A stretch of 55,734 bases of DNA, taken from assembly GCF_000472285.1 (NCBI RefSeq), contig NZ_KI421426.1, positions 110,442-166,175 on the forward strand. The letters run 5' to 3'. The first letter of the stretch is position 1. Each line of letters begins with the position of its first letter. This DNA is from Desulfuromonas sp. TF (lineage in GTDB: Bacteria > Desulfobacterota > Desulfuromonadia > Desulfuromonadales > ATBO01). The position numbers were made by a program, and so were the translations under genes. Below, piece after piece: positions 1-55,734 of this stretch. Below the pieces are notes generated by a model. The model did no database searches and was not told the origin of the DNA. It saw only the letters and a list, made by a program, of their open reading frames with translations.

Positions 1-309
1 GTTGCGTCCCGTGGCGAATGCGTTTGGACCTTCCGAGGGGATGATGTAGACCTTGGGCATGGGCATGTTCGCCTGCAGGGCGAGGCGTCGGACCATCCCG
101 TAAAAAGAGGGATTCTCTGTTTCGGAGACTTCCCGGGCCTTGTACATCTTGAGGATGATCTTGTCCGAATACCAGTAGGAGAAGAAGTTCATGCCGCACG
201 CCAGACCGAATGCGATGAGCATGCCGGACTGGCCGCCAATGGCGCTGCCCATGGCGACGAGAAGGAGGGTCAGACAGGTGAGAAGGAAGGTGATCTTGAG
301 CAGGTTCAT
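1..309 (-). CDS. htpX: HtpX-like M48 membrane zinc metalloprotease, N-terminal part (gene runs off the window)
   Basis: Reading the minus strand from the ATG at 309 gives 103 codons without a stop, cut by the window edge. The product begins with a hydrophobic helix, has a second one near residues 25-50, then [34 protein letters not shown], the region just before the HExxH zinc site in HtpX. The catalytic motif lies outside the window. HtpX degrades damaged inner-membrane proteins. The start has a good ribosome site (GGAGG at 318-322). It is a paralogue of the complete htpX at 10127-10960, not a copy: the two share the SDKI, PMPKVYI and NAFATGR blocks but differ elsewhere. This one, unlike the other, is preceded by a manganese-type riboswitch. 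Confidence 0.9.
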
Positions 310-497
310 TTCTTTTACCTCCGCGTTTAATTTGCGCATCGGGTAAAAGAAAAGACCTTTACCCGATGCATGGTTGAATGCATGGACAAAGGTCTTGCAA
401 GGCTCGACTTTACGTCGCAGCTCCCGCGTCCGGGTGGCGAGGCCACCGTATTGACGAAGCGCGGGCCGGTAGGTTCCGGATGCTACTCCCCTTTAAT
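310..497 (-). promoter_or_regulatory. yybP-ykoY (Mn2+) riboswitch with translational expression platform, upstream of htpX
   Basis: On the minus strand the RNA begins AAAGGGGAGUAGC (494 downward) and ends GCAAGACCUUUG (398-387), the hallmark ends of the yybP-ykoY aptamer. Between them are CGUCAAUAC followed by a GGUGG/CCACC hairpin and CCGG, as in the family. The platform is visible. An arm at 358-369 pairs perfectly over 12 bases with 336-347. Positions 352-360 are complementary over 9 bases to the aptamer's 3' strand (388-396). Positions 342-352 can pair over 11 bases with 309-319, covering part of the Shine-Dalgarno and the A of the ATG. Inferred logic: ligand holds the aptamer 3' strand, the hairpin forms, the anti-Shine-Dalgarno is trapped and htpX is translated. 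Without ligand the start is occluded. Confidence 0.88.
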
Positions 498-504
498 TAG
501 CGAT

Positions 505-533
505 AATCTACCCATCTCCTACCGAGATGTCAA
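505..533 (-). promoter_or_regulatory. sigma70-type promoter for the riboswitch-htpX transcript
   Basis: Minus strand TTGACA (533-528), 17-base spacer, TAGATT (510-505). Initiation would fall at about 498-500, immediately before the aptamer's AAAGGGGAG, which is the geometry expected for a riboswitch leader. Confidence 0.7.
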
Positions 534-804
534 TGACGAAATCAGGAAGTTAGACCTGGCGTCGCAGCAGAGGTTCCTCTCTCCAAGGACTTACAAGGGT
601 ATGCCCGATAAGTTGCATCTGGAGTTATCAGAGGCAACAGAGGGGTCCACCATGGGTGGTCTTACAACGCCTCTGTTTTCAGACCAGTCAAGTCATCCCC
701 CCATTAAGAACTACGCGCTCTGAGAGCGCGTTGGGGCCTTTCGGATCGGCCAGGAAATCCCTTTCAGACTACCTTGAAGGCTGCCAACGACCCTTCAGCA
801 ATCC
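534..804. other. intergenic region with an inverted repeat and a promoter-like element
   Basis: No convincing gene. Positions 713-731 form a perfect palindrome (ACGCGCTCT/AGAGCGCGT) that could end the upstream porin operon, though no clear U-run follows. Minus strand 700-670 carries a TGACTTGACTGGTCTGAAAACAG element nearly identical to the promoter region at 6081-6053 in front of the GEMM riboswitch, so it may be a second promoter for htpX. Confidence 0.4.
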
Positions 805-2238
805 TCAAAAAAGAAAGATCACAGTAAACTCGGTGAAATCTATGTCCTCGGACCGTCCGGTCTCCTTGATGAACGCTTCCGGGAAGAAATGGGTGTAGAT
901 CAGGGTCGTTGAAAGCCATCGATTGATCCGCCGTTCGCAATTGAAAGACGCGGCCGCACCAACGTACCGTTCCGAATGGCCACTGCCGGCACGCAGCAGG
1001 TTGCCGCTGGGGCCGTAGACCCCATCGTTCCGACTCTGCCGCCAGTAAAAATTGACCTCGCCGGTCAGGGAGATGTCATGGGGGAGGTTCAGAGTCAGAA
1101 ACGGGTGGACATTGAAGAAGTTTCGCGGTCCGAGCAAGGCCAGTTCGGAGAAGTAGTTGCCGCGGGGGAATAGGGCATTGAAGCTCTCCAGGTCCGGGTC
1201 GCCGGGGTCACGATCGCCGCTGGCGATGTTGGCGCTCAGGGCCAGGCGCGGGCGAAGGGGAAGGTCACGCCAGGTGAAACCGGTGGTGGATGCCAGAGTC
1301 CAGGCACGGATGTCCCCCCTGCCGAAACGGCCCCATTGGAAAATCCCCTCGGCGTTGAAATCCCATCCCTGCTGTTCGCCCCACCAGCGCAACCCCACGC
1401 TGTGTCGGGTTTCGACCCCATCCCCCTGCTCGTACCCGGCCTCCTTGTCCCGAAAACCGAGGTAATAGAGGTCCACGGAGCCCCCGGGCAGAATGAGCGG
1501 CGCTCCCACGATATAAAGTCCCCAGAGGGTGCGGCTGTCGTCGGTCTGGTCGTTCAGAATCCCGGTGTCGTCCTCGGCCGGCTTCAGCCACATCGGGCTC
1601 CATTGCCAGCCGGCCGTCTTCCCCAGTACCCGGACTCCGTCGAACTTTCGGCGCACGTTCGGCCCTTCCCGCGCGGAAACCAGACGTTCCGAGCCGAGAA
1701 CCACCTCCTGCCGGCCGCCCCGCAAGACCAAAAGTTCGGGGTTGCCGAGGTCAACGAAGGCATTCTGAACGGTGAGCTTGTTCTCGTCGACCGGGCTGCC
1801 CCCTCCGGCGCGGCCGTTTTCCAGGGCGCTTAAAAGCTGGCCGAAAAGTCGCATGTTCTTCCCCAGGTGCAGATCGCCGTGCAAAATGTAGCGCTGCAGA
1901 AAAACCCCGCGCTCGTCCTGGGGGTCATCGCCCCAAGCGGGATCGTCGGTGAACTCGTAACGCTCGCGAATTTCGCCGCCGATGCTGAGGTAGGCCCGTC
2001 CCGACGGGTCGAGAGGGATGAATTTGAGCGGCCCAAAGATTCCTTCGGGCGGCAAACCTTCCTGCTTGGGCCTCCAATCCTCCTCGTATCGAAGTTTCTG
2101 AAACTCGTATTGGCAGCGAGCCGGCACCGGGTAAAGCAGGAGGACGCAAAGAATCGCCAGAAGCCAGTCCTTGGCGCAGTCCCGCGAGACTGGCCGCGGA
2201 ATTTTCCGAGGCAGATGGCGAGTAGGATCATCCCTCAT
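805..2238 (-). CDS. alginate-export-family outer-membrane beta-barrel protein
   Basis: 477 aa. An N-terminal hydrophobic stretch (about residues 25-43, ending PARC) looks like a signal peptide with a long basic n-region. The body resembles the alginate_exp porin family: YLSIGGEIRERYEF near residue 82, a region like VLRGGRQEVVLGSERLVS, then alternating amphipathic strands ending in a C-terminal aromatic (VIFLF), typical of outer-membrane barrels. Members are channels; alginate itself is not implied. The ATG overlaps the stop of the amidohydrolase gene by 4 bases (ATGA), so it is the last gene of the GEMM-led operon and probably carries that pathway's substrate or product across the outer membrane. 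The substrate is unknown. Confidence 0.75.
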   Translation of the reverse strand: MRDDPTRHLPRKIPRPVSRDCAKDWLLAILCVLLLYPVPARCQYEFQKLRYEEDWRPKQEGLPPEGIFGPLKFIPLDPSGRAYLSIGGEIRERYEFTDDPAWGDDPQDERGVFLQRYILHGDLHLGKNMRLFGQLLSALENGRAGGGSPVDENKLTVQNAFVDLGNPELLVLRGGRQEVVLGSERLVSAREGPNVRRKFDGVRVLGKTAGWQWSPMWLKPAEDDTGILNDQTDDSRTLWGLYIVGAPLILPGGSVDLYYLGFRDKEAGYEQGDGVETRHSVGLRWWGEQQGWDFNAEGIFQWGRFGRGDIRAWTLASTTGFTWRDLPLRPRLALSANIASGDRDPGDPDLESFNALFPRGNYFSELALLGPRNFFNVHPFLTLNLPHDISLTGEVNFYWRQSRNDGVYGPSGNLLRAGSGHSERYVGAAASFNCERRINRWLSTTLIYTHFFPEAFIKETGRSEDIDFTEFTVIFLF

Positions 2239-4100
2239 TTTTCGGACCGGTGCTCTGAGGTCCGATAGTAGCCGCCGAACAACTTCACCGGCGACCAGGC
2301 CGGGCTGACCTGCGGCAGCTCGGGGGCAAGCCCGGCGAATTCTTCGGCGCCGTAGACGATGACGCCGCCGGTGACGGTCAGCACCGATTCAATGCCGCGG
2401 ATCTCCTCCTCTGCGACCGCGAAGTAGTCCTTGTTAAGCAGGGCGAAGTCGGCATACTGGCCGGGGGCGATACGTCCCTTGACGCCCTCCTCCTGCGAGA
2501 ACCAGGCGCTGCCGATCGTGTAGAGTTCCAGGGCCTCCTCCCGGCTCAGCCGGTTTTCCGCCGAGAGCAAGGGAGTGCCTCCCACCGACCGGCCGGTGAC
2601 CAGCCAATAGAGGGAGATCCACGGGTTGTAGGTCGAAACCCGGGTGGCGTCGCTGCCGGCGCCGACCGGAATTCCGGCATCGAGCAAGGCCCTGACCGGC
2701 GGGGCGTGATCGGCCACCCCGGCGCCGTAACGCTCAATGAAATACTCCCCGGCGAAGGCCATGCGATTCTGGATGGCCACTCCTCCGCCGAGCTTCTTGA
2801 TCCGCTCCAGATTGGCCTGCTTCAGGGTTTCGGCATGGTCGACGGCCCAGCGGATGCCGACAAAGCCCTTACGTCCGGCCGCGCGCTCCTCGCGGTCGAC
2901 CTCTTCGAAGACGTCGAGGATGTGACCGATCGATTCGTCGTAGGTGGCGTGGATGCGCAGCGGCCACCCTCTTTCGACCAACAGTTGGGCGACCCTTTTC
3001 AGGTCTTCGCGCCACCGCTCGCGGCGGGTGAGGTCCGGCCGGTCCGCGGTGAAGTTCTCGAAATCCCCCGCCGACCAGACGAGGAACTCCCCGGCTCCTT
3101 CCAGTTCGTAGCCGTGGTCGAGATGCAGGGCGCCGTCGTGAAACAGGCCGTGGTTCGCCATCCACTCAACGAATTCGCGGTACTCGTTGCCTTTCTGCTG
3201 TGGAAAGAGGTAGTAGGAGATGCGCAGCGGCAGGTCAGGACTCCCGGCCAGGAGGGCGGTGCCAGTGTAGTCGACGGGATACTTGTGTCCGCCGCCTCCG
3301 GCATCGACCGCCGAAGTCATCCCGAAGCGGTTGAGTTCGCGGAAGAAATGCCGGGTGGAATTGAGCTGGTCTTCCGCTGACAACGGCGGGAGGCTGCCAA
3401 TGGTCTTGTAAAGGATGGTCGGGTCGGGCTCGGCCAGCAGCCGCCCGGTGAGTCGGCCATCGACCACCTCGTAGCGGCCGCCCGGTGGGGCTTTTTCCTG
3501 GGCGTTCTCCACCGTGACGCCGAGGGCCTTGAGCCCGGCCTCGTTGAGAAAGCCCATGCTGTAGAGGTATAGGATGAAGACCGGAGTATCAGGGGCGGCC
3601 TGGTTTAACTCCGTCGGGGTCGGCATCCGCTTCTCTTCGAACTGGAAGGGGCTCCAGCCACCGATCACCCGCACCCAATTGCCTTCCGGGGTCCGATCGG
3701 CCTGCTCCCGGATCATGTTCAAAGCGATTTGCAGCGACGGCACTCCGTCCCAGCGCACCTCGCTGTTGTAGAAACGGCCACCGCGCACGTAGTGGCCGTG
3801 CGAGTCGTTGAGGCCGGGGATCAGCCGCCGTCCTCCGGCGTCCAGAACCCGGGTTTCTTTTCCTCTCAGCTTTTTGGTTTCTTCATCCGTGCCGACGGCG
3901 AGGAACTTCCCATCCTTGACGGCCAACGCCGTGGGACTGGGATTTTTCGCGTCCTGGGTGGTGATTTTGGCGTTGAAGACGATCAGGTTCGCCTCGGTCG
4001 CGTTCGCCGGATGCGGCCATAGCACCCGCACCATTGCCGACAGAATCAATGCGACTAACGCGAACCACCCTTTTTTTTCGTAAGTCATTTTCCTTATCAT
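2235..4100 (-). CDS. exported amidohydrolase, YtcJ/Amidohydro_3 family
   Basis: 621 aa. A hydrophobic N-terminus ending PANATEA suggests export to the periplasm. Family marks: LIVFNAKITTQDAKNPSPTA (composite urease-like sandwich start), PGLNDSHGHYVRGG with the HxH metal ligands near residue 103, a middle AVDAGG segment, WAVDHAET, and GIPVGAGSDATRVSTYNPW near residue 495. These metal-dependent hydrolases cleave C-N bonds of amide or cyclic substrates; the substrate here cannot be told. The ATG at 4100 has a strong GGAGGG site 7 bases upstream. It lies 90 bases after the isochorismatase gene and overlaps the porin gene by 4 bases. Confidence 0.85.
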   Translation of the reverse strand: MIRKMTYEKKGWFALVALILSAMVRVLWPHPANATEANLIVFNAKITTQDAKNPSPTALAVKDGKFLAVGTDEETKKLRGKETRVLDAGGRRLIPGLNDSHGHYVRGGRFYNSEVRWDGVPSLQIALNMIREQADRTPEGNWVRVIGGWSPFQFEEKRMPTPTELNQAAPDTPVFILYLYSMGFLNEAGLKALGVTVENAQEKAPPGGRYEVVDGRLTGRLLAEPDPTILYKTIGSLPPLSAEDQLNSTRHFFRELNRFGMTSAVDAGGGGHKYPVDYTGTALLAGSPDLPLRISYYLFPQQKGNEYREFVEWMANHGLFHDGALHLDHGYELEGAGEFLVWSAGDFENFTADRPDLTRRERWREDLKRVAQLLVERGWPLRIHATYDESIGHILDVFEEVDREERAAGRKGFVGIRWAVDHAETLKQANLERIKKLGGGVAIQNRMAFAGEYFIERYGAGVADHAPPVRALLDAGIPVGAGSDATRVSTYNPWISLYWLVTGRSVGGTPLLSAENRLSREEALELYTIGSAWFSQEEGVKGRIAPGQYADFALLNKDYFAVAEEEIRGIESVLTVTGGVIVYGAEEFAGLAPELPQVSPAWSPVKLFGGYYRTSEHRSEK

Positions 4101-4189
4101 GACGGGACCCTCCGGGGAAGCCCAATCGGCCTGAATACAACAGAGGTCCTCATAAATGGCGGCTCCTTCGACCCGACGATGCGCCGGGG

Positions 4190-4921
4190 CTATTTATGGG
4201 TGCCTTCGCTGGCCTTGAACATCTCCTTGGCGTAGATGATCCCCAAGCCGTAGCCGCCGCCTTGCTCCTTGGCGATGCCGGTGACAACGTCGTAGGTTTC
4301 GCCGCGCGCCCAGTCGCGCTGCAGCTCCAGCAGATACTGCAGCCAAGTGATGGGATGCGCCCCGGCCTGGGCCATGCGCTTCACGGCCATGTTGTGCGCG
4401 TCGTCGCTCACGCCGCCCGAGGCGTCGGTGACGAAATAGACTTCGAACCCCTGGTCAAGAGCCGACAAGACCGGGCCGACCCCGCATACCTCCGTCCAGA
4501 GGGCGGCAATCACTACCTTGCCTCGCCCGAACTCGTTGACTTTATCAGTGATTCGCTTGTCCTCCCAGGTGTTCATCGTGGTGCGGTCGATGGGGTTCTG
4601 TTCGGGGAAGACGGCTTTGAGCTCGGGAAACATCGGGCCGGAAAAGGATTTTTCCGCCACTGTGGTGAGGATGGTCGGTACCTTGAAAGCCTTGGCTGCC
4701 TTGGCCAGGCCTGTGACGTTGTTGCGCAGTTCCACAATGTCGATGGACTTGGTGGCAAAAGCCATCTGCGGCTGGTGGTCGATCAGGATCAGGATGTGGT
4801 TAGTCGGGTCAAGCAGACTTTTTCCCGGGGTCGGGGCGGCCTTGGGGGCCGCAAAGGCCGCCGAGGCCAGAGCGAAAACAAAGACTGCCATGATGGCGCT
4901 AGCGATTTGAACCGATTTCAT
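4190..4921 (-). CDS. exported isochorismatase-family (YcaC-like) cysteine hydrolase
   Basis: 243 aa from the ATG at 4921. That start has AGGAGA upstream and begins a clear signal peptide (MKSVQIASAIMAVFVFALAS..AFA); an in-frame ATG 19 codons earlier lacks both. The family's catalytic Asp-Lys-Cys set is visible: LILIDHQPQ, GKVVIAALWTE, and the Cys in TEVCGVGP. The C-terminal part (AQAGAHPITWLQYLLELQRDWAR) is characteristic of YcaC-like hydrolases. Function inside the family is varied (amides, isochorismate-like substrates) and is not resolved. It is the second gene of the operon; export suits a periplasmic pathway with the amidohydrolase. Confidence 0.85.
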   Translation of the reverse strand: MKSVQIASAIMAVFVFALASAAFAAPKAAPTPGKSLLDPTNHILILIDHQPQMAFATKSIDIVELRNNVTGLAKAAKAFKVPTILTTVAEKSFSGPMFPELKAVFPEQNPIDRTTMNTWEDKRITDKVNEFGRGKVVIAALWTEVCGVGPVLSALDQGFEVYFVTDASGGVSDDAHNMAVKRMAQAGAHPITWLQYLLELQRDWARGETYDVVTGIAKEQGGGYGLGIIYAKEMFKASEGTHK

Positions 4922-5009
4922 GGTGTGTCTCCTCTTAGCTTGGGTAAGGTCGAAAAGAGGGAATTCCACTTCCTCCATGCCTTGGGGACGAGACCTTTCT
5001 CCTGGTCAC

Positions 5010-5831
5010 CTATCCCTTGAAGAACGCCAGCAGTTCGGCGTTGACCGCGTCCTTCTGGGTGGTACACAGGCCGTGCGACCCGCCCTTGTAGACCTTGAGC
5101 TGCGCGTTCCTGACCAGCTTGGCGGACAGCATAGCCGAGTCAGCGATCGGCACGATCTGGTCGTCGTCGCCATGAATTATCAGGGTCGGCACGTCGATTT
5201 TCTTCAGATCCTCGGTCTGATCCGTCTCCGAAAAGGCCTTGATGCAAAAGTAAGCTGCCGGGAAGCCGGCCATCATCCCCTGGAGCCAGAAGAACTCCCG
5301 TACTCCTTCCGAGATCTTGGCTCCAGGCCGGTTGTAGCCGTAGAAGGGGATGCTCAGATCCTTGAAGAATTTCGAGCGGTCGGCAAGGACATTGGCGCGG
5401 ATCTCATCGAAGACTTCCATCGGCAAGCCGCCCGGATTGGCGGCTGTCTTCAGCATCAGCGGCGGCACTGCGCCGATCAGCACGGCCTTGGCCGCACGCT
5501 TCGTGCCGTGGCGGCCGATGTAGCGGGCCACTTCGCCGCCGCCTGTGGAGTGGCCGACATGAATGGCGTTCTTCAAGTCGAGCGTTTCGACGAGTTCTGC
5601 GAGGTCATCGGCATATGTGTCCATGTCGTTGCCGTTCCAGGGTTGACTCGACCGCCCATGGCCGCGGCGGTCATGGGCGATGCAGCGATATCCGCGCGAG
5701 GCGAGAAAGAACATCTGGTCTTCCCAGGCGTCCGCCGAGAGCGGCCATCCATGGCTGAAGACGACGGGCTGTCCCGTCCCCCAGTCCTTGTAATAGATAT
5801 GAGAACCGTCCTTGGTCGTGATCGTTGGCAT
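5010..5831 (-). CDS. alpha/beta hydrolase, non-haem chloroperoxidase/arylesterase type
   Basis: 273 aa from the ATG at 5831, which follows AAAGGAGA and begins [18 protein letters not shown], the standard start of the family. Longer in-frame starts would run into the riboswitch leader. Oxyanion region [15 protein letters not shown], nucleophile elbow GHSTGGG (Ser), acid in [10 protein letters not shown] and the catalytic His in GGSHGLC form a full Ser-Asp-His triad. No signal peptide, so cytoplasmic. Members hydrolyse esters or lactones and may brominate in vitro; the natural substrate is unknown. It is the first gene after the GEMM riboswitch and so the one most directly controlled. Confidence 0.88.
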
Positions 5832-5935
5832 GGCATGGTCTCCTTTTCCTTTAACTCGCCACGAGGTCAGTCCCCCACGGGGAGGGTATCGTGTGGAACT
5901 TCCCAAAAACAAAGACCGGGCCACCGTTCAGGATT

Positions 5936-6017
5936 CTTCATCCTTCGGCAGCTCGGCCGTCTTCGTCTTCTGAGACCCGTGGCTTTCCGGCCCCGCCTCA
6001 CGGCAGGTTTGGCTTTA
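5936..6017 (-). promoter_or_regulatory. GEMM-I riboswitch (c-di-GMP or cGAMP class) leading the hydrolase operon
   Basis: Minus-strand RNA from 6016 reads AAAGCCAAACC, then CCUGCC-GUGA-GGCGGG (helix closed by a GNRA loop), GGAAAGCCACGGGUCU, a short loop, AGACGGCCGAGCUGCCGAAGG. These are the conserved segments of GEMM-I in order: AAACC, GNRA hairpin, AAAGCCACGGG, a GUCU/AGAC helix and GCUGCCGAA. Downstream, GGUCUUUGUUUUU (about 5920-5906) could pair by its GUCUU with GAAGAC of the aptamer and end in a U-rich run, suggesting a transcription terminator that competes with the folded aptamer. That part is inference. Whether the ligand is c-di-GMP or cGAMP cannot be decided by eye. Confidence 0.85.
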
Positions 6018-6044
6018 TCGGGACAACAATCTTTTTACAACCTC

Positions 6045-6072
6045 ACTATATGCCTGTTTTTCGACCCGTCAA
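6045..6072 (-). promoter_or_regulatory. sigma70-type promoter of the GEMM-hydrolase operon
   Basis: Minus strand TTGACG (6072-6067), 16-base spacer, TATAGT (6050-6045). The transcript would begin about 25 bases before the aptamer. No other promoter-like sequence of similar quality was seen in 5832-6139. Confidence 0.65.
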
Positions 6073-6139
6073 GTCATCCTCCGAGGGGAAGGCTGTGCCG
6101 GTGGGACTCAGCCAAGAGTTCCCCATAGATATAGGGCGT

Positions 6140-7381
6140 TCAGCTCTGTTCCCTTTCCCTGAGAATCGCCGTATAGAAGAGATGACCGTCAGATTCGGCC
6201 ACTGACATGGACAGCTCCAGATCGAAGCGAGCGCCGTCGCGCCGCCGGCCCGGTATCTTGTGGATCTTGCGCATCAGCTCTGCGGCGTTTTTCTCGAGGT
6301 AACTTTCGATGGAAACTTCGCGAATGGATGCGCAGTCTTCATGGATCAGGCGTTCTATGGAAACGCCGATAATTTCCATCTTGCTGAAGCCGAACATCCG
6401 TTCTGCCTGGCGATTGAACATGATGATCTGGCCGTTGCTCAGAAAGGCGACGATCCCGTCGCGGGCCGTTTCGGTCAGGAGCCGGAAGCGCTTTTCCGAC
6501 TCTTCGAGATGTTCGGTCTTCTCCTGAAGGTTATCGATCATCTCGTTGAAACCGTCGATCAGGATTCCGATTTCGTCACCGCCGCGCCTGGGGATTTTTT
6601 CCTCGAACCTGCCGGTGTGCATGACCTCGCGGACTGCACCGCCCAACTGGTTCAGTGGCTGGGTGATGGCGATCCGGGTCAGCAGCCCGAGGCAGGTGAT
6701 CAGGGCGAGGAAAATACCTCCCGTATAGAGGATATCGTTGCGCAGGTTGGCATAGATCTGCCGAGAGAGCTTGTCCATGGGGATGGTCACCGAAGCGGCC
6801 CCGATGATCTCCCCGATCCGGTAGTTGTAGGCCTGATCCCTATCCTGGGGAAAAAGCTCCTTAATGTAGTCCGGTGCGGCGGCGGGGTCGCCGTGACACT
6901 CCAGGCAGCTCTCCTCGGCCCGGAAGGGCTGCAGATAACGAAATACCCGTTCCCCCTGCAGTGTGGAGATCTGGAAGGCTTCTCTCAGGTAGGGACTGCC
7001 GTAAAACCTCTGCAGCATTGCCGCCTCGAAAACGTCCGGAGCATTCTTCGGATTGCGATAGCGGTCGGAGATCTGGCGGATGCGGTAGTCGAGGTCTTCG
7101 GCCACCAGTTCGCCGATGCGGGTGGAGGCCACCACGGGAATCAGCCCGTAGCGGCCGTGGGAAAGCTCCACATCGCCGATCTGCAGCTGTCTGGAAAGGT
7201 ATTCCCTGGCCTGGATGGCCTCGGAGGCTATGATCCGCGCCTTTTCCACCGATTCTTCGAGAATGAAGGCCTTCTGCTGATGGTAGTTGAGAAATGTGGA
7301 AAGGGCAAAGAAAGAGAGCAGGATGCCCGCAACGATGATATTGACCTTGGCGAGCAGTCCGAGATTGCGAAAAGAAATCAT
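6140..7381 (-). CDS. membrane sensor: DUF3365 c-haem periplasmic domain, HAMP, PAS; no output domain
   Basis: 413 aa if started at the ATG at 7381 (MISFRNLGLLAK); an ATG 20 codons upstream lacks a ribosome site. One membrane helix near residues 14-32, then a periplasmic Tll0287-like (DUF3365) domain with a single c-type haem motif CLECH (about 159-163), a second membrane helix near 220-240, a HAMP segment (ITQPLNQL... and RRGGDEIGILIDGFNEMI), a short coiled coil and a PAS domain (ETARDGIVAFLSNGQIIMFN). The protein stops after the PAS domain (TAILRERE); no HisKA, GGDEF or methyl-accepting part follows. Members sense redox or ligands. It may act through a partner. It sits upstream of the GEMM operon on the same strand. 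Confidence 0.82.
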   Translation of the reverse strand: MISFRNLGLLAKVNIIVAGILLSFFALSTFLNYHQQKAFILEESVEKARIIASEAIQAREYLSRQLQIGDVELSHGRYGLIPVVASTRIGELVAEDLDYRIRQISDRYRNPKNAPDVFEAAMLQRFYGSPYLREAFQISTLQGERVFRYLQPFRAEESCLECHGDPAAAPDYIKELFPQDRDQAYNYRIGEIIGAASVTIPMDKLSRQIYANLRNDILYTGGIFLALITCLGLLTRIAITQPLNQLGGAVREVMHTGRFEEKIPRRGGDEIGILIDGFNEMIDNLQEKTEHLEESEKRFRLLTETARDGIVAFLSNGQIIMFNRQAERMFGFSKMEIIGVSIERLIHEDCASIREVSIESYLEKNAAELMRKIHKIPGRRRDGARFDLELSMSVAESDGHLFYTAILREREQS

Positions 7382-7471
7382 AGAAGGCCTCTTGAATCGG
7401 TGAGATAAGCCTTTAAAGCTTACCGGCTGGAAAGGCCACATGCAAGTTTCGGCGGGGATTTCCCGCTGAAA

Positions 7472-8035
7472 TCAGATATAACCGATACGCTTGAGAAACT
7501 GCCTGAGGATGGCCGCGGTCAACCCCCAGATCTCATGCCCAGCCACGGTGTAGAAATGAACCGGGTGGACCCGGCCCCTGTGGCGCCAGTTTTCCTTGCG
7601 CCAGATGGCCGGGTCGCGCAGGACGGACAGGGGTGCTTCGATGACTTCGGCAATCTCCGCTGCGTTGACGCGGCAGGAATAGGGATAGGGAAAGGCCCCC
7701 ACGAAGGGAGTGACCCGGTAACCGGCGATGGAGACGAAATCGTCCAGTTGCCCGAGAACGGTGATATCGGCCGGGCGGATGCCCATTTCCTCCTCTGTCT
7801 CCCTCAGTGCGGTCTGGAGCAGGTCGGCATCTTCGGCATGACGTCCCCCGCCGGGGAAGGAGATTTCTCCCCGGTGGTGCTTCATCAGTTCGGTCCGGCG
7901 GGTGAAGAGAAGATGGTCCTCTCCGTCCCTGATAAAGAGCGGGACCAGAACGGCGGCGGGTCGAAGCTCGCCCAGGGCGATACCGCGGGCGGGATTTCGG
8001 GTGAGGGCGGTTTTGACGAAAGCAAGATCGAGCAT
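7472..8035 (-). CDS. Nudix hydrolase, CoA pyrophosphatase (NudL)-like
   Basis: 187 aa. The Nudix box is complete (GGGRHAEDADLLQTALRETE then EEMG), and just before it HHRGEISFPGG matches the NudL-type signature found in enzymes that split CoA into 3',5'-ADP and 4'-phosphopantetheine. LLFTRRTELMKHHRG and the RVTPFVGAFPYP segment also fit. The ATG at 8035 overlaps the rpe stop (TGATG); a GTG one codon earlier is possible. It is the last gene of the def-fmt-rsmB-rpe run and is probably translationally coupled to rpe. Substrate preference is inferred from the signature only. Confidence 0.85.
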   Translation of the reverse strand: MLDLAFVKTALTRNPARGIALGELRPAAVLVPLFIRDGEDHLLFTRRTELMKHHRGEISFPGGGRHAEDADLLQTALRETEEEMGIRPADITVLGQLDDFVSIAGYRVTPFVGAFPYPYSCRVNAAEIAEVIEAPLSVLRDPAIWRKENWRHRGRVHPVHFYTVAGHEIWGLTAAILRQFLKRIGYI

Positions 8036-8700
8036 CACACCTTTATGCTGACGGCATTCTCTTTGAGTCTTGCAATAGTGGCGGCGTAATCGGCCTCGCC
8101 GAAAACGGCGCTGCCGGCGACAAAGACATCGGCTCCGGCACCGGCGATCAGGCCGATGTTGTCGGTCTTCACCCCTCCGTCAACCTCCAGTTCCACCGGC
8201 AGTCCGCGCCGGTCGATCTGGCGGCGCAGTTCCTCGATTTTTGGCAGACAGGCGGGGATGAACCCCTGCCCGCCGAAACCCGGGTTGACGCTCATGATCA
8301 GAACCAGGTCCAGTTCTTCCAGAATAACGTCCAGGGTGGAAACCGGTGTGGCGGGATTGATGGAGACTCCGGCTCTTTTGCCCAGACTGCGGATCAACTG
8401 AACCGTGCGGTGCAGGTGGGGGACGGCTTCCTGGTGAACGGTGACGATGTCGGCGCCCGCTTTGACGAAATCGGGGATGTATCGGTCCGGATTCTCGATC
8501 ATGAGGTGGACGTCGAGGGGCAGATCCGTCACCCGCCGCACGGCGTCGACCACCAGGGGACCGATGGTGATGTTGGGGACGAAGTGGCCGTCCATGACGT
8601 CGATGTGAACATAGTCGGCTCCGCCTCTTTCGATGGCGCGGATTTCATCTCCGAGGCGGGAGAAATCCGCCGACAGGATGGAGGGGGCGATCTTGATCAT
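8035..8700 (-). CDS. rpe: ribulose-phosphate 3-epimerase
   Basis: 221 aa, the usual length. It interconverts ribulose 5-phosphate and xylulose 5-phosphate. TIM-barrel marks: [17 protein letters not shown] at the start, [17 protein letters not shown] (metal His and catalytic Asp), [26 protein letters not shown] (phosphate loop) and [10 protein letters not shown] with the second catalytic Asp. It lies 24 bases after rsmB, a pairing common in deltaproteobacteria. Its stop overlaps the Nudix start. Confidence 0.97.
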
Positions 8701-8724
8701 GGGCTGGCTCCTATGATTTATTGT

Positions 8725-10077
8725 TCAATCCCGCCGCCTGAAACGGCAGGCGAAAAAGGCATCCATGCCACCGTGGTGGTGAGGAAAAGTACGCAGGGCG
8801 CCCTGCCCGTCAAAAAGTTCCCGCCAATGGGGAAAGTCGGAGCGGAGATCCTCGGGAGTGAAATCGTCGTGCTTCCTCAGGAATGCTTCGACGACTCCGG
8901 TCGTCTCCTCCGGCGTCAGGGTGCACAGGGAGTAGAGCAGGACGCCGCCCGGGCGAACCAGGGGGGCGACATTTTCCAGGATGATTTTCTGCAGAGCTGC
9001 CATCCGACGGATTTCGTCTTTCGTCCGCCGCCAGCGTATTTCGGGGTTGCGCCGCAGCACCCCCAGGCCGCTGCAGGGGGCATCCACCAGCACCCGGTCG
9101 AAAGAATCCGGCTGCAGGAAATCGGGAGGTCGGGTCAGATCCCAGGGGCGGGCATCGATCTGTTCGCAGCCGAGACGCTCGGCTCCTTCATCGATCAGCC
9201 GAACCCTCTGGGGGTGGAGATCGAGGGCCAGCACTGAGGCTTCGTTCTGCACCAGAGCTGCGATATGTGTCGTCTTGCCCCCGGGAGCGGCGCAGGCGTC
9301 CAGGAGTTTCTCTCCCTTCTGCGGGGCCAGCAGGTGAGCGATGAGCATGCTCGCCTCGTCCTGCACCTGATACCAGCCCTCGGCCGCCCCGGGGAGGGGC
9401 CCCCCGCCTCTGCCGGTGAGGACGACCCCTTCGGGAGCATAGAGGGTGGGAACGGCCTGATGCCCCACCTCGCGGAGGCGCCCCAGGTATTCTTCCCGGC
9501 TGATTTTCAGGGTATTGACCCGCAGAGTAAAAGGAGGAGCCGCACAGAGTGCTTCAGCCACGGCCAGGGCGGACTCCCTTCCCATCTCCTCCAGCCACTC
9601 CCTGGCCAGCCACCTGGGCAGGGAAAGGACGTGTTCCAGATATTCCCGGGGAGAAGCGTCTGGATCGGGCCAAGCGATCTCGTTTCGGCCGCGCACCAGG
9701 GAGCGCAGGATGCCGTTGATAAAGCCGGTGGCCCGCGCCAATCCTTCCTGGCGGGCCAGTTTGACCGTCTCATCGACGGCGGCGCTGTCCGGCACCCGAT
9801 CGAGAGAAAGGACCTGATAGGCCCCGAGGCGAAGCAGGATGAGAACCCTGGGTTCGACCTTCGCCAGCGGCTTGAGGCAGAACCGGGAGAGGGCGAAATC
9901 GATCCGCCCCCGCTGGCGCAGCACCCCGTAGACCAGCTCGGTGGCCAGGCCCCGGTCCCGGGGGTCCATGGACGGCGCCCTGGACAGGGCCGTATCGAGG
10001 GTCAGGTCGGCAAAAGCCCCCTCCTCCACCCGGCAGAGAACAGCAAAAGCGACCTGGCGCGGGTCGGAAATTTTCAA
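8725..10077 (-). CDS. rsmB: 16S rRNA (cytosine-5-)-methyltransferase RsmB
   Basis: 450 aa, full length. It methylates C967 of 16S rRNA. The N-terminal 140 residues are a NusB-like RNA-binding domain (DPRDRGLATELVYGVLRQRG, DETVKLARQEGLARATGFIN). The C-terminal Rossmann methyltransferase has LLDACAAPGGKTTHIA (SAM site), VDAPCSGLGVLRRNPEIRW with the PC cysteine, and YSLCTLTPEE with the catalytic TC-type Cys. The start is a TTG at 10077 preceded by AAAGGAT. It follows the htpX copy by about 50 bases on the same strand. Confidence 0.96.
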   Translation of the reverse strand: MKISDPRQVAFAVLCRVEEGAFADLTLDTALSRAPSMDPRDRGLATELVYGVLRQRGRIDFALSRFCLKPLAKVEPRVLILLRLGAYQVLSLDRVPDSAAVDETVKLARQEGLARATGFINGILRSLVRGRNEIAWPDPDASPREYLEHVLSLPRWLAREWLEEMGRESALAVAEALCAAPPFTLRVNTLKISREEYLGRLREVGHQAVPTLYAPEGVVLTGRGGGPLPGAAEGWYQVQDEASMLIAHLLAPQKGEKLLDACAAPGGKTTHIAALVQNEASVLALDLHPQRVRLIDEGAERLGCEQIDARPWDLTRPPDFLQPDSFDRVLVDAPCSGLGVLRRNPEIRWRRTKDEIRRMAALQKIILENVAPLVRPGGVLLYSLCTLTPEETTGVVEAFLRKHDDFTPEDLRSDFPHWRELFDGQGALRTFPHHHGGMDAFFACRFRRRD

Positions 10078-10126
10078 TGGAAATCCTTTGGAAGCGGCCG
10101 GGTTGGGCCCGTACCTTTAACCTGCC

Positions 10127-10960
10127 CTATCCGATCGTCATGCTCTCCAGCCGGCGGACTCGTTCCTCCACCGGCGGATGGGTGGAGAAGAGCGATTTAA
10201 GGCCGCCCTTGCCCCGCAGGGGATTGACGATGAACATGTGGGCGGTCGCCTCATTCACCTTCGGCATCGGGCTCCGACTATTGGCTGCTTCCAGCTTGCG
10301 CAGGGCGCTGGCCAGATAGAAGGGGTTGCCGCAGAGCTTTGCCCCCCCTTTGTCCGCCTCGTATTCGCGGGAGCGGGAGATGGCCATCTGCACCAGCATG
10401 GCGGCAATGGGCGCCAGGATCATCATGGCGATCATGGCGATCGGGTTGCTGTCCTCGTCGTCCCTGCCGCCGAAGATCATCGCCCACTGAGCCATATGCG
10501 CCATGTAGGAGATGGCGCCGGCAATGGTGGCGGCGATGGAGCCGATGAGGATGTCGCGGTTGCCGACGTGGCTCATTTCGTGGGCCATGACTCCCATCAG
10601 CTCTTCGCGACTCAGGATCTGGAGTATTCCTTCCGTTGCGGCTACGGCCGCATGTTTCGGGTTGCGGCCGGTGGCAAAGGCGTTCGGTGTCGGCTGGGGA
10701 AGGATGTAGACCTTGGGCATCGGCAGGCCGCCTCGCAGGCACAGTTCCCGAACCACATCGTAGAGGGCTCCCTCCGTCACCTCCCGGCCCCTGTACATCT
10801 TGATCACGATCTTGTCGGAAAACCAGTAGGAGCCGAGATTCATGACGCCGGCCATGATCAAGGCGATGAGAGCTCCTCCGCGGCCTCCAAGAGCCCCGCC
10901 GGCTCCGACCAGGACCAGAGTGAGGAGGGTCATCAGAAATACGGTTCGCAGAGTGTTCAT
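10127..10960 (-). CDS. htpX: protease HtpX homologue (complete, second copy)
   Basis: 277 aa, normal length. Two N-terminal membrane helices (residues 7-50), [34 protein letters not shown], the zinc motif HEMSH ([15 protein letters not shown]), two more hydrophobic helices (about 145-195) and [10 protein letters not shown] supplying the third ligand Glu. The C-terminus [14 protein letters not shown] is typical. It is an inner-membrane quality-control protease. It sits inside the DUF116-rsmB housekeeping run, about 100 bases after DUF116, with AAGGGGA as ribosome site. No riboswitch is seen here, in contrast to the paralogue at the left edge. Confidence 0.95.
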
Positions 10961-11057
10961 AGTTGAAAAATCCCCTTGTTTATAAATGAAGTCTGAACCG
11001 GCGGAAGCCGGACCTTATACATCAATATAAAGAGCGGCCGGTGGAAAATCAAGGGAA

Positions 11058-11837
11058 TCAGGCGATGACGTAATCGTTCAACGCCCTCTCCACTTCGGCG
11101 AGGATGATGTGCGTGTTGAAGCAGGGGCCGTGCGGCCGGTGGTTGAGAATGCCGATCACCGGCAGGGGATAGGCATCCCGAATCCCCGAGGTGAGATCCC
11201 GCTCGCAGGCCACGGCAATGATGATCCCCGGGCGCTTCTCTACGATGATCTTGCGCGCCAGGGTGCCGCCCGTGGCCACGGCGATGTCGATGCCGCGGTC
11301 TCTGGCGAGCTCCGCCAGCCCGCTGATATCGCACTGGCCGCACCGGACGCACTTGTCCACGTCACCGGTGATCTTGATGGCGCAGTCGAAAAGCTGGATG
11401 CAGTGAGGGAGGAGGATCAGGGCTTTCTTGGGGGAGACCCTGAGTTTTTTCGCGGCAACCAGCTGGTTGTTCAGGGCGATGAAAGACTGCTGCAGGGTAT
11501 CGCGGTTGACCCCCACCAGCCTTCCTATGCCGATGATGGCCGGAAACAGGTAGCGGATGACGATCCCCCGAAGCCGCTGCGAAAAAAAGAGATCCCTGCC
11601 GCTGGCCAGGGTAAGGATGAGGACCAGAAGGCCGCCGACGACGACCAGAGAGAGTCCGGCCAGAACCACCCCGAAGATCACCGGCAGGAGGGGGTGAATG
11701 GTGTTGAGACCGACGCTGGGAACCCACCACAGCAGAAAGGCCAGAACCAGCACCAGGGTGCAGGCGGCGGACAGCAGGCCGATAAAAAGCCGCTTGCGCG
11801 GCTGATATTTCTCTTCGGAAGAAGCAGACGACATCAT
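11058..11837 (-). CDS. DUF116 family membrane protein with cysteine-rich domain
   Basis: 259 aa. Two hydrophobic helices near residues 18-42 and 47-80, then a soluble domain with ILLPHCIQLFDCAIKI, DVDKCVRCGQCDISGL (possible Fe-S or metal site), a nucleotide-fold-like VATGGTLARKII and PGIIIAVACERDL, and HRPHGPCFNTH near the end. DUF116 proteins are regularly next to fmt and rsmB in Geobacter relatives; their role is not known. The ATG overlaps the fmt stop (ATGA), implying coupled translation. Confidence 0.88.
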   Translation of the reverse strand: MMSSASSEEKYQPRKRLFIGLLSAACTLVLVLAFLLWWVPSVGLNTIHPLLPVIFGVVLAGLSLVVVGGLLVLILTLASGRDLFFSQRLRGIVIRYLFPAIIGIGRLVGVNRDTLQQSFIALNNQLVAAKKLRVSPKKALILLPHCIQLFDCAIKITGDVDKCVRCGQCDISGLAELARDRGIDIAVATGGTLARKIIVEKRPGIIIAVACERDLTSGIRDAYPLPVIGILNHRPHGPCFNTHIILAEVERALNDYVIA

Positions 11838-12778
11838 GACTCCAGGCGCGTTCCGGGGGACAGAGGTCGACCACGGAGAAATTCGGAGGCAGGCAGGCGC
11901 CTCTTTCCGGGGAGCTGCAGCTCACGCACCCGCAGGACCCCTTCGCCGCAGGCGATGCAGACCCCCTCGGGTCCGGCCGAAAGGAGCGTCCCGGCCTCTC
12001 CCTCTCCCGGCTCGGGGAGAGTGCGGGCGATTTTGAGCACCTCTCCACCCAGATGCGTGTAGGCGCCCGGCCAGGGATCGAGCCCTCTCACCAGATTGTG
12101 GATTTCGCCGGCGCTTTTGTTCCAGTCTATGCGCCCGTCCTCTTTCTTCAGCATCGGAGCATAGCAGCTCCGGGCGTCATCCTGCGGCTCGGCTTCGAGA
12201 GTGCCGGCGCACAACCGGGCCAGAGTCTCCTCCATCGCCTGGCGCCCGAGAAGGGACAGGCGGTCATGCAGTTCTCCCGCCGTCTCTTCGAAACCGATGG
12301 GAGTCGAATGCCTGATCAGCATGTCGCCTGTATCGAGCCCCACGTCCATGAGCATGGTGGTGACCCCCGTCACTTCTTCCCCGTCCATCACTGCCTTGTT
12401 GATCGGGGCCGCTCCCCGATAGCGGGGGAGGAGGGAGGCATGGACATTGATGCAGCCGTAGCGGGGAATCTCCAGCACGCTTTTGGGAAGGATCTGTCCG
12501 TAGGCCACCACCACAATCAGATCGGGGGAAATTCTCTTCAGCTCCGCGACAACGGCGGGATCGCGCAGTTTGAGGGGCTGGTGCACGGGAATGCCGCGGC
12601 TCTGCGCCAGAATCTTTACTGGCGGCAGGGCCACCTGCTTCCCCCGTCCCTTGGGACGATCGGGCTGGGTGTAGACGGCCTGCAGGTCAACCCCTGACTC
12701 GATCAGGCCCTCCAGGGTGGGAAGGGCGAACTCCGGGGTCCCCATGAAGACGGTGCGGATCTCTTTCGGCGCGATCAC
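11834..12778 (-). CDS. fmt: methionyl-tRNA formyltransferase
   Basis: 314 aa, normal length. It formylates initiator Met-tRNA. RTVFMGTPEFALPTLEGLIE is the standard start, VYTQPDRPKGRGK the flexible loop, NVHASLLPRYRGAAPINKAVMDGEE the formyl-THF pocket with catalytic Asn-His-Asp elements, and GVTTMLMDVGLDTGDML follows. The C-terminal OB-like domain is present. The start is GTG at 12778, overlapping the def stop by 4 bases (GTGA). def and fmt together form the formyl-methionine cycle. Confidence 0.97.
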   Translation of the reverse strand: MIAPKEIRTVFMGTPEFALPTLEGLIESGVDLQAVYTQPDRPKGRGKQVALPPVKILAQSRGIPVHQPLKLRDPAVVAELKRISPDLIVVVAYGQILPKSVLEIPRYGCINVHASLLPRYRGAAPINKAVMDGEEVTGVTTMLMDVGLDTGDMLIRHSTPIGFEETAGELHDRLSLLGRQAMEETLARLCAGTLEAEPQDDARSCYAPMLKKEDGRIDWNKSAGEIHNLVRGLDPWPGAYTHLGGEVLKIARTLPEPGEGEAGTLLSAGPEGVCIACGEGVLRVRELQLPGKRRLPASEFLRGRPLSPGTRLES

Positions 12779-13293
12779 ATCTGCTCCTGCTGCTGGTCCA
12801 TGAGCTTTTTGTATTTTTTGCGGAAGATCGACTTCTTCAGGGGAGAGAGATGATCGATGAAGAGTATACCGTCCAGATGGTCAATCTCGTGCTGGAAAGC
12901 AATGGCCAGAAGCCCTTCAGCCTCCAGCTCCACCGTTTTCCCGTCCAGATCCTGGTGGCGCACCGTGACCCGCGCGCTGCGCGGAACCTTCGCATAATAG
13001 GCGGGAACCGACAGGCACCCCTCCTCCTCGAAGACCTCTCCCTCCCGGGCCACGATCTCGGGATTGACGATCTTCATAAGGCGGGGCTCTTCACCCTTGG
13101 GAGAGCAGTCGATCACCACCATCCGCTGTGAAATCCCCACCTGGGGCGCAGCAAGACCCACACCTGGCGCCGCGTACATGGTCTCCGCCATATCGTCAGC
13201 CAGCTTCTTGAGTTCCTCATCGAAACGGGTCACCGGCGCCGACTTTTTCTTCAGAATCGGCTCAGGGTAGTGAAGTATGCGCAGAATAGCCAT
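12775..13293 (-). CDS. def: peptide deformylase
   Basis: 172 aa. It removes the formyl group from new proteins. All three motifs are present: GVGLAAPQVG, EEGCLSVP (metal Cys) and HEIDHLDGILFIDHLS (HExxH). It is the first gene of the def-fmt-DUF116 operon, with a strong promoter-like sequence about 90 bases upstream. Confidence 0.97.
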   Translation of the reverse strand: MAILRILHYPEPILKKKSAPVTRFDEELKKLADDMAETMYAAPGVGLAAPQVGISQRMVVIDCSPKGEEPRLMKIVNPEIVAREGEVFEEEGCLSVPAYYAKVPRSARVTVRHQDLDGKTVELEAEGLLAIAFQHEIDHLDGILFIDHLSPLKKSIFRKKYKKLMDQQQEQM

Positions 13294-13374
13294 TTATGGT
13301 GCATGTCCTTGTCAGAAAGTAAAAACGGCACACTCCCGGCACGGCATTGGCCACCGGCCTCAACATATTTTCTC

Positions 13375-13403
13375 ATGATAAAGGGAGCGGATCGCCAAGT
13401 CAA
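13375..13403 (-). promoter_or_regulatory. sigma70-type promoter for the def-fmt operon
   Basis: Minus strand TTGACT (13403-13398), 17-base spacer, TATCAT (13380-13375): five of six matches in each hexamer. Confidence 0.7.
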
Positions 13404-13460
13404 CAGCAACGGCACTCACCTTCCGGTGGAGCGGGATGCGAACACATTGCCTGGGATTAC

Positions 13461-13488
13461 TTGCGCTGACGAAATAATGGGATAGAAT
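13461..13488 (+). promoter_or_regulatory. possible promoter for the small gene at 13576
   Basis: TTGCGC (13461-13466), 16-base spacer, TAGAAT (13483-13488). Divergent from the def promoter. The -35 match is weak. Confidence 0.4.
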
Positions 13489-13575
13489 AAACCACAAAGG
13501 TACTTTTTTACCTCATGCGACACGGGCCGGGAATCAGGGTCTATCACGGAGACATCGTGATCGAAAGGAGCAAGA

Positions 13576-13854
13576 ATGAAAAAGCTCGGGGAAGGAGTGG
13601 GTAATGGAATCGAGGGACATTCCGAGGAGGACATCACCATGGCGTGGCACGAACTCTCCCGTCTCGGACTCCCCTACCGATACGGCGGCAGAGCAATGGA
13701 CGGACGCTTCGAATTTCTGATCGTCCACCCCCTGACCGGCGCGACGATTACCAGCGGCAGGGGCAGAACAGTCATTCAGGCCATGGCTGAAGCGGCTCTG
13801 GCGGGGAAAAGAATGATCCTGGAAAACGGAAGGGGGATCCTACCGACTTTATGA
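13576..13854 (+). CDS. small hypothetical protein
   Basis: 92 aa, not recognised. The ATG is preceded by an excellent AAAGGAG site five bases away and the gene ends just before a strong terminator, so it is probably a real gene. It is soluble, without signal peptide, with a basic aromatic stretch (RLGLPYRYGGRAMDG) and a hydrophobic strand FEFLIVHPLTG. The only gene on this strand between def and sucD. No function is proposed. Confidence 0.6.
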   Translation: MKKLGEGVGNGIEGHSEEDITMAWHELSRLGLPYRYGGRAMDGRFEFLIVHPLTGATITSGRGRTVIQAMAEAALAGKRMILENGRGILPTL

Positions 13855-13856
13855 AC

Positions 13857-13887
13857 CCCGAAGGGCCTTCAATTCAGGCCCTTCGGG
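13857..13887. terminator. bidirectional intrinsic terminator
   Basis: Perfect 12-base inverted repeat CCCGAAGGGCCT / AGGCCCTTCGGG with a 7-base loop, between the convergent ends of the small gene and sucD. No long U-run, but the position suits both. Confidence 0.65.
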
Positions 13888-13919
13888 AGAGAGAACAGAT
13901 CCGCCCGGTGCTGACGGAA

Positions 13920-14792
13920 TCAGGGGGTGTAAATTTTCAACAGGGCTTCCGCCATTTCCGCGGGACTGGCGGCGACGCTGATGCCGCACTCCTCGAGGGC
14001 GGCCACCTTCTCTGCCGCGGTCCCCTTGCCGCCCGAAATGATCGCGCCGGCATGACCCATGCGCTTGCCGGGGGGAGCAGTGCGCCCGGCGATGAACGCC
14101 GCCACCGGTTTGCTCATGTGCTCCTTGGCATAGCAGCCGGCCTCTTCCTCGGCCGTCCCGCCGATCTCGCCGATCATGATCACCGCCTCGGTCCCCGGGT
14201 CCTTCTCGAATAGATCGAGGCAGTCGATGAAGTTGGTTCCGTTGACCGGATCCCCCCCGATACCGACGCAGGTCGACTGCCCGATGCCGCGGGTGGTGAG
14301 CTGCCAGACCGCCTCGTAGGTCAGGGTGCCGCTGCGCGAGATGATCCCCACTTTCCCCGGCTTGTGGATGTAGCCGGGCATGATGCCGATCTTGCACTCC
14401 CCGGGAGTGATCACCCCGGGACAGTTGGGACCGATCAGGCGGCTCTTTTTGCCTTTCATGAAATGCTTGACCTTGACCATGTCGAGAACCGGTATCCCCT
14501 CGGTGATGCAGCAGATCAGCTCGATGCCGGCGTCGACCGCCTCCATGATGGCGTCGGCGGCATAGGGGGGCGGAACGTAGATGACCGAGGCGTCGGCGCC
14601 GGTCTCCCGGACGGCGTCCTCGACGGTGTCGAAGACGGGAAAACCGTCGATGGTGGTGCCCCCCTTGCCGGGAGTCACTCCGCCGACCATCTGCGTGCCG
14701 TAGTCCCTTGCCCCCTGGGCGTGGAAGAGTCCGGTGGCGCCGGTGATCCCCTGAGTGATGACTTTCGTATCTTTATTGACGAGAATGCTCAT
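13920..14792 (-). CDS. sucD: succinate-CoA ligase (ADP-forming) alpha subunit
   Basis: 290 aa, normal length. With SucC it makes succinyl-CoA or runs the reverse reaction with substrate-level phosphorylation in the TCA cycle. CoA-binding fold: [48 protein letters not shown]; the active-site phosphohistidine lies in [14 protein letters not shown]. Downstream of sucC by 86 bases, which contain an unusual AAAGG-repeat inverted structure. Confidence 0.98.
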
Positions 14793-14795
14793 TGA

Positions 14796-14884
14796 TGTTC
14801 TCCCTCAAAAAAAGGTTAAAGGCAAAAGGTTAAAGGCTCTAGGCAATGCATCGATGGCTTACCTTTTTCCTTTCACCTTTATCC
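14796..14884. repeat. AAAGG-type inverted repeat in the sucC-sucD gap
   Basis: The plus strand shows GGTTAAAGGCAAAAGGTTAAAGGC at 14812-14835 (two direct units) followed about 20 bases later by CCTTTTTCCTTTCACCTTTATCCTTT at 14861-14886, roughly its complement. In the mRNA these could form a long imperfect hairpin just before sucD, followed by U-rich sequence. It may tune sucD expression. Its right end touches the last codons of sucC. Confidence 0.5.
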
Positions 14885-16054
14885 TTTCTCCTGATTCTGA
14901 ACAGCTCTGACGATTTTTTGCGCCGCGTCGGCCATGCCGTCGGCGGCGACGATGTTGAGGCCGCTCTCGGCCAGCATCTTCTTCCCCTTCTCGACGTTGG
15001 TCCCCTCAAGGCGCACCACCAGCGGCACTTCGAGGCCAACCTGCCGGGCTGCTTCGATGACCCCCGTGGCGATGACATCGCACTTCATGATGCCGCCGAA
15101 GATATTGACCAGAATCCCTTCGACCTTTTCATCGGAGAGTATTATTTTGAAGGCCTCGGTGACCCGCTCGATGGTGGCACCGCCACCGACGTCGAGAAAG
15201 TTGGCCGGCTTGCCGCCGCAGTGCTTGATGATGTCCATGGTGGCCATGGCCAGACCGGCGCCGTTGACGAGACAGCCGATGTTGCCGTCGAGAGCGATAT
15301 AGGAAAGGTCGTATTGGGAGGCTTCGATCTCGTTGTGGTCCTCTTCGTCATAGTCGCGCATGTCGCGGATCAGCCGGTGGCGGAAGAGGGCGTTGTCGTC
15401 GAAGTTGAGCTTGGCATCGATGGCCAGCAGGTCCCCTTCGGCGGTGACCACAAGGGGATTGATCTCAAGCAGGGAGCAATCGTAACCGACGAAAGCTTCG
15501 TAGAGGCCGATGAGCAACTTGACCGCCTGCCCCACCTGCTTACCTTCGAGGCCGAGCTTGAAGGCGAGCTTTCGGCACTGGAAGGGGAGGAGGCCGACCA
15601 GAGGGTCGATCGGCTCCTTGAGGATCTTCTCCGGGGTTTTTTCGGCGACCTCCTCGATGTCCATTCCCCCTTCAGTGGAGGCCATCAGGGTGACTTTGGA
15701 GGTGGCGCGGTCGACCAGCAAACTGATGTAGAGTTCGTTGGCGATGTTGCACCCCTTCTCCACCAGAACGCGCTTGACCAGCTTTCCCTCGGGGCCGGTC
15801 TGATGGGTGACAAGGGTCATGCCGATCATCTCGCGGGCGAAATCCCGCACCTGGTCAGGGGTCCTGGCGAGCTTCACCCCGCCCCCCTTGCCTCGACCGC
15901 CGGCATGGATCTGTGCCTTTACGACCCAGGGCCCCTCGCCGATGCGCTTGGCCCAGTCGCGGGCGCTGGCGCTGTTGTAGCAGACATGGCCGTCGGGAAC
16001 GGCCACTCCGTACTTTCTGAGAATCTCCTTGGCCTGGTACTCGTGAATGTTCAT
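14879..16054 (-). CDS. sucC: succinate-CoA ligase (ADP-forming) beta subunit
   Basis: 391 aa, normal length. The N-terminal ATP-grasp domain begins [20 protein letters not shown], with [20 protein letters not shown] near residue 45; the C-terminal ligase domain has [25 protein letters not shown] and [10 protein letters not shown]. Ribosome site GAGGAGA at the ATG. The gene has an unusually long leader region (16055-16394 to the best promoter candidate). Confidence 0.98.
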
Positions 16055-16394
16055 CGTCTCCTCGTCAACTGGAATGATTGATATGTCCCGGGAACGATTC
16101 TCTGCAGCCGCCCTGACCGCTCACATCCCAGAACCGTATTTCCAATAGCAATCGGGGTGCCAAAGGGCTATGACCCGAAAAGCTGCCTTTCTTCATGCGG
16201 TTAGCGGAACCAGTTAAAATCGGTCAAAGCCGCGCATTGGTCACGACCCGCCTTTTTCGGCGGAAAAACATAGAGCCCCCTGGTTTTTATCATGACTAAA
16301 ACAGAATGAAGATAATGGCGATTTGGCCCTACCAAAACAATCGTCCTGAATTTCAAGCTTAATATCTGGACTTTATCTCTTGAATATCCCGTAT
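16055..16394 (-). other. long sucC leader region with several hairpins, no gene
   Basis: About 340 bases between the promoter candidate and sucC. On the minus strand there are CCGCC-GAAAAA-GGCGG (about 16265-16250), GGTT-CCGCT-AACC (about 16213-16201) and GGG-TCATAG-CCC (about 16178-16167). AAAGGC near 16194 is complementary to GCCCTTT near 16165. No known riboswitch class was matched. Confidence 0.35.
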
Positions 16395-16423
16395 ACGTTA
16401 GCGATATGCGTGTCCATTGTCAA
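16395..16423 (-). promoter_or_regulatory. possible promoter of sucCD
   Basis: Minus strand TTGACA (16423-16418), 17-base spacer, TAACGT (16400-16395). Perfect -35, poor -10. Confidence 0.45.
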
Positions 16424-16475
16424 GTGGCCTTACCAATATTTTTTACCGTCACTACACGTAAAAAACCGTCGCTTA

Positions 16476-16536
16476 AAAAATAAAAAGGCCTGGCCGACTT
16501 CTCCGTAGAATTGTAACAGAGGGGGCCGGCCAGGCC
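16476..16536 (-). terminator. intrinsic terminator after the transaldolase gene
   Basis: Minus strand GGCCTGGCCG (16536-16527) pairs with CGGCCAGGCC (16496-16487) and is followed by TTTTTATTTTTT. A textbook rho-independent terminator about 50 bases after the stop. Confidence 0.85.
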
Positions 16537-16585
16537 ACGGATCTCGCTAATTTTTCGGCGGCGGGCAACGCCCGACGCATTCATT

Positions 16586-17236
16586 TTATCCTTTGTTTAC
16601 CTTCTCCCAATCTGCCAGAAATTTTTCGATACCAATATCGGTCAGAGGATGTTTTTCCAGCTGCATCATCACCGAAAAGGGAATGGTGCAGATGTCGGCG
16701 GCGATCAGTGCCGCATTGAGTACATGCAAGGGGCTGCGCACCGAAGCCACGATGATTTCTGTCTCGTAGCCGTAATTGTCGAAGATGGTGCGGATCTGCT
16801 CGACCCCCTCCATACCGGAATGGCCGATGTCGTCCAGTCGGCCAATAAAAGGAGAGACGTAAGTCGCACCGGCCTTGGCGGCAAGCAATGCCTGGAGAGG
16901 GGAGAAGATCAAGGTGACATTGGTCTTGATTCCTTCCCGGGAAAAGACATGCACCGCCTTGAGCCCTTCGTCGGTCATCGGCACCTTGATGACGATATTC
17001 TTCGGATTGATCTTGGCCAGCTCCTGCCCTTCCCTGACCATCTCCTCGGCATTGAGGGAAATCACCTCGGCCGAAATGGGTCCATCGATGATCTCGGTGA
17101 TCTCATTGAGGACTTCCCTGAAATCGCGGCCGCTTTTGGCGATCAGCGAGGGGTTGGTGGTGACGCCGTCCACCAGGCCCAGAGCGTTGGCCTTGCGGAT
17201 TTCAGAAACTTCGGCGGTGTCGATGAAGAATTTCAT
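16586..17236 (-). CDS. transaldolase, short MipB/TalC type
   Basis: 216 aa, the length of the short transaldolase/fructose-6-phosphate aldolase subfamily. [16 protein letters not shown] at the start, [32 protein letters not shown] with the Schiff-base Lys near residue 86, and [12 protein letters not shown] near 135. It moves a dihydroxyacetone unit between sugar phosphates in the non-oxidative pentose phosphate pathway. Whether it is a transaldolase or an F6P aldolase cannot be settled here. Single gene, with its own terminator. Confidence 0.93.
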
Positions 17237-17304
17237 GTGGTGCTCCTTTACCGGGATTGTTGATCGAACCCAAAAGATTTAAGCTTCATTTGATTTTTAT
17301 GAAA

Positions 17305-17556
17305 TCATCCCTTTTTTCCAGTGAAAATATCCCGGCACTTGGCCGAGCAGAAAAAGTGCTTTTCCCCTTTGATTGACTTCTCCAGCGCCATGCTGCGGGG
17401 CACAAAGGTGCCGCACTGTGAATCACGGACCATTTCCTCTCCCTCGCGGGATTTGTCTTTGGGCAGAGTCTTCCGGCCGGGGAGGGAGCGGACGAAGGCA
17501 TTATAGGCGGTGTAGGCCAGAAAGAAAAGAAGAGCCAGAAGAAGCAGACGGATCAT
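17305..17556 (-). CDS. small PP0621-like membrane protein with YHS-type cysteines
   Basis: 83 aa. An N-terminal membrane helix (IRLLLLALLFFLAYTAYNAF), then a soluble tail with MVRDSQCGTFVPRSMAL and HFFCSAKCRDIF, the Cys pattern of PP0621/YHS-like mini-proteins that may bind a metal. Function unknown. It starts four bases after the folK stop, so it is probably co-translated. Confidence 0.75.
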   Translation of the reverse strand: MIRLLLLALLFFLAYTAYNAFVRSLPGRKTLPKDKSREGEEMVRDSQCGTFVPRSMALEKSIKGEKHFFCSAKCRDIFTGKKG

Positions 17557-17560
17557 CGGT

Positions 17561-18058
17561 TCACCAGTTCTCGAGAAATCGGGTCACGCCGTCACCCGGA
17601 GGCAGGTCGGCCAGAAGCTCGCATACGGTCCGTCCCAGCAGGGGATGAAGCAGGTTCGGGGCGAGGTCCCGCAGCGGCGTCAGAACGAACTGCCTTAAAT
17701 GCATTCGCGGATGGGGAATGACGAGGTCCGGTTCGCAGCGCGTCTCCTCTCCCCAGAAGAGGAGATCGACATCCAGGGTCCGGGCGCTCCACCGCTCCTC
17801 CCGCTGCCGATCGAAGCATCTTTCCACCTCCAGGCAGCGCTGCAGCAAATCTTGGGCAGACAGTTCCGTTTCCACCTCGAGAACAGCATTCAGATAAAGG
17901 CCCTGGCCCTCCGGGCCTCCCACCGGTTCGGTCAGGTAAAGGGGGGACCAGGCCGTCACCCGGACACCCGGAGCGGCACTCAGAGTTCGGCGCGCTCCCT
18001 TGAGGATTTCCTCACGGTCTCCGAGATTGGAACCCAGGGCCAGATAAGCCGTAATCAT
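17561..18058 (-). CDS. folK: 2-amino-4-hydroxy-6-hydroxymethyldihydropteridine pyrophosphokinase
   Basis: 165 aa, normal length. It transfers pyrophosphate from ATP to the pterin in folate synthesis. YLALGSNLGDREEIL at the start, SPLYLTEPVGGPEGQGLYLNAV (substrate loop), RTLDVDLLFWGEE with the two metal Asp residues, and IPHPRMHLRQFVLTPL. Confidence 0.96.
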   Translation of the reverse strand: MITAYLALGSNLGDREEILKGARRTLSAAPGVRVTAWSPLYLTEPVGGPEGQGLYLNAVLEVETELSAQDLLQRCLEVERCFDRQREERWSARTLDVDLLFWGEETRCEPDLVIPHPRMHLRQFVLTPLRDLAPNLLHPLLGRTVCELLADLPPGDGVTRFLENW

Positions 18059-18094
18059 CCTTAATGCCTTTGCAAAAACTCATAGAATGGCTAA

Positions 18095-18203
18095 GCAAAA
18101 ATTTCGTCCTACAAGGCCTGGTGTTTTTTCAAGAGCGAAGGCATACATCAGGTATGTCGAGGTCCTGAAAAAACGCCGTAACGCCGTAGGGCGGACTTTT
18201 TGC
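18095..18203. repeat. 109-base nested palindromic intergenic element
   Basis: Ends GCAAAAA (18095-18101) / TTTTTGC (18197-18203). Inside these, CGTCCTACAAGGC against GCCGTAGGGCGGAC, then GTTTTTTCA against TGAAAAAAC, and a core GGCATACATCAGGTATGTC. The whole can fold into a long cruciform or hairpin. It has no coding content and resembles dispersed REP/MITE-like elements. Flanking direct repeats of GCAAAAACTCA occur at about 18072 and 18284. The rest of 18059-18378 holds no gene; TCAACTTTCCCGCA occurs twice (about 18263 and 18306). Confidence 0.6.
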
Positions 18204-18378
18204 GACGCCATCATCCTTGTCTCCCAACAATCAGCATGATTAAATCACGCCCTCAAACTGGAGTCAACTTTCCCGCACTCGCAAAAACTCAGAGGATGCC
18301 GCCATCAACTTTCCCGCATCCATTGTCCTTGTCAGGAGGCTGCATGGATGTTAAGAAACCGTAAAGGAGATTTTTGCC

Positions 18379-18786
18379 ATGAACCTGACTCTGACGCTGG
18401 CCGTTCGCGACCTGGATCTTACCGCCGAATTCTATGGCGACATCCTGCAGATGACGATCGAGCGCCTTATCCCGGTGCCGGGACATCCTGCCGTTCTGTT
18501 TCTCTCCTGCGGCGACGCCTCAGTCCTGTTCCGGGAGTCGGAGACTCTGGAGGCGACACATCCGGCCCTTTTTCAGAACCTCGACCGCCACCCTAAGGGG
18601 GTGGGGGTGACTCTTGAATTCTCCCTGAAGGCGCTCGCCCCCCTGGCGAAGAGCATCGACCGCCGTGGACTCCACGTTCTGTATGAACTGGAAGATGAGG
18701 AGTTCGGCCGCCGCGAGCTCTGGCTTCATGATCCCGACGGCTACCTGCTGATATTCGCCGAAGAGCCGGACGGCGAAGACCTTTGA
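18379..18786 (+). CDS. VOC-superfamily (glyoxalase/bleomycin resistance-like) protein
   Basis: 135 aa, a single VOC module. LTLAVRDLDLTAEFYGDIL at the start and ELWLHDPDGYLLIFAEEP at the end are the typical first and last strands; the Glu in LIFAEE fits a metal ligand. The Shine-Dalgarno AAAGGAG lies nine bases before the ATG. The reaction is unknown. Confidence 0.85.
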   Translation: MNLTLTLAVRDLDLTAEFYGDILQMTIERLIPVPGHPAVLFLSCGDASVLFRESETLEATHPALFQNLDRHPKGVGVTLEFSLKALAPLAKSIDRRGLHVLYELEDEEFGRRELWLHDPDGYLLIFAEEPDGEDL

Positions 18787-18953
18787 TCCATTTCGAGGGA
18801 AACTCCCCGCCGTCTCCGTCCCAGAACGGGTGCTATACTTGAGTCAGAACCCCGAAGAAAGAGGAGAGTCCGTTCGTAGCGAAGCGTCGCTTATATAAGA
18901 AGCCCCGCTTCGTCGGAATAGGGCAAGGGGATGTCCTCGGAGCGGGTGCCGGC

Positions 18954-21734
18954 ATGGAATCAAACACCGGGGAACAACTCGGCCGGCTCGAAGCTGGCGG
19001 CGAAGAAGATGCCGGAATCGCCTGGTATGCTCTTGCAATGGAGGAGGTGTTCGAAAAACTCCGGTCCGGTGTTCACGGCCTTCCCCAGGAGCAAGTCCGG
19101 GAGAGGCAGCGCGAATTCGGCCCTAACTCCCTGCCGGCGAAAAAAACTCCCGGTCTCGGCATCATCTTTCTGCACCAGTTCCTCAGTCCCCTCATCTACA
19201 TTCTTCTGGCGGCCGGCACGGTCTCCGTGATCATCGGCGAACTGACCGATGCCGTCTTCATCTTCGCGGTCATCCTCCTCAATGCCACTCTTGGCGCATT
19301 CCAGGAATGGAAGGCGGAGAGGAGCGCCGCCGCCCTTCAGCGGCTGCTGAGTATTCATGCCCGGGTCCGAAGACAGGGGGAAGAGGCGGAAATCCCCGCC
19401 GAGGAGCTGGTGCCGGGGGATGTGATCCTGCTCGAGTCCGGAAGTCGTGTCCCGGCCGATCTGCGCCTGATCAGCGCCAGGGATTTGTCCATTGACGAGT
19501 CCCTGCTGACCGGCGAGTCCCTGCCGGTGAGCAAGAGCGCCCGACTCCTGAGCGGAGAACTCCCCGTAAGCGAGCGCCTCAACATGGCTTTTGCCGCCTC
19601 CACCGTGGCGACCGGCCGCAGCACCGGGGTCGTGGTGGCGACGGGCTCTCTCACCGAGGTGGGTCAGATCGCCCGGGCGGTCACCGCCGCCGAGGTGGCA
19701 AAGCCTCCCCTGGTGATCCGAATGGAGCGATTCGCCCGGCAGATCAGCTATCTGGTCCTCGGTTTCGTCGCCCTGCTCGCCCTCTTCGCCCATCTCCAGG
19801 GAACTCCCTGGCTGGATGTCTTCTTCATGGCGGTCGCCCTGGCCGTTTCTGCCATTCCCGAGGGTCTGCCGGTGGCGATGACGGTGGCCCTGTCCATCGC
19901 CACCACCCGCATGGCGCGGCGCAGCGTCATCGTCCGAAAACTTACCGCCGTGGAGGCACTGGGGAGCTGCACCTGCATCGCCAGCGACAAAACCGGGACG
20001 CTGACGGTCAACCGGCAGACCGCAAAAGTGATAAGCCTCCCCGGCGGCGAGCTCTTTGCCGTCTCCGGCGAAGGGTATACGGGGGAAGGACGGGTGACCA
20101 CCCCCGAGGGAATGGAACCGGATCCGGCTGGGAGGGAGGGGCTCAGACGCTTGGCCATGGCGGCCGCCCTCTGCAACGAAGGGAGCCTGGTGTCAAAGAA
20201 AGGGGGATGGGAGCATCACGGCGACGCCGTCGATGTCGCTCTTCTCGCCCTGGCGTTTAAAGTCGGTATCATTCCGCCGGCTGAGGCGGCCTGGGCGGAA
20301 ATCCTCGGCGACATCCCCTTCGAGTCCGAGCGGCGGTATGCGGCCCGGTTTTACCGTCATGAGGGGGGCATCCATGTCGCTGTCAAGGGTGCGGCGGAGG
20401 CGGTCCTCCCCTTCTGCGCCATCATGCAGCAGGGGGAGGGGGCTGCCGAACTGGACCTCGAACGGATGGAGCGCCAGGCCCTCGCCCTGGCCGAAGGGGG
20501 ATACCGGATCATCGCCGTTGCCGATGGACACCTTCCGCCGGAATCCCTCATGAGAGAGCCGCTGGAAGAGAGGATCCCGCCGCTGACTTTTTTGGGTCTG
20601 GTCGGCCTCATCGACCCCCTGCGCCCAGAGGCAAGGGAAGCCGTCGAGCGGTGCCGGAGGGCCGGAATAAAGGTGGTCATGGTCACCGGCGATCACCCGA
20701 CCACCGCTCTCTCCATCGCCCGCGAGCTGTCCATCGCCCGCAGCCGGGAGGATCTCGTCACCGGACAGCAGCTGGCGGACATCGGCTCCGCGGACATTCC
20801 ACAGTTTCTCGAAACCGTGCGCGGAGCCACGGTCTTCAGCCGGGTCGCTCCTCTGCAGAAGCTGCACATCGTGGAAGCTCTCATCCGTCTCGGTCATTTC
20901 GTGGCCGTAACCGGCGACGGGGTCAACGACGCTCCGGCCCTGCGCAGGGCGAACATCGGTGTGGCCATGGGTTCGGGGACCGACGTGGCCAAAGACACGG
21001 CCGAGATTCTCGTCACCGACGACAATTTCGCCTCCATCCAGGCCGGAGTGGAGGAGGGACGCTTTGCCTACGACAACGTGCGCAAGGTCGTCTACCTGCT
21101 CATCTCCACCGGGGCCGCCGAGATCGTTCTTTTCACCCTGGCCCTCGCCGCGGGACTTCCCCTTCCCCTGCTGGCCGTCCAGCTTCTGTGGCTCAACCTG
21201 GTGACCAACGGCATTCAGGACGTGGCCCTGGCCTTCGAGGGAGGAGAGCCGGGGGCCATGGAGAAACCGCCCCGCCCTCCGACGGAGGGGGTTTTCAATC
21301 GGCTGATGGTGCAGCAGACGGTCGTCTCCGGGCTGACCATGGGCCTTTTCTCCTTCGCAGCCTGGTGGTGGCTGCTGGAAAACGGCTGGACGGAACCCGA
21401 GGCACGCAATATGATCCTGCTGCTCATGGTTCTGTTCGAAAACGTCCACGTCTTCAACTGCCGCTCCGAGCTCGTCTCCGCCTTCAAAGTACCGATCCGC
21501 CGCAATCGCATTCTGGTTTTCGGGGTCCTCGCCGCCCAGACGGTGCACATTCTGACCCTGTACACCCCCCTGATGCAGAGAGTTCTCCAGGTGGCGCCCG
21601 TCTCCTTAACCTCCTGGGCCATCCTCATCCTGGTGGCTCTTGTGCTTCTGCTGGTGATGGAGCTGTTCAAGATGGCAAAGCGCCTGTTCCTGAAATCCCA
21701 TCCGCCTGTTACCTGCGATGCGCACGAATGCTAA
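18954..21734 (+). CDS. P2-type cation-transporting ATPase
   Basis: 926 aa. N-terminal cation-ATPase domain (WYALAMEEVFEKLRSG), two membrane helices near 70-115, actuator loop with LTGESLPV near 188, TM4 motif SAIPEGLPVAMT, phosphorylated Asp345 in CIASDKTGTLTVNRQ, nucleotide-binding domain, MVTGDHPTT, VTGDGVNDAPALRRANIGVA, and four to six C-terminal helices. PEGLP in TM4 and overall form fit the Ca2+-type group, but TM6 reads NLVTNGIQD where Ca2+ pumps usually carry an Asp (VTDG), so the transported ion is uncertain. Monocistronic; it converges with the GYD gene with a 4-base overlap of 3' ends. Confidence 0.9.
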   Translation: MESNTGEQLGRLEAGGEEDAGIAWYALAMEEVFEKLRSGVHGLPQEQVRERQREFGPNSLPAKKTPGLGIIFLHQFLSPLIYILLAAGTVSVIIGELTDAVFIFAVILLNATLGAFQEWKAERSAAALQRLLSIHARVRRQGEEAEIPAEELVPGDVILLESGSRVPADLRLISARDLSIDESLLTGESLPVSKSARLLSGELPVSERLNMAFAASTVATGRSTGVVVATGSLTEVGQIARAVTAAEVAKPPLVIRMERFARQISYLVLGFVALLALFAHLQGTPWLDVFFMAVALAVSAIPEGLPVAMTVALSIATTRMARRSVIVRKLTAVEALGSCTCIASDKTGTLTVNRQTAKVISLPGGELFAVSGEGYTGEGRVTTPEGMEPDPAGREGLRRLAMAAALCNEGSLVSKKGGWEHHGDAVDVALLALAFKVGIIPPAEAAWAEILGDIPFESERRYAARFYRHEGGIHVAVKGAAEAVLPFCAIMQQGEGAAELDLERMERQALALAEGGYRIIAVADGHLPPESLMREPLEERIPPLTFLGLVGLIDPLRPEAREAVERCRRAGIKVVMVTGDHPTTALSIARELSIARSREDLVTGQQLADIGSADIPQFLETVRGATVFSRVAPLQKLHIVEALIRLGHFVAVTGDGVNDAPALRRANIGVAMGSGTDVAKDTAEILVTDDNFASIQAGVEEGRFAYDNVRKVVYLLISTGAAEIVLFTLALAAGLPLPLLAVQLLWLNLVTNGIQDVALAFEGGEPGAMEKPPRPPTEGVFNRLMVQQTVVSGLTMGLFSFAAWWWLLENGWTEPEARNMILLLMVLFENVHVFNCRSELVSAFKVPIRRNRILVFGVLAAQTVHILTLYTPLMQRVLQVAPVSLTSWAILILVALVLLLVMELFKMAKRLFLKSHPPVTCDAHEC

Positions 21735-22063
21735 ACGCCTTCCCCCGCCCCCCCGACCTCACCGGCCGGGAGATGGCGAATCATCTCCTTATACTTTTGC
21801 CACTCAACGGCAGTCCAGACCTCGGTATGGGCATGGCCATAAGTGCGGATGATCGTTGAGAGCTTCATAGCCGTTTCCAGGTCGGGAGCATTGAAAATAT
21901 CCAGGTAGTCACACCCGCCGAGGATGGCATAATTGTGCAGCCACTCCACTTGGGGACACTCCGTGCCGACCTGCTCCTTGATTCTGCGTTCCAAGTCCTC
22001 CAGGGACTGCGGCGATCGCAGAGCACTCGGGGATAGACGCGTAAGCATAACGAAAGTCGCCAT
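21731..22063 (-). CDS. GYD-domain protein
   Basis: 110 aa from the ATG at 22063, which lies right after GAGGAGGTG; a GTG two codons earlier is possible. MATFVMLTRLSP, EWLHNYAILGGCDYLDIF and FNAPDLETAMKLSTIIRTYGHAHTEVW are the small alpha/beta barrel strands and the helix of the GYD family (PF08734). Function is unknown. Confidence 0.85.
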   Translation of the reverse strand: MATFVMLTRLSPSALRSPQSLEDLERRIKEQVGTECPQVEWLHNYAILGGCDYLDIFNAPDLETAMKLSTIIRTYGHAHTEVWTAVEWQKYKEMIRHLPAGEVGGAGEGV

Positions 22064-22226
22064 GAGCACCTCCTCTTTATGGACAACGCCGTCGGAACCG
22101 CCTTTCTATCCTTTTAGTTCCTCCCGACCAAAGGTCAAGGTGGACCTGCTTCCTTTTTCCGTGAGTTGGTCATTGCCCCTGGTGCGATAGTGAAAGGCCT
22201 TGCTTTTGCACATGAACAACAGCCTT

Positions 22227-22943
22227 TCAGAAACCGCCGAACGGCGGGCCCGCCTCAAACCTGCGCCGCCATTCGAGATAGTCGATAACGTAGTTGTAGC
22301 CGCAGACGGTGGTAAGCTTCCGCCCATCCAGAAGCTCGCGGATGCGGCGGCTCCCTTCCATGGTCCGGTCGGCCGGGCCGAAGGGGTTGAGCTTCATGCC
22401 ATTGCCATCGAGAAAGACGTAGTCGCAGATAAACACCGTTTCCTCGAAGATGTAGAAGGTGAACCCGGGGGTATGCCCGTCGACGTGGAAGGCTTCGATG
22501 CCGTCAAGGGTGAAATCCTGTGCAAACGGGTCGTCAAAGGTGAACGGGCGGCAGATTTCATGGCGTGAATCGGCTTGGTGGATGATCACCTTGGCGGCAA
22601 AATGCTCCCGGTAGAGGTTGGAGGCGCCGAGAAAATGGTGATGCGTGAACAGGATCATGTCGACTCGCGGCAGCGAGGCGTTGAAGGAAGAAGGGCAGTC
22701 GATCCAGCAGGCGCTGTCGCCGGTTTCGATCCGATATGCGGCGTGCTCGAAACCGAGCGCCGGCTGGGAGTTTAGCCGGGTCACCTTCTCGTTGACCGGG
22801 GTGGCCACCACCTGGTAGCGCGCCGAGCATTCCTCGGAGGTGAAGAACCGCTCCTTCCGCGCTCCGCAAAAGGGGCAGGTGTCCGGATGGAAACCCACCA
22901 TGTTGAATCCGCAGACGAGACAGACATACTGCTCCTTTTCCAT
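22227..22943 (-). CDS. rubredoxin-like zinc-ribbon fused to a metallo-beta-lactamase-fold protein
   Basis: 238 aa. Residues 1-30 hold two Cys pairs (Cys8/Cys11 and Cys23/Cys26) of a rubredoxin-like metal knuckle. The rest is an MBL fold, but the usual HxHxDH is THHHFLGAS (His101-103), lacking the Asp and the last His. HVDGHTPG (about 153-160) and Asp174 keep other ligands; the normal final His seems missing (GYNYVIDY). So the metal site is reduced and the enzyme may be mononuclear or altered. Possible roles include electron transfer or thiol hydrolysis; none is proven. The ribosome site is GAGGAAGAG. Confidence 0.75.
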   Translation of the reverse strand: MEKEQYVCLVCGFNMVGFHPDTCPFCGARKERFFTSEECSARYQVVATPVNEKVTRLNSQPALGFEHAAYRIETGDSACWIDCPSSFNASLPRVDMILFTHHHFLGASNLYREHFAAKVIIHQADSRHEICRPFTFDDPFAQDFTLDGIEAFHVDGHTPGFTFYIFEETVFICDYVFLDGNGMKLNPFGPADRTMEGSRRIRELLDGRKLTTVCGYNYVIDYLEWRRRFEAGPPFGGF

Positions 22944-23325
22944 AACTCTTCCTCATGGGGCGATCGGATTAATGGGGAAAGCCTTCGACATGAGGTCAAG
23001 CTTAACGGGGATGAGAAAAATAGCCAGCACCGGTTCCTGTCTTATCCCCTTCTGCCGAGCAACGTCCTTAAGCCTTTGGCAACGCCGACGAGACCTAGGA
23101 TGACAGTCGCCCCGGCTTATCCACAGCAAACCGCGCCGCCTCCGTCGCCCTCGACATCCCTGCGGGAGAACCTTTCCCTTGACCTGGATGATAGGCGTGG
23201 GCTAAATTGACATGGTCTAAGACCGCTGCGTCGCAAGGTACTGACCAGCGGTCTTTTGCTTTCACCGCGGGCGGGTTGAATGGCTATAATCGCGCAGTTT
23301 ATACACCAATCCGTATGAGGAAACC
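22944..23325 (+). other. intergenic region with a promoter-like sequence and hairpin
   Basis: No gene seen. TTGACC (23179-23184), 18-base spacer, TAAATT (23203-23208), then an AAGACCGCTG/CAGCGGTCTT hairpin (23219-23228, 23246-23255) followed by TTGC: a possible very short transcript or an attenuator. A perfect TATAAT at 23285-23290 is probably the -10 box for the thioesterase gene. Confidence 0.4.
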
Positions 23326-23745
23326 ATGGAAGAGATAAAGCGGTTTTATTCCGCAGAAGATGTGTTCGCCCGCCATAACGGGATGGAACTTCTCGAGGTC
23401 GGGTCCGGGCGGGCGAAAGCCTGCATGAGGATTGAGCCGTACCACTTTAATGGAGCCCGAACAGTTCATGGAGGGGCCATCTTTTCTCTTGCCGACTTTG
23501 CTTTTGCGGTCGCCTCGAATTCCCATGGTACCCTGGCAATGGCCATAAACGTCAGTATCTCCTTCGTCAAGGCGGTTACCGGCGGGACGCTTTATGCTGA
23601 AGCCAAAGAGCAGACACGGAACCCCAAACTGGCCTCCTACTCTGTCCAAATCACCGATGATGCAGGTGCTGTCGTGGCCCTTTTTCAAGGGATGGTTTAC
23701 CGGAAAAAGGAGTCCGCCATACCGGAGAACTATATTCATAAATAA
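23326..23745 (+). CDS. PaaI-type hotdog thioesterase
   Basis: 139 aa. ARHNGMELLEVGSGRAKACM, then the signature HFNGARTVHGGAIFSLADFAFA with HGG and the Asp/Asn catalytic region, and NVSISFVKAV, GGTLYAEAKE. It hydrolyses acyl- or aryl-CoA thioesters in the cytoplasm. Single gene with a GAGGA ribosome site. Confidence 0.9.
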   Translation: MEEIKRFYSAEDVFARHNGMELLEVGSGRAKACMRIEPYHFNGARTVHGGAIFSLADFAFAVASNSHGTLAMAINVSISFVKAVTGGTLYAEAKEQTRNPKLASYSVQITDDAGAVVALFQGMVYRKKESAIPENYIHK

Positions 23746-23923
23746 GACGGCATTCTTTCTGAGAAATTAAGCCAATAACATCAGATAATCAGTTATTCAG
23801 ATTCAGCAGCCATCCTCCACACAAATTTTTCCTCTGCCCCTGTTACCGTTCCGCTCATTTTTCCATTGGGGTATACTTATCAACAACATCCTCCGGAAAC
23901 GACTCAAGCGGAAACCTTCGCCA

Positions 23924-24865
23924 ATGAAATTGAAAAAACGCACGGAAATCCTCGGCGTCATCGACACCCTCTCCAGCCGCTATCTCAAGGGGAAGATCCG
24001 GGCGCTTAAACTGGCGATGATCACTCTGCTCTCCGGCGGCCACCTCCTGATCGAGGACATTCCCGGACTGGGCAAAACCACCCTGGCTCTGGCCCTCGCG
24101 AAAGCCCTGGGCCTCTCCTTCGGACGCATCCAGTGCACCAGCGATCTGCTCCCGTCGGACATCACCGGCCTTTCCATCTTCGATCGGGACGAGAACGGCT
24201 TCCGATTCCTCCCGGGCCCCATTTTCAACAACCTGGTCCTGGTGGACGAGATCAACCGGGCCATGCCCAAGACCCAGAGCGCCCTGCTGGAGGCGATGGA
24301 AGAGAGGCGGGTGACGGTGGAAGGAACGACCTATCCCCTCCCCGACCCCTTTCTGGTCATCGCGACCCAGAACCCGGTCGAACAGGTCGGAACCTATCCG
24401 CTGCCTGAATCCCAGCTCGACCGGTTTCTCATCACCACAGGCATCGGCTACCCCCCCGAAGACATGGAAAAGGCGATTATCCAGGGGGGGAGCATCCGCG
24501 AGGAGATCCGGCACATCGAGGCGCTCCTCACCCTTGACGACATCCTGGCAGCCCGGCAGGCGGTAAAGGAAGAGATCTACATCTCGACCAAGATGGTGGA
24601 TTATATCTTCGGCATCGTCTCCGCCACACGGCAGCACTCTTTCGTTCTTTCCGGTGTTTCCACCCGCGGAGGCATCAGTCTTGCCGCCGCCGCCCGGAGC
24701 GCGGCCTACCTGGAGGGACGGGATTATGTCATTCCCGAGGACGTCCAGACGGTCGCCGCCGCGGTGTGTGCCCATCGGCTTATCCTGCAGCCGGAGCAGG
24801 AGAGCTTGAGCAAGGAGGAGGTGCTGAAATCAATCGTCAAAAGCGTACCGGTGCCCCGGGTCTGA
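23924..24865 (+). CDS. MoxR-family AAA+ ATPase
   Basis: 313 aa, normal length. Walker A IPGLGKTTLA near 46-55, FGRIQCTSDLLPSDITG, Walker B LVLVDEINRAMPKTQSALLEAMEE, sensor region VIATQNPVEQVGTYPLPESQLDRF, and a C-terminal lid (STRGGISLAAAARSAAYLEG). MoxR proteins act as chaperones, often with DUF58 and transglutaminase partners. Here it is the first gene of exactly such an operon. Confidence 0.94.
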   Translation: MKLKKRTEILGVIDTLSSRYLKGKIRALKLAMITLLSGGHLLIEDIPGLGKTTLALALAKALGLSFGRIQCTSDLLPSDITGLSIFDRDENGFRFLPGPIFNNLVLVDEINRAMPKTQSALLEAMEERRVTVEGTTYPLPDPFLVIATQNPVEQVGTYPLPESQLDRFLITTGIGYPPEDMEKAIIQGGSIREEIRHIEALLTLDDILAARQAVKEEIYISTKMVDYIFGIVSATRQHSFVLSGVSTRGGISLAAAARSAAYLEGRDYVIPEDVQTVAAAVCAHRLILQPEQESLSKEEVLKSIVKSVPVPRV

Positions 24866-24897
24866 AGCTGACCCGGGCTGGCGTTCTTTATATAGCG

Positions 24898-25731
24898 ATG
24901 ACGCTTCTGCTGGGATTCGCCGCGGTCAACACCGGCAACAACCTCCTTTACCTCCTTGTCTCGGCCCTGCTCGGCTTCATGTCCATATCGGGAATTCTCG
25001 GCCGCTGGAATCTTGCCGGACTCCGGGTGGACCTCGTGCTCCCCGACGAAATCTATGACGGCGTGGAGACGATGCTGACCGTCCGCTTCGAGAATAGCAA
25101 GCGATGGCTTCCCTCCTTTCTCCTGGCCCTGCACCTCCCGGTCGGCCGCACCACGGCCGTCCACATCGCTCGTCGCGATACCGCCAGCGAGACCCTCTAC
25201 GCCACGTTCCACGGCCGCGGGATTCAGTCCATCGGACAGGGCCGGGTGGAATCCATCTTTCCCATCAACTTCTTTGTCCGCTCCTTTCCGATCCCGGTCG
25301 AGCGGAAGATCACCGTCTTCCCCGCCCCACGCTTCTGCCGGAACACGGCCGCCGAAGCCGGCCGCTCCAGGGCCGGCGGCGAATTTCAGGCCGGGCGCAA
25401 AGGATACGAGGGGGACATCAGCCGGATTTCCGATTACAGCGGCGGCGAGCCGCTCAAGCTGATCCACTGGAAGCTTTCGGCCCGCCACGGGATGCTGAAG
25501 GTCAAGGAGCTTTCCACCGTCACTCGACCACCCGTGGTGCTAGAACTCGCGCATCTGCCGGGAAATCTGGAGGACCGCCTGCGCTGCGCTTCCTATCTGA
25601 TCGGAAGCTGCCTGCGCGAAAACCGGCCGGTGGGCCTGCGGCTCGGACCCCGGACGCTGCTGCCCCCGGACGTGGGGCGGGGTCACAAACTGCGTCTTCT
25701 TACCGAACTGGCGGTTTATGGTCAGCATTAA
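24898..25731 (+). CDS. DUF58 membrane protein of the MoxR operon
   Basis: 277 aa from the ATG at 24898. One hydrophobic region near the start (GFAAVNTGNNLLYLLVSALLGFM), a beta-rich middle and the DUF58 core GYEGDISRISDYSGGEPLKLIHWKLSARHG. The reading frame continues upstream through LKLTRAGVLYIA, which looks like true DUF58 sequence, yet between a GTG at 24766 (deep inside moxR) and 24898 there is no ATG, GTG or TTG. A non-standard start such as CTG near 24863 is therefore possible. It may be a platform protein for MoxR. Confidence 0.85.
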   Translation: MTLLLGFAAVNTGNNLLYLLVSALLGFMSISGILGRWNLAGLRVDLVLPDEIYDGVETMLTVRFENSKRWLPSFLLALHLPVGRTTAVHIARRDTASETLYATFHGRGIQSIGQGRVESIFPINFFVRSFPIPVERKITVFPAPRFCRNTAAEAGRSRAGGEFQAGRKGYEGDISRISDYSGGEPLKLIHWKLSARHGMLKVKELSTVTRPPVVLELAHLPGNLEDRLRCASYLIGSCLRENRPVGLRLGPRTLLPPDVGRGHKLRLLTELAVYGQH

Positions 25732-27634
25732 GGGATCTCTTAACAAACTGAGCTACGCGGCGACCCTCCTCGGCGTCGCGCCTCTCTTCCTCTATCTGGA
25801 CCCGCCGGCTCAGGTGGCCCTCCCCCTGGCCCTGGCAGCCGCTGTCGCCATCGATCGACATCCGCGCTTTGCGCTGCCCGCTGGCGCGGCAACCATCCTT
25901 TCCATCGCCTCTTTTGTCCTCTACGCGTTTCAGATCAGCCGCGATCACCTCGTCGAACCGGCCGTCAATATCCTGGTCCTGCTGCTGGCGGTGCGCCTGG
26001 TTACCAAAAAGAGCGGCCGCAACTATTTGCAGATTCTGGTCCTTTCTGTCTTCGCCCTGGCCAGTTCCTCCCTGCTCACCCTTTCGGCGGCGTTCTTTGT
26101 CTACCTGGTCCTGCTGGTGATTGTGGTTACCGTGGCCCTGGTGCTGCTCTCCTTTTATTCCGCCGACGAGGGTCTCTCCCTGGGCCGCCGGCAGGCCGCC
26201 GCCCTGATCGGCGTGGCCCTGATTCTGCCGGCCGTCTCCCTGCTGCTGATGCTGGCGTTCTTTTTCATCCTGCCGCGGACCCAGCACCCCCTGTGGAACT
26301 TCCTCAACCCCGCCGCAACGGCTACGGCCGGCTTCAGCGAGGAGGTCAGCCCGGGCTCCTTCGCCGGCATCGCCTCCGTCGAGGAGACGGCTTTTCGCGT
26401 CGAGTCGGAAAAACTGCCGCCGAACGATCTCTACTGGAGGGGGATCGTGCTGAATACTCCCAAGGGAAACACCTGGACCCGGCAGACGCCTCCGAGCCAG
26501 GGAAGGGAGAGAATCGTCGGAGGCCGGACGGTCATCCAGACGATCTACCCCGAACCCCGGGCGGAGCGTTATCTTTTCGCCCTCGATCCCCCTGGCGGCC
26601 TCGAAGGATTGAGCTTCGCACAGGCAGACGATTTCACCTTCAGAGCCCGCCGCCCTCTCGATCGCCGGGTCAAGTATCTTGCCCGCTCCGCCCCTGGGGG
26701 AACGATCGAAATTTTCGGGCCGATCGATCGAGACTTCTATCTCGATGTTCCTCCGGACCTGTCGAGCCGGGTTCGCCAGGCCGCCGGACGCCTTGCCGAC
26801 GGCGGAAGAAGTGCCGAAGAAAAAATCGCCCGCCTTGAGGAGTTCTTCACCACCCAGGGCCTTTCCTATGCCACGACCGATCTGCCTTCCTCGGATGATC
26901 CCGTGGACGAGTTTCTATTCGAGAAAAAAAGGGGATACTGCGAGTTCTTCGCCTCATCTTTCGCCTTGATGCTGCGGATTGCCGGGGTGCCTGCACGACT
27001 GGTGGGAGGTTATTACGGCGGAGAATACAATGAGCTGGGGGGGTATTATGTGATCACGGAGGATACGGCCCATGTCTGGGTGGAAGCCCTGGTGGAGAAC
27101 CGATGGCTGCGGATCGATCCGAGCCGACTGGCACAGAACGCCGACACCTCTCTTCTATCGTTCAGACGAGGGGGATTGAGCATGATCCAGCGCCTGGCGG
27201 ATGCCGTGGATTACTACTGGAACCGGGCGGTTGTTTCCTACGACCTCGGACAGCAGGTCCAACTGCTGCGGCAGACCGGTGTTCAGCTGCGCCGGATCCA
27301 GGGGCCACCGGATCTGAAAAAGGTATTGCCCATCGTGATGATTCTTCTGGCCGGCACAGCCGCGGCGGTTTTCCTCCTCCGTTTCCGTCGTCTCAGCCTG
27401 CAAGAGAGGCTCCTGCGGGACTTTCTGCGAAAGGTGCGCAAAAGTCATCACGTCGGGGAGATTCCTCCTTCGGTCGGACTGGAAGAACTGGCAAGACAAC
27501 TGGATGATCCCGCCTGCCTGGAATTCGTCAAAATATACAACCGCGCGGTTTACCGGGATCGCAAACTGAAGGATGGGGAAGCGGTAAAGCTGCGGGAATT
27601 GATCGGGAAAATAGGGGAAAAATCTCGCGGCTAA
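25718..27634 (+). CDS. TgpA-like membrane transglutaminase-domain protein (DUF3488)
   Basis: 638 aa. N-terminal membrane domain with about five to six helices (residues 12-195), a periplasmic region, then a transglutaminase core with Cys408 (GYCEFFAS), His452 (AHVWVEA) and Asp467 (RIDPS) in the right order, a further helix near 535-555 and a short cytoplasmic tail. It overlaps the DUF58 gene by 14 bases. MoxR, DUF58 and TgpA genes form a widespread three-gene set linked to envelope or exopolysaccharide processing; the target here is unknown. Confidence 0.9.
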   Translation: MVSIKGSLNKLSYAATLLGVAPLFLYLDPPAQVALPLALAAAVAIDRHPRFALPAGAATILSIASFVLYAFQISRDHLVEPAVNILVLLLAVRLVTKKSGRNYLQILVLSVFALASSSLLTLSAAFFVYLVLLVIVVTVALVLLSFYSADEGLSLGRRQAAALIGVALILPAVSLLLMLAFFFILPRTQHPLWNFLNPAATATAGFSEEVSPGSFAGIASVEETAFRVESEKLPPNDLYWRGIVLNTPKGNTWTRQTPPSQGRERIVGGRTVIQTIYPEPRAERYLFALDPPGGLEGLSFAQADDFTFRARRPLDRRVKYLARSAPGGTIEIFGPIDRDFYLDVPPDLSSRVRQAAGRLADGGRSAEEKIARLEEFFTTQGLSYATTDLPSSDDPVDEFLFEKKRGYCEFFASSFALMLRIAGVPARLVGGYYGGEYNELGGYYVITEDTAHVWVEALVENRWLRIDPSRLAQNADTSLLSFRRGGLSMIQRLADAVDYYWNRAVVSYDLGQQVQLLRQTGVQLRRIQGPPDLKKVLPIVMILLAGTAAAVFLLRFRRLSLQERLLRDFLRKVRKSHHVGEIPPSVGLEELARQLDDPACLEFVKIYNRAVYRDRKLKDGEAVKLRELIGKIGEKSRG

Positions 27635-27644
27635 AGGGCGTTTT

Positions 27645-28991
27645 TCAGTGGCGGTTCAGGACGGACATACCTGTTTCGTTGGCCTCTCCACGCCCTGCCG
27701 CTCGTGATCTGCATACCCGGTTGCGCCCTTCATTCTTGGCCCGATAGAGGGCTTTATCCGCCAGGTTGACCAGATCGTCTCCCGTTTCGGCATCATGGGG
27801 GTAGACGGCAAGACCGATGCTGACGGTCAGATTGATTTCCTCCGTTGTGGAGACGGGCACCGGCCGGGCGGCAACCGCCTGGCGGATGCGATCGGCAAAG
27901 ATCATCGCTTCCGCCCCGGAGGTTTCGGGGAGAATGATGGCGAATTCCTCTCCGCCGTATCGGGCGATTTCATCCACCCGGCGCAATTCCCGGACGAGAA
28001 GCCCGGTGACGGCCGTGAGTGCGTGATCTCCGGCCTGATGACCATAGGTGTCGTTGACCTTCTTGAAACAATCGAGATCGAGCATGAGCACGGAGAGGGG
28101 ATGACGATATCGGCACGCCCTCTCCAATTCCTCCCGCAGGAGCCGGTAAAATTCGCGGTGATTGAACAGCCCGGTCAACGGATCGCGGACGGAAAGTTCC
28201 TGAAGAGCCTGGCGTTCCTTGGCCAGTTCCTGCGCCATGGTATTGAAGGCCCGGGTCAGCCCTCCCAGTTCGTCTTCGCGCTGGGACGCGATGCGATAGG
28301 AGAAATCGCCCGAGGCGAAGCGGCGCACACCGCTTTCGAGCTGCCGCAAAGGACGGAGTATGGAGCGGGTAAGGAGAAGCCCGATCCCCGCCACCATGGC
28401 CAGGCCGATCAGAAAAAGAACGGTATTGAGCCTGGAGATATTCCGCTTGGTCGCGTCGACGGCACTGAGCTGTTCCAGAATTTCGGCCTCAGCCAGGATG
28501 TGGGCTTCTTTCAGCAGAAGAACCGCCCGACTCACATGTTCTTCAAAGATTCTGAGGGACGGCGCGGCGAACGGCTTTCCCTCCGGCACGGGAAGAATCT
28601 CGCCGAGGTTCTGGCGCCCCTGCTGCCATTCGCGCCAGGCGGCCTTAAATCTTTTCTTTTTCTCCGGATTGGTGAAGGGAAGTTCGCTCCCCCGCGCAAA
28701 AGCCTTATCCGTGTCCTCGACCAGGCTGGCAAGGCGTCCGGGCGCACCGGGATCTACCTCCTGGACGGCACGGTGCAGAGAAATCCGCGTCTCCTGAAGG
28801 AGAAGCTGAAGCTCTGTCAGCGGCGCCATTTCTCCCAGCGCCTCCTCCACCACTTCGTTGAGAGAGGAGGAGAGAAGTTGAAAGGAAAAATAACTGCCCG
28901 CTCCCAGGATGAGGAGCGGCACGAGCATGGCGGCGAGGGCCTCCAGCAGCCGAGCGCTAAGAGAGTGTTTTGGGGAGAAAAATGATTTCAC
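27645..28991 (-). CDS. membrane diguanylate cyclase with HAMP domain
   Basis: 448 aa if begun at the GTG at 28991; a TTG at 29042 without a ribosome site would add 17 residues. Two membrane helices flank a helical periplasmic domain, then HAMP (RSILRPLRQLESGVRRF, DELGGLTRAFNTMA), then GGDEF with DPLTGLFNHREFYR, LDLDCFKKVNDTYGHQAGD and the active site RYGGEEFAII. An intact product-inhibition site RRVD lies five residues before GGEEF. It should make c-di-GMP at the inner membrane in response to a periplasmic signal. Confidence 0.9.
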   Translation of the reverse strand: MKSFFSPKHSLSARLLEALAAMLVPLLILGAGSYFSFQLLSSSLNEVVEEALGEMAPLTELQLLLQETRISLHRAVQEVDPGAPGRLASLVEDTDKAFARGSELPFTNPEKKKRFKAAWREWQQGRQNLGEILPVPEGKPFAAPSLRIFEEHVSRAVLLLKEAHILAEAEILEQLSAVDATKRNISRLNTVLFLIGLAMVAGIGLLLTRSILRPLRQLESGVRRFASGDFSYRIASQREDELGGLTRAFNTMAQELAKERQALQELSVRDPLTGLFNHREFYRLLREELERACRYRHPLSVLMLDLDCFKKVNDTYGHQAGDHALTAVTGLLVRELRRVDEIARYGGEEFAIILPETSGAEAMIFADRIRQAVAARPVPVSTTEEINLTVSIGLAVYPHDAETGDDLVNLADKALYRAKNEGRNRVCRSRAAGRGEANETGMSVLNRH

Positions 28992-29183
28992 CGCATCGAT
29001 TCCATGGATACAGATGACCCGGCAGATGAAAAGCCGTTTCAATTCAATATACCAGATTCTTCAGCGACGGCATGAATTCGGAAAAATGGGCGAAAAGAAA
29101 GGGAGACGTAATTAGGAGGCTGTCGGACTATCCATGAGCTGGCTGCAAATTCGGCCCGTATAGTCAGACCGCCACCTGGGGGA

Positions 29184-30473
29184 TCAGGAATCTGAAGGTC
29201 GGGGGGATGGCTCGCGGCGGGTGTTGCGCCTCGGCCGACGGCGGCGGGAGGTGGATCGTGGTTTTTCCGTCCCTTCGGTGATCCGGGTCAGGGCTTCCCT
29301 CCAGGCAGCCGCCAGTTCCCTTTTTTCTCCGGAAAACTCGGCCCAGAGAGAGAAAAGATCCAGGGATTGGGGAGTCATGGGGTGTTGCAGGAACCGGCGC
29401 TCCCCCCTGTTGCCCCGGCCCCGACAGAGGCGGAAAAATCCCACCAGCAATTCCCTGGCCTGATGCCGGGTGCCGTGGGCGATATGAAAGTAGCCGCAAT
29501 GGGGAGAGAGCACCAGACCGGCGATGCGCACCACATCGGAAACGGTGATGTCGCTCTCCGGAGGGCAGGCGCGGCGGAAACGGGCGAGATAAAGGGCCGC
29601 CAGGGCGAAATGTTCCTCGATCGGATGGCCGTCGGCCGTACGGGCATCCACCCGGGCCAGCAGATCGAATGTTTCCCGGTCTCCCTCGAAGCCTGCCAGC
29701 AGGTGGGGAAGAAGCCCCATCGCCTGGGCGTCGCGCAGGACCGTCGCGGCCACCTTATGGCGGAACAGCTCCATGATCTCTTCGCGAATGCGCGGCGGAG
29801 CGGCCTCGGCGATCAGAGGAGCCCGGACATAGATTCCCTCCCGGGTCGCCTCATCCAGAGAGAAACCGAGCCGGGCGGAGAATTCCAGGGCTCTCAGCAT
29901 CCGCACCGGATCCTCTGTAAAGCGCACCAAGGGATCCCCGATGACGCGCAGCCGCCGCTCCGCCAGATCCTCCAGTCCTCCCACATAATCGATGATCGAA
30001 AAGCTGCCGATATCGTAGAAAAGGGCGTTGATGGTGAAGTCGCGCCTAAAGGCATCCTCCTGGGGCGTCCCGAAGATGTTCTCGGCAAAAAAGAAGTGAT
30101 CCTCCGGATTTTCCGGAAGATCGTCGGGACGGGCCTGGCGGCGAAAGGTGGCCACCTCCACCAGACGGTCGCGGCCGAAGCGGATGTGGGCCAGGCGGAA
30201 ACGCCGCCCGATCAGGAAACAGTTGCGAAAGAGCTTTTTGATCTGGCTGGGGGTAGCGTCTGTGCCGACGTCGAAATCCTTGGGGGTGCGATCCAGGAGG
30301 AGATCGCGAACGCCGCCGCCCACCAGGTAAGCCTTGTGTCCGCTGCGGTGCAGGCGGTACAGGACCTTGAGCGTGTCCTCGTCGATCTTTTTACGGGAGA
30401 TGGAATGCCCTGAACGCGGCAGTACGACCGGAGAAAGCGGCTCGTGGGAAGTTTCGGATGTGCTTTTCATCAT
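29184..30473 (-). CDS. pcnB: poly(A) polymerase / CCA-type nucleotidyltransferase
   Basis: 429 aa, fitting PcnB. Class II nucleotidyltransferase head GHKAYLVGGGVRDLLL, catalytic DxD in KDFDVGTDATPSQI, RNA-binding motif RRFRLAHIRFG, DFTINALFYDI and the helical RMLRALEFSARLGFSL. The basic C-terminal tail (RSTSRRRRPRRNTRRE) is typical of poly(A) polymerase rather than the CCA enzyme. It adds A-tails to RNA for decay. Divergent from miaA. Confidence 0.9.
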   Translation of the reverse strand: MMKSTSETSHEPLSPVVLPRSGHSISRKKIDEDTLKVLYRLHRSGHKAYLVGGGVRDLLLDRTPKDFDVGTDATPSQIKKLFRNCFLIGRRFRLAHIRFGRDRLVEVATFRRQARPDDLPENPEDHFFFAENIFGTPQEDAFRRDFTINALFYDIGSFSIIDYVGGLEDLAERRLRVIGDPLVRFTEDPVRMLRALEFSARLGFSLDEATREGIYVRAPLIAEAAPPRIREEIMELFRHKVAATVLRDAQAMGLLPHLLAGFEGDRETFDLLARVDARTADGHPIEEHFALAALYLARFRRACPPESDITVSDVVRIAGLVLSPHCGYFHIAHGTRHQARELLVGFFRLCRGRGNRGERRFLQHPMTPQSLDLFSLWAEFSGEKRELAAAWREALTRITEGTEKPRSTSRRRRPRRNTRREPSPRPSDS

Positions 30474-30696
30474 AAGAAAAAGACGCCAACGGCATGGAAC
30501 GTTTCGCCACCGGAAAGCGGCGGGGATCGAATGCCCATCAATTTAACAAATATGAGAGACAAAGGGAAGCCGGAATGCGCCAAAGTGGTCACGGGGGATT
30601 GAATTTAGACGCCAAAATCGCTAAAGTAGCAGCCTGCCCCCTCTCAATAGATGTCCCCTCGGAGCTTTTTACCTTTAATTTTACCCGGACTCGCCC

Positions 30697-31608
30697 TTGA
30701 ACCCTGGACCTCATCCAAATCTGCTCGTCATTCTCGGCCCCACCGCCTCTGGCAAGACTCGTCTGGGCGTCCAGGCAGCCAGAGAGGTCGGCGGTGAGAT
30801 CCTCTCCGCCGACTCCCGCCAGGTTTACCGGGGGATGGATCTCGGCACCGGCAAGGATCTGGCGGAGTATGGCGAGGTCCCTTACCATCTGATCGACATC
30901 GTCGATCCAGGGTACGAATTCAGCGTCTTCGAGTTCCAGAGACGCTTCTTCGACACCTTTATTGAGATCCGCAGGCGAGGCCGATTTCCCCTTTTGGTCG
31001 GGGGGACGGGGCTGTATCTGGATGCGGTCCTCAAGGGATACCGCCTTGTCGAAGTTCCGGAAAACCCGGAGTTGAGAAGTGAGCTGGCCGGACTGAGCCA
31101 GGACGCGCTGGCCGCCCTCCTGCTCAGACTCCGTCCCGCAATGCACAACACCACCGACCTGACCGACCGGGAGCGACTGGTGCGCGCCATCGAGATCGCC
31201 GAGGGAGAAGCGGCTGCCGGAGCCGACCTCCCTCCATTGCCCTCCCTCCGGCCGCTGGTCTTCGGCATCCGCTGGGAGCGGCAAACGCTGCGGCAGCGCA
31301 TCACAGCCCGTCTGAAGGAGAGGCTCGAGCAGGGCCTGATCGAGGAGGTTGCCGGACTGCACGGGGAAGGGGTGCCCTGGGCGACCCTGGAATTCTACGG
31401 GCTGGAGTACCGCTTCGTCGCACAGCACCTCCAGGGGAAGCTCAATCGCAACGACATGTTCCAGAAGTTGAACAGCGCCATTCACGACTTCGCCAAACGC
31501 CAGGAGACCTGGTTTCGCCGGATGGAGCGGCATGGGACGGAGATCCGATGGGTGGACGGCGAAGGGGAGCCGCTGGGGGAGATCTTGCACGTCATGGGGA
31601 CCCGATGA
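30697..31608 (+). CDS. miaA: tRNA dimethylallyltransferase
   Basis: 303 aa. It adds the isopentenyl group to A37 of tRNAs reading UNN codons. P-loop VILGPTASGKTRLG, substrate loop EILSADSRQVYRGMDLGTGK, LLVGGTGLYLDAVLKG and the C-terminal FAKRQETWFRRM. The start appears to be TTG at 30697 with no clear Shine-Dalgarno, so the exact start is uncertain. Its stop overlaps the glycosyltransferase ATG. Confidence 0.93.
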   Translation: MNPGPHPNLLVILGPTASGKTRLGVQAAREVGGEILSADSRQVYRGMDLGTGKDLAEYGEVPYHLIDIVDPGYEFSVFEFQRRFFDTFIEIRRRGRFPLLVGGTGLYLDAVLKGYRLVEVPENPELRSELAGLSQDALAALLLRLRPAMHNTTDLTDRERLVRAIEIAEGEAAAGADLPPLPSLRPLVFGIRWERQTLRQRITARLKERLEQGLIEEVAGLHGEGVPWATLEFYGLEYRFVAQHLQGKLNRNDMFQKLNSAIHDFAKRQETWFRRMERHGTEIRWVDGEGEPLGEILHVMGTR

Positions 31609-32918
31609 ACTGCGACCTGCCGGCATGCCTTCCATCCGGAATTGCCAGGTATCTCGCGACCCGCTTCGCCGCCGGCCCCTGGAAAATTGAAGGGTGCGGC
31701 CGCGGCGGCTTTTCCGGGGCGGTGGTCATCCCCGCCCTGGCCGAGGAGGACAGCCTCTTTGGCACCCTGCACAGCCTGGAGCGGAACCCGCCCGAGCTTT
31801 TATCCCGCTTTCTTGTGCTGGTGGTCGTCAATCACCGCGCCGATGCCGAAGAGTCGGACAAGGAGTCCAACCTGAGGACGCTGCGTAAGCTTTCCGGCGC
31901 ACCCTTTCCCGCGATTCGACTCGCCTGGATCGATGCCTCCTCGAAGGGGCTGGAGCTGCCGGACCGCACGGGCGGGGTGGGCCTGGCCCGCAAGATCGGC
32001 TTCGATCTGGCCCTGGGCCGCCTGGACTATTCCGGAGCCCCGCCGCTGCTGGTCGCCCTCGATGCCGACACTCTGGTGCGCCCCGATTATCTTGCAGTTC
32101 TTCTCCGTCATTTCGAGACGGCCGCAGAAGGCGGCGCAGTCATTCCCTTCCGGCACCAAAAGGGAGAGACGCAGGAAGAGAACCTGGCCATCGAGCAGTA
32201 CGAACTCTTCCTTCGCCATTACGTTCTGGGGCTCTCCCTCGCGGGGTCTCCCTATGCATTTCATACCGTCGGCAGCGCTATGGCCTGCCGGGCCGATGCT
32301 TATGTCCGGGCCGGGGGAATGAACCTCCGCCGGGCCGGTGAGGACTTCTATTTTCTTCAGCAACTGGCAAAGACCTCCGGCGTCTCGGGTCTCACGGGGA
32401 CGGAGGTGTACCCCTCGGCCCGCCCCTCCCATCGCGTCCCCTTCGGAACCGGGCGCTCCATTGCCCGCATGCTGGCCGGAGAGAAAGGCGCCGTGAGCTT
32501 TTACCGCCCTGAATGTTTTCGCCTTCTCGGTGCGTGGCTGAGCCTCGCCGCGCGGGAGTGGCGAACCCCGGGATTCGCCGTTCTGGATAAAGCACTCGAT
32601 CTGTCCGCATCCTTGGCCGACTACCTGAACCTTCTTGATTTTACCGTAGTTTGGGATCGGCTGCGAAGAAACCACCGGACCCGGGAGGCGTTTATGTCCG
32701 GGTTTCACGGCTGGTTCGATGCCTTTAAAACACTGAGGTTCATTCACCATCTCTGCGCCGGGCCCCATCCGAGGTCAGGACCGGAAGACGCCCTCCCCCG
32801 GCTGCTGGATTGGGCGCAACTGGAGGGGAACGGCGACGCGGCACTGCACCTCTCACGGCTTCGGGAATACCAGAGGGGAGGAGATTTTGCAAAAAGCTTC
32901 TTATATGGGTCGGATTAA
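31605..32918 (+). CDS. family-2-type glycosyltransferase-like protein
   Basis: 437 aa from the ATG at 31605, which overlaps the miaA stop (ATGA); a longer in-frame start lacks a site. GT-A features: SGAVVIPALAEEDSLFGTLHSL, LLVALDADTLVRPDYL with the metal DxD, and a later GGMNLRRAGEDFYFLQQLA resembling the GT2 acceptor ED motif. No membrane helices are obvious. The donor and acceptor are unknown. Tight coupling to a tRNA-modification gene is unusual but may only reflect compact packing. Confidence 0.8.
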   Translation: MNCDLPACLPSGIARYLATRFAAGPWKIEGCGRGGFSGAVVIPALAEEDSLFGTLHSLERNPPELLSRFLVLVVVNHRADAEESDKESNLRTLRKLSGAPFPAIRLAWIDASSKGLELPDRTGGVGLARKIGFDLALGRLDYSGAPPLLVALDADTLVRPDYLAVLLRHFETAAEGGAVIPFRHQKGETQEENLAIEQYELFLRHYVLGLSLAGSPYAFHTVGSAMACRADAYVRAGGMNLRRAGEDFYFLQQLAKTSGVSGLTGTEVYPSARPSHRVPFGTGRSIARMLAGEKGAVSFYRPECFRLLGAWLSLAAREWRTPGFAVLDKALDLSASLADYLNLLDFTVVWDRLRRNHRTREAFMSGFHGWFDAFKTLRFIHHLCAGPHPRSGPEDALPRLLDWAQLEGNGDAALHLSRLREYQRGGDFAKSFLYGSD

Positions 32919-32992
32919 TTGTGATAGGATAGCCCTGCGGACCAGCGGCGGGGCAGGTTGCGGTTCAGAAAAAATTCCGGGAGGATGCAAGA

Positions 32993-33367
32993 ATGAGTGA
33001 GCAGACCAGCGACAAACCGCCTGTCGGCCAGGCCAACCAGAGAACCAGTCTGCGTTCGCCGCTACTCGTATTGAAGGTAAAAGTCGATGATGGCAGGAAA
33101 TTTTTCTTCGGCTATGCCAAGAACATCAGCCGAAGCGGAATGTTTATCGCAACCGCCAATCCCCGTGAGCCGGGCAGCACTTTCCAGGTGGATATCCCTT
33201 TTCCGGAACCCCTGAGGCGCACCGTTCGCTGCACCTGCGAGGTGGTCTGGCAGCGCCAGTTCAAAAAGAAATCCTCCTTGGAACCCGGAATGGGACTCAA
33301 ATTCATCGACCTGCCGGAAGCGGATGCGGATGCCATCGATGGCTGGGTAAGAAATCAAATAAAATAA
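32993..33367 (+). CDS. PilZ-domain protein
   Basis: 124 aa, almost entirely one PilZ domain. An RxxxR-type start (RTSLRSP), then NISRSGMFIATANPREPGS with the NxSxxG motif, and EVVWQRQ plus GMGLKFIDL strands. PilZ binds c-di-GMP through exactly these motifs. It is followed by a terminator and then the MshEN-like ATPase gene, so the two may belong to one signalling module though they are separately terminated. Confidence 0.88.
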   Translation: MSEQTSDKPPVGQANQRTSLRSPLLVLKVKVDDGRKFFFGYAKNISRSGMFIATANPREPGSTFQVDIPFPEPLRRTVRCTCEVVWQRQFKKKSSLEPGMGLKFIDLPEADADAIDGWVRNQIK

Positions 33368-33390
33368 TTCGATCCAGCTTAAATTAAAGA

Positions 33391-33438
33391 AAATATAACA
33401 AGGGCCGACTCCGAAAGGGGCGGCCCCTTGTTATATTT
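33391..33438 (+). terminator. intrinsic terminator after the PilZ gene
   Basis: AAATATAACAAGGG-CCG (33391-33407) pairs with CGGCCCCTTGTTATATTT (33421-33438) with one bulged base. Near-palindromic, so it may work in both directions. Confidence 0.75.
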
Positions 33439-33553
33439 AGTGTTTAATAATTTCCCCGCCTATACATCTCCCGCCTCGACGCTATAATAGATTTTACGAA
33501 GATACGACAGTTGATTTCAGCCGATTGAATAATTAATTCATTTGGAGGAAAAG

Positions 33554-34984
33554 ATGGAACAACAGCTAGGTCAGCGCCTGAATGAACATCATGCCGTATC
33601 GGATAAACAGCTGAAAATAGCCCTGGAGCGCCAGCGTCTGCATGGCGGCAGGCTGGGCCACAACCTGGCCGCTCTCGGCTATATCACCTCCGCCGAATTC
33701 GACTCTATTTCAAAAAGAACACCAGTCGCTCCAAAAGCAGTGCAGGACACCGGGCTTGAACTCTCGTTTATCGCAGACCTGATCATGAAACACATCCTGC
33801 ACATGGGAGAATTCAAGCTCTCCGACCTCGAAGACAGCATTAAACTTCCGGCTTCCGTCCTCGACCCGGCTGTCGAATTACTGCGTCGGGAAAAACTGAT
33901 CGAGGTCAAAGGCGCCGCCGAATACGTCAAATCCTCCTACAATTTCTCCATCAATGAGAACGGAAAGGCCAGGGCGTCGGAACTGCTCGATATCTGCCAG
34001 TATTCCGGTCCGGCTCCCGTGCCGTTGGAATCCTACCGCAAGATGGTGGAACTTCAGACCATCAACAATATGGAAATTAACGAAGAGCGGGTCAGAAAAG
34101 CATTTTCCGAACTTATCGTCGGCGAAAAGCTCCTGAGGCGTCTTGGACCCGCCATCAGCTCGGGAAACCCCATATTCATGTACGGTCCACCGGGGAACGG
34201 CAAAACGACGCTGGCTGAAAGGATAGGGGACATACTTCCCAGCACCATTTTCATGCCCTATTCGATTATCGTAGGCGGTCAGATCATCATCATCTTCGAT
34301 CCGGTAAACCATACTCCTGTACCCGACGTCTCGAAACCGGCCGGAAACGGCCAGGCGGCCGACCAGCGATGGGTGCGGGTCCGCCGGCCGGTCGTCACCA
34401 CGGGGGGGGAACTCACCCTGAAAACCCTGGATCTCGAATTCAACACCATCGCCAAGTACTATGAGGCGCCCCTGCAGATGAAGGCCAACAACGGGCTTTT
34501 CATCATCGACGATTTCGGCCGTCAGCAGGTCGATCCCCAGCAGTTGCTCAATCGATGGATCGTAAATCTCGACCGGAAAATCGACTTTATGTCCCTGCAT
34601 ACAGGAATGAAGTTCGAGATCCCCTTCGACCAGCTGGTGATCTTTTCGACCAACCTCGAACCGAAGACGCTGGTGGACGAAGCCTTCCTGCGCCGCATCC
34701 GGTACAAGATCAAAATCGATCATCCTACCGAAGAGGAGTATGAACATATTTTCCGCAAAGTATGCGAATCGAATGATGTTCCGTTCAGAAAAGAGGTTTT
34801 CGAATATCTGCTCAGCAACTATTACAAAAGGCTCGGCGTCCCCCTCAATGCCTGCCATCCCAGGGATATCATCGGCCATGTGGTCGATGATTCGCGGTAC
34901 TACAACTACCCTCCGGAACTTACCGAGGAGACGATACAAAATGCCTGGGAGAACTACTTCGTGGGGGACTCCGAGGGAGAATAG
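33554..34984 (+). CDS. AAA ATPase with MshEN-like N-terminal domain
   Basis: 476 aa from the ATG at 33554, right after TTGGAGGAA. Residues 1-55 look like the MshEN/T2SSE-N fold that binds c-di-GMP: LGQRLNEHHAVSDKQLKIAL ending in ERQ, then RLGHNLAALGYITSAEF, two tandem RLGxxL-type motifs. A winged-helix-like middle (about 70-150) precedes an ATPase with Walker A MYGPPGNGKTTLAE near 208 and Walker B LFIIDDFGRQQ near 318, plus an RIRYKIKIDHP sensor-2-like segment. No secretion motor motifs follow, so it is not a pilus ATPase. Role unknown, probably c-di-GMP-responsive remodelling. Confidence 0.75.
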   Translation: MEQQLGQRLNEHHAVSDKQLKIALERQRLHGGRLGHNLAALGYITSAEFDSISKRTPVAPKAVQDTGLELSFIADLIMKHILHMGEFKLSDLEDSIKLPASVLDPAVELLRREKLIEVKGAAEYVKSSYNFSINENGKARASELLDICQYSGPAPVPLESYRKMVELQTINNMEINEERVRKAFSELIVGEKLLRRLGPAISSGNPIFMYGPPGNGKTTLAERIGDILPSTIFMPYSIIVGGQIIIIFDPVNHTPVPDVSKPAGNGQAADQRWVRVRRPVVTTGGELTLKTLDLEFNTIAKYYEAPLQMKANNGLFIIDDFGRQQVDPQQLLNRWIVNLDRKIDFMSLHTGMKFEIPFDQLVIFSTNLEPKTLVDEAFLRRIRYKIKIDHPTEEEYEHIFRKVCESNDVPFRKEVFEYLLSNYYKRLGVPLNACHPRDIIGHVVDDSRYYNYPPELTEETIQNAWENYFVGDSEGE

Positions 34985-35011
34985 CTTTGGAGACATGAGC
35001 AGATCCACGGA

Positions 35012-35274
35012 TTACTGGGGCCGCTTCCGATAAGGAAGCGGCCTTTCCATCTCCCCCCGCGGCCGCTGCGGCAGGTTCATCTCTCTGTGTCGGACCGCTC
35101 GCGGCGGCCAGACTCTGACCTTGAATGACTTGTCCTGGGCATGAACCAGTGACGGCCACTCCGGGGTTGTCAGCCGACAGTTCTCCAGCAAAGTGGTGGA
35201 GAGGTAGTCTGTGGCATCGTTTGCCTGGCTCGGAGTCAGTAGCCTTTGTTGAACTTAGCGTCTGGAACCCGCAT
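35012..35274 (-). pseudogene. small gene with a -1 frame break, hypothetical
   Basis: From the ATG at 35274 the frame reads MRVPDAKFNKGY and meets TGA at 35238-35236. Shifting by one base at that point (TAC then CTG ACT CCG) continues as LTPSQANDATDYLSTTLLEN and on for 75 codons to TAA at 35014-35012, with coherent, soluble, protein-like composition (DYLSTTLLEN, EWPSLVHAQDKSFKVRVW). One missing base, a sequencing error or programmed -1 slippage would join them into 87 aa. Codons near the end overlap the terminator of the opposite gene, so the true end may be earlier. Not recognised as a family. Confidence 0.45.
35019..35047 (+). terminator. intrinsic terminator after the MshEN-like ATPase gene
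   Basis: GGCCGCTTCC - GATAA - GGAAGCGGCC followed by TTTCC; perfect 10-base stem. Confidence 0.85.
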
Positions 35275-35357
35275 GTCAATCCCGACGGGGCGCACCAATA
35301 GAAAGAGGCGCCATCCTCTCGGGTGACGCCCCTTCTCTTCCATACTCTGCCGCCGGC

Positions 35358-35924
35358 TCAAAAGCTGGCCTGAAAGCCGACCCGCACCTCTTCGTCGATC
35401 GTCCAGTTCCCCCGATCCTCGAAATCGCTCCTGATGTTCTGGTATTCGGCAAACACCCGCACCTTCGGGGTGACGGCATAAGCGAGCCGGACGCCGGTCT
35501 CCAGAAGGCGTTCGGCATCGAGGCCGGTAAAGATCTGCGGCGCGTAGTAAATTTTGCCGCCGAAACCGAAGCCGCCCAAGGCCGGAGGGGCGAAGTTCAG
35601 GCGGCCGCCGACGCCGAGGGCAAGAAGATCCTGCCTGTCGTCCGTGCGGCCTCCATAGAGCAGGCCGCCGACGCCGAGAGAGAATCCAGGAACGTTCCCC
35701 GGCTCACCGACGAACGTCACCCCCGCCGATCCCAGCCGGGTCTCCTCGTGGTCGTTGTAGAGCGCTCGCCCCTCAAACTGCATCGTTCCGTAATCATCGG
35801 AGCGCAGGGGGAAGACGAGCTGAACCTGGGCGCTCGTATCGTTGAAGCTCAGGTCGAAGGAACTCGACCATGCCGGCAAGGCGGGCAGGCACAGCAATAA
35901 GGGCAGCAGCAAATACTTCTTCAT
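35358..35924 (-). CDS. YfaZ-like outer-membrane protein
   Basis: 188 aa from the ATG at 35924, which follows AGGAGG; earlier in-frame ATG lacks a signal peptide. Signal peptide KKYLLLPLLLCLPALPAWS, then amphipathic beta strands with many Gly and aromatic residues (FGFGGKIYYAPQIF, RVFAEYQNIRSDF) and the C-terminal Phe typical of barrels. Resembles the YfaZ family; substrate unknown. Downstream lies the frameshifted small gene. Confidence 0.8.
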   Translation of the reverse strand: MKKYLLLPLLLCLPALPAWSSSFDLSFNDTSAQVQLVFPLRSDDYGTMQFEGRALYNDHEETRLGSAGVTFVGEPGNVPGFSLGVGGLLYGGRTDDRQDLLALGVGGRLNFAPPALGGFGFGGKIYYAPQIFTGLDAERLLETGVRLAYAVTPKVRVFAEYQNIRSDFEDRGNWTIDEEVRVGFQASF

Positions 35925-36062
35925 GCGGGAACCTCCTTGAATACACATCAAAACGAGTTTTCCGGAAGGCGAAGACACCGGAGCGATGCACTATCGCATA
36001 TGTCTTTCGTCCGATCAAGGTTCTCCTGCGGGAGCAGGGTTCGGCATTTTCAAGCGGACAGA

Positions 36063-38513
36063 TCAGTTCCCGGGAAACCTCGATTTCACTCCACACCGGC
36101 AGCTTTCGATTAGTCTGTTCAGTTCTTCTACATGAATAGGTTTGGCCAAAAACCCGTCCATGCCCGCGGACAGGCATTCCTGCCGGTCTTCCGGCCTGGC
36201 GTGGGCAGTGAGGGCAAAAATGCAGACTCTTCGGCCCCGTCCGTTTTCCATTTCGCGGATCTGCCTCGTGGCCTCAAGGCCGTTCATCTCCGGCATCTGA
36301 AGATCCATGAGAATCAGGTCGACTCCTCCCGCTTTCCATAGGTCCACCGCCTCGCGCCCGTTCGCGGCAGTGGACACCGTCAACCCCCGCTTGTCGAGAA
36401 TCATTCTTACCAGATCCCGAACCGTCGGATCGTCCTCGGCCAGGAGGATCTGCAATGGGCCGCCGCTGTCTCCCGTCGCTTCTGAGGGAGCAGGCTCGAC
36501 TCCCTTTTCAACTTCTGTCAAGGGGATGGTGAAGGTAAAGATGCTTCCTTTCCCCACTTCACTTTCCGCTTCGAGGGAGCCGCCCATCATTTCCACCAGT
36601 TCTTTGCTGATCGCCAATCCCAGGCCCGTACCGCCATAGGTGCGGGTCAGTGAGCTGTCCGCCTGGGTGAAGAGTCGAAAAAGGTCACTGATTTTATCTG
36701 CGGGAATGCCGATGCCGGTGTCGCGAACGGAAAACACCAGCTCACCGGCCTTCTTGACGACATTCACCGATACCTCGCCGTTCCGGGTGAATTTAACGGC
36801 GTTCCCCACCAGGTTTATCAGCACCTGTTCCAGCCGAACGGAATCGCCGTTCAACTGCTCAGGCAGCTGCGGGTCAACCGTCCAGTGAAGGAGCAATCCC
36901 TTTTTCCGCGCCGGCGCCGCAAAGATCTCCATCGCCTGGCGAATACAACTCCGGAGATCGAAAGGCTGCTCCTCTATTTTCAACTGCCGCGCCTCGATCC
37001 TGGAGATGTCGAGCAGGTCGTCGATGAGTTCCAGCAGCCGATCGGCGGAGGTGTCGGCCATCTCCAGAAGATGCTCCCGCTCGGGAGCTGCCCATGATTT
37101 CTTCAGCAACTCCAGTGAGCCCATGATCACCGTCATCGGGGTGCGGAGTTCATGGCTCATGTTGGCCAGGAATTGACTTTTGGCCAGACTCGCATCCTCG
37201 GCCACCTCCTTCGCCATAAGCAGATCCTGTTCCATGCGCTTTCGCTCCGTAATATCCTGAACAATGTTTATCAGGTGCAGGGGAGCGCCTTCCGCATCAT
37301 GGACAAGTCCTGCCGATAGATAGACCCATATTTCGTTCCCATCCCTGCGGAGGTATCGTTTTTCGATCCTGTAAACCGAGATATCGCCGGAACCGAGTTC
37401 CCGGAGGGCCTCCCGGGTTTCGTGCCGGTCCTCCGGATGGGTGATCTCAAGGACCGACCTTCCCAGCAATTCCTCCCGGCTATAGCCGACAATCTGGCAG
37501 AAGCGATCGTTTACCCGCAAAAAGGATCCATCCAGGGCCATCTGCACCGTCCCCACCGCCGCATTATCGAAGAAGGCCCGGAACTGCTCTTCTTTTTTCT
37601 GCAGTTTCCGTATCCCCTGAACTTTCGCCGTCACATTGCGGACGATGTACGCCGCTCCGATCATGTTGCCTTCGGCGCCTCGCAGAGGACTGTACCGCAT
37701 CTCGTAAACGTTTCGCTCCAGTCCGGGATCGCCCATCTCCTGTATGGCGGTGAATGACTCCCCCTTCAATGCCCGGCCCCAGAGCTTCATGGCCTTTTTC
37801 CGGTCTTCCGGAAGATGCGCCAGCGCCTCCGTCATGCTGCTGCCCAACTCGATGTCCGTGCCGAAGATCCGCTTGAATTCCTCACGGTAGGCGCGGTTGA
37901 AGAGGATAAACCGGAAGCCGGGGTCCTGCGCGGCGATCAGATCCTCGGTCCCTTCGGTGATCCCCTCCAGCAGGTCATGCGCCTGCCGCAGGCGTTCCCG
38001 GCTTTCCCTGATCTCCGTCTCGGTCTGCTTGTACCGCGTGATGTCGCGCACATGGGCAAGGATGGCATCCTGCCCGCCCATGGGCATCCGGCGCAGGAAT
38101 ACTTCCGCATCAAACTCGGTGCCCTCTTTGTACCGCCGCCCCTTCCATTCGAATACCTGATCTTCTCCCTCCGCCACCTTCGCCCAGATGGCTGTCGCGG
38201 TTTCCATCGGCATCGATGGACTGACGAAGTCGGCAATCGTCAGGCGCAGGGCTTCTTCACGACTGATGCCGTGCAGATGAAGGAACGTTTCATTGGCATC
38301 GAGCACCTCGCCGGCCAGGGTGTGGATCACGATCGCATCGAAGCTGCTGTCGAAAACGACCCGCAAAAGGTCGCCCGTCTCCCGCCATCCATCGGCTTCT
38401 CGCACCCTGGCAAGGGCATCGTCCCGCTCCTTTTCCAGGCGCCGGAGTTGTTCCTTCAGCACCCCGGTCTCGCGTTCCGATTCGGGCAGGTCGGGAGTAT
38501 TTTTGTCATCCAT
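36063..38513 (-). CDS. cytosolic hybrid sensor histidine kinase (three PAS, HisKA, HATPase, receiver)
   Basis: 816 aa. A short coiled coil, three PAS domains (about 45-165, 180-300, 305-430), HisKA with NMSHELRTPMTVIMG (phospho-His), HATPase with NLVGNAVKFT, RDTGIGIPADKI and YGGTGLGLAIS, then a receiver with AEDDPTVRDL, phospho-Asp in LILMDLQMPEMNG and LTAHARPEDR. No membrane helix or signal peptide. No response regulator gene adjoins it, so its own receiver probably passes the signal to a distant HPt protein. Confidence 0.93.
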   Translation of the reverse strand: MDDKNTPDLPESERETGVLKEQLRRLEKERDDALARVREADGWRETGDLLRVVFDSSFDAIVIHTLAGEVLDANETFLHLHGISREEALRLTIADFVSPSMPMETATAIWAKVAEGEDQVFEWKGRRYKEGTEFDAEVFLRRMPMGGQDAILAHVRDITRYKQTETEIRESRERLRQAHDLLEGITEGTEDLIAAQDPGFRFILFNRAYREEFKRIFGTDIELGSSMTEALAHLPEDRKKAMKLWGRALKGESFTAIQEMGDPGLERNVYEMRYSPLRGAEGNMIGAAYIVRNVTAKVQGIRKLQKKEEQFRAFFDNAAVGTVQMALDGSFLRVNDRFCQIVGYSREELLGRSVLEITHPEDRHETREALRELGSGDISVYRIEKRYLRRDGNEIWVYLSAGLVHDAEGAPLHLINIVQDITERKRMEQDLLMAKEVAEDASLAKSQFLANMSHELRTPMTVIMGSLELLKKSWAAPEREHLLEMADTSADRLLELIDDLLDISRIEARQLKIEEQPFDLRSCIRQAMEIFAAPARKKGLLLHWTVDPQLPEQLNGDSVRLEQVLINLVGNAVKFTRNGEVSVNVVKKAGELVFSVRDTGIGIPADKISDLFRLFTQADSSLTRTYGGTGLGLAISKELVEMMGGSLEAESEVGKGSIFTFTIPLTEVEKGVEPAPSEATGDSGGPLQILLAEDDPTVRDLVRMILDKRGLTVSTAANGREAVDLWKAGGVDLILMDLQMPEMNGLEATRQIREMENGRGRRVCIFALTAHARPEDRQECLSAGMDGFLAKPIHVEELNRLIESCRCGVKSRFPGN

Positions 38514-38718
38514 GTCCTAGGTCCACTTTGATGTATAGTGAAATAAATTCTACATATACTTGGCCTCGGGGTCAAAGATCAAGTAATTTTAATAACTTAG
38601 TCTTGAATAAAGCCACCTGCGCCAGGGGAAGCGGGACCGAAAAGTTTTCTAGTTTCCCTGATATGCTCAGAGCTTCTCTGTAGAATCCATGACCATTCGT
38701 GAGGGCACTCTTCCACTC

Positions 38719-38746
38719 TTGACAGACTCCTTGGCGGTGATAGGTT
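38719..38746 (+). promoter_or_regulatory. promoter candidate for the envelope operon at 38800
   Basis: TTGACA (38719-38724), 16-base spacer, TAGGTT (38741-38746), about 50 bases before the ATG. Confidence 0.5.
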
Positions 38747-38799
38747 TGGAATAAAAAACGACGATAAAAGAGGTACTTACCCGCACACAGGAGGCACCT

Positions 38800-39375
38800 A
38801 TGGCAGAGGATAGAATAATCGGAACCAGTGGAAGCACCACTGGACCCGCCTCCGGGACCGGCGATAAGAAAACCTGGTCCAGGCAGGAGGCGGAACACCT
38901 CCGGGAAGAGCTCCAGAGAAAGGGAGAATCCCTGCTGAGCGAGCAGAAAGGCTCTCTGGCCGAGATCCTGAACGGAATCGCCAATGCCCTGGACAAATCG
39001 GCACCCCACTTCGCTGAAGAAGGGCAGCCCAATACCTCCCGTTACACCCGGGAGGCGGCGGAAAATCTCCATCGCTTTGCCCGGGACCTGCGCGAACGCG
39101 ATATCGAATCTCTGAAGCGCCAGGTTACGGATCTGGCCCGGCAGCAGCCGGCCCTGATCGCCGGCGGCGCGGTGGCACTCGGCTTCCTCGCTTCCCGCTT
39201 CTTCAAGAGTTCCGCCGAGCATACGGAACATGAATATCGCGAAGACTCAGGTTCCCGCGAACGAGAGGAGAGCCTGATCATGGGGACGGAGGCGGGGTTC
39301 CGGGGAACGACCCCCTCTTCCCCAATCCTCACGGAGAAGGAGTTCAAGGAAAAAGAAAAGGAATTCCCCACATAG
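38800..39375 (+). CDS. hypothetical envelope-associated protein, first gene of a YqjD/YqjE-like operon
   Basis: 191 aa. Charged helical N-terminal half (EAEHLREELQRKGESLLSEQ, TREAAENLHRFARDLRERD), one membrane helix PALIAGGAVALGFLASRFF near residue 120-138, then an acidic and basic tail. Architecture as in proteins that sit beside phage-holin-like DUF1469 genes. No enzyme motif. The Shine-Dalgarno AGGAGG precedes the ATG. Confidence 0.75.
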   Translation: MAEDRIIGTSGSTTGPASGTGDKKTWSRQEAEHLREELQRKGESLLSEQKGSLAEILNGIANALDKSAPHFAEEGQPNTSRYTREAAENLHRFARDLRERDIESLKRQVTDLARQQPALIAGGAVALGFLASRFFKSSAEHTEHEYREDSGSREREESLIMGTEAGFRGTTPSSPILTEKEFKEKEKEFPT

Positions 39376-39384
39376 GAGGACGTT

Positions 39385-39789
39385 ATGGAAAAGAATACAT
39401 ACAGGGAAGAGCGGTCGGTAGCCGGCCTCTTTTCCGAACTGACCCGGGAGATGTCTTCGCTGGTGCGCCACGAGGTCGCCCTCGCCAAGGCGGAAATGTC
39501 CGAAAAGGCCCACCAGGCGACCACGGGGGTCACCTCCCTCGCCGTCGGCGGAATGGTCACTTTCGCCAGCATTCTCGTCCTGCTCTTTTCGGCCGTCTAC
39601 GCCCTCGCCCAGGTGGTGGAGCTCTGGCTTGCCGCCCTGATCGTCGGCCTTATCGTTCTGGTGGTCGGCGTGGTGATGCTGCAGAAGGGGCGCAGCAACC
39701 TCAAGGCGAAGAATCTGGTTCCGCACCGCACCATGAAAACGATGCGGGAGGACAAATCGTTTGCCAAGGATCATATAAGGAGCACATGA
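39385..39789 (+). CDS. YqjE-like membrane protein (DUF1469, phage_holin_3_6)
   Basis: 134 aa. SVAGLFSELTREMSSLVRHEVALAKAEM is the family's N-terminal helix, followed by two membrane helices (about 45-70 and 77-98). The holin name is historical; cellular members such as YqjE are membrane proteins linked to stress. It starts 9 bases after the preceding stop. Confidence 0.85.
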   Translation: MEKNTYREERSVAGLFSELTREMSSLVRHEVALAKAEMSEKAHQATTGVTSLAVGGMVTFASILVLLFSAVYALAQVVELWLAALIVGLIVLVVGVVMLQKGRSNLKAKNLVPHRTMKTMREDKSFAKDHIRST

Positions 39790-39790
39790 G

Positions 39791-40615
39791 ATGAACGGAA
39801 GACAGGATATCGACGAACGGACCGAAGAGCTCCGGGAAAAGTTCCGGGCACAGGAATCCGTGCGGCATTCCGAATCGCTCGATGAACTCTCGGAAAAAAA
39901 TTCCGCCGAACTGGAGAACGAAATCCGCATGATCCGCGCCGAAATGGACCAGACTCTCCGGGAAATCGAGCGCAGATTATCTCCCGGAGAACTCCTGGAT
40001 CGGGCACTTCATCAGTTGCCAGGGGGACCCAAGGAATTTGCTAACAACCTGGGGTACGCCCTGCGCGACAATCCCCTCCCCGCGGCGTTGACGGGTATCG
40101 GCCTCGCCTGGCTCATGGCCGAATCCGGCAGTTCCTCTTATGAAGGCCGGGTGCGGCATTCAGGCGCCGCACGGGAGAAGATGCGGGAGGCGTCCCACAC
40201 CGTGGGTGAAAAGTTCCACCAGGTCAGCGACCGCATCCACGGCGGGATCTCACGGGTCAAGGAAAGCATGCACGAAGCAGGAAGTTCGGTCAGGGAAGGA
40301 GCGGAGGCAGCCCGTTCCCGGGCCGGAGAAGCCGGCTACGGCATTCAGGAAAAGGGCCGGCATATGCGAGAGAGCTTTGCTGGAATGCGGGATGAGCGCC
40401 CCATCCTGCTGGCCGGACTGGGGTTGGCCGTGGGCGCTCTCATCGGCGCGGCCATACCCCCGACCCGAACCGAGGACCGGTTGATGGGAGAAACCCGCGA
40501 CAAGGCTGTGGACCGTGCTAAGGAAAAGGGCCGTGAGCAGACGGAGACAGCCGAAGCAATCCTCCGCACAGGCGTGGAATCGGCGCGCGAGGAGACGGAG
40601 CGCCGGCTCCACTGA
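39791..40615 (+). CDS. DUF3618-domain membrane-associated protein
   Basis: 274 aa. An ENEIRMIRAEMDQTLREIER segment near 38-57 marks DUF3618. Two short hydrophobic stretches (NPLPAALTGIGLAWLMAES and PILLAGLGLAVGALIGAAI) flank a long helical region of repeats rich in Glu, Arg, Ser and Gly resembling YqjD/ElaB-like stress proteins. The ATG lies two bases after the DUF1469 stop. Confidence 0.8.
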   Translation: MNGRQDIDERTEELREKFRAQESVRHSESLDELSEKNSAELENEIRMIRAEMDQTLREIERRLSPGELLDRALHQLPGGPKEFANNLGYALRDNPLPAALTGIGLAWLMAESGSSSYEGRVRHSGAAREKMREASHTVGEKFHQVSDRIHGGISRVKESMHEAGSSVREGAEAARSRAGEAGYGIQEKGRHMRESFAGMRDERPILLAGLGLAVGALIGAAIPPTRTEDRLMGETRDKAVDRAKEKGREQTETAEAILRTGVESAREETERRLH

Positions 40616-40623
40616 GGCGCTGG

Positions 40624-40649
40624 AAAGGGGCTCTCCGGAGCCCCTTTTT
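40624..40649 (+). terminator. intrinsic terminator of the envelope operon
   Basis: AAAGGGGCTC / GAGCCCCTTTTT with a 4-base loop. A second small hairpin CCGAT/ATCGG lies near 40681-40701; the rest of 40650-40890 has no gene. Confidence 0.85.
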
Positions 40650-40833
40650 CCATGCGTTTTTCATCGCAATTATTAAAAAACCGATCCCTAAAGAGCATCG
40701 GCCTTTCTCATGCCATGGCAGTTCAGATGCTTTCGTGACGTCCGCGCGGGAAGAAGTGAATCCGCTGCTCTCGGTAAAGAAGGGGCAGGCGCTTCGGGAG
40801 AAAAAGCACCTGCTTTTTTTGCCTTACCCGCTG

Positions 40834-40863
40834 TTGTTTATTGAAGTTATTTAAAGTTATACT
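40834..40863 (+). promoter_or_regulatory. weak promoter candidate for the histidine kinase at 40891
   Basis: TTGTTT (40834-40839), 18-base spacer, TATACT (40858-40863). Confidence 0.35.
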
Positions 40864-40890
40864 TTGTCTTACATCTGAAGGAGGGACGGG

Positions 40891-42585
40891 ATGGCACGGA
40901 ACAAAACTGACGCCGGCAATTCTGAAGCGTCCCAGAGGGAAAACCTGACATTGAAGGAGAAGATCCGGCGCCTCGAGAATGAGAGGGATGCCGTTCTGTC
41001 GCGCCTTCGGGAATTGGAAACAGCAGGCCGTCAGCACGAAAACTCGGCACGCGAGGATGCCGAGACGGAGCCAGCGGGAAATATCGAAGGTGTTAAGAAG
41101 GCCCCGCGAAAAAGCAGGGGGCGGTATCGGGATCTGGTCGAGCAGGTCAATGACTGGGTGTGGGAGGTCGACGAGAAAGGCGTCTATACCTATGCCAGCC
41201 CGCAGATTCGCGACCTGCTCGGGTACGAGCCGGAGGAGGTGATCGGGAAAAAGCCTTTCGATCTCATGCCCGACCATGAAGGGGAGAGGGTGGGCAGGAT
41301 CTTCGGGGAGATCGCGGAAAAACGCCAGCCGTTTTGCGCCCTGGAAAACACCAATTTCCATAAAGACGGTCGCCTGGTCGTTCTCGAAACCAGCGGCGTT
41401 CCGTTTTTCGACAAGTCGGGAAATCTTCTCGGTTACCGGGGAGTCGACCGGAACATCACCGACCGCAGAACATTGGAACGCGAACGGGAACGGCTGATCG
41501 AGGAGGACCGGCGCCGCCTGGCCTTGATAGAGGCGATTTTCGATGCGACGCAGGATGGAATCGCCATTTACGATGCGGAGGGGAAGATTCTGCGCATGAA
41601 CGGCGCCGCTGAAGAATTCCTCGGATATACGGCCGAGGTGCGGGAGATGGATATCGATCGGCGATGGGACCGGATGCGCGTGGAGAAAATGGATGGCGCC
41701 CCCCTGCCGTCCGGTGAGATCCCGGCCAAAAGGGCGCTGGCGGGCGAGAAGATCCGGACAGTCCTTCATTTCCGGCCGCCCGGGCGGCCTCCGTGCTGGC
41801 TTTCCGTCAGTGCCGCCCCCATTCTCGCGACCGGACCGAACGCCGCGAGGGCCGTCATCATCCTCACCGATATCACGGATCTGTACCAACTGCAGAAAGA
41901 GCAGGAGATTTTCATGCAGATGATTTCCCACGACCTGCGGACGCCGATCACCGTCATCCAGGGGCATGCGGAGATGCTTCAAGGGCGGATCTCGGAGCCC
42001 GACGAGATCACCACCGTCAATCTGGATTCGATCAAAGAGGGCACGCGGCAGCTGACCGGCATGATGGAGGACCTGGCGCGGGTCATCCATCTGGAGAAGG
42101 GGCAGCTCCCCCTCGAATTCGAGCCGATCGAGGTGCCGGAGTTCATAACCCGATTGCTGAACCGGCTGACTCTGGCCGGAATCGGCTGGCCGGCAGAAAA
42201 ATCGTTCCCGCCGGACCTGCCGCCGGTCTGGGCCGACGCGGAAAGCCTGGAGCGCATCCTCACCAACCTGATCACGAACGCCTTCATGTATTCCTCAGTT
42301 GAAAGCCCGGTCCGGGTTGCGTCCGAGGTCGATGGAGAAAACATGCGGATTTCCATAACTGACCACGGCAAGGGGATCTCGCCGGAGGACCAGCTCTATC
42401 TGTTCGAGCGCTTCTTCCGGAGCAGGGATGCCGGACGGAAACGGGGGATCGGACTGGGTCTCTACATCACCCGGAGACTGGTCGAAGCCCATGGTGGAAG
42501 CATTTGGGTGACCAGTGAGCCGGGGAAAGGAAGCATGTTTACCTTCAGCATCCCACTGCAGCAAGAAGGGCGTACCCTGTCATAA
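40891..42585 (+). CDS. cytosolic PAS-PAS sensor histidine kinase
   Basis: 564 aa. N-terminal coiled coil (LKEKIRRLENERDAVLSRL), two PAS domains (about 78-200 and 215-340), HisKA with phospho-His in MISHDLRTPITVIQG, HATPase with NLITNAFMYSS, DHGKGISPEDQ and RGIGLGLYITRRL. No membrane helix, no receiver. Strong ribosome site GGAGGG. No regulator gene next to it. Confidence 0.93.
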   Translation: MARNKTDAGNSEASQRENLTLKEKIRRLENERDAVLSRLRELETAGRQHENSAREDAETEPAGNIEGVKKAPRKSRGRYRDLVEQVNDWVWEVDEKGVYTYASPQIRDLLGYEPEEVIGKKPFDLMPDHEGERVGRIFGEIAEKRQPFCALENTNFHKDGRLVVLETSGVPFFDKSGNLLGYRGVDRNITDRRTLERERERLIEEDRRRLALIEAIFDATQDGIAIYDAEGKILRMNGAAEEFLGYTAEVREMDIDRRWDRMRVEKMDGAPLPSGEIPAKRALAGEKIRTVLHFRPPGRPPCWLSVSAAPILATGPNAARAVIILTDITDLYQLQKEQEIFMQMISHDLRTPITVIQGHAEMLQGRISEPDEITTVNLDSIKEGTRQLTGMMEDLARVIHLEKGQLPLEFEPIEVPEFITRLLNRLTLAGIGWPAEKSFPPDLPPVWADAESLERILTNLITNAFMYSSVESPVRVASEVDGENMRISITDHGKGISPEDQLYLFERFFRSRDAGRKRGIGLGLYITRRLVEAHGGSIWVTSEPGKGSMFTFSIPLQQEGRTLS

Positions 42586-42645
42586 GCGCGGGCCCGAATT
42601 TCGGTGGAGAGATTGACCATCCGATCCCAGAGCGTGCCTGCAAAA

Positions 42646-42669
42646 GGCTTGCGGACGTCACCGCAAGCC
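42646..42669. terminator. hairpin terminator between convergent genes
   Basis: GGCTTGCGG (42646-42654) pairs with CCGCAAGCC (42661-42669), then CTTGAATTTT. It lies between the kinase and the membrane-protein gene, so it can serve both. Confidence 0.65.
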
Positions 42670-42713
42670 CTTGAATTTTGGCGTCCCCGCTCAGCGAAGG
42701 CCTGTCAGGCTGA

Positions 42714-43274
42714 CTATCCATGAGCGGGCTCTCCGGCTGCCCCCCGACCCGCCCGCAGCCGGATGACGAATCCATACCCGAAAACGTTGCCCAGCATCGC
42801 ACCCCCCACCCAGGTCAAGGAGCCGGCCATGAACACCTCGGGTCCAAGCGCTACCAGCGTCACATAGGCCAGTACGCTGTAAAGGGCAAAGTAGAGATTC
42901 TTTGCAGGGGCGACGGTTCGGATTTCGTGGCGAGTCAGAACCAGGCCGCCCAGTGCCGCTCCGAGAATCACGAACAGCATCCCACAGAGGAGATAGAAGA
43001 CGGCGGGGGATGCTGCAGCGTGAAGACGATGCAGGAAAGCGTTGTGCGCCCCGAAGCCCAGACCGAATTGGGGGCAGAGGGTCAAGGTCACCAGACCGGC
43101 GGCCACCTCGACCACCGTCAACTTGCCAAAGACCTTCCAGGAGGCAGGCTGAAGGTCTTTGGCCACAATGTGCAGGACATTCTCATCCATTTCCCTCGAC
43201 GTGTCAGCCGGGACGCCATCGATGAACCCGGCAAATTCCCTCAGCATCTCATGTTCCGATCCAATTTTACTCAT
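42714..43274 (-). CDS. membrane protein co-transcribed with an ECF sigma factor, putative anti-sigma
   Basis: 186 aa. A polar cytoplasmic N-terminus of about 45 residues, then four hydrophobic helices (about 52-68, 92-113, 127-145, 149-170). No zinc-binding HxxxCxxC anti-sigma motif is visible. Its ATG overlaps the sigma factor stop (ATGA), the usual layout for a sigma/anti-sigma pair, so a negative regulator role is inferred from context only. Confidence 0.7.
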   Translation of the reverse strand: MSKIGSEHEMLREFAGFIDGVPADTSREMDENVLHIVAKDLQPASWKVFGKLTVVEVAAGLVTLTLCPQFGLGFGAHNAFLHRLHAAASPAVFYLLCGMLFVILGAALGGLVLTRHEIRTVAPAKNLYFALYSVLAYVTLVALGPEVFMAGSLTWVGGAMLGNVFGYGFVIRLRAGRGAAGEPAHG

Positions 43275-43801
43275 GGCTTCTCCTTTCCCACCATCAGGCT
43301 GCGCAGTTTGCGGACCGCCCGGCTGATGATCTGGCGCGAATTGTCCACCGAGATCTGCATCTGGTCGGCAATTTCGGCGAAGGTCAATCCCTGGTTGAAC
43401 CGCAGTTCCAGGGCTTTGCGCTGACTATCGTTCAGCCTGGAGAGCTCGGCAAAGGCTGCGTCGATGGAGGAGGTATCGGAAACCGGGGCGACGTAGGTTT
43501 CTACGGTCTTCTCGGAAACCGTGACGTGCTTCCCATAGGCGTCCCTCTTGCGGATATGGTCGATCAGGGTGTTTCGGGCAAGGGTGAAGAGCCAGGGCAG
43601 GAAGGGGATCTCCTGCCGGTATTTGTCACGGCTGCGATGAAGCTTGACGAAAATCGCCTGAAAGACATCCTCCGCCTCGCTGCGATCCTTCAATCTTGCC
43701 ATCAAAAACCCGAAGACCCGATTTTTGTGCCGCTCATATAAGGCCTCGAACGCCTCCATATCGCCATCGATATAAGCCAGCATGAGTTCCTCGTCGTTCA
43801 A
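43271..43801 (-). CDS. ECF-type RNA polymerase sigma factor
   Basis: 176 aa. Region 2 (LMLAYIDGDMEAFEALYERH, DVFQAIFVKLHRSRDKYR, PFLPWLFTLARNTLIDHIRK) and region 4 (LSRLNDSQRKALELRF then GLTFAEIADQMQISVDNSRQ) are both present, with a linker between. The start is probably TTG at 43801; an ATG six codons later is possible. The promoter upstream carries the same bipartite motif as the divergent DUF6448 gene, indicating self-regulation. Confidence 0.93.
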   Translation of the reverse strand: MNDEELMLAYIDGDMEAFEALYERHKNRVFGFLMARLKDRSEAEDVFQAIFVKLHRSRDKYRQEIPFLPWLFTLARNTLIDHIRKRDAYGKHVTVSEKTVETYVAPVSDTSSIDAAFAELSRLNDSQRKALELRFNQGLTFAEIADQMQISVDNSRQIISRAVRKLRSLMVGKEKP

Positions 43802-43830
43802 CGTACCTCACCTTTCCCCTTTTTCTCCTG

Positions 43831-43858
43831 TAACGAAGGGCAGCAGAAATTTGTGACA
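43831..43858 (-). promoter_or_regulatory. ECF-type promoter of the sigma factor gene
   Basis: Minus strand TGTCACAAA (43858-43850), 14 bases, CGTTA (43835-43831). Identical core and spacing to the divergent promoter at 43879-43905. Confidence 0.72.
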
Positions 43859-43878
43859 GAATTTTTCTTTTATTTTTT

Positions 43879-43905
43879 TGTCACAAACAGCTCTGGGTTT
43901 TCGTT
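43879..43905 (+). promoter_or_regulatory. ECF-type promoter of the DUF6448 gene
   Basis: TGTCACAAA (43879-43887), 14 bases, CGTT (43902-43905), about 45 bases before the ATG. The pair of motifs forms a 9-base inverted repeat around an A/T-rich centre. Confidence 0.72.
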
Positions 43906-43950
43906 CTGGTATTCAAATGCACAAAAAACCCATTTCCCAAGGAGTACACC

Positions 43951-44574
43951 ATGCAAAAAGTCAGCACCTGCAGTAAAGGATTTCTGTTTTCGGTCTGCCT
44001 TGCCCTGGCAATCCTGATCGTTCCGCAGACTGCCATGGCCCATTGCGACACTCTCGACGGACCGGTGGTAGCGGACGCACGGGTCGCCCTTGCCGAGGGG
44101 AATGTTACCCCTATCCTGAAGTGGCTTCAAGTCAGAGACGAACAGGAGGTTCGGGAGGCTTTCGCAAGGACCCTTGCGGTGCGCAGGCTCAATCCCGAAG
44201 CGCAGAAACTGGCCGACACCTACTTCTTTGAAACCCTTGTACGGCTCCATCGCGCCGGGGAGGGGGCTCCTTACACCGGGCTCAAGGCGGCAGGAACCGT
44301 TGAGCCCGTGGTCGCCAAAGCCGACCAGGCCTTGGAACAGGGCGTTGTAGACGGCCTGGCCGGGGCCATTGCCGCCCACACCGAGGAAGGGATTCGCGAG
44401 CGCTTCAGGAATGCCCTGCTCACCAGAAAGCATGCACAGGATAGTGTGCGGGCAGGCAGGGAATACGTCGAAGCCTACGTGACTTATGTCCATTATGTCG
44501 AAGGGATCGCTCAGGCCGTTCATGGCGCCCCCCATCATGACGAAGCCGCGTCTCCAACAGCGCACCAGCACTGA
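43951..44574 (+). CDS. secreted DUF6448 family protein
   Basis: 207 aa. Signal peptide GFLFSVCLALAILIVPQTAMA-H, mature protein helical with HCDTLDGPVVADARVALAEG at the N-terminus, several conserved His and Glu (TYFFETLVRLHRAGEG, HTEEGIRERF) and a His-rich tail (GAPHHDE, TAHQH) that could bind metal. Function unknown. A strong AAGGAG site and the ECF-type promoter point to induction by the neighbouring sigma factor. Confidence 0.85.
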   Translation: MQKVSTCSKGFLFSVCLALAILIVPQTAMAHCDTLDGPVVADARVALAEGNVTPILKWLQVRDEQEVREAFARTLAVRRLNPEAQKLADTYFFETLVRLHRAGEGAPYTGLKAAGTVEPVVAKADQALEQGVVDGLAGAIAAHTEEGIRERFRNALLTRKHAQDSVRAGREYVEAYVTYVHYVEGIAQAVHGAPHHDEAASPTAHQH

Positions 44575-44601
44575 CCGTCGCCATCAATCGATTTTTTGAT
44601 A

Positions 44602-45654
44602 CTATGGCCTCTTGATGGCCAGAACCGGCTGGGGCGTCCCGGAGGTTCTTCCAGGGAGCAGGGGGTGGACGACCTCGGGGAGATCCCCGTTCAGGGAGAC
44701 CAGGAAGGCCTTGATGTCCCCGGCCTCCTGGTCCGTCAATGCAGCGCCGAGCTGGGACGATCCCATCACCTCTACCGCCGCCTTCAGATCCCAGACCTGA
44801 CCGGAGTGGAAGTAGGGAGGAGTCAGATCGATATTGCGCAGGGGAGGTGATCTGAAGACATATTCATCGCTGGCGGTCTTGGTCACCGCGAAGCGGCCTT
44901 TGTCCTCCGGCGGTAGGATCTCGGCGCCGGGCTTCTCTACCACCCCGAAGGGAAAGTAGCCCTGCCCTCCTATGTTGATGCCGCTGTGGCAGCCCGCGCA
45001 ACCTTTATCCATGAACAAAGACAACCCTTGTTTTTCCTGGGCCGAAAGGGCCTCGGGATCTCCCCTGAGGAACTTGTCGAAGGGGGCGTTCGGAGTGATC
45101 AGGGTTGCCTCGAAGACCTCGATGGCCCGGGCCATGTTGTCGAAGGTCACAGGCTCTTTCTGATCGGGGAACGCAGCGGCGAAGGCCTTTTCATAGTCCG
45201 GCATGCTCTTGAGGGTTTTCACGGCCAGCTCGGGAGTGCTGTTCATTTCGACATTCGCCTGCACCGGGCCCTTCGCCTGCTCTGCCAGGTCCTTGGCCCG
45301 GCCGTCCCAGAACTGAGCCACGTTGAAGACGGCATTGTAGACCGTCGGGGCATTGCGCGGCCCCTTCTGCCAGCCGTGCCCGACCGACGTCGCCTGCAGG
45401 TCCACCCCTGCCAGGCCGACGTTGTGGCAGGTCTGGCAGCTGATCAGATGGGACTCGGAGAGGCGCGGATCGAAGTAGAGCATCCGGCCCAGGTCGATCT
45501 TCTCCGGCGTCGCCGGATTGCCCTCGATGGCGGGCGGATCCTGGGGGATTGGTTTGAACTGCCCCTGGGCCCGCTGCATCAGATCGTCGGCTCCGGCTGC
45601 CAGAGTGGCGCCGGCAAGTACCAGGGTAAGGCTGACAAGAATGTTTCGGATCAT
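44602..45654 (-). CDS. diheme cytochrome c peroxidase
   Basis: 350 aa from the ATG at 45654, which follows GGGAGGAG. Signal peptide ILVSLTLVLAGATLAAGA, first haem site CQTCHNVGLAGVDLQ, second CAGCHSGINIGGQGYFPF, with the conserved NAPTVYNAVFNVAQFWDGRA and RSPPLRNIDLTPPYFHSG blocks of MauG/CcpA-type enzymes. It reduces hydrogen peroxide in the periplasm using electrons from c-type cytochromes. It converges with the DUF6448 gene; whether it shares stress control is not shown. Confidence 0.95.
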   Translation of the reverse strand: MIRNILVSLTLVLAGATLAAGADDLMQRAQGQFKPIPQDPPAIEGNPATPEKIDLGRMLYFDPRLSESHLISCQTCHNVGLAGVDLQATSVGHGWQKGPRNAPTVYNAVFNVAQFWDGRAKDLAEQAKGPVQANVEMNSTPELAVKTLKSMPDYEKAFAAAFPDQKEPVTFDNMARAIEVFEATLITPNAPFDKFLRGDPEALSAQEKQGLSLFMDKGCAGCHSGINIGGQGYFPFGVVEKPGAEILPPEDKGRFAVTKTASDEYVFRSPPLRNIDLTPPYFHSGQVWDLKAAVEVMGSSQLGAALTDQEAGDIKAFLVSLNGDLPEVVHPLLPGRTSGTPQPVLAIKRP

Positions 45655-45804
45655 GATCGCTCCTCCCATTGCAAGGGGTGATTGAGTCGTTGTCGCCGGT
45701 CAGGCTCCCGCCGCACTATGATGAGCTGGAGGCGTTGCGCCTTTGCGGCGGGAAGGGATTCCTCCCTGGGAAAGCCGGGCTCCCCCTCGCAACGCCTTCC
45801 CGCT

Positions 45805-46887
45805 TCAGGTCCATTCCGGATAATAAATCGAGAAGGTGGACCCTTTTTCGGGCTCGCTGCAGACGAAGACATGCCCTCCATGGGCTTCGGTCAACAGCCT
45901 GACAACGTACAGGCCCAGCCCATAGCCCTCTCCTCCACGCCTTTCGCCGCGGTCGAATCGATTAAACAAGGTGGAGATCTTTATGGGCGGGAGTCCCTTT
46001 CCCTGGTCCTGGATGGAGATTCGGACAAATCCAGCAGCCGTTGCCCCGGTTTCGATCACAATCGGGGAATATTCCTCTGAATAATTGACGGCATTGTCGA
46101 GCAGATTCGTAATCACTCGCGTCAGCTTGTCAGGGTCGGCATCTATGGGGGGCAAGTCCGGTTGAATTTGAAGTTTAAAACGGTGGAGGTTTTGGGGCGT
46201 GCGCGAATCTTGAAGGAGAGAGGGAAGAAACCGGTCCAGATGCACGGGTTTTCGATCCAGCTCGATCGGGTGGCCCTCCAGGCGGGCGACTTCCAGCAGG
46301 TCATTGATCATAGCCAGCATGCGGGTGCCGGACTGGCGTATGGATTCGATCGCGGTCCAGACCTCGTCGGGGAGATCATAGCCGCGCAACAGGGTCCCGA
46401 GCATCTCGGAATACCCGAGAATGACGGTCAGAGGCGTGCGCAGATCATGGGAAATCGATCGCTGGTAATCCTGCCGCAGGTTCTCGGTTTCACTTAATGC
46501 CGAAATGTCCGTGAAGACGCCCACCATCCCCTCCCCTATACCATCCAGCTCGATGGGGCCAATGTTGAGCAGCACCGGAAGTTTGCTTCCGTCGGGGCGC
46601 TGAACATACACTTTTTTAGCTGAAATCGTGATGTTTTCCCGGTGCACCTTGGCGAAGGGCTCCTCTTTTCCTGTAAGGGGAATTCCCTCTTCAAAAAGCA
46701 ACGCCCATTCACTGGTACCGAACTTGCGGTTTGTCAGCTCTTCCCTGCTGACGCCGAAAATCCTGGCGGCGCCGGCATTGGCGTAAGTGAACGTATCGGA
46801 GTGCTCGATGGTGACGACACCGTCCAGGATGGTGTCCATGATATCGCTCAGGAGAGGCTGCTCGTTAACCAGGTCGTTGAAGTTCAC
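45805..46887 (-). CDS. cytosolic PAS sensor histidine kinase
   Basis: 360 aa from the GTG at 46887, preceded by GGAGA; an upstream ATG gives a non-family basic extension. One PAS domain (about 12-130, TILDGVVTIEHSDTFTYANA), HisKA with RSISHDLRTPLTVILGYSE, HATPase with NLLDNAVNYSEEY, QDQGKGLPPIK and GEGYGLGLYVVRLL. No membrane helix, no receiver. An upstream 13-codon frame (ATG at about 46934, MYLEELQRFKPEN) ends in TAG just before the GTG and may be a leader peptide. Confidence 0.88.
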   Translation of the reverse strand: MNFNDLVNEQPLLSDIMDTILDGVVTIEHSDTFTYANAGAARIFGVSREELTNRKFGTSEWALLFEEGIPLTGKEEPFAKVHRENITISAKKVYVQRPDGSKLPVLLNIGPIELDGIGEGMVGVFTDISALSETENLRQDYQRSISHDLRTPLTVILGYSEMLGTLLRGYDLPDEVWTAIESIRQSGTRMLAMINDLLEVARLEGHPIELDRKPVHLDRFLPSLLQDSRTPQNLHRFKLQIQPDLPPIDADPDKLTRVITNLLDNAVNYSEEYSPIVIETGATAAGFVRISIQDQGKGLPPIKISTLFNRFDRGERRGGEGYGLGLYVVRLLTEAHGGHVFVCSEPEKGSTFSIYYPEWT

Positions 46888-47324
46888 GGATCTAATTCTC
46901 CGGTTTGAATCGCTGCAACTCCTCCAGGTACATTTTCTTGACATTTGCGGCACGGCAAAAAACCGGTATCGGTGACATGAAAACATCTTAACAAAATCAG
47001 GGCCGAAGGCAATCAAGACCCGTGACCTGTTCGGAGCGCCTACCGACGCGCAGCCGAGACCGGTGCTATCCAAAGCGCCTTTATGAACGGAAGCTCCGGG
47101 TCATAAGAGCTTACGACTGTGTGGCTATTCTATCAAGCAGGCGCTCGGGCGTCGAATGGCTCGAAGAGGACTGACACCTGTAACCGGGCAATGGAACATT
47201 TCTTGCTCAACTTGTAAGGTATCCGAACAACCGTGACGGATGCCGGTCAGTATCTAAAAATAGCCATATCGCATCCCTTCGTGACATAATGCGGTTTCCC
47301 TCTATTTGTTAAGGCGGAAAGTTA
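46888..47324. other. 437-base intergenic region without a recognised gene
   Basis: Apart from the possible leader peptide near the kinase, no open frame with a ribosome site or family signal was seen. CATAAT at 47285-47290 is the best -10 candidate for the PBP gene, with no good -35. Confidence 0.5.
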
Positions 47325-49622
47325 ATGAGAAAAAGAAAGGCTAAACGCCTGAGAAACAGAAAAAAATATCTGATCATTTTTGCCGTGGCAGGGCTGCTTT
47401 TTGCCGCCGTCTTTACCGCCTACCTGGACTTCGTCGTGCGGGGGCGCTTCGAAGGAAAACGGTTTGCGCTGCCGGCGACGGTCTATGCCCGGCCACTGGA
47501 GCTGTATCCGGGTCTGCGCCTTAGCCCTGCGGAGATGATGTCGGAGCTGGCTCTTCTTGACTACCGTGAAACGCCCCTCCCCCGGGACCCGGGCTCTTTT
47601 CAATGGAGGGACGATACCCTCCATCTGGCCCTGCGCCCCTTCGGCTTCGCCGACGGACCCCAGGAAGCGATATCGGTGCGCGTGGAATTCGACGGCAATC
47701 GGGTGGCGGAGCTGACCGATCAGGCCGGCAAACCCCTTCATCTCGCGCGCATGGACCCGCCCCTGATCGGAGGCATCTATCCCGGGAAAAACGAGGACCG
47801 CGTTCTGGTAAAACTGGCCGACGTACCCGAGCACGTTGTCGATGCCTTGATCGCCGTGGAGGACCGCCGGTTCTATTCCCACCACGGCCTTGATCCGAGG
47901 GGGATCGCGCGGGCCGCCCTCACCACATTGAGCGGCGGCAGCGTGCAGGGAGGCAGCACGCTGACCCAGCAGCTCGTCAAGAACTTCTTCCTGACCGCAG
48001 ATCGAACACTGAGGAGAAAGCTCACCGAAATGGTGATGGCGGTCCTGCTGGAGACCCATTACGGTAAAGAGGAAATCCTGGAAACCTACCTCAACGAAGT
48101 CTACCTGGGCCAGGACGGCAACCGCGCCATCCACGGGTTCGGACTGGCCGCCCCCTTTTTCTTCAACAAGCCTCTGACTCATCTCGACATTCACGAGGCG
48201 GCCCTGCTGGTGGGGATGCTCAAGGGGCCGACCTATTTCAGCCCGCGCAGTCATCCCCAGCGCGCGCTGGAACGGCGGAATCTCGTCCTGGAGAAGATGG
48301 CCGAGGAGGGATTCATCACCGACCAGCGGCTGCGTTCCGCCAAGGCCGCTCCCTTGGGCGTCGTCGAGAGGCCGTCCCGCGGCACGTCTCCGCATCCGGC
48401 CTTTCTGAGCCTGGTGTATCACCAGTTGAAACGAGACTATCGGGACGAAGACCTGCGCTCGGAAGGACTTAGGATTTTCACCACGCTGGATCCCAGGGTG
48501 CAGAGCGCGGCCGAAAACGCTCTGAGCAGACGCCTGGCGCGCCTTGAAAAGGCGCGCGGCATGAAGCACGGCACGCTGCAGGGCGCGCTGATCGTCACCA
48601 GCCCCCAGAACGCGGAGGTTCAGGCCGTGGTGGGGGGAAGCGACCCGAGCTTCAAGGGGTTCAACCGGGCCCTGGACGCCCGGCGGCCCATCGGGTCGCT
48701 GATCAAGCCGGTCGTCTTCCTCACCGCCCTCCAGCAGCCTCAGAGCTACAACCTGGCCACGCTCCTCGACGATACGCCCTTGATCCTGCAGCAGGCGGGA
48801 ACCGACGACTGGTCACCCCAGAACTACGATAAGGAATTTCACGGCGAGGTGTCGCTGCGAGCCGCCCTGGTGAACTCGTATAATGTGCCGACGGTCAAGG
48901 TCGGCCTGGAGATCGGAGTATCCCGGGTGATGGCGAACCTGCGGCGCCTCGGGGTGGAACGGGACCTGCCCGAGTTCGCGTCCAGCCTGCTCGGTTCCAA
49001 CGCCCTGTCTCCTCTGGAGGTGACGCAGGTTTATCAGACGCTTGCCAGCGGCGGCTTTCGCACGCCGCTGCGGGCCATCCATTCCGTATTGACCGCCGAG
49101 GGCGAACCGCTGCAGCGGTATCCCCTCAACGTAGAGCAGGTGATCGACCCCGCCCCCCTCTTTCTGCTGACCACGGCCATGCAGGATGTGGTGCGCGAGG
49201 GGACGGCACACGGACTCGGCGGTTATCTGCCGCCGGCTCTCGAGGTCGCGGGTAAAACCGGCACCACCGACGATTTTCGCGACAGTTGGTTCGCCGGCTT
49301 TTCCGGAGATCGCCTGGCCGTGGTATGGGTCGGACGCGACGACAACGGGTCGACCGGCCTTACCGGAGCCTCCGGGGCCATGACCGTCTGGGGCGACCTG
49401 ATGGCCGGCCTCGATCCCGAGCCGCTTATCCTGGCCGAACCGGAGGATATCGAACGGGTCTGGATCGATCCGGTGTCGGGCCTGCTCAGCGACAGGGGGT
49501 GCCGTGACGCCGTCGAGCTGCCGTTTATAACCGGCTCGGCGCCGACCGAGTCCGCACCGTGCGGGCCGGGCTCCATGGCCAGGTCAGTCAAAGGGTTCTT
49601 CGAAAGGATATTCGGAAGATGA
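47325..49622 (+). CDS. mrcB: class A penicillin-binding protein, PBP1b type
   Basis: 765 aa. Short basic cytoplasmic tail, one membrane helix (YLIIFAVAGLLFAAVFTAYL), a UB2H-like region around 40-160, the glycosyltransferase domain with AVEDRRFYSHHGLDPRGIAR, GGSTLTQQLVKNFFL and ETYLNEVYLG, and the transpeptidase with Ser458 in PIGSLIKP, SYN in VNSYNVPT, and KTGTTDDFRDSW. It makes and cross-links peptidoglycan. UB2H in E. coli PBP1b is the docking site for an outer-membrane lipoprotein activator; here a lipoprotein gene overlaps the stop by 4 bases. Confidence 0.95.
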   Translation: MRKRKAKRLRNRKKYLIIFAVAGLLFAAVFTAYLDFVVRGRFEGKRFALPATVYARPLELYPGLRLSPAEMMSELALLDYRETPLPRDPGSFQWRDDTLHLALRPFGFADGPQEAISVRVEFDGNRVAELTDQAGKPLHLARMDPPLIGGIYPGKNEDRVLVKLADVPEHVVDALIAVEDRRFYSHHGLDPRGIARAALTTLSGGSVQGGSTLTQQLVKNFFLTADRTLRRKLTEMVMAVLLETHYGKEEILETYLNEVYLGQDGNRAIHGFGLAAPFFFNKPLTHLDIHEAALLVGMLKGPTYFSPRSHPQRALERRNLVLEKMAEEGFITDQRLRSAKAAPLGVVERPSRGTSPHPAFLSLVYHQLKRDYRDEDLRSEGLRIFTTLDPRVQSAAENALSRRLARLEKARGMKHGTLQGALIVTSPQNAEVQAVVGGSDPSFKGFNRALDARRPIGSLIKPVVFLTALQQPQSYNLATLLDDTPLILQQAGTDDWSPQNYDKEFHGEVSLRAALVNSYNVPTVKVGLEIGVSRVMANLRRLGVERDLPEFASSLLGSNALSPLEVTQVYQTLASGGFRTPLRAIHSVLTAEGEPLQRYPLNVEQVIDPAPLFLLTTAMQDVVREGTAHGLGGYLPPALEVAGKTGTTDDFRDSWFAGFSGDRLAVVWVGRDDNGSTGLTGASGAMTVWGDLMAGLDPEPLILAEPEDIERVWIDPVSGLLSDRGCRDAVELPFITGSAPTESAPCGPGSMARSVKGFFERIFGR

Positions 49623-50038
49623 GAATAGTACGCCGCGCCCTCCTTCTGGCCGCAGCCCTGCTCCTGGCGGGATGTGCTGGGCTCCTGCCAGAAGCCCCGA
49701 CGGCGCCTTCGCAAAATGCGGCTGTTCTGGCCCTTCTGGATCAGGCACAAGCACAACGGTCCGCCGGTCAGATGGAGGCGGCAGGCGCCTCCCTGGAGCG
49801 CGCCTTGCGCATCGAGCCGCGAAATCCTGTGTTGTGGCAGGAACTGGCGCGGGTCCGACTGGATCAGGGACAATATCGGCAGGCGGAAAACCTCGCTGCG
49901 AAATCCAATGCTCTCGCCGGGGATGACAAGCGCCTGCGGCCTGAGAACTGGCGAATCATCGGTCAAGCGCGAAGCCTGCTCGGGGACGTGCAGGGGGCGC
50001 AAGCTGCCTTCGAAAGGGCCGAGCGTGAAAGGTGGTAG
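49619..50038 (+). CDS. TPR-like outer-membrane lipoprotein coupled to PBP1b
   Basis: 139 aa from the ATG at 49619, overlapping the PBP stop (ATGA). Lipobox LLAGC at residues 15-19 followed by Ala, so likely sorted to the outer membrane. The body has two to three tetratricopeptide-like helices (SAGQMEAAGASLERALRIEP, NPVLWQELARVRLDQGQYRQ, GDVQGAQAAFERAE). LpoA/LpoB and CpoB, which activate or tune PBP1a/b in E. coli, are also lipoproteins or TPR proteins; this may be a local equivalent. No direct sequence match to them is claimed. Confidence 0.82.
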   Translation: MRIVRRALLLAAALLLAGCAGLLPEAPTAPSQNAAVLALLDQAQAQRSAGQMEAAGASLERALRIEPRNPVLWQELARVRLDQGQYRQAENLAAKSNALAGDDKRLRPENWRIIGQARSLLGDVQGAQAAFERAERERW

Positions 50039-50438
50039 AGCGCGACAACCCACCTGGTCTGATTGCTTTGCCGCCAGAGAAAACCTGATGTGATCTCGGG
50101 GTCACCCCCGCTCTCTTCCCGCCGATGCCTCACTCCTCCTCTAAAACCGCACCCCCTCCTCTCCGTTTTCCTTTCCCGCCGGTGAAGGCCCGTCCAGAAC
50201 CCTGTCCCCCTGTATGCTGATTCTCTGCTCTCAACCTCCAAGTCGCATATAATTTTATTTGTTCATTACGGTTATTTTTGGTTGTTTTTGGAATTTTATT
50301 GACCTATCATCTCTCAAGAATGACGATTAAATTCAACCATGGATGACGGCCTCAGACATGATCCAGATCGCGTGAGTTGTCGTCTTAGCCTTGCTCCGGA
50401 TGGTCCGGAGCCTATTTATGCACCAGGAGGAAACAGAA
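50039..50438 (+). promoter_or_regulatory. upstream region of the tungstate locus with promoter candidate and leader hairpin
   Basis: No gene. TTGTTT (50282-50287), 17-base spacer, TATCAT (50305-50310) is the best promoter. GCTCCGGA-TGG-TCCGGAGC (50393-50411), a perfect hairpin followed by CTATTTA, stands 14 bases before the AGGAGG of the porin gene and may be an attenuator or operator. No ModE box or Moco riboswitch was found. Confidence 0.45.
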
Positions 50439-51683
50439 GTGAAAAAGCAGATCTTCGTATTGGCGCTGATGCTCGCAGCGACCGCCGGCTTTACCCGAAG
50501 CGGTGAAGCCAAAAGCATCGAGGAGATTCTCAAGGACAAAGGGGTGATCACCGCCGAGGAGTACCAGGAGGCACTCAAGCAGAAACCGAACGCCGCCTAT
50601 GTGGCGGGGAAGGGGTTCAAGGCGGCGACGGCCGACGGCAACTACGCCCTCCTGATTGGAGGATATGCCCAGCTGATCTACCGGTACACGGACTTCGACA
50701 GCCAGGCGGGTGACGACAGGAGCGATTTCGACATCCGGCGCTTCAAGCTGGTGCTTCAGGGCAACATCTATTCGAAAAACTTCGGATACAAGTTTCAGGG
50801 AGACGTCTCCAGCGGCTTCGTCACCGAGGACGCCTTACTCAACTACAAATTCGGGGCTCCTCTCACCGTGCAGGTCGGCCAGTTCAAGCCGCCACAGTCC
50901 CGGCAGGAGCTGACAGGCGCCGGCAAGCAGCTCTTTCCCGAGCGCTCTCTGGCCAACGACACCTTCAATCTCGGCCGCGACCAGGGCGTGCAGGCCGCCG
51001 GGAGCTTCGCCGACAAGCTGGTCGAATACCGCCTCGGCCTCTTCAACGGCAACGGCCCCAATACCGGCAACCCCGATAACCGTCACATGGTGTCCGGGCG
51101 CCTCGACCTCAATCCCCTCGGCGCCTACGCCATGGACGAAGCCGGCTGGCCGGTCGATGAGCCGCTGGTCAACGTCGGCGGCTCCTTCGCCTGGAACAAG
51201 GTGGGGGCGAGCGATATCGGCTCCGGCTTCAACCGCGACAACGACGTCATGGATGTGGCTCTCGGCCTCGACGCCCTGAATGCCGCCGGCTTCACGGCCG
51301 CCTACGGCAGCGACCTCACTTGGCTGCTGTGGACCGCCAATCTGAACGCCACCTGGATGGGGGCCGTCTTCGCCGCCGAGTATTTTGACCTCAACGCCGA
51401 TCCCGACCTGGGGAGTGACTGGGACGCCGACGGCTATTACGTTCAGGCCGGCTACCAGGTGATCCCCAAGACCCTTGAGCTGGCGGTGCGCTATTCCGAG
51501 GTCGAGTCCGACGACGTCAATGCGTCGTCCAGTTTCGACAAGTCGGAGACACAGTTCGGCGTCAACTACTACTTCGCCAAGCACAACCTCAAAGTGCAGA
51601 GCGACTACACCATGGTCGAGGACGACCTGAACGACGACATGGACGACAACATCTTCCGTCTTCAGGCCCAGTTCTACTACTGA
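50439..51683 (+). CDS. OprP/OprO-like porin upstream of tupA
   Basis: 414 aa from the GTG at 50439, 8 bases after AGGAGG, which begins a signal peptide (KKQIFVLALMLAATAGF, cleaved near GEA). After a short helical segment IEEILKDKGVITAEEYQEAL, the barrel matches phosphate-selective porins: RRFKLVLQGNIYSKNFGYKF, QVGQFKPPQSRQELT, GRDQGVQAAGSF, ending RLQAQFYY. Trimeric anion porins of this class import phosphate or related oxyanions; its place before tupA suggests tungstate or molybdate entry, by inference. Confidence 0.88.
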   Translation: MKKQIFVLALMLAATAGFTRSGEAKSIEEILKDKGVITAEEYQEALKQKPNAAYVAGKGFKAATADGNYALLIGGYAQLIYRYTDFDSQAGDDRSDFDIRRFKLVLQGNIYSKNFGYKFQGDVSSGFVTEDALLNYKFGAPLTVQVGQFKPPQSRQELTGAGKQLFPERSLANDTFNLGRDQGVQAAGSFADKLVEYRLGLFNGNGPNTGNPDNRHMVSGRLDLNPLGAYAMDEAGWPVDEPLVNVGGSFAWNKVGASDIGSGFNRDNDVMDVALGLDALNAAGFTAAYGSDLTWLLWTANLNATWMGAVFAAEYFDLNADPDLGSDWDADGYYVQAGYQVIPKTLELAVRYSEVESDDVNASSSFDKSETQFGVNYYFAKHNLKVQSDYTMVEDDLNDDMDDNIFRLQAQFYY

Positions 51684-51741
51684 TCAACCCTCCGGTCCCG
51701 GCGCCCAGGCGCCGGGACCGGCAAGCAAAGGAGAGAAAGCC

Positions 51742-52542
51742 ATGCATCGTCATCTGTTAGCCATTCTACTGCTGCTGGTGATGGCCGTCCCAGGCTTCGC
51801 CGCGGAGCGGCTGCGTATGTCCACCACCACCTCCACCGAGAACTCGGGCCTGCTCAAGGTCCTTCTCCCCCCCTTCGAAAAAGCCAATGACTGCAAGGTC
51901 GACGTGATCTCCGTCGGCACCGGCAAGGCGCTCAAGCTCGGCGAGGCCGGGGACGTCGACGTGGTTCTGGTGCACGCCCGCACGCTGGAGGACAAGTTCG
52001 TCGCCGACGGCTTCGGCGTGAACCGCAAGGACGTCATGTACAACGACTTCGTGGTTCTCGGCCCGGCCGATGATCCTGCGGGGGTGAAGGGGTCGAAATC
52101 GACCGCCGAGGCGTTTGCGAAGATCGCCGAAAAGCAGGCGCCCTTCGTCTCCCGCGGCGACGAGTCGGGAACGCACCAGAAGGAGAAGGAGATTTGGCAG
52201 GCGGCTGGGGTGAAGCCGTCCGGCGCCTGGTACGTGGAGGCCGGCCAGGGGATGGGCGAGGTGATCGTGATGGCGACCGAGAAGGACGCCTACACCATGG
52301 CCGACCGGGGAACCTACAACGCCTTCAAGAAGGAGAAGACCGACCTGGTGATCGTCTTCGAAGGGGAGAAGGGACTCTTCAACCCTTACGGTGTGATCGC
52401 CGTCAATCCCAAGAAGCATCCGCATGTGAATTATGACCTGGCGCTGCATTTCATCGACTATATCACCGGCCCCATGGGGCAGAAAATCATCGCCGATTAC
52501 AAGGTGGACGGCGATCCGATCTTCTTCGTCTACAAGAAATAG
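51742..52542 (+). CDS. tupA: tungstate ABC transporter substrate-binding protein
   Basis: 266 aa. Signal peptide HLLAILLLLVMAVPGFAA, then the TupA signature RLRMSTTTSTENSGLLKVLL, SVGTGKALKLGEAGDVDVVL, FVSRGDESGTHQKEKEIW and YTMADRGTYNAF. The TTTS motif near the mature N-terminus is a tungstate-binding mark. Ribosome site AAAGGAG. Confidence 0.93.
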   Translation: MHRHLLAILLLLVMAVPGFAAERLRMSTTTSTENSGLLKVLLPPFEKANDCKVDVISVGTGKALKLGEAGDVDVVLVHARTLEDKFVADGFGVNRKDVMYNDFVVLGPADDPAGVKGSKSTAEAFAKIAEKQAPFVSRGDESGTHQKEKEIWQAAGVKPSGAWYVEAGQGMGEVIVMATEKDAYTMADRGTYNAFKKEKTDLVIVFEGEKGLFNPYGVIAVNPKKHPHVNYDLALHFIDYITGPMGQKIIADYKVDGDPIFFVYKK

Positions 52543-52550
52543 AGGGATCA

Positions 52551-52586
52551 ATGAACCGTTTTTTCAACGTGCTGCAGCAGCGGTAG
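52551..52586 (+). pseudogene. 11-codon stub in the place of the tungstate permease tupB
   Basis: After tupA, a start with a fair ribosome site (AGAGGGATCA) reads MNRFFNVLQQR and stops, 4 bases before the tupC ATG. A TupB permease of about 230 residues with several membrane helices is normally here, and none is present in the window. This looks like an internal deletion that kept the start and perhaps the last codons. Confidence 0.5.
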
Positions 52587-52590
52587 GGCC

Positions 52591-53292
52591 ATGGAACCGA
52601 TTCTTGCCTTGCGCAATCTGGAATACCGCCGGGGTCCCCAATTCAGCCTCAGCATCGACCAGCTGGACTTTCAGCCCGGATGCATCTACCTGCTGGCCGG
52701 GCCCAACGGAGCCGGCAAAAGCACCCTGATGCAGTTGCTCGGACTGCTGCTGCCGCCCGACCGGGGAGAGATCATCGTCGCGGGAACGGTGGTGCGGGGA
52801 GGATCGGACCGGCAGCGTCTGCGGCGGCAGATCACCCTGGTCGAGCAGGCGCCTTTCCTCTTCGACGGAACGGTCTACGACAATCTCGCCTTCGGTCTGC
52901 GCCTGCGGAATATCCGCGGCGACCTGCAGCGCCGCCGCATCTCCTCGGCCCTGGAGGCGGTGGGACTTCAGGGTTTCGATTTCCGCCGGGCGCGCGCCCT
53001 GTCCGGCGGCGAAATCCGGCGGGTAGCCCTGGCCCGGGCCATGGTCCTGCGACCGAAAGTCCTGCTTCTCGATGAGCCGACGGCCGGTCTCGACCGGGAG
53101 TCGCTGCCGCTCTTCGAGAACTGCCTGGCAGCTCTGCCCAGGGAGGGGGTCACCGTCATTCTCTCCACCCACGACGCCGATCAGTCCCGCCGCCTGCGGG
53201 GGGAGGTCCTGCGGCTCGAAGCGGGCCGGCGGGTTGCCCTCTCCCGGCCCGGAGGGATCGGCGGTCCCCCCCGCATGGGCCTCGCCGTGTAG
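52591..53292 (+). CDS. tupC: tungstate ABC transporter ATP-binding protein
   Basis: 233 aa. Walker A LAGPNGAGKSTLMQLLG near 35-50, Q-loop in TLVEQAPFLF, ABC signature ALSGGEIRRVALARAM, Walker B KVLLLDEPTAGLDRESL, and a His switch in STHDADQSR. Fits the short single-domain TupC subunit. With TupA it should power tungstate import, but the channel subunit is missing next to it. Confidence 0.88.
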   Translation: MEPILALRNLEYRRGPQFSLSIDQLDFQPGCIYLLAGPNGAGKSTLMQLLGLLLPPDRGEIIVAGTVVRGGSDRQRLRRQITLVEQAPFLFDGTVYDNLAFGLRLRNIRGDLQRRRISSALEAVGLQGFDFRRARALSGGEIRRVALARAMVLRPKVLLLDEPTAGLDRESLPLFENCLAALPREGVTVILSTHDADQSRRLRGEVLRLEAGRRVALSRPGGIGGPPRMGLAV

Positions 53293-53376
53293 ACTTTCTC
53301 TCCCGATTCCTATATATTTCCGGACGGATGTCGCTCAACATTCACCCGTTCCCGGTCATAGGAAAGGAATCCTGCC

Positions 53377-54288
53377 ATGGAAAAACTTCTCTCGACCAAA
53401 GAGGTCGCGGAGTTTCTCGGGGTCAACGAGAAGATGATCTACACACTGATCAATGAGAAGGGCCTGCCGGCGACGCGGATCACCGGGAAGTGGCTGTTTC
53501 CCAAGCATCTGGTCGAACAATGGGTGGTGAGCAAGACGGTAAACTTCCCCCGGCAGCCGGAGTCGGCCGTCCAGGTCCCTAATCTGCTTCTTGTCGCGGG
53601 GAGCAACGACATCCTGCTCGACCGCACGCTGGCGCTCTTCCGGCGGCAGAACCCGGAACATGTCGCCCTGTTCGGCAACCTCGGCAGCCTCGGAGGTCTG
53701 AGGGCGCTGCGGCAGGGACTCTGCCACATCGCCACCAGCCATCTGGCCCAGGAAAATGAGGAGGAGTACAACTTCTCTTTCGCGGCAACCGAGCTGGAGG
53801 AGCTGCCCGCGGTGGTCAACTTCTGCCGCCGCGAGCAGGGCCTCTTCGTCCCCAAGGGGAACCCCCGAAATATAAAGGGGGTCGCCGACATCGGCGCCGG
53901 GGAGCTGAGGATAGCCAACCGGCCCCTGGAAGCAAGCACACGACTGCTGCTCGACCGGGAACTCAACAAGGCCGGCATCGATTGCAGGAAGGTCAAGGGG
54001 TATGACCGCGAATTCAACAGTCACCTGGAAGTCGGCCTGGAGGTTTTGTCCGGGCGGGCGGACATCGGCCCGGGCATCCGCGCCGTCGCCTCCCTGCTCG
54101 ATCTCGACTTCCTTCCCCTGCGCTGGGAACGCTTCGACCTGCTCATCCCCAAGGAAGGCTTCTTCGCCAAGGGGCCGCAAATATTTCTCGAGCTCCTCCA
54201 TGGCAGCGACTTTCGGAGCCTGGCTGAGAGCCTCCCCGGTTATGACCTGAGTCTGAGCGGCAAGATGGTCTATCCCCAAAGCCGATAG
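53377..54288 (+). CDS. one-component regulator: excisionase-type HTH plus substrate-binding-like domain
   Basis: 303 aa. Residues 1-55 are a MerR/excisionase-like helix-turn-helix (LSTKEVAEFLGVNEKMIYTL, KWLFPKHLVEQWV). The rest resembles the periplasmic-binding-like domain (PBP_like type) used by cytosolic sensors: LLLVAGSNDILLDRTLALFR, GLFVPKGNPRNIKGVADIGA, LEVGLEVLSGRADIGPGIRA. No signal peptide. Such proteins often flank molybdate or tungstate transporters and probably sense the oxyanion to control them. The sensed ligand is inferred from location only. Confidence 0.85.
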   Translation: MEKLLSTKEVAEFLGVNEKMIYTLINEKGLPATRITGKWLFPKHLVEQWVVSKTVNFPRQPESAVQVPNLLLVAGSNDILLDRTLALFRRQNPEHVALFGNLGSLGGLRALRQGLCHIATSHLAQENEEEYNFSFAATELEELPAVVNFCRREQGLFVPKGNPRNIKGVADIGAGELRIANRPLEASTRLLLDRELNKAGIDCRKVKGYDREFNSHLEVGLEVLSGRADIGPGIRAVASLLDLDFLPLRWERFDLLIPKEGFFAKGPQIFLELLHGSDFRSLAESLPGYDLSLSGKMVYPQSR

Positions 54289-54309
54289 CTAAAGTCAGGG
54301 ATCAATTAA

Positions 54310-54340
54310 AAAGGGCCGGGTTCAAAAGAATCGGCCCTTT
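54310..54340. terminator. intrinsic terminator between convergent genes
   Basis: AAAGGGCCG / CGGCCCTTT with a 13-base loop, after the regulator gene; symmetric enough to act on both strands. Confidence 0.75.
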
Positions 54341-54404
54341 CATATTCTGGCTCTCGCGCAAGGAGGTCTCAGATCCGGGCGCAGGACCTACACGCCGCGA
54401 TGCA

Positions 54405-55734
54405 TCAACTCCGCTTGCCGAACAGGGAACCCAGCACGCCCCGCATGATCTGGCGGCCGAGTTGGGTTCCGATCGAGCGGGCGGCGCTTTTGGCCGCAGC
54501 TTCGAGAAGTTCTCCCGCCGAATTTGTCTGTCGCGATCGGCTGCGCTGGGTGCTTAAAGGCGGCTCAGCCGCCTGCTGCTGGGCCCGGGCCGCCAACTGC
54601 TCATAAGCGGATTCCCGGTCGATTTCCCGGTCATAGACGGTGCCGACAATCGATTCGGATCGTACCTGTTCGCGCTCCTTCGAATCGAGCGGACGCAGGC
54701 GGCTGGCCGGCGGACAGATCAAGGCCCGCTCCACCGGCGCAGGTATCCCTTTTTCGTCGAGAAAGGAGACCAGGGCCTCCCCGACCCCGACTTCCGAAAT
54801 CGCCTGCTCGACATCCAGAGGCGGGTTGGGGCGGAATGTCTGCGCCGCCGCACGCACCGCCTTCTGGTCGCGCGGGGTATAGGCGCGCAAGGCATGCTGT
54901 ACCCGGTTGCCGAGCTGTCCGAGGATGGTGTCCGGCACATCGAGGGGATTCTGGGTGACGAAATAGATGCCGACGCCTTTCGAGCGGATCAGACGGACCA
55001 CCTGTTCGACCTTCTCGAGCAGGGCTTCGGACGGGTCGTCGAAGAGCAGATGAGCTTCATCGAAAAAGAAAACCATCCGCGGCTTGATCGGATCACCGAC
55101 CTCCGGCAGCTGCTCGAAGAGTTCGGCGATCAGCCAGAGCAGAAAGGTGGCGTAGATCTTGGGGGTCCGGATCAGACGGTCGGCCGTGAGTATGTTGATC
55201 ACCCCGAGTCCGCCGGGTCCGGTCTGCATCAGGTCATCCAGGTTCAGGGCCGGTTCACCGAAGAAGTGTTCGGCGCCCTGCTGCTCCAGCGCCAACAGCG
55301 AGCGCTGGATGGCGCCGATGCTGGCCGTGGAGATATTGCCGTAGGTTGTGCGATAGTCCTTCGCGTTGTCGCCGACGGATCGGACCAGGGCCTGCAGGTC
55401 CTTGAGATCGAGCAGCAGCAGTCCCTGATCATCGGCGACCTTGAACACCAGGGTGAGAACACCTGCCTGGGTCGGGTTCAGGTCGAGCAGGCGGGCGAGC
55501 AGCAAAGGGCCCATCTCCGAGACCGTGGTGCGGACCGGGTGTCCCTGCTCACCGAACAGGTCCCAGAACACCACGGGAAAACCCTGAGGCTGGAAGTCCT
55601 CCAGACCGAGGGTTTCAACCCGCTCCACGATTTTGGGATGATCCCCGCCGGCTTTAGCCAGTCCGGACAGGTCTCCTTTGACGTCGGCCATGAAGACCGG
55701 CACGCCGATGCGGCTGAAGTGTTCCGCAAACACA
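54405..55734 (-). CDS. HerA-like ATPase, DUF853/YjgR family (N-terminal end beyond the window)
   Basis: The minus-strand frame is open to the right edge; 442 codons are seen from the first in-window Met. The Walker A is outside. Inside are [20 protein letters not shown], Walker [61 protein letters not shown] and the C-terminal alanine-rich tail ending [11 protein letters not shown], all typical of DUF853. These cytosolic ATPases are related to HerA/FtsK motors; their cellular role is poorly known. Confidence 0.93.

Follow-up and report, generated by a model that had tools for sequence, protein, structure and literature searches.

A predicted manganese-sensing yybP-ykoY riboswitch at the head of operons for the HtpX membrane protease and cation exporters in Desulfuromonas and its relatives

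The riboswitches upstream of alx and mntP in Escherichia coli control translation, and the alx leader is responsive to alkaline pH. The physiological role of the zinc metalloprotease HtpX is unsettled. In Lactococcus lactis, helix P1.1 of the aptamer and an intrinsic terminator are mutually exclusive and Mn2+ favors read-through, an ON response; an adenosine in loop L3 of the same RNA binds Mn2+ through its N7 and gives the preference for this ion (available text of PMC9190785). In one review the Mn riboswitch is described as an OFF switch (PMC11477304, available part), against the ON response reported for L. lactis. In the available parts of reviews such as PMC9334652 and PMC11477304, the genes placed under Mn2+ riboswitches are transporters, and the former names TerC, GDT1 and cation P-type ATPases as families of Mn2+ exporters. 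In Bacillus subtilis, HtpX and FtsH were among the proteins co-purified with the TerC proteins MeeF and MeeY, and FtsH became essential once both of these were lost (PMC10550928 and PMC10246235, available parts). A rhomboid protease inactivates MgtE under conditions of high Mn2+ and low Mg2+ (available text of PMC7231995).

The window, by which is meant the whole stretch of 55,734 nucleotides analyzed here, comes from Desulfuromonas sp. TF (contig NZ_KI421426.1). At its beginning, a Mn2+-sensing yybP-ykoY riboswitch very probably heads an operon in which htpX is followed by a cation exporter; it would control this operon by Mn2+-dependent antitermination. The class of riboswitch and its logic are already known; the conserved htpX target is, as far as found, new and unexpected. 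The initial annotation of this DNA was aware of no such riboswitch for htpX, and we too found no report of htpX under a yybP-ykoY or Mn2+ riboswitch, in a search that had the founding papers of the class outside its scope, where an earlier mention is possible. The window holds two htpX genes:

1 to 309, minus strand: the N-terminal 103 codons of htpX (zinc metalloprotease HtpX), with its ATG at 309-307; best NCBIfam match NF002826
10127 to 10960, minus strand: a second htpX, without riboswitch, with a short leader lacking the motif

The 103-residue fragment scores under the NCBIfam cut-off for the full-length protein. Just outside the window the gene is interrupted by exactly 100 consecutive N adjoining base 1 (L006, 5843-5942), probably a scaffold gap, because of which only the first 103 amino acids of this HtpX are readable in the genome; the apparent frame break of the gene is explained by these N. 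In a relative (L009) the HtpX is 96% identical over the 103 residues, contains the HExxH motif as HELAH, and reaches 404 bits with the NCBIfam HtpX equivalog, for which the cut-off is 369. On the same strand, about 0.5 kb outside the window and at most about 40 nt after the end of htpX, lies a gene of the calcium/sodium antiporter family (TIGR00367, 247 bits, cut-off 180). The aptamer motif is absent from the leader of the second htpX, as had been noted initially. This gene groups with riboswitch-free Geobacter copies in a tree of HtpX (support 92, not starred), and the frame after it presumably resembles the rRNA methyltransferase that follows htpX in Geobacter relatives. Another riboswitch-htpX copy is present in the same genome (L113; G000:C8, 456-1491; leader L004), where htpX is broken near codon 69 and terC follows. 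The earlier view that the riboswitch controls one of two HtpX proteases was borne out as to the place of the aptamer before htpX, and too narrow in that the RNA heads an operon with the antiporter and the genome has this further copy.

At the gathering threshold, the Rfam scan of the window did not list the htpX leader. With the Rfam model for the class, RF00080, the leader scored 18.6 bits (E 0.0034 in 421 bases) against a gathering cut-off of 45, so that the covariance search which the initial annotation had named as a check was negative at that cut-off. We take the gathering score as a threshold of the library, not as a defining biological feature of the class. RF00080 (release 15, cut-off 45) gives the mntP leader of E. 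coli 41.6 bits, the E. coli alx leader was not listed at E <= 0.01, and the cut-off was reached in just 2 of 14 control genomes. Of nine other htpX leaders, L013 alone was matched at E <= 0.01, with 26.5 bits; all ten htpX leaders tested fall below the present cut-off. The window leader was the best of five RF00080 matches in its genome (E 0.008), and one of the four further weak matches (C8) proved to be the second riboswitch-htpX copy. Since mntP, alx and the control genomes show the cut-off to be a poor test, relatives were collected and a lineage covariance model, R1, was built. The three remaining weak loci of the genome were rejected, R1 giving a 10.2-bit scrap at L002 and nothing at L003 and L005, and other weak Rfam matches in the window (mir-9243, HepE_CRE, snoU25 and others) were at chance level. 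Given these results for mntP and alx, Rfam surveys may undercount Mn riboswitches. As a separate observation, a c-di-GMP-I-GGC riboswitch is found at 5943-6022 of the window on the minus strand (72.7 bits, above the Rfam cut-off), followed by an alpha/beta-hydrolase-like frame at 5010-5924 on the same strand.

Matches to the HtpX fragment were sought in 147 related genomes, which contain more of them than were listed. In 28 of the 30 loci first fetched (L008-L037, the window's own included), GGGGAGTAG stands before htpX. These 28 and the genome's second copy, L004, form the alignments of 29 leaders; L015, whose leader runs into a contig end, and L016, in which the motif is absent, were left out. 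R1 was built from the 29 leaders, among them the window's own, and its score for the latter is therefore circular. It finds the alx leader of E. coli, which is outside the training set, with 32.6 bits and an E-value of 1.3e-7 in 20 kb; on the mntP leader it gave no match. As the Rfam score alone is below threshold, the identification rests on the match of R1 to alx, on covariation, and on the exporter genes at sister aptamers, which together bear out the Mn-class aptamer originally placed before htpX. The aptamer and its surroundings are laid out as follows:

388 to 496, minus strand: predicted yybP-ykoY (Mn2+) aptamer, placed at 388-496 by R1 and over 334-503 by RF00080, with helix covariation in 29 leaders
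452 to 454, minus strand: loop L3 U-C-A, invariant in 29/29 leaders and equivalent by motif to U39-C40-A41 of L. lactis, which are Mn2+ ligands
505 to 533, minus strand: putative sigma-70-type promoter TTGACA-17-TAGATT, matching at 10 of the 12 positions compared; 0.2 expected in shuffles

Read directly on the minus strand, the aptamer motifs are AAAGGGGAGUAG at 494-483, CGUCAAUAC at 456-448 and GCAAGACCUUUG at 398-387; CCGG occurs at 433-430, and also at 479-476 and 469-466. P1.1 joins 490-494 to 388-392 in the register of L. lactis, and the consensus fold places it one base off, at 489-493. L1 GGGGAGUAG, the CGUCA core of L3 and the closing strand AGACCUUU are invariant in all 29 leaders, an invariance that for the first and last motifs is partly the result of selection, because the leaders were collected by those motifs. 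The predicted Mn2+ ligand residues, mapped by motif to L. lactis (G488 as G9; 454, 453 and 452 as U39, C40 and A41), are likewise all invariant. In the consensus helices 97.8% of the cells are paired and changes on both sides are seen at 14 of the 26 pairs, with 0/500 shuffles as high; the five pairs of P1.1, being invariant, say nothing on covariation. The whole htpX leader has a fold z of -5.0, and none of 200 shuffles was as stable. A promoter matching at 9 or more of 12 positions is found just before the aptamer in 27/29 leaders, compared with 3.4% of mononucleotide shuffles. With such a promoter before the aptamer in the window and in these related leaders, transcription probably starts at the aptamer.

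Judged by its sequence, the htpX leader is a yybP-ykoY (Mn2+-class) riboswitch aptamer, for which Mn2+ binding is predicted. The sub-threshold Rfam score could speak for a chance resemblance with no riboswitch behind it, which is scarcely credible in the face of a conserved aptamer, covariation, a promoter and an association with genes that extends over dozens of genomes. It is quite improbable that an RNA of the same class responds here to some other signal, for example alkaline pH or another transition metal. R1 does match alx, which is pH-responsive too, and NhaA antiporters are encoded downstream at some loci. RNAs of the class bind Co2+, Cd2+ and Ni2+ as well (available part of PMC11477304). 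These points are opposed by the L3 adenosine, the residue tied to Mn2+ preference in the available text of PMC9190785, which is kept in 29/29 leaders, and by the downstream TerC, GDT1 and cation P-type ATPase genes, which belong to the families of Mn2+ exporters named in PMC9334652 (available part).

Between the aptamer and the start codon, the predicted expression platform consists of the following elements:

352 to 396, minus strand: anti-aptamer hairpin, the predicted stem of an intrinsic terminator (396-378 with 371-352), at -22.2 kcal/mol and with covariation
345 to 353, minus strand: U-tract of the terminator, UUUUCUUUU, from the T-count in 29 leaders
336 to 369, minus strand: 3′ hairpin (369-358 with 347-336) that would exclude the terminator and shield the anti-Shine-Dalgarno strand; perfect over 12 bp, with covariation
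309 to 322, minus strand: stretch from the Shine-Dalgarno (SD) sequence GGAGG (322-318) through base 1 of the start codon; within it, 309-319 are able to pair with the anti-SD at 342-352

Three pairings had been pointed out at the outset, a 12-base hairpin, a 9-base complement and an 11-base anti-SD pairing, and all are exact in the sequence. The complement, 352-360 with 388-396, is perfect over its nine bases and forms part of a longer hairpin of 19 bp, interrupted by one bulge, which 0/200 shuffles equal in stability. Its arms are the 3′ strand of the aptamer, AAGACCUUU, as the 5′ arm, and AAAGGUCUU, and the U-tract comes directly after. The U-tract has at least seven T in eight in 27/29 leaders and six in the remaining two, and in most it is interrupted by one C. 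An automatic terminator scan of the window found none, a miss thought to be due to its stem rule, which allows no bulge. Across the 29 leaders the terminator helix is 92.7% paired, with 20 doubly changed cells vs. 7.3 in shuffles, and the 3′ hairpin has 20 vs. 5.1. By doubly changed cells and by score both helices covary (0/500 shuffles each); by the number of pairs changed on both sides neither is above chance (terminator, 5 vs. 3.4 shuffled, with 60/500 shuffles as high; 3′ hairpin, 5 vs. 3.3, with 56/500 as high). A 38-nt piece of the 3′ hairpin, taken without its two outermost pairs, has -16.9 kcal/mol (0/200 shuffles). The same hairpin and a U-run, often of eight or nine U, are found before the majority of terC and P-type ATPase genes inspected. 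In computed best folds of a transcript ending at the U-tract, all 29 leaders have the terminator core paired, and the forcing of P1.1 costs at least 8.2 kcal/mol, with a mean of 12.1 (12.4 in the shifted register), as reckoned with folding energies that take no account of the ligand, tertiary contacts or co-transcriptional kinetics.

The initial annotation had described the platform as a translational switch. A purely translational Mn2+ switch, in which the anti-SD at 342-352 would cover 309-319 at low Mn2+ and be released at high Mn2+, is unlikely. It accords with the 11/11 bases that pair in the window leader, with a helix over the anti-SD/SD region in the unconstrained fold, and with the translational control of E. 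coli alx and mntP. Among the 29 leaders, however, this pairing is without covariation, being 81.4% paired vs. 79.8% in shuffles, with 2 doubly changed pairs vs. 2.2. When P1.1 is forced in the L. lactis register, 11 of the leaders gain more than 0.1 in computed openness of the SD, 4 lose openness and 14 are about unchanged, the mean going from 0.26 to 0.32; with the register of the consensus fold plus one further pair, the SD becomes more open in 8 leaders instead of 11. What is conserved instead is the terminator hairpin with its U-tract, present in 29/29. The perfect anti-SD/SD match of this leader stands, and the idea of control by translation alone is not supported; the SD pairing may be a local second layer at most.

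The simplest reading of these sequences is that the conserved switch works chiefly through an intrinsic terminator, subject to Mn2+-dependent antitermination. At low Mn2+, AAGACCUUU would pair with AAAGGUCUU in the long hairpin, followed by the U-tract, and transcription would stop before htpX. At high Mn2+ the metal would stabilize P1.1, the terminator could not form, and RNA polymerase would read through. The 3′ hairpin is itself unable to prevent termination, since it is positioned downstream of the U-tract, but it is able to fix the RNA in the read-through state and to mask the anti-SD; after read-through it would capture the 3′ arm of the terminator along with the anti-SD, and the ribosome site would stay open. 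Excess Mn2+ would in this way turn on the HtpX membrane protease and the exporter together, the ON direction being suggested by the family members that have been studied.

Over the 147 relatives, R1 gave at least 65 matches in 46 genomes, the search filter being one that loses weak matches. The initial annotation had proposed a survey of related htpX leaders: among the matches listed, R1 lies 69-100 nt upstream in 38 of the 46 HtpX of at least 62% identity, and within 500 nt upstream in none of the 104 HtpX of 58% identity or less. The close set was drawn from the first 54 HtpX places and the distant set comprised 104 places, eight being in both. The eight close HtpX without an R1 match are the split G046, G029 with its leader lost, G020, and five others (G145:C26, G139:C2, G146:C10, G137:C1 and G142:C1); the frames behind these five are, as we take them from their N-termini, an rRNA methyltransferase and a ribulose-phosphate epimerase. 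Of 395 genomes drawn from the phylum, at least 33 have R1 matches, again with a filter that loses weak ones. Among 19 loci inspected outside the window's class, with genes called by likeness except at L128 and L129 (Pfam), a P-type ATPase follows at 11, as the first clear gene at 8 of them, terC at 2, htpX at 4 (L130, L136, L137 and L142) and none of these genes at 2; L130 has the order riboswitch, htpX, ATPase. Among 80 named HtpX loci R1 is upstream in five, namely in two Geobacter MAGs, Geomonas azotofigens Red51, an uncultured bacterium and Deltaproteobacteria GWA2_54_12.

The HtpX tree has 127 rows and was made by a quick method with SH-aLRT support only; repeats of the same locus, the partial or broken L008, L025, L098 and L111, and anything below 200 amino acids were left out. 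One starred clade of 42 holds 37 of the 43 riboswitch-bearing rows, and the other six are found in two other places. The tree requires 6 changes of the riboswitch label, where shuffled labels take 36, and at least three are forced by starred branches; gains and losses of the riboswitch are not distinguishable on it.

While 38 of the at least 65 R1 matches precede htpX, 27 do not belong to those 38. The first clear gene is terC at 13 of the 27 (13/13 confirmed by Pfam), nhaA at two (L071 and L077, no htpX between) and UPF0182 at three (L094 by Pfam, the others by likeness). The rest comprise htpX remnants (two, L076 and L096), a split htpX (one), AIR carboxylase (two), a Tim44-like or similar small protein (two), a zinc ribbon (one), and a small protein followed by DedA- and TerC-like frames (one). 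The order with nhaA, a Na+/H+ antiporter gene, directly after the riboswitch is that of L071 and L077; elsewhere it is riboswitch-htpX-nhaA. Mn-class riboswitches are followed by UPF0182, a family of unknown function, as the first gene or further on in L093, L094, L095, L080, L108 and L037, a position which suggests a link with manganese. Tim44-like proteins (by Pfam in L086 only) or small proteins of similar appearance stand beside Mn-class riboswitches in L086, L109, L101 and L080. In L074 and L075, R1 lies some 160-220 nt before the AIR carboxylase (PurE-like) frame. The zinc-ribbon locus behind R1 is nearly identical in L082 (G011, same order) and L121 (G402, same phylum), either by transfer or by contamination of one assembly.

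An exporter-type gene (TerC, CaCA, NhaA, GDT1 or P-type ATPase) lies downstream in 24 of 39 riboswitch-htpX loci and in 2 of 78 riboswitch-free htpX loci with enough sequence, the downstream reach being to the locus end, mostly about 950 bases, in the former (54 nt or less in three of them) and 2 kb in the latter, and other transporter families being missed in both groups because the reference transporters were drawn from the riboswitch loci themselves. The 39 consist of the 38 loci with an R1 match and G046, whose leader, split over two contigs, was joined by an identical overlap; L158, in the riboswitch-free set, is a record of L109, already counted among the 39. Beyond the 147-genome list there are nine riboswitch-htpX loci, and five have an exporter-type gene behind. 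The disparity between 24/39 and 2/78 indicates that the riboswitch is the mark of a metal-ion operon with htpX as its constant gene and a variable exporter. One may ask if htpX is a passenger, merely lying between the riboswitch and an antiporter, TerC or NhaA for which the RNA was selected. Such an origin is possible but doubtful. The 13 aptamers with terC as first clear gene, L071 and L077 with the riboswitch leading directly into nhaA, and L076 and L096 with only fragments of htpX speak in its favor. It does less well with the constancy of htpX, which is behind 38 of the at least 65 matches while its partner varies among five transporter families or is not found, and with the occurrence of aptamer-bearing HtpX in two places of the tree beyond the main clade, with label changes forced by starred branches.

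Returning to an htpX selected in its own right, the conserved arrangement of riboswitch, htpX and exporter suggests that the HtpX protease is part of coping with excess manganese. HtpX induced by Mn2+ would fit a task akin to those known from FtsH and TerC in B. subtilis and from the rhomboid protease and MgtE. We propose tentatively, and with slightly more reserve than conviction, that the riboswitch HtpX is a dedicated paralogue for Mn2+ stress, a constant partner of changing exporters that came under the riboswitch more than once, and that it clears or remodels transporters, or jammed and mismetallated translocation intermediates, at high Mn2+, in parallel to FtsH and YqgP of B. subtilis. 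Removal of mismetallated membrane proteins, the function first thought of for this protease, may be part of such quality control. The conserved position of a membrane protease from a single HtpX group beside exchangeable exporters would link quality control of membrane proteins with manganese stress. It also makes the role of HtpX testable, in that it predicts when the protein is made and what its substrates may be, namely metal transporters and Mn-dependent membrane proteins.

Among described systems, yoaB of L. lactis (RF00080) shares with this leader AAAGGGGAGUAG and the UCA motif, the P1.1 switch helix and the exclusion between P1.1 and a terminator. It differs in that its first gene encodes a P-type ATPase, whereas here it is a membrane protease; in addition, the leaders described here have an extra covarying 3′ hairpin that overlaps the terminator, and their U-tract is usually broken by a C. 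E. coli alx resembles the window leader by its match to R1 and controls a TerC-family gene, as do sister aptamers here; in the nearest relative, the TerC behind htpX is of the NCBIfam 'R_switched_Alx' type. In E. coli, however, htpX is not beside alx, and the control is translational and linked to pH. The Mn2+ exporter genes terC, GDT1/UPF0016 and P-type ATPase belong to the same families that are found downstream here, where htpX is first and the exporter second or later. In B. subtilis the link of MeeF and MeeY with the secretosome and with FtsH and HtpX is physical and genetic, whereas in Desulfuromonas and its relatives protease and exporter are joined in an operon under a predicted shared riboswitch.
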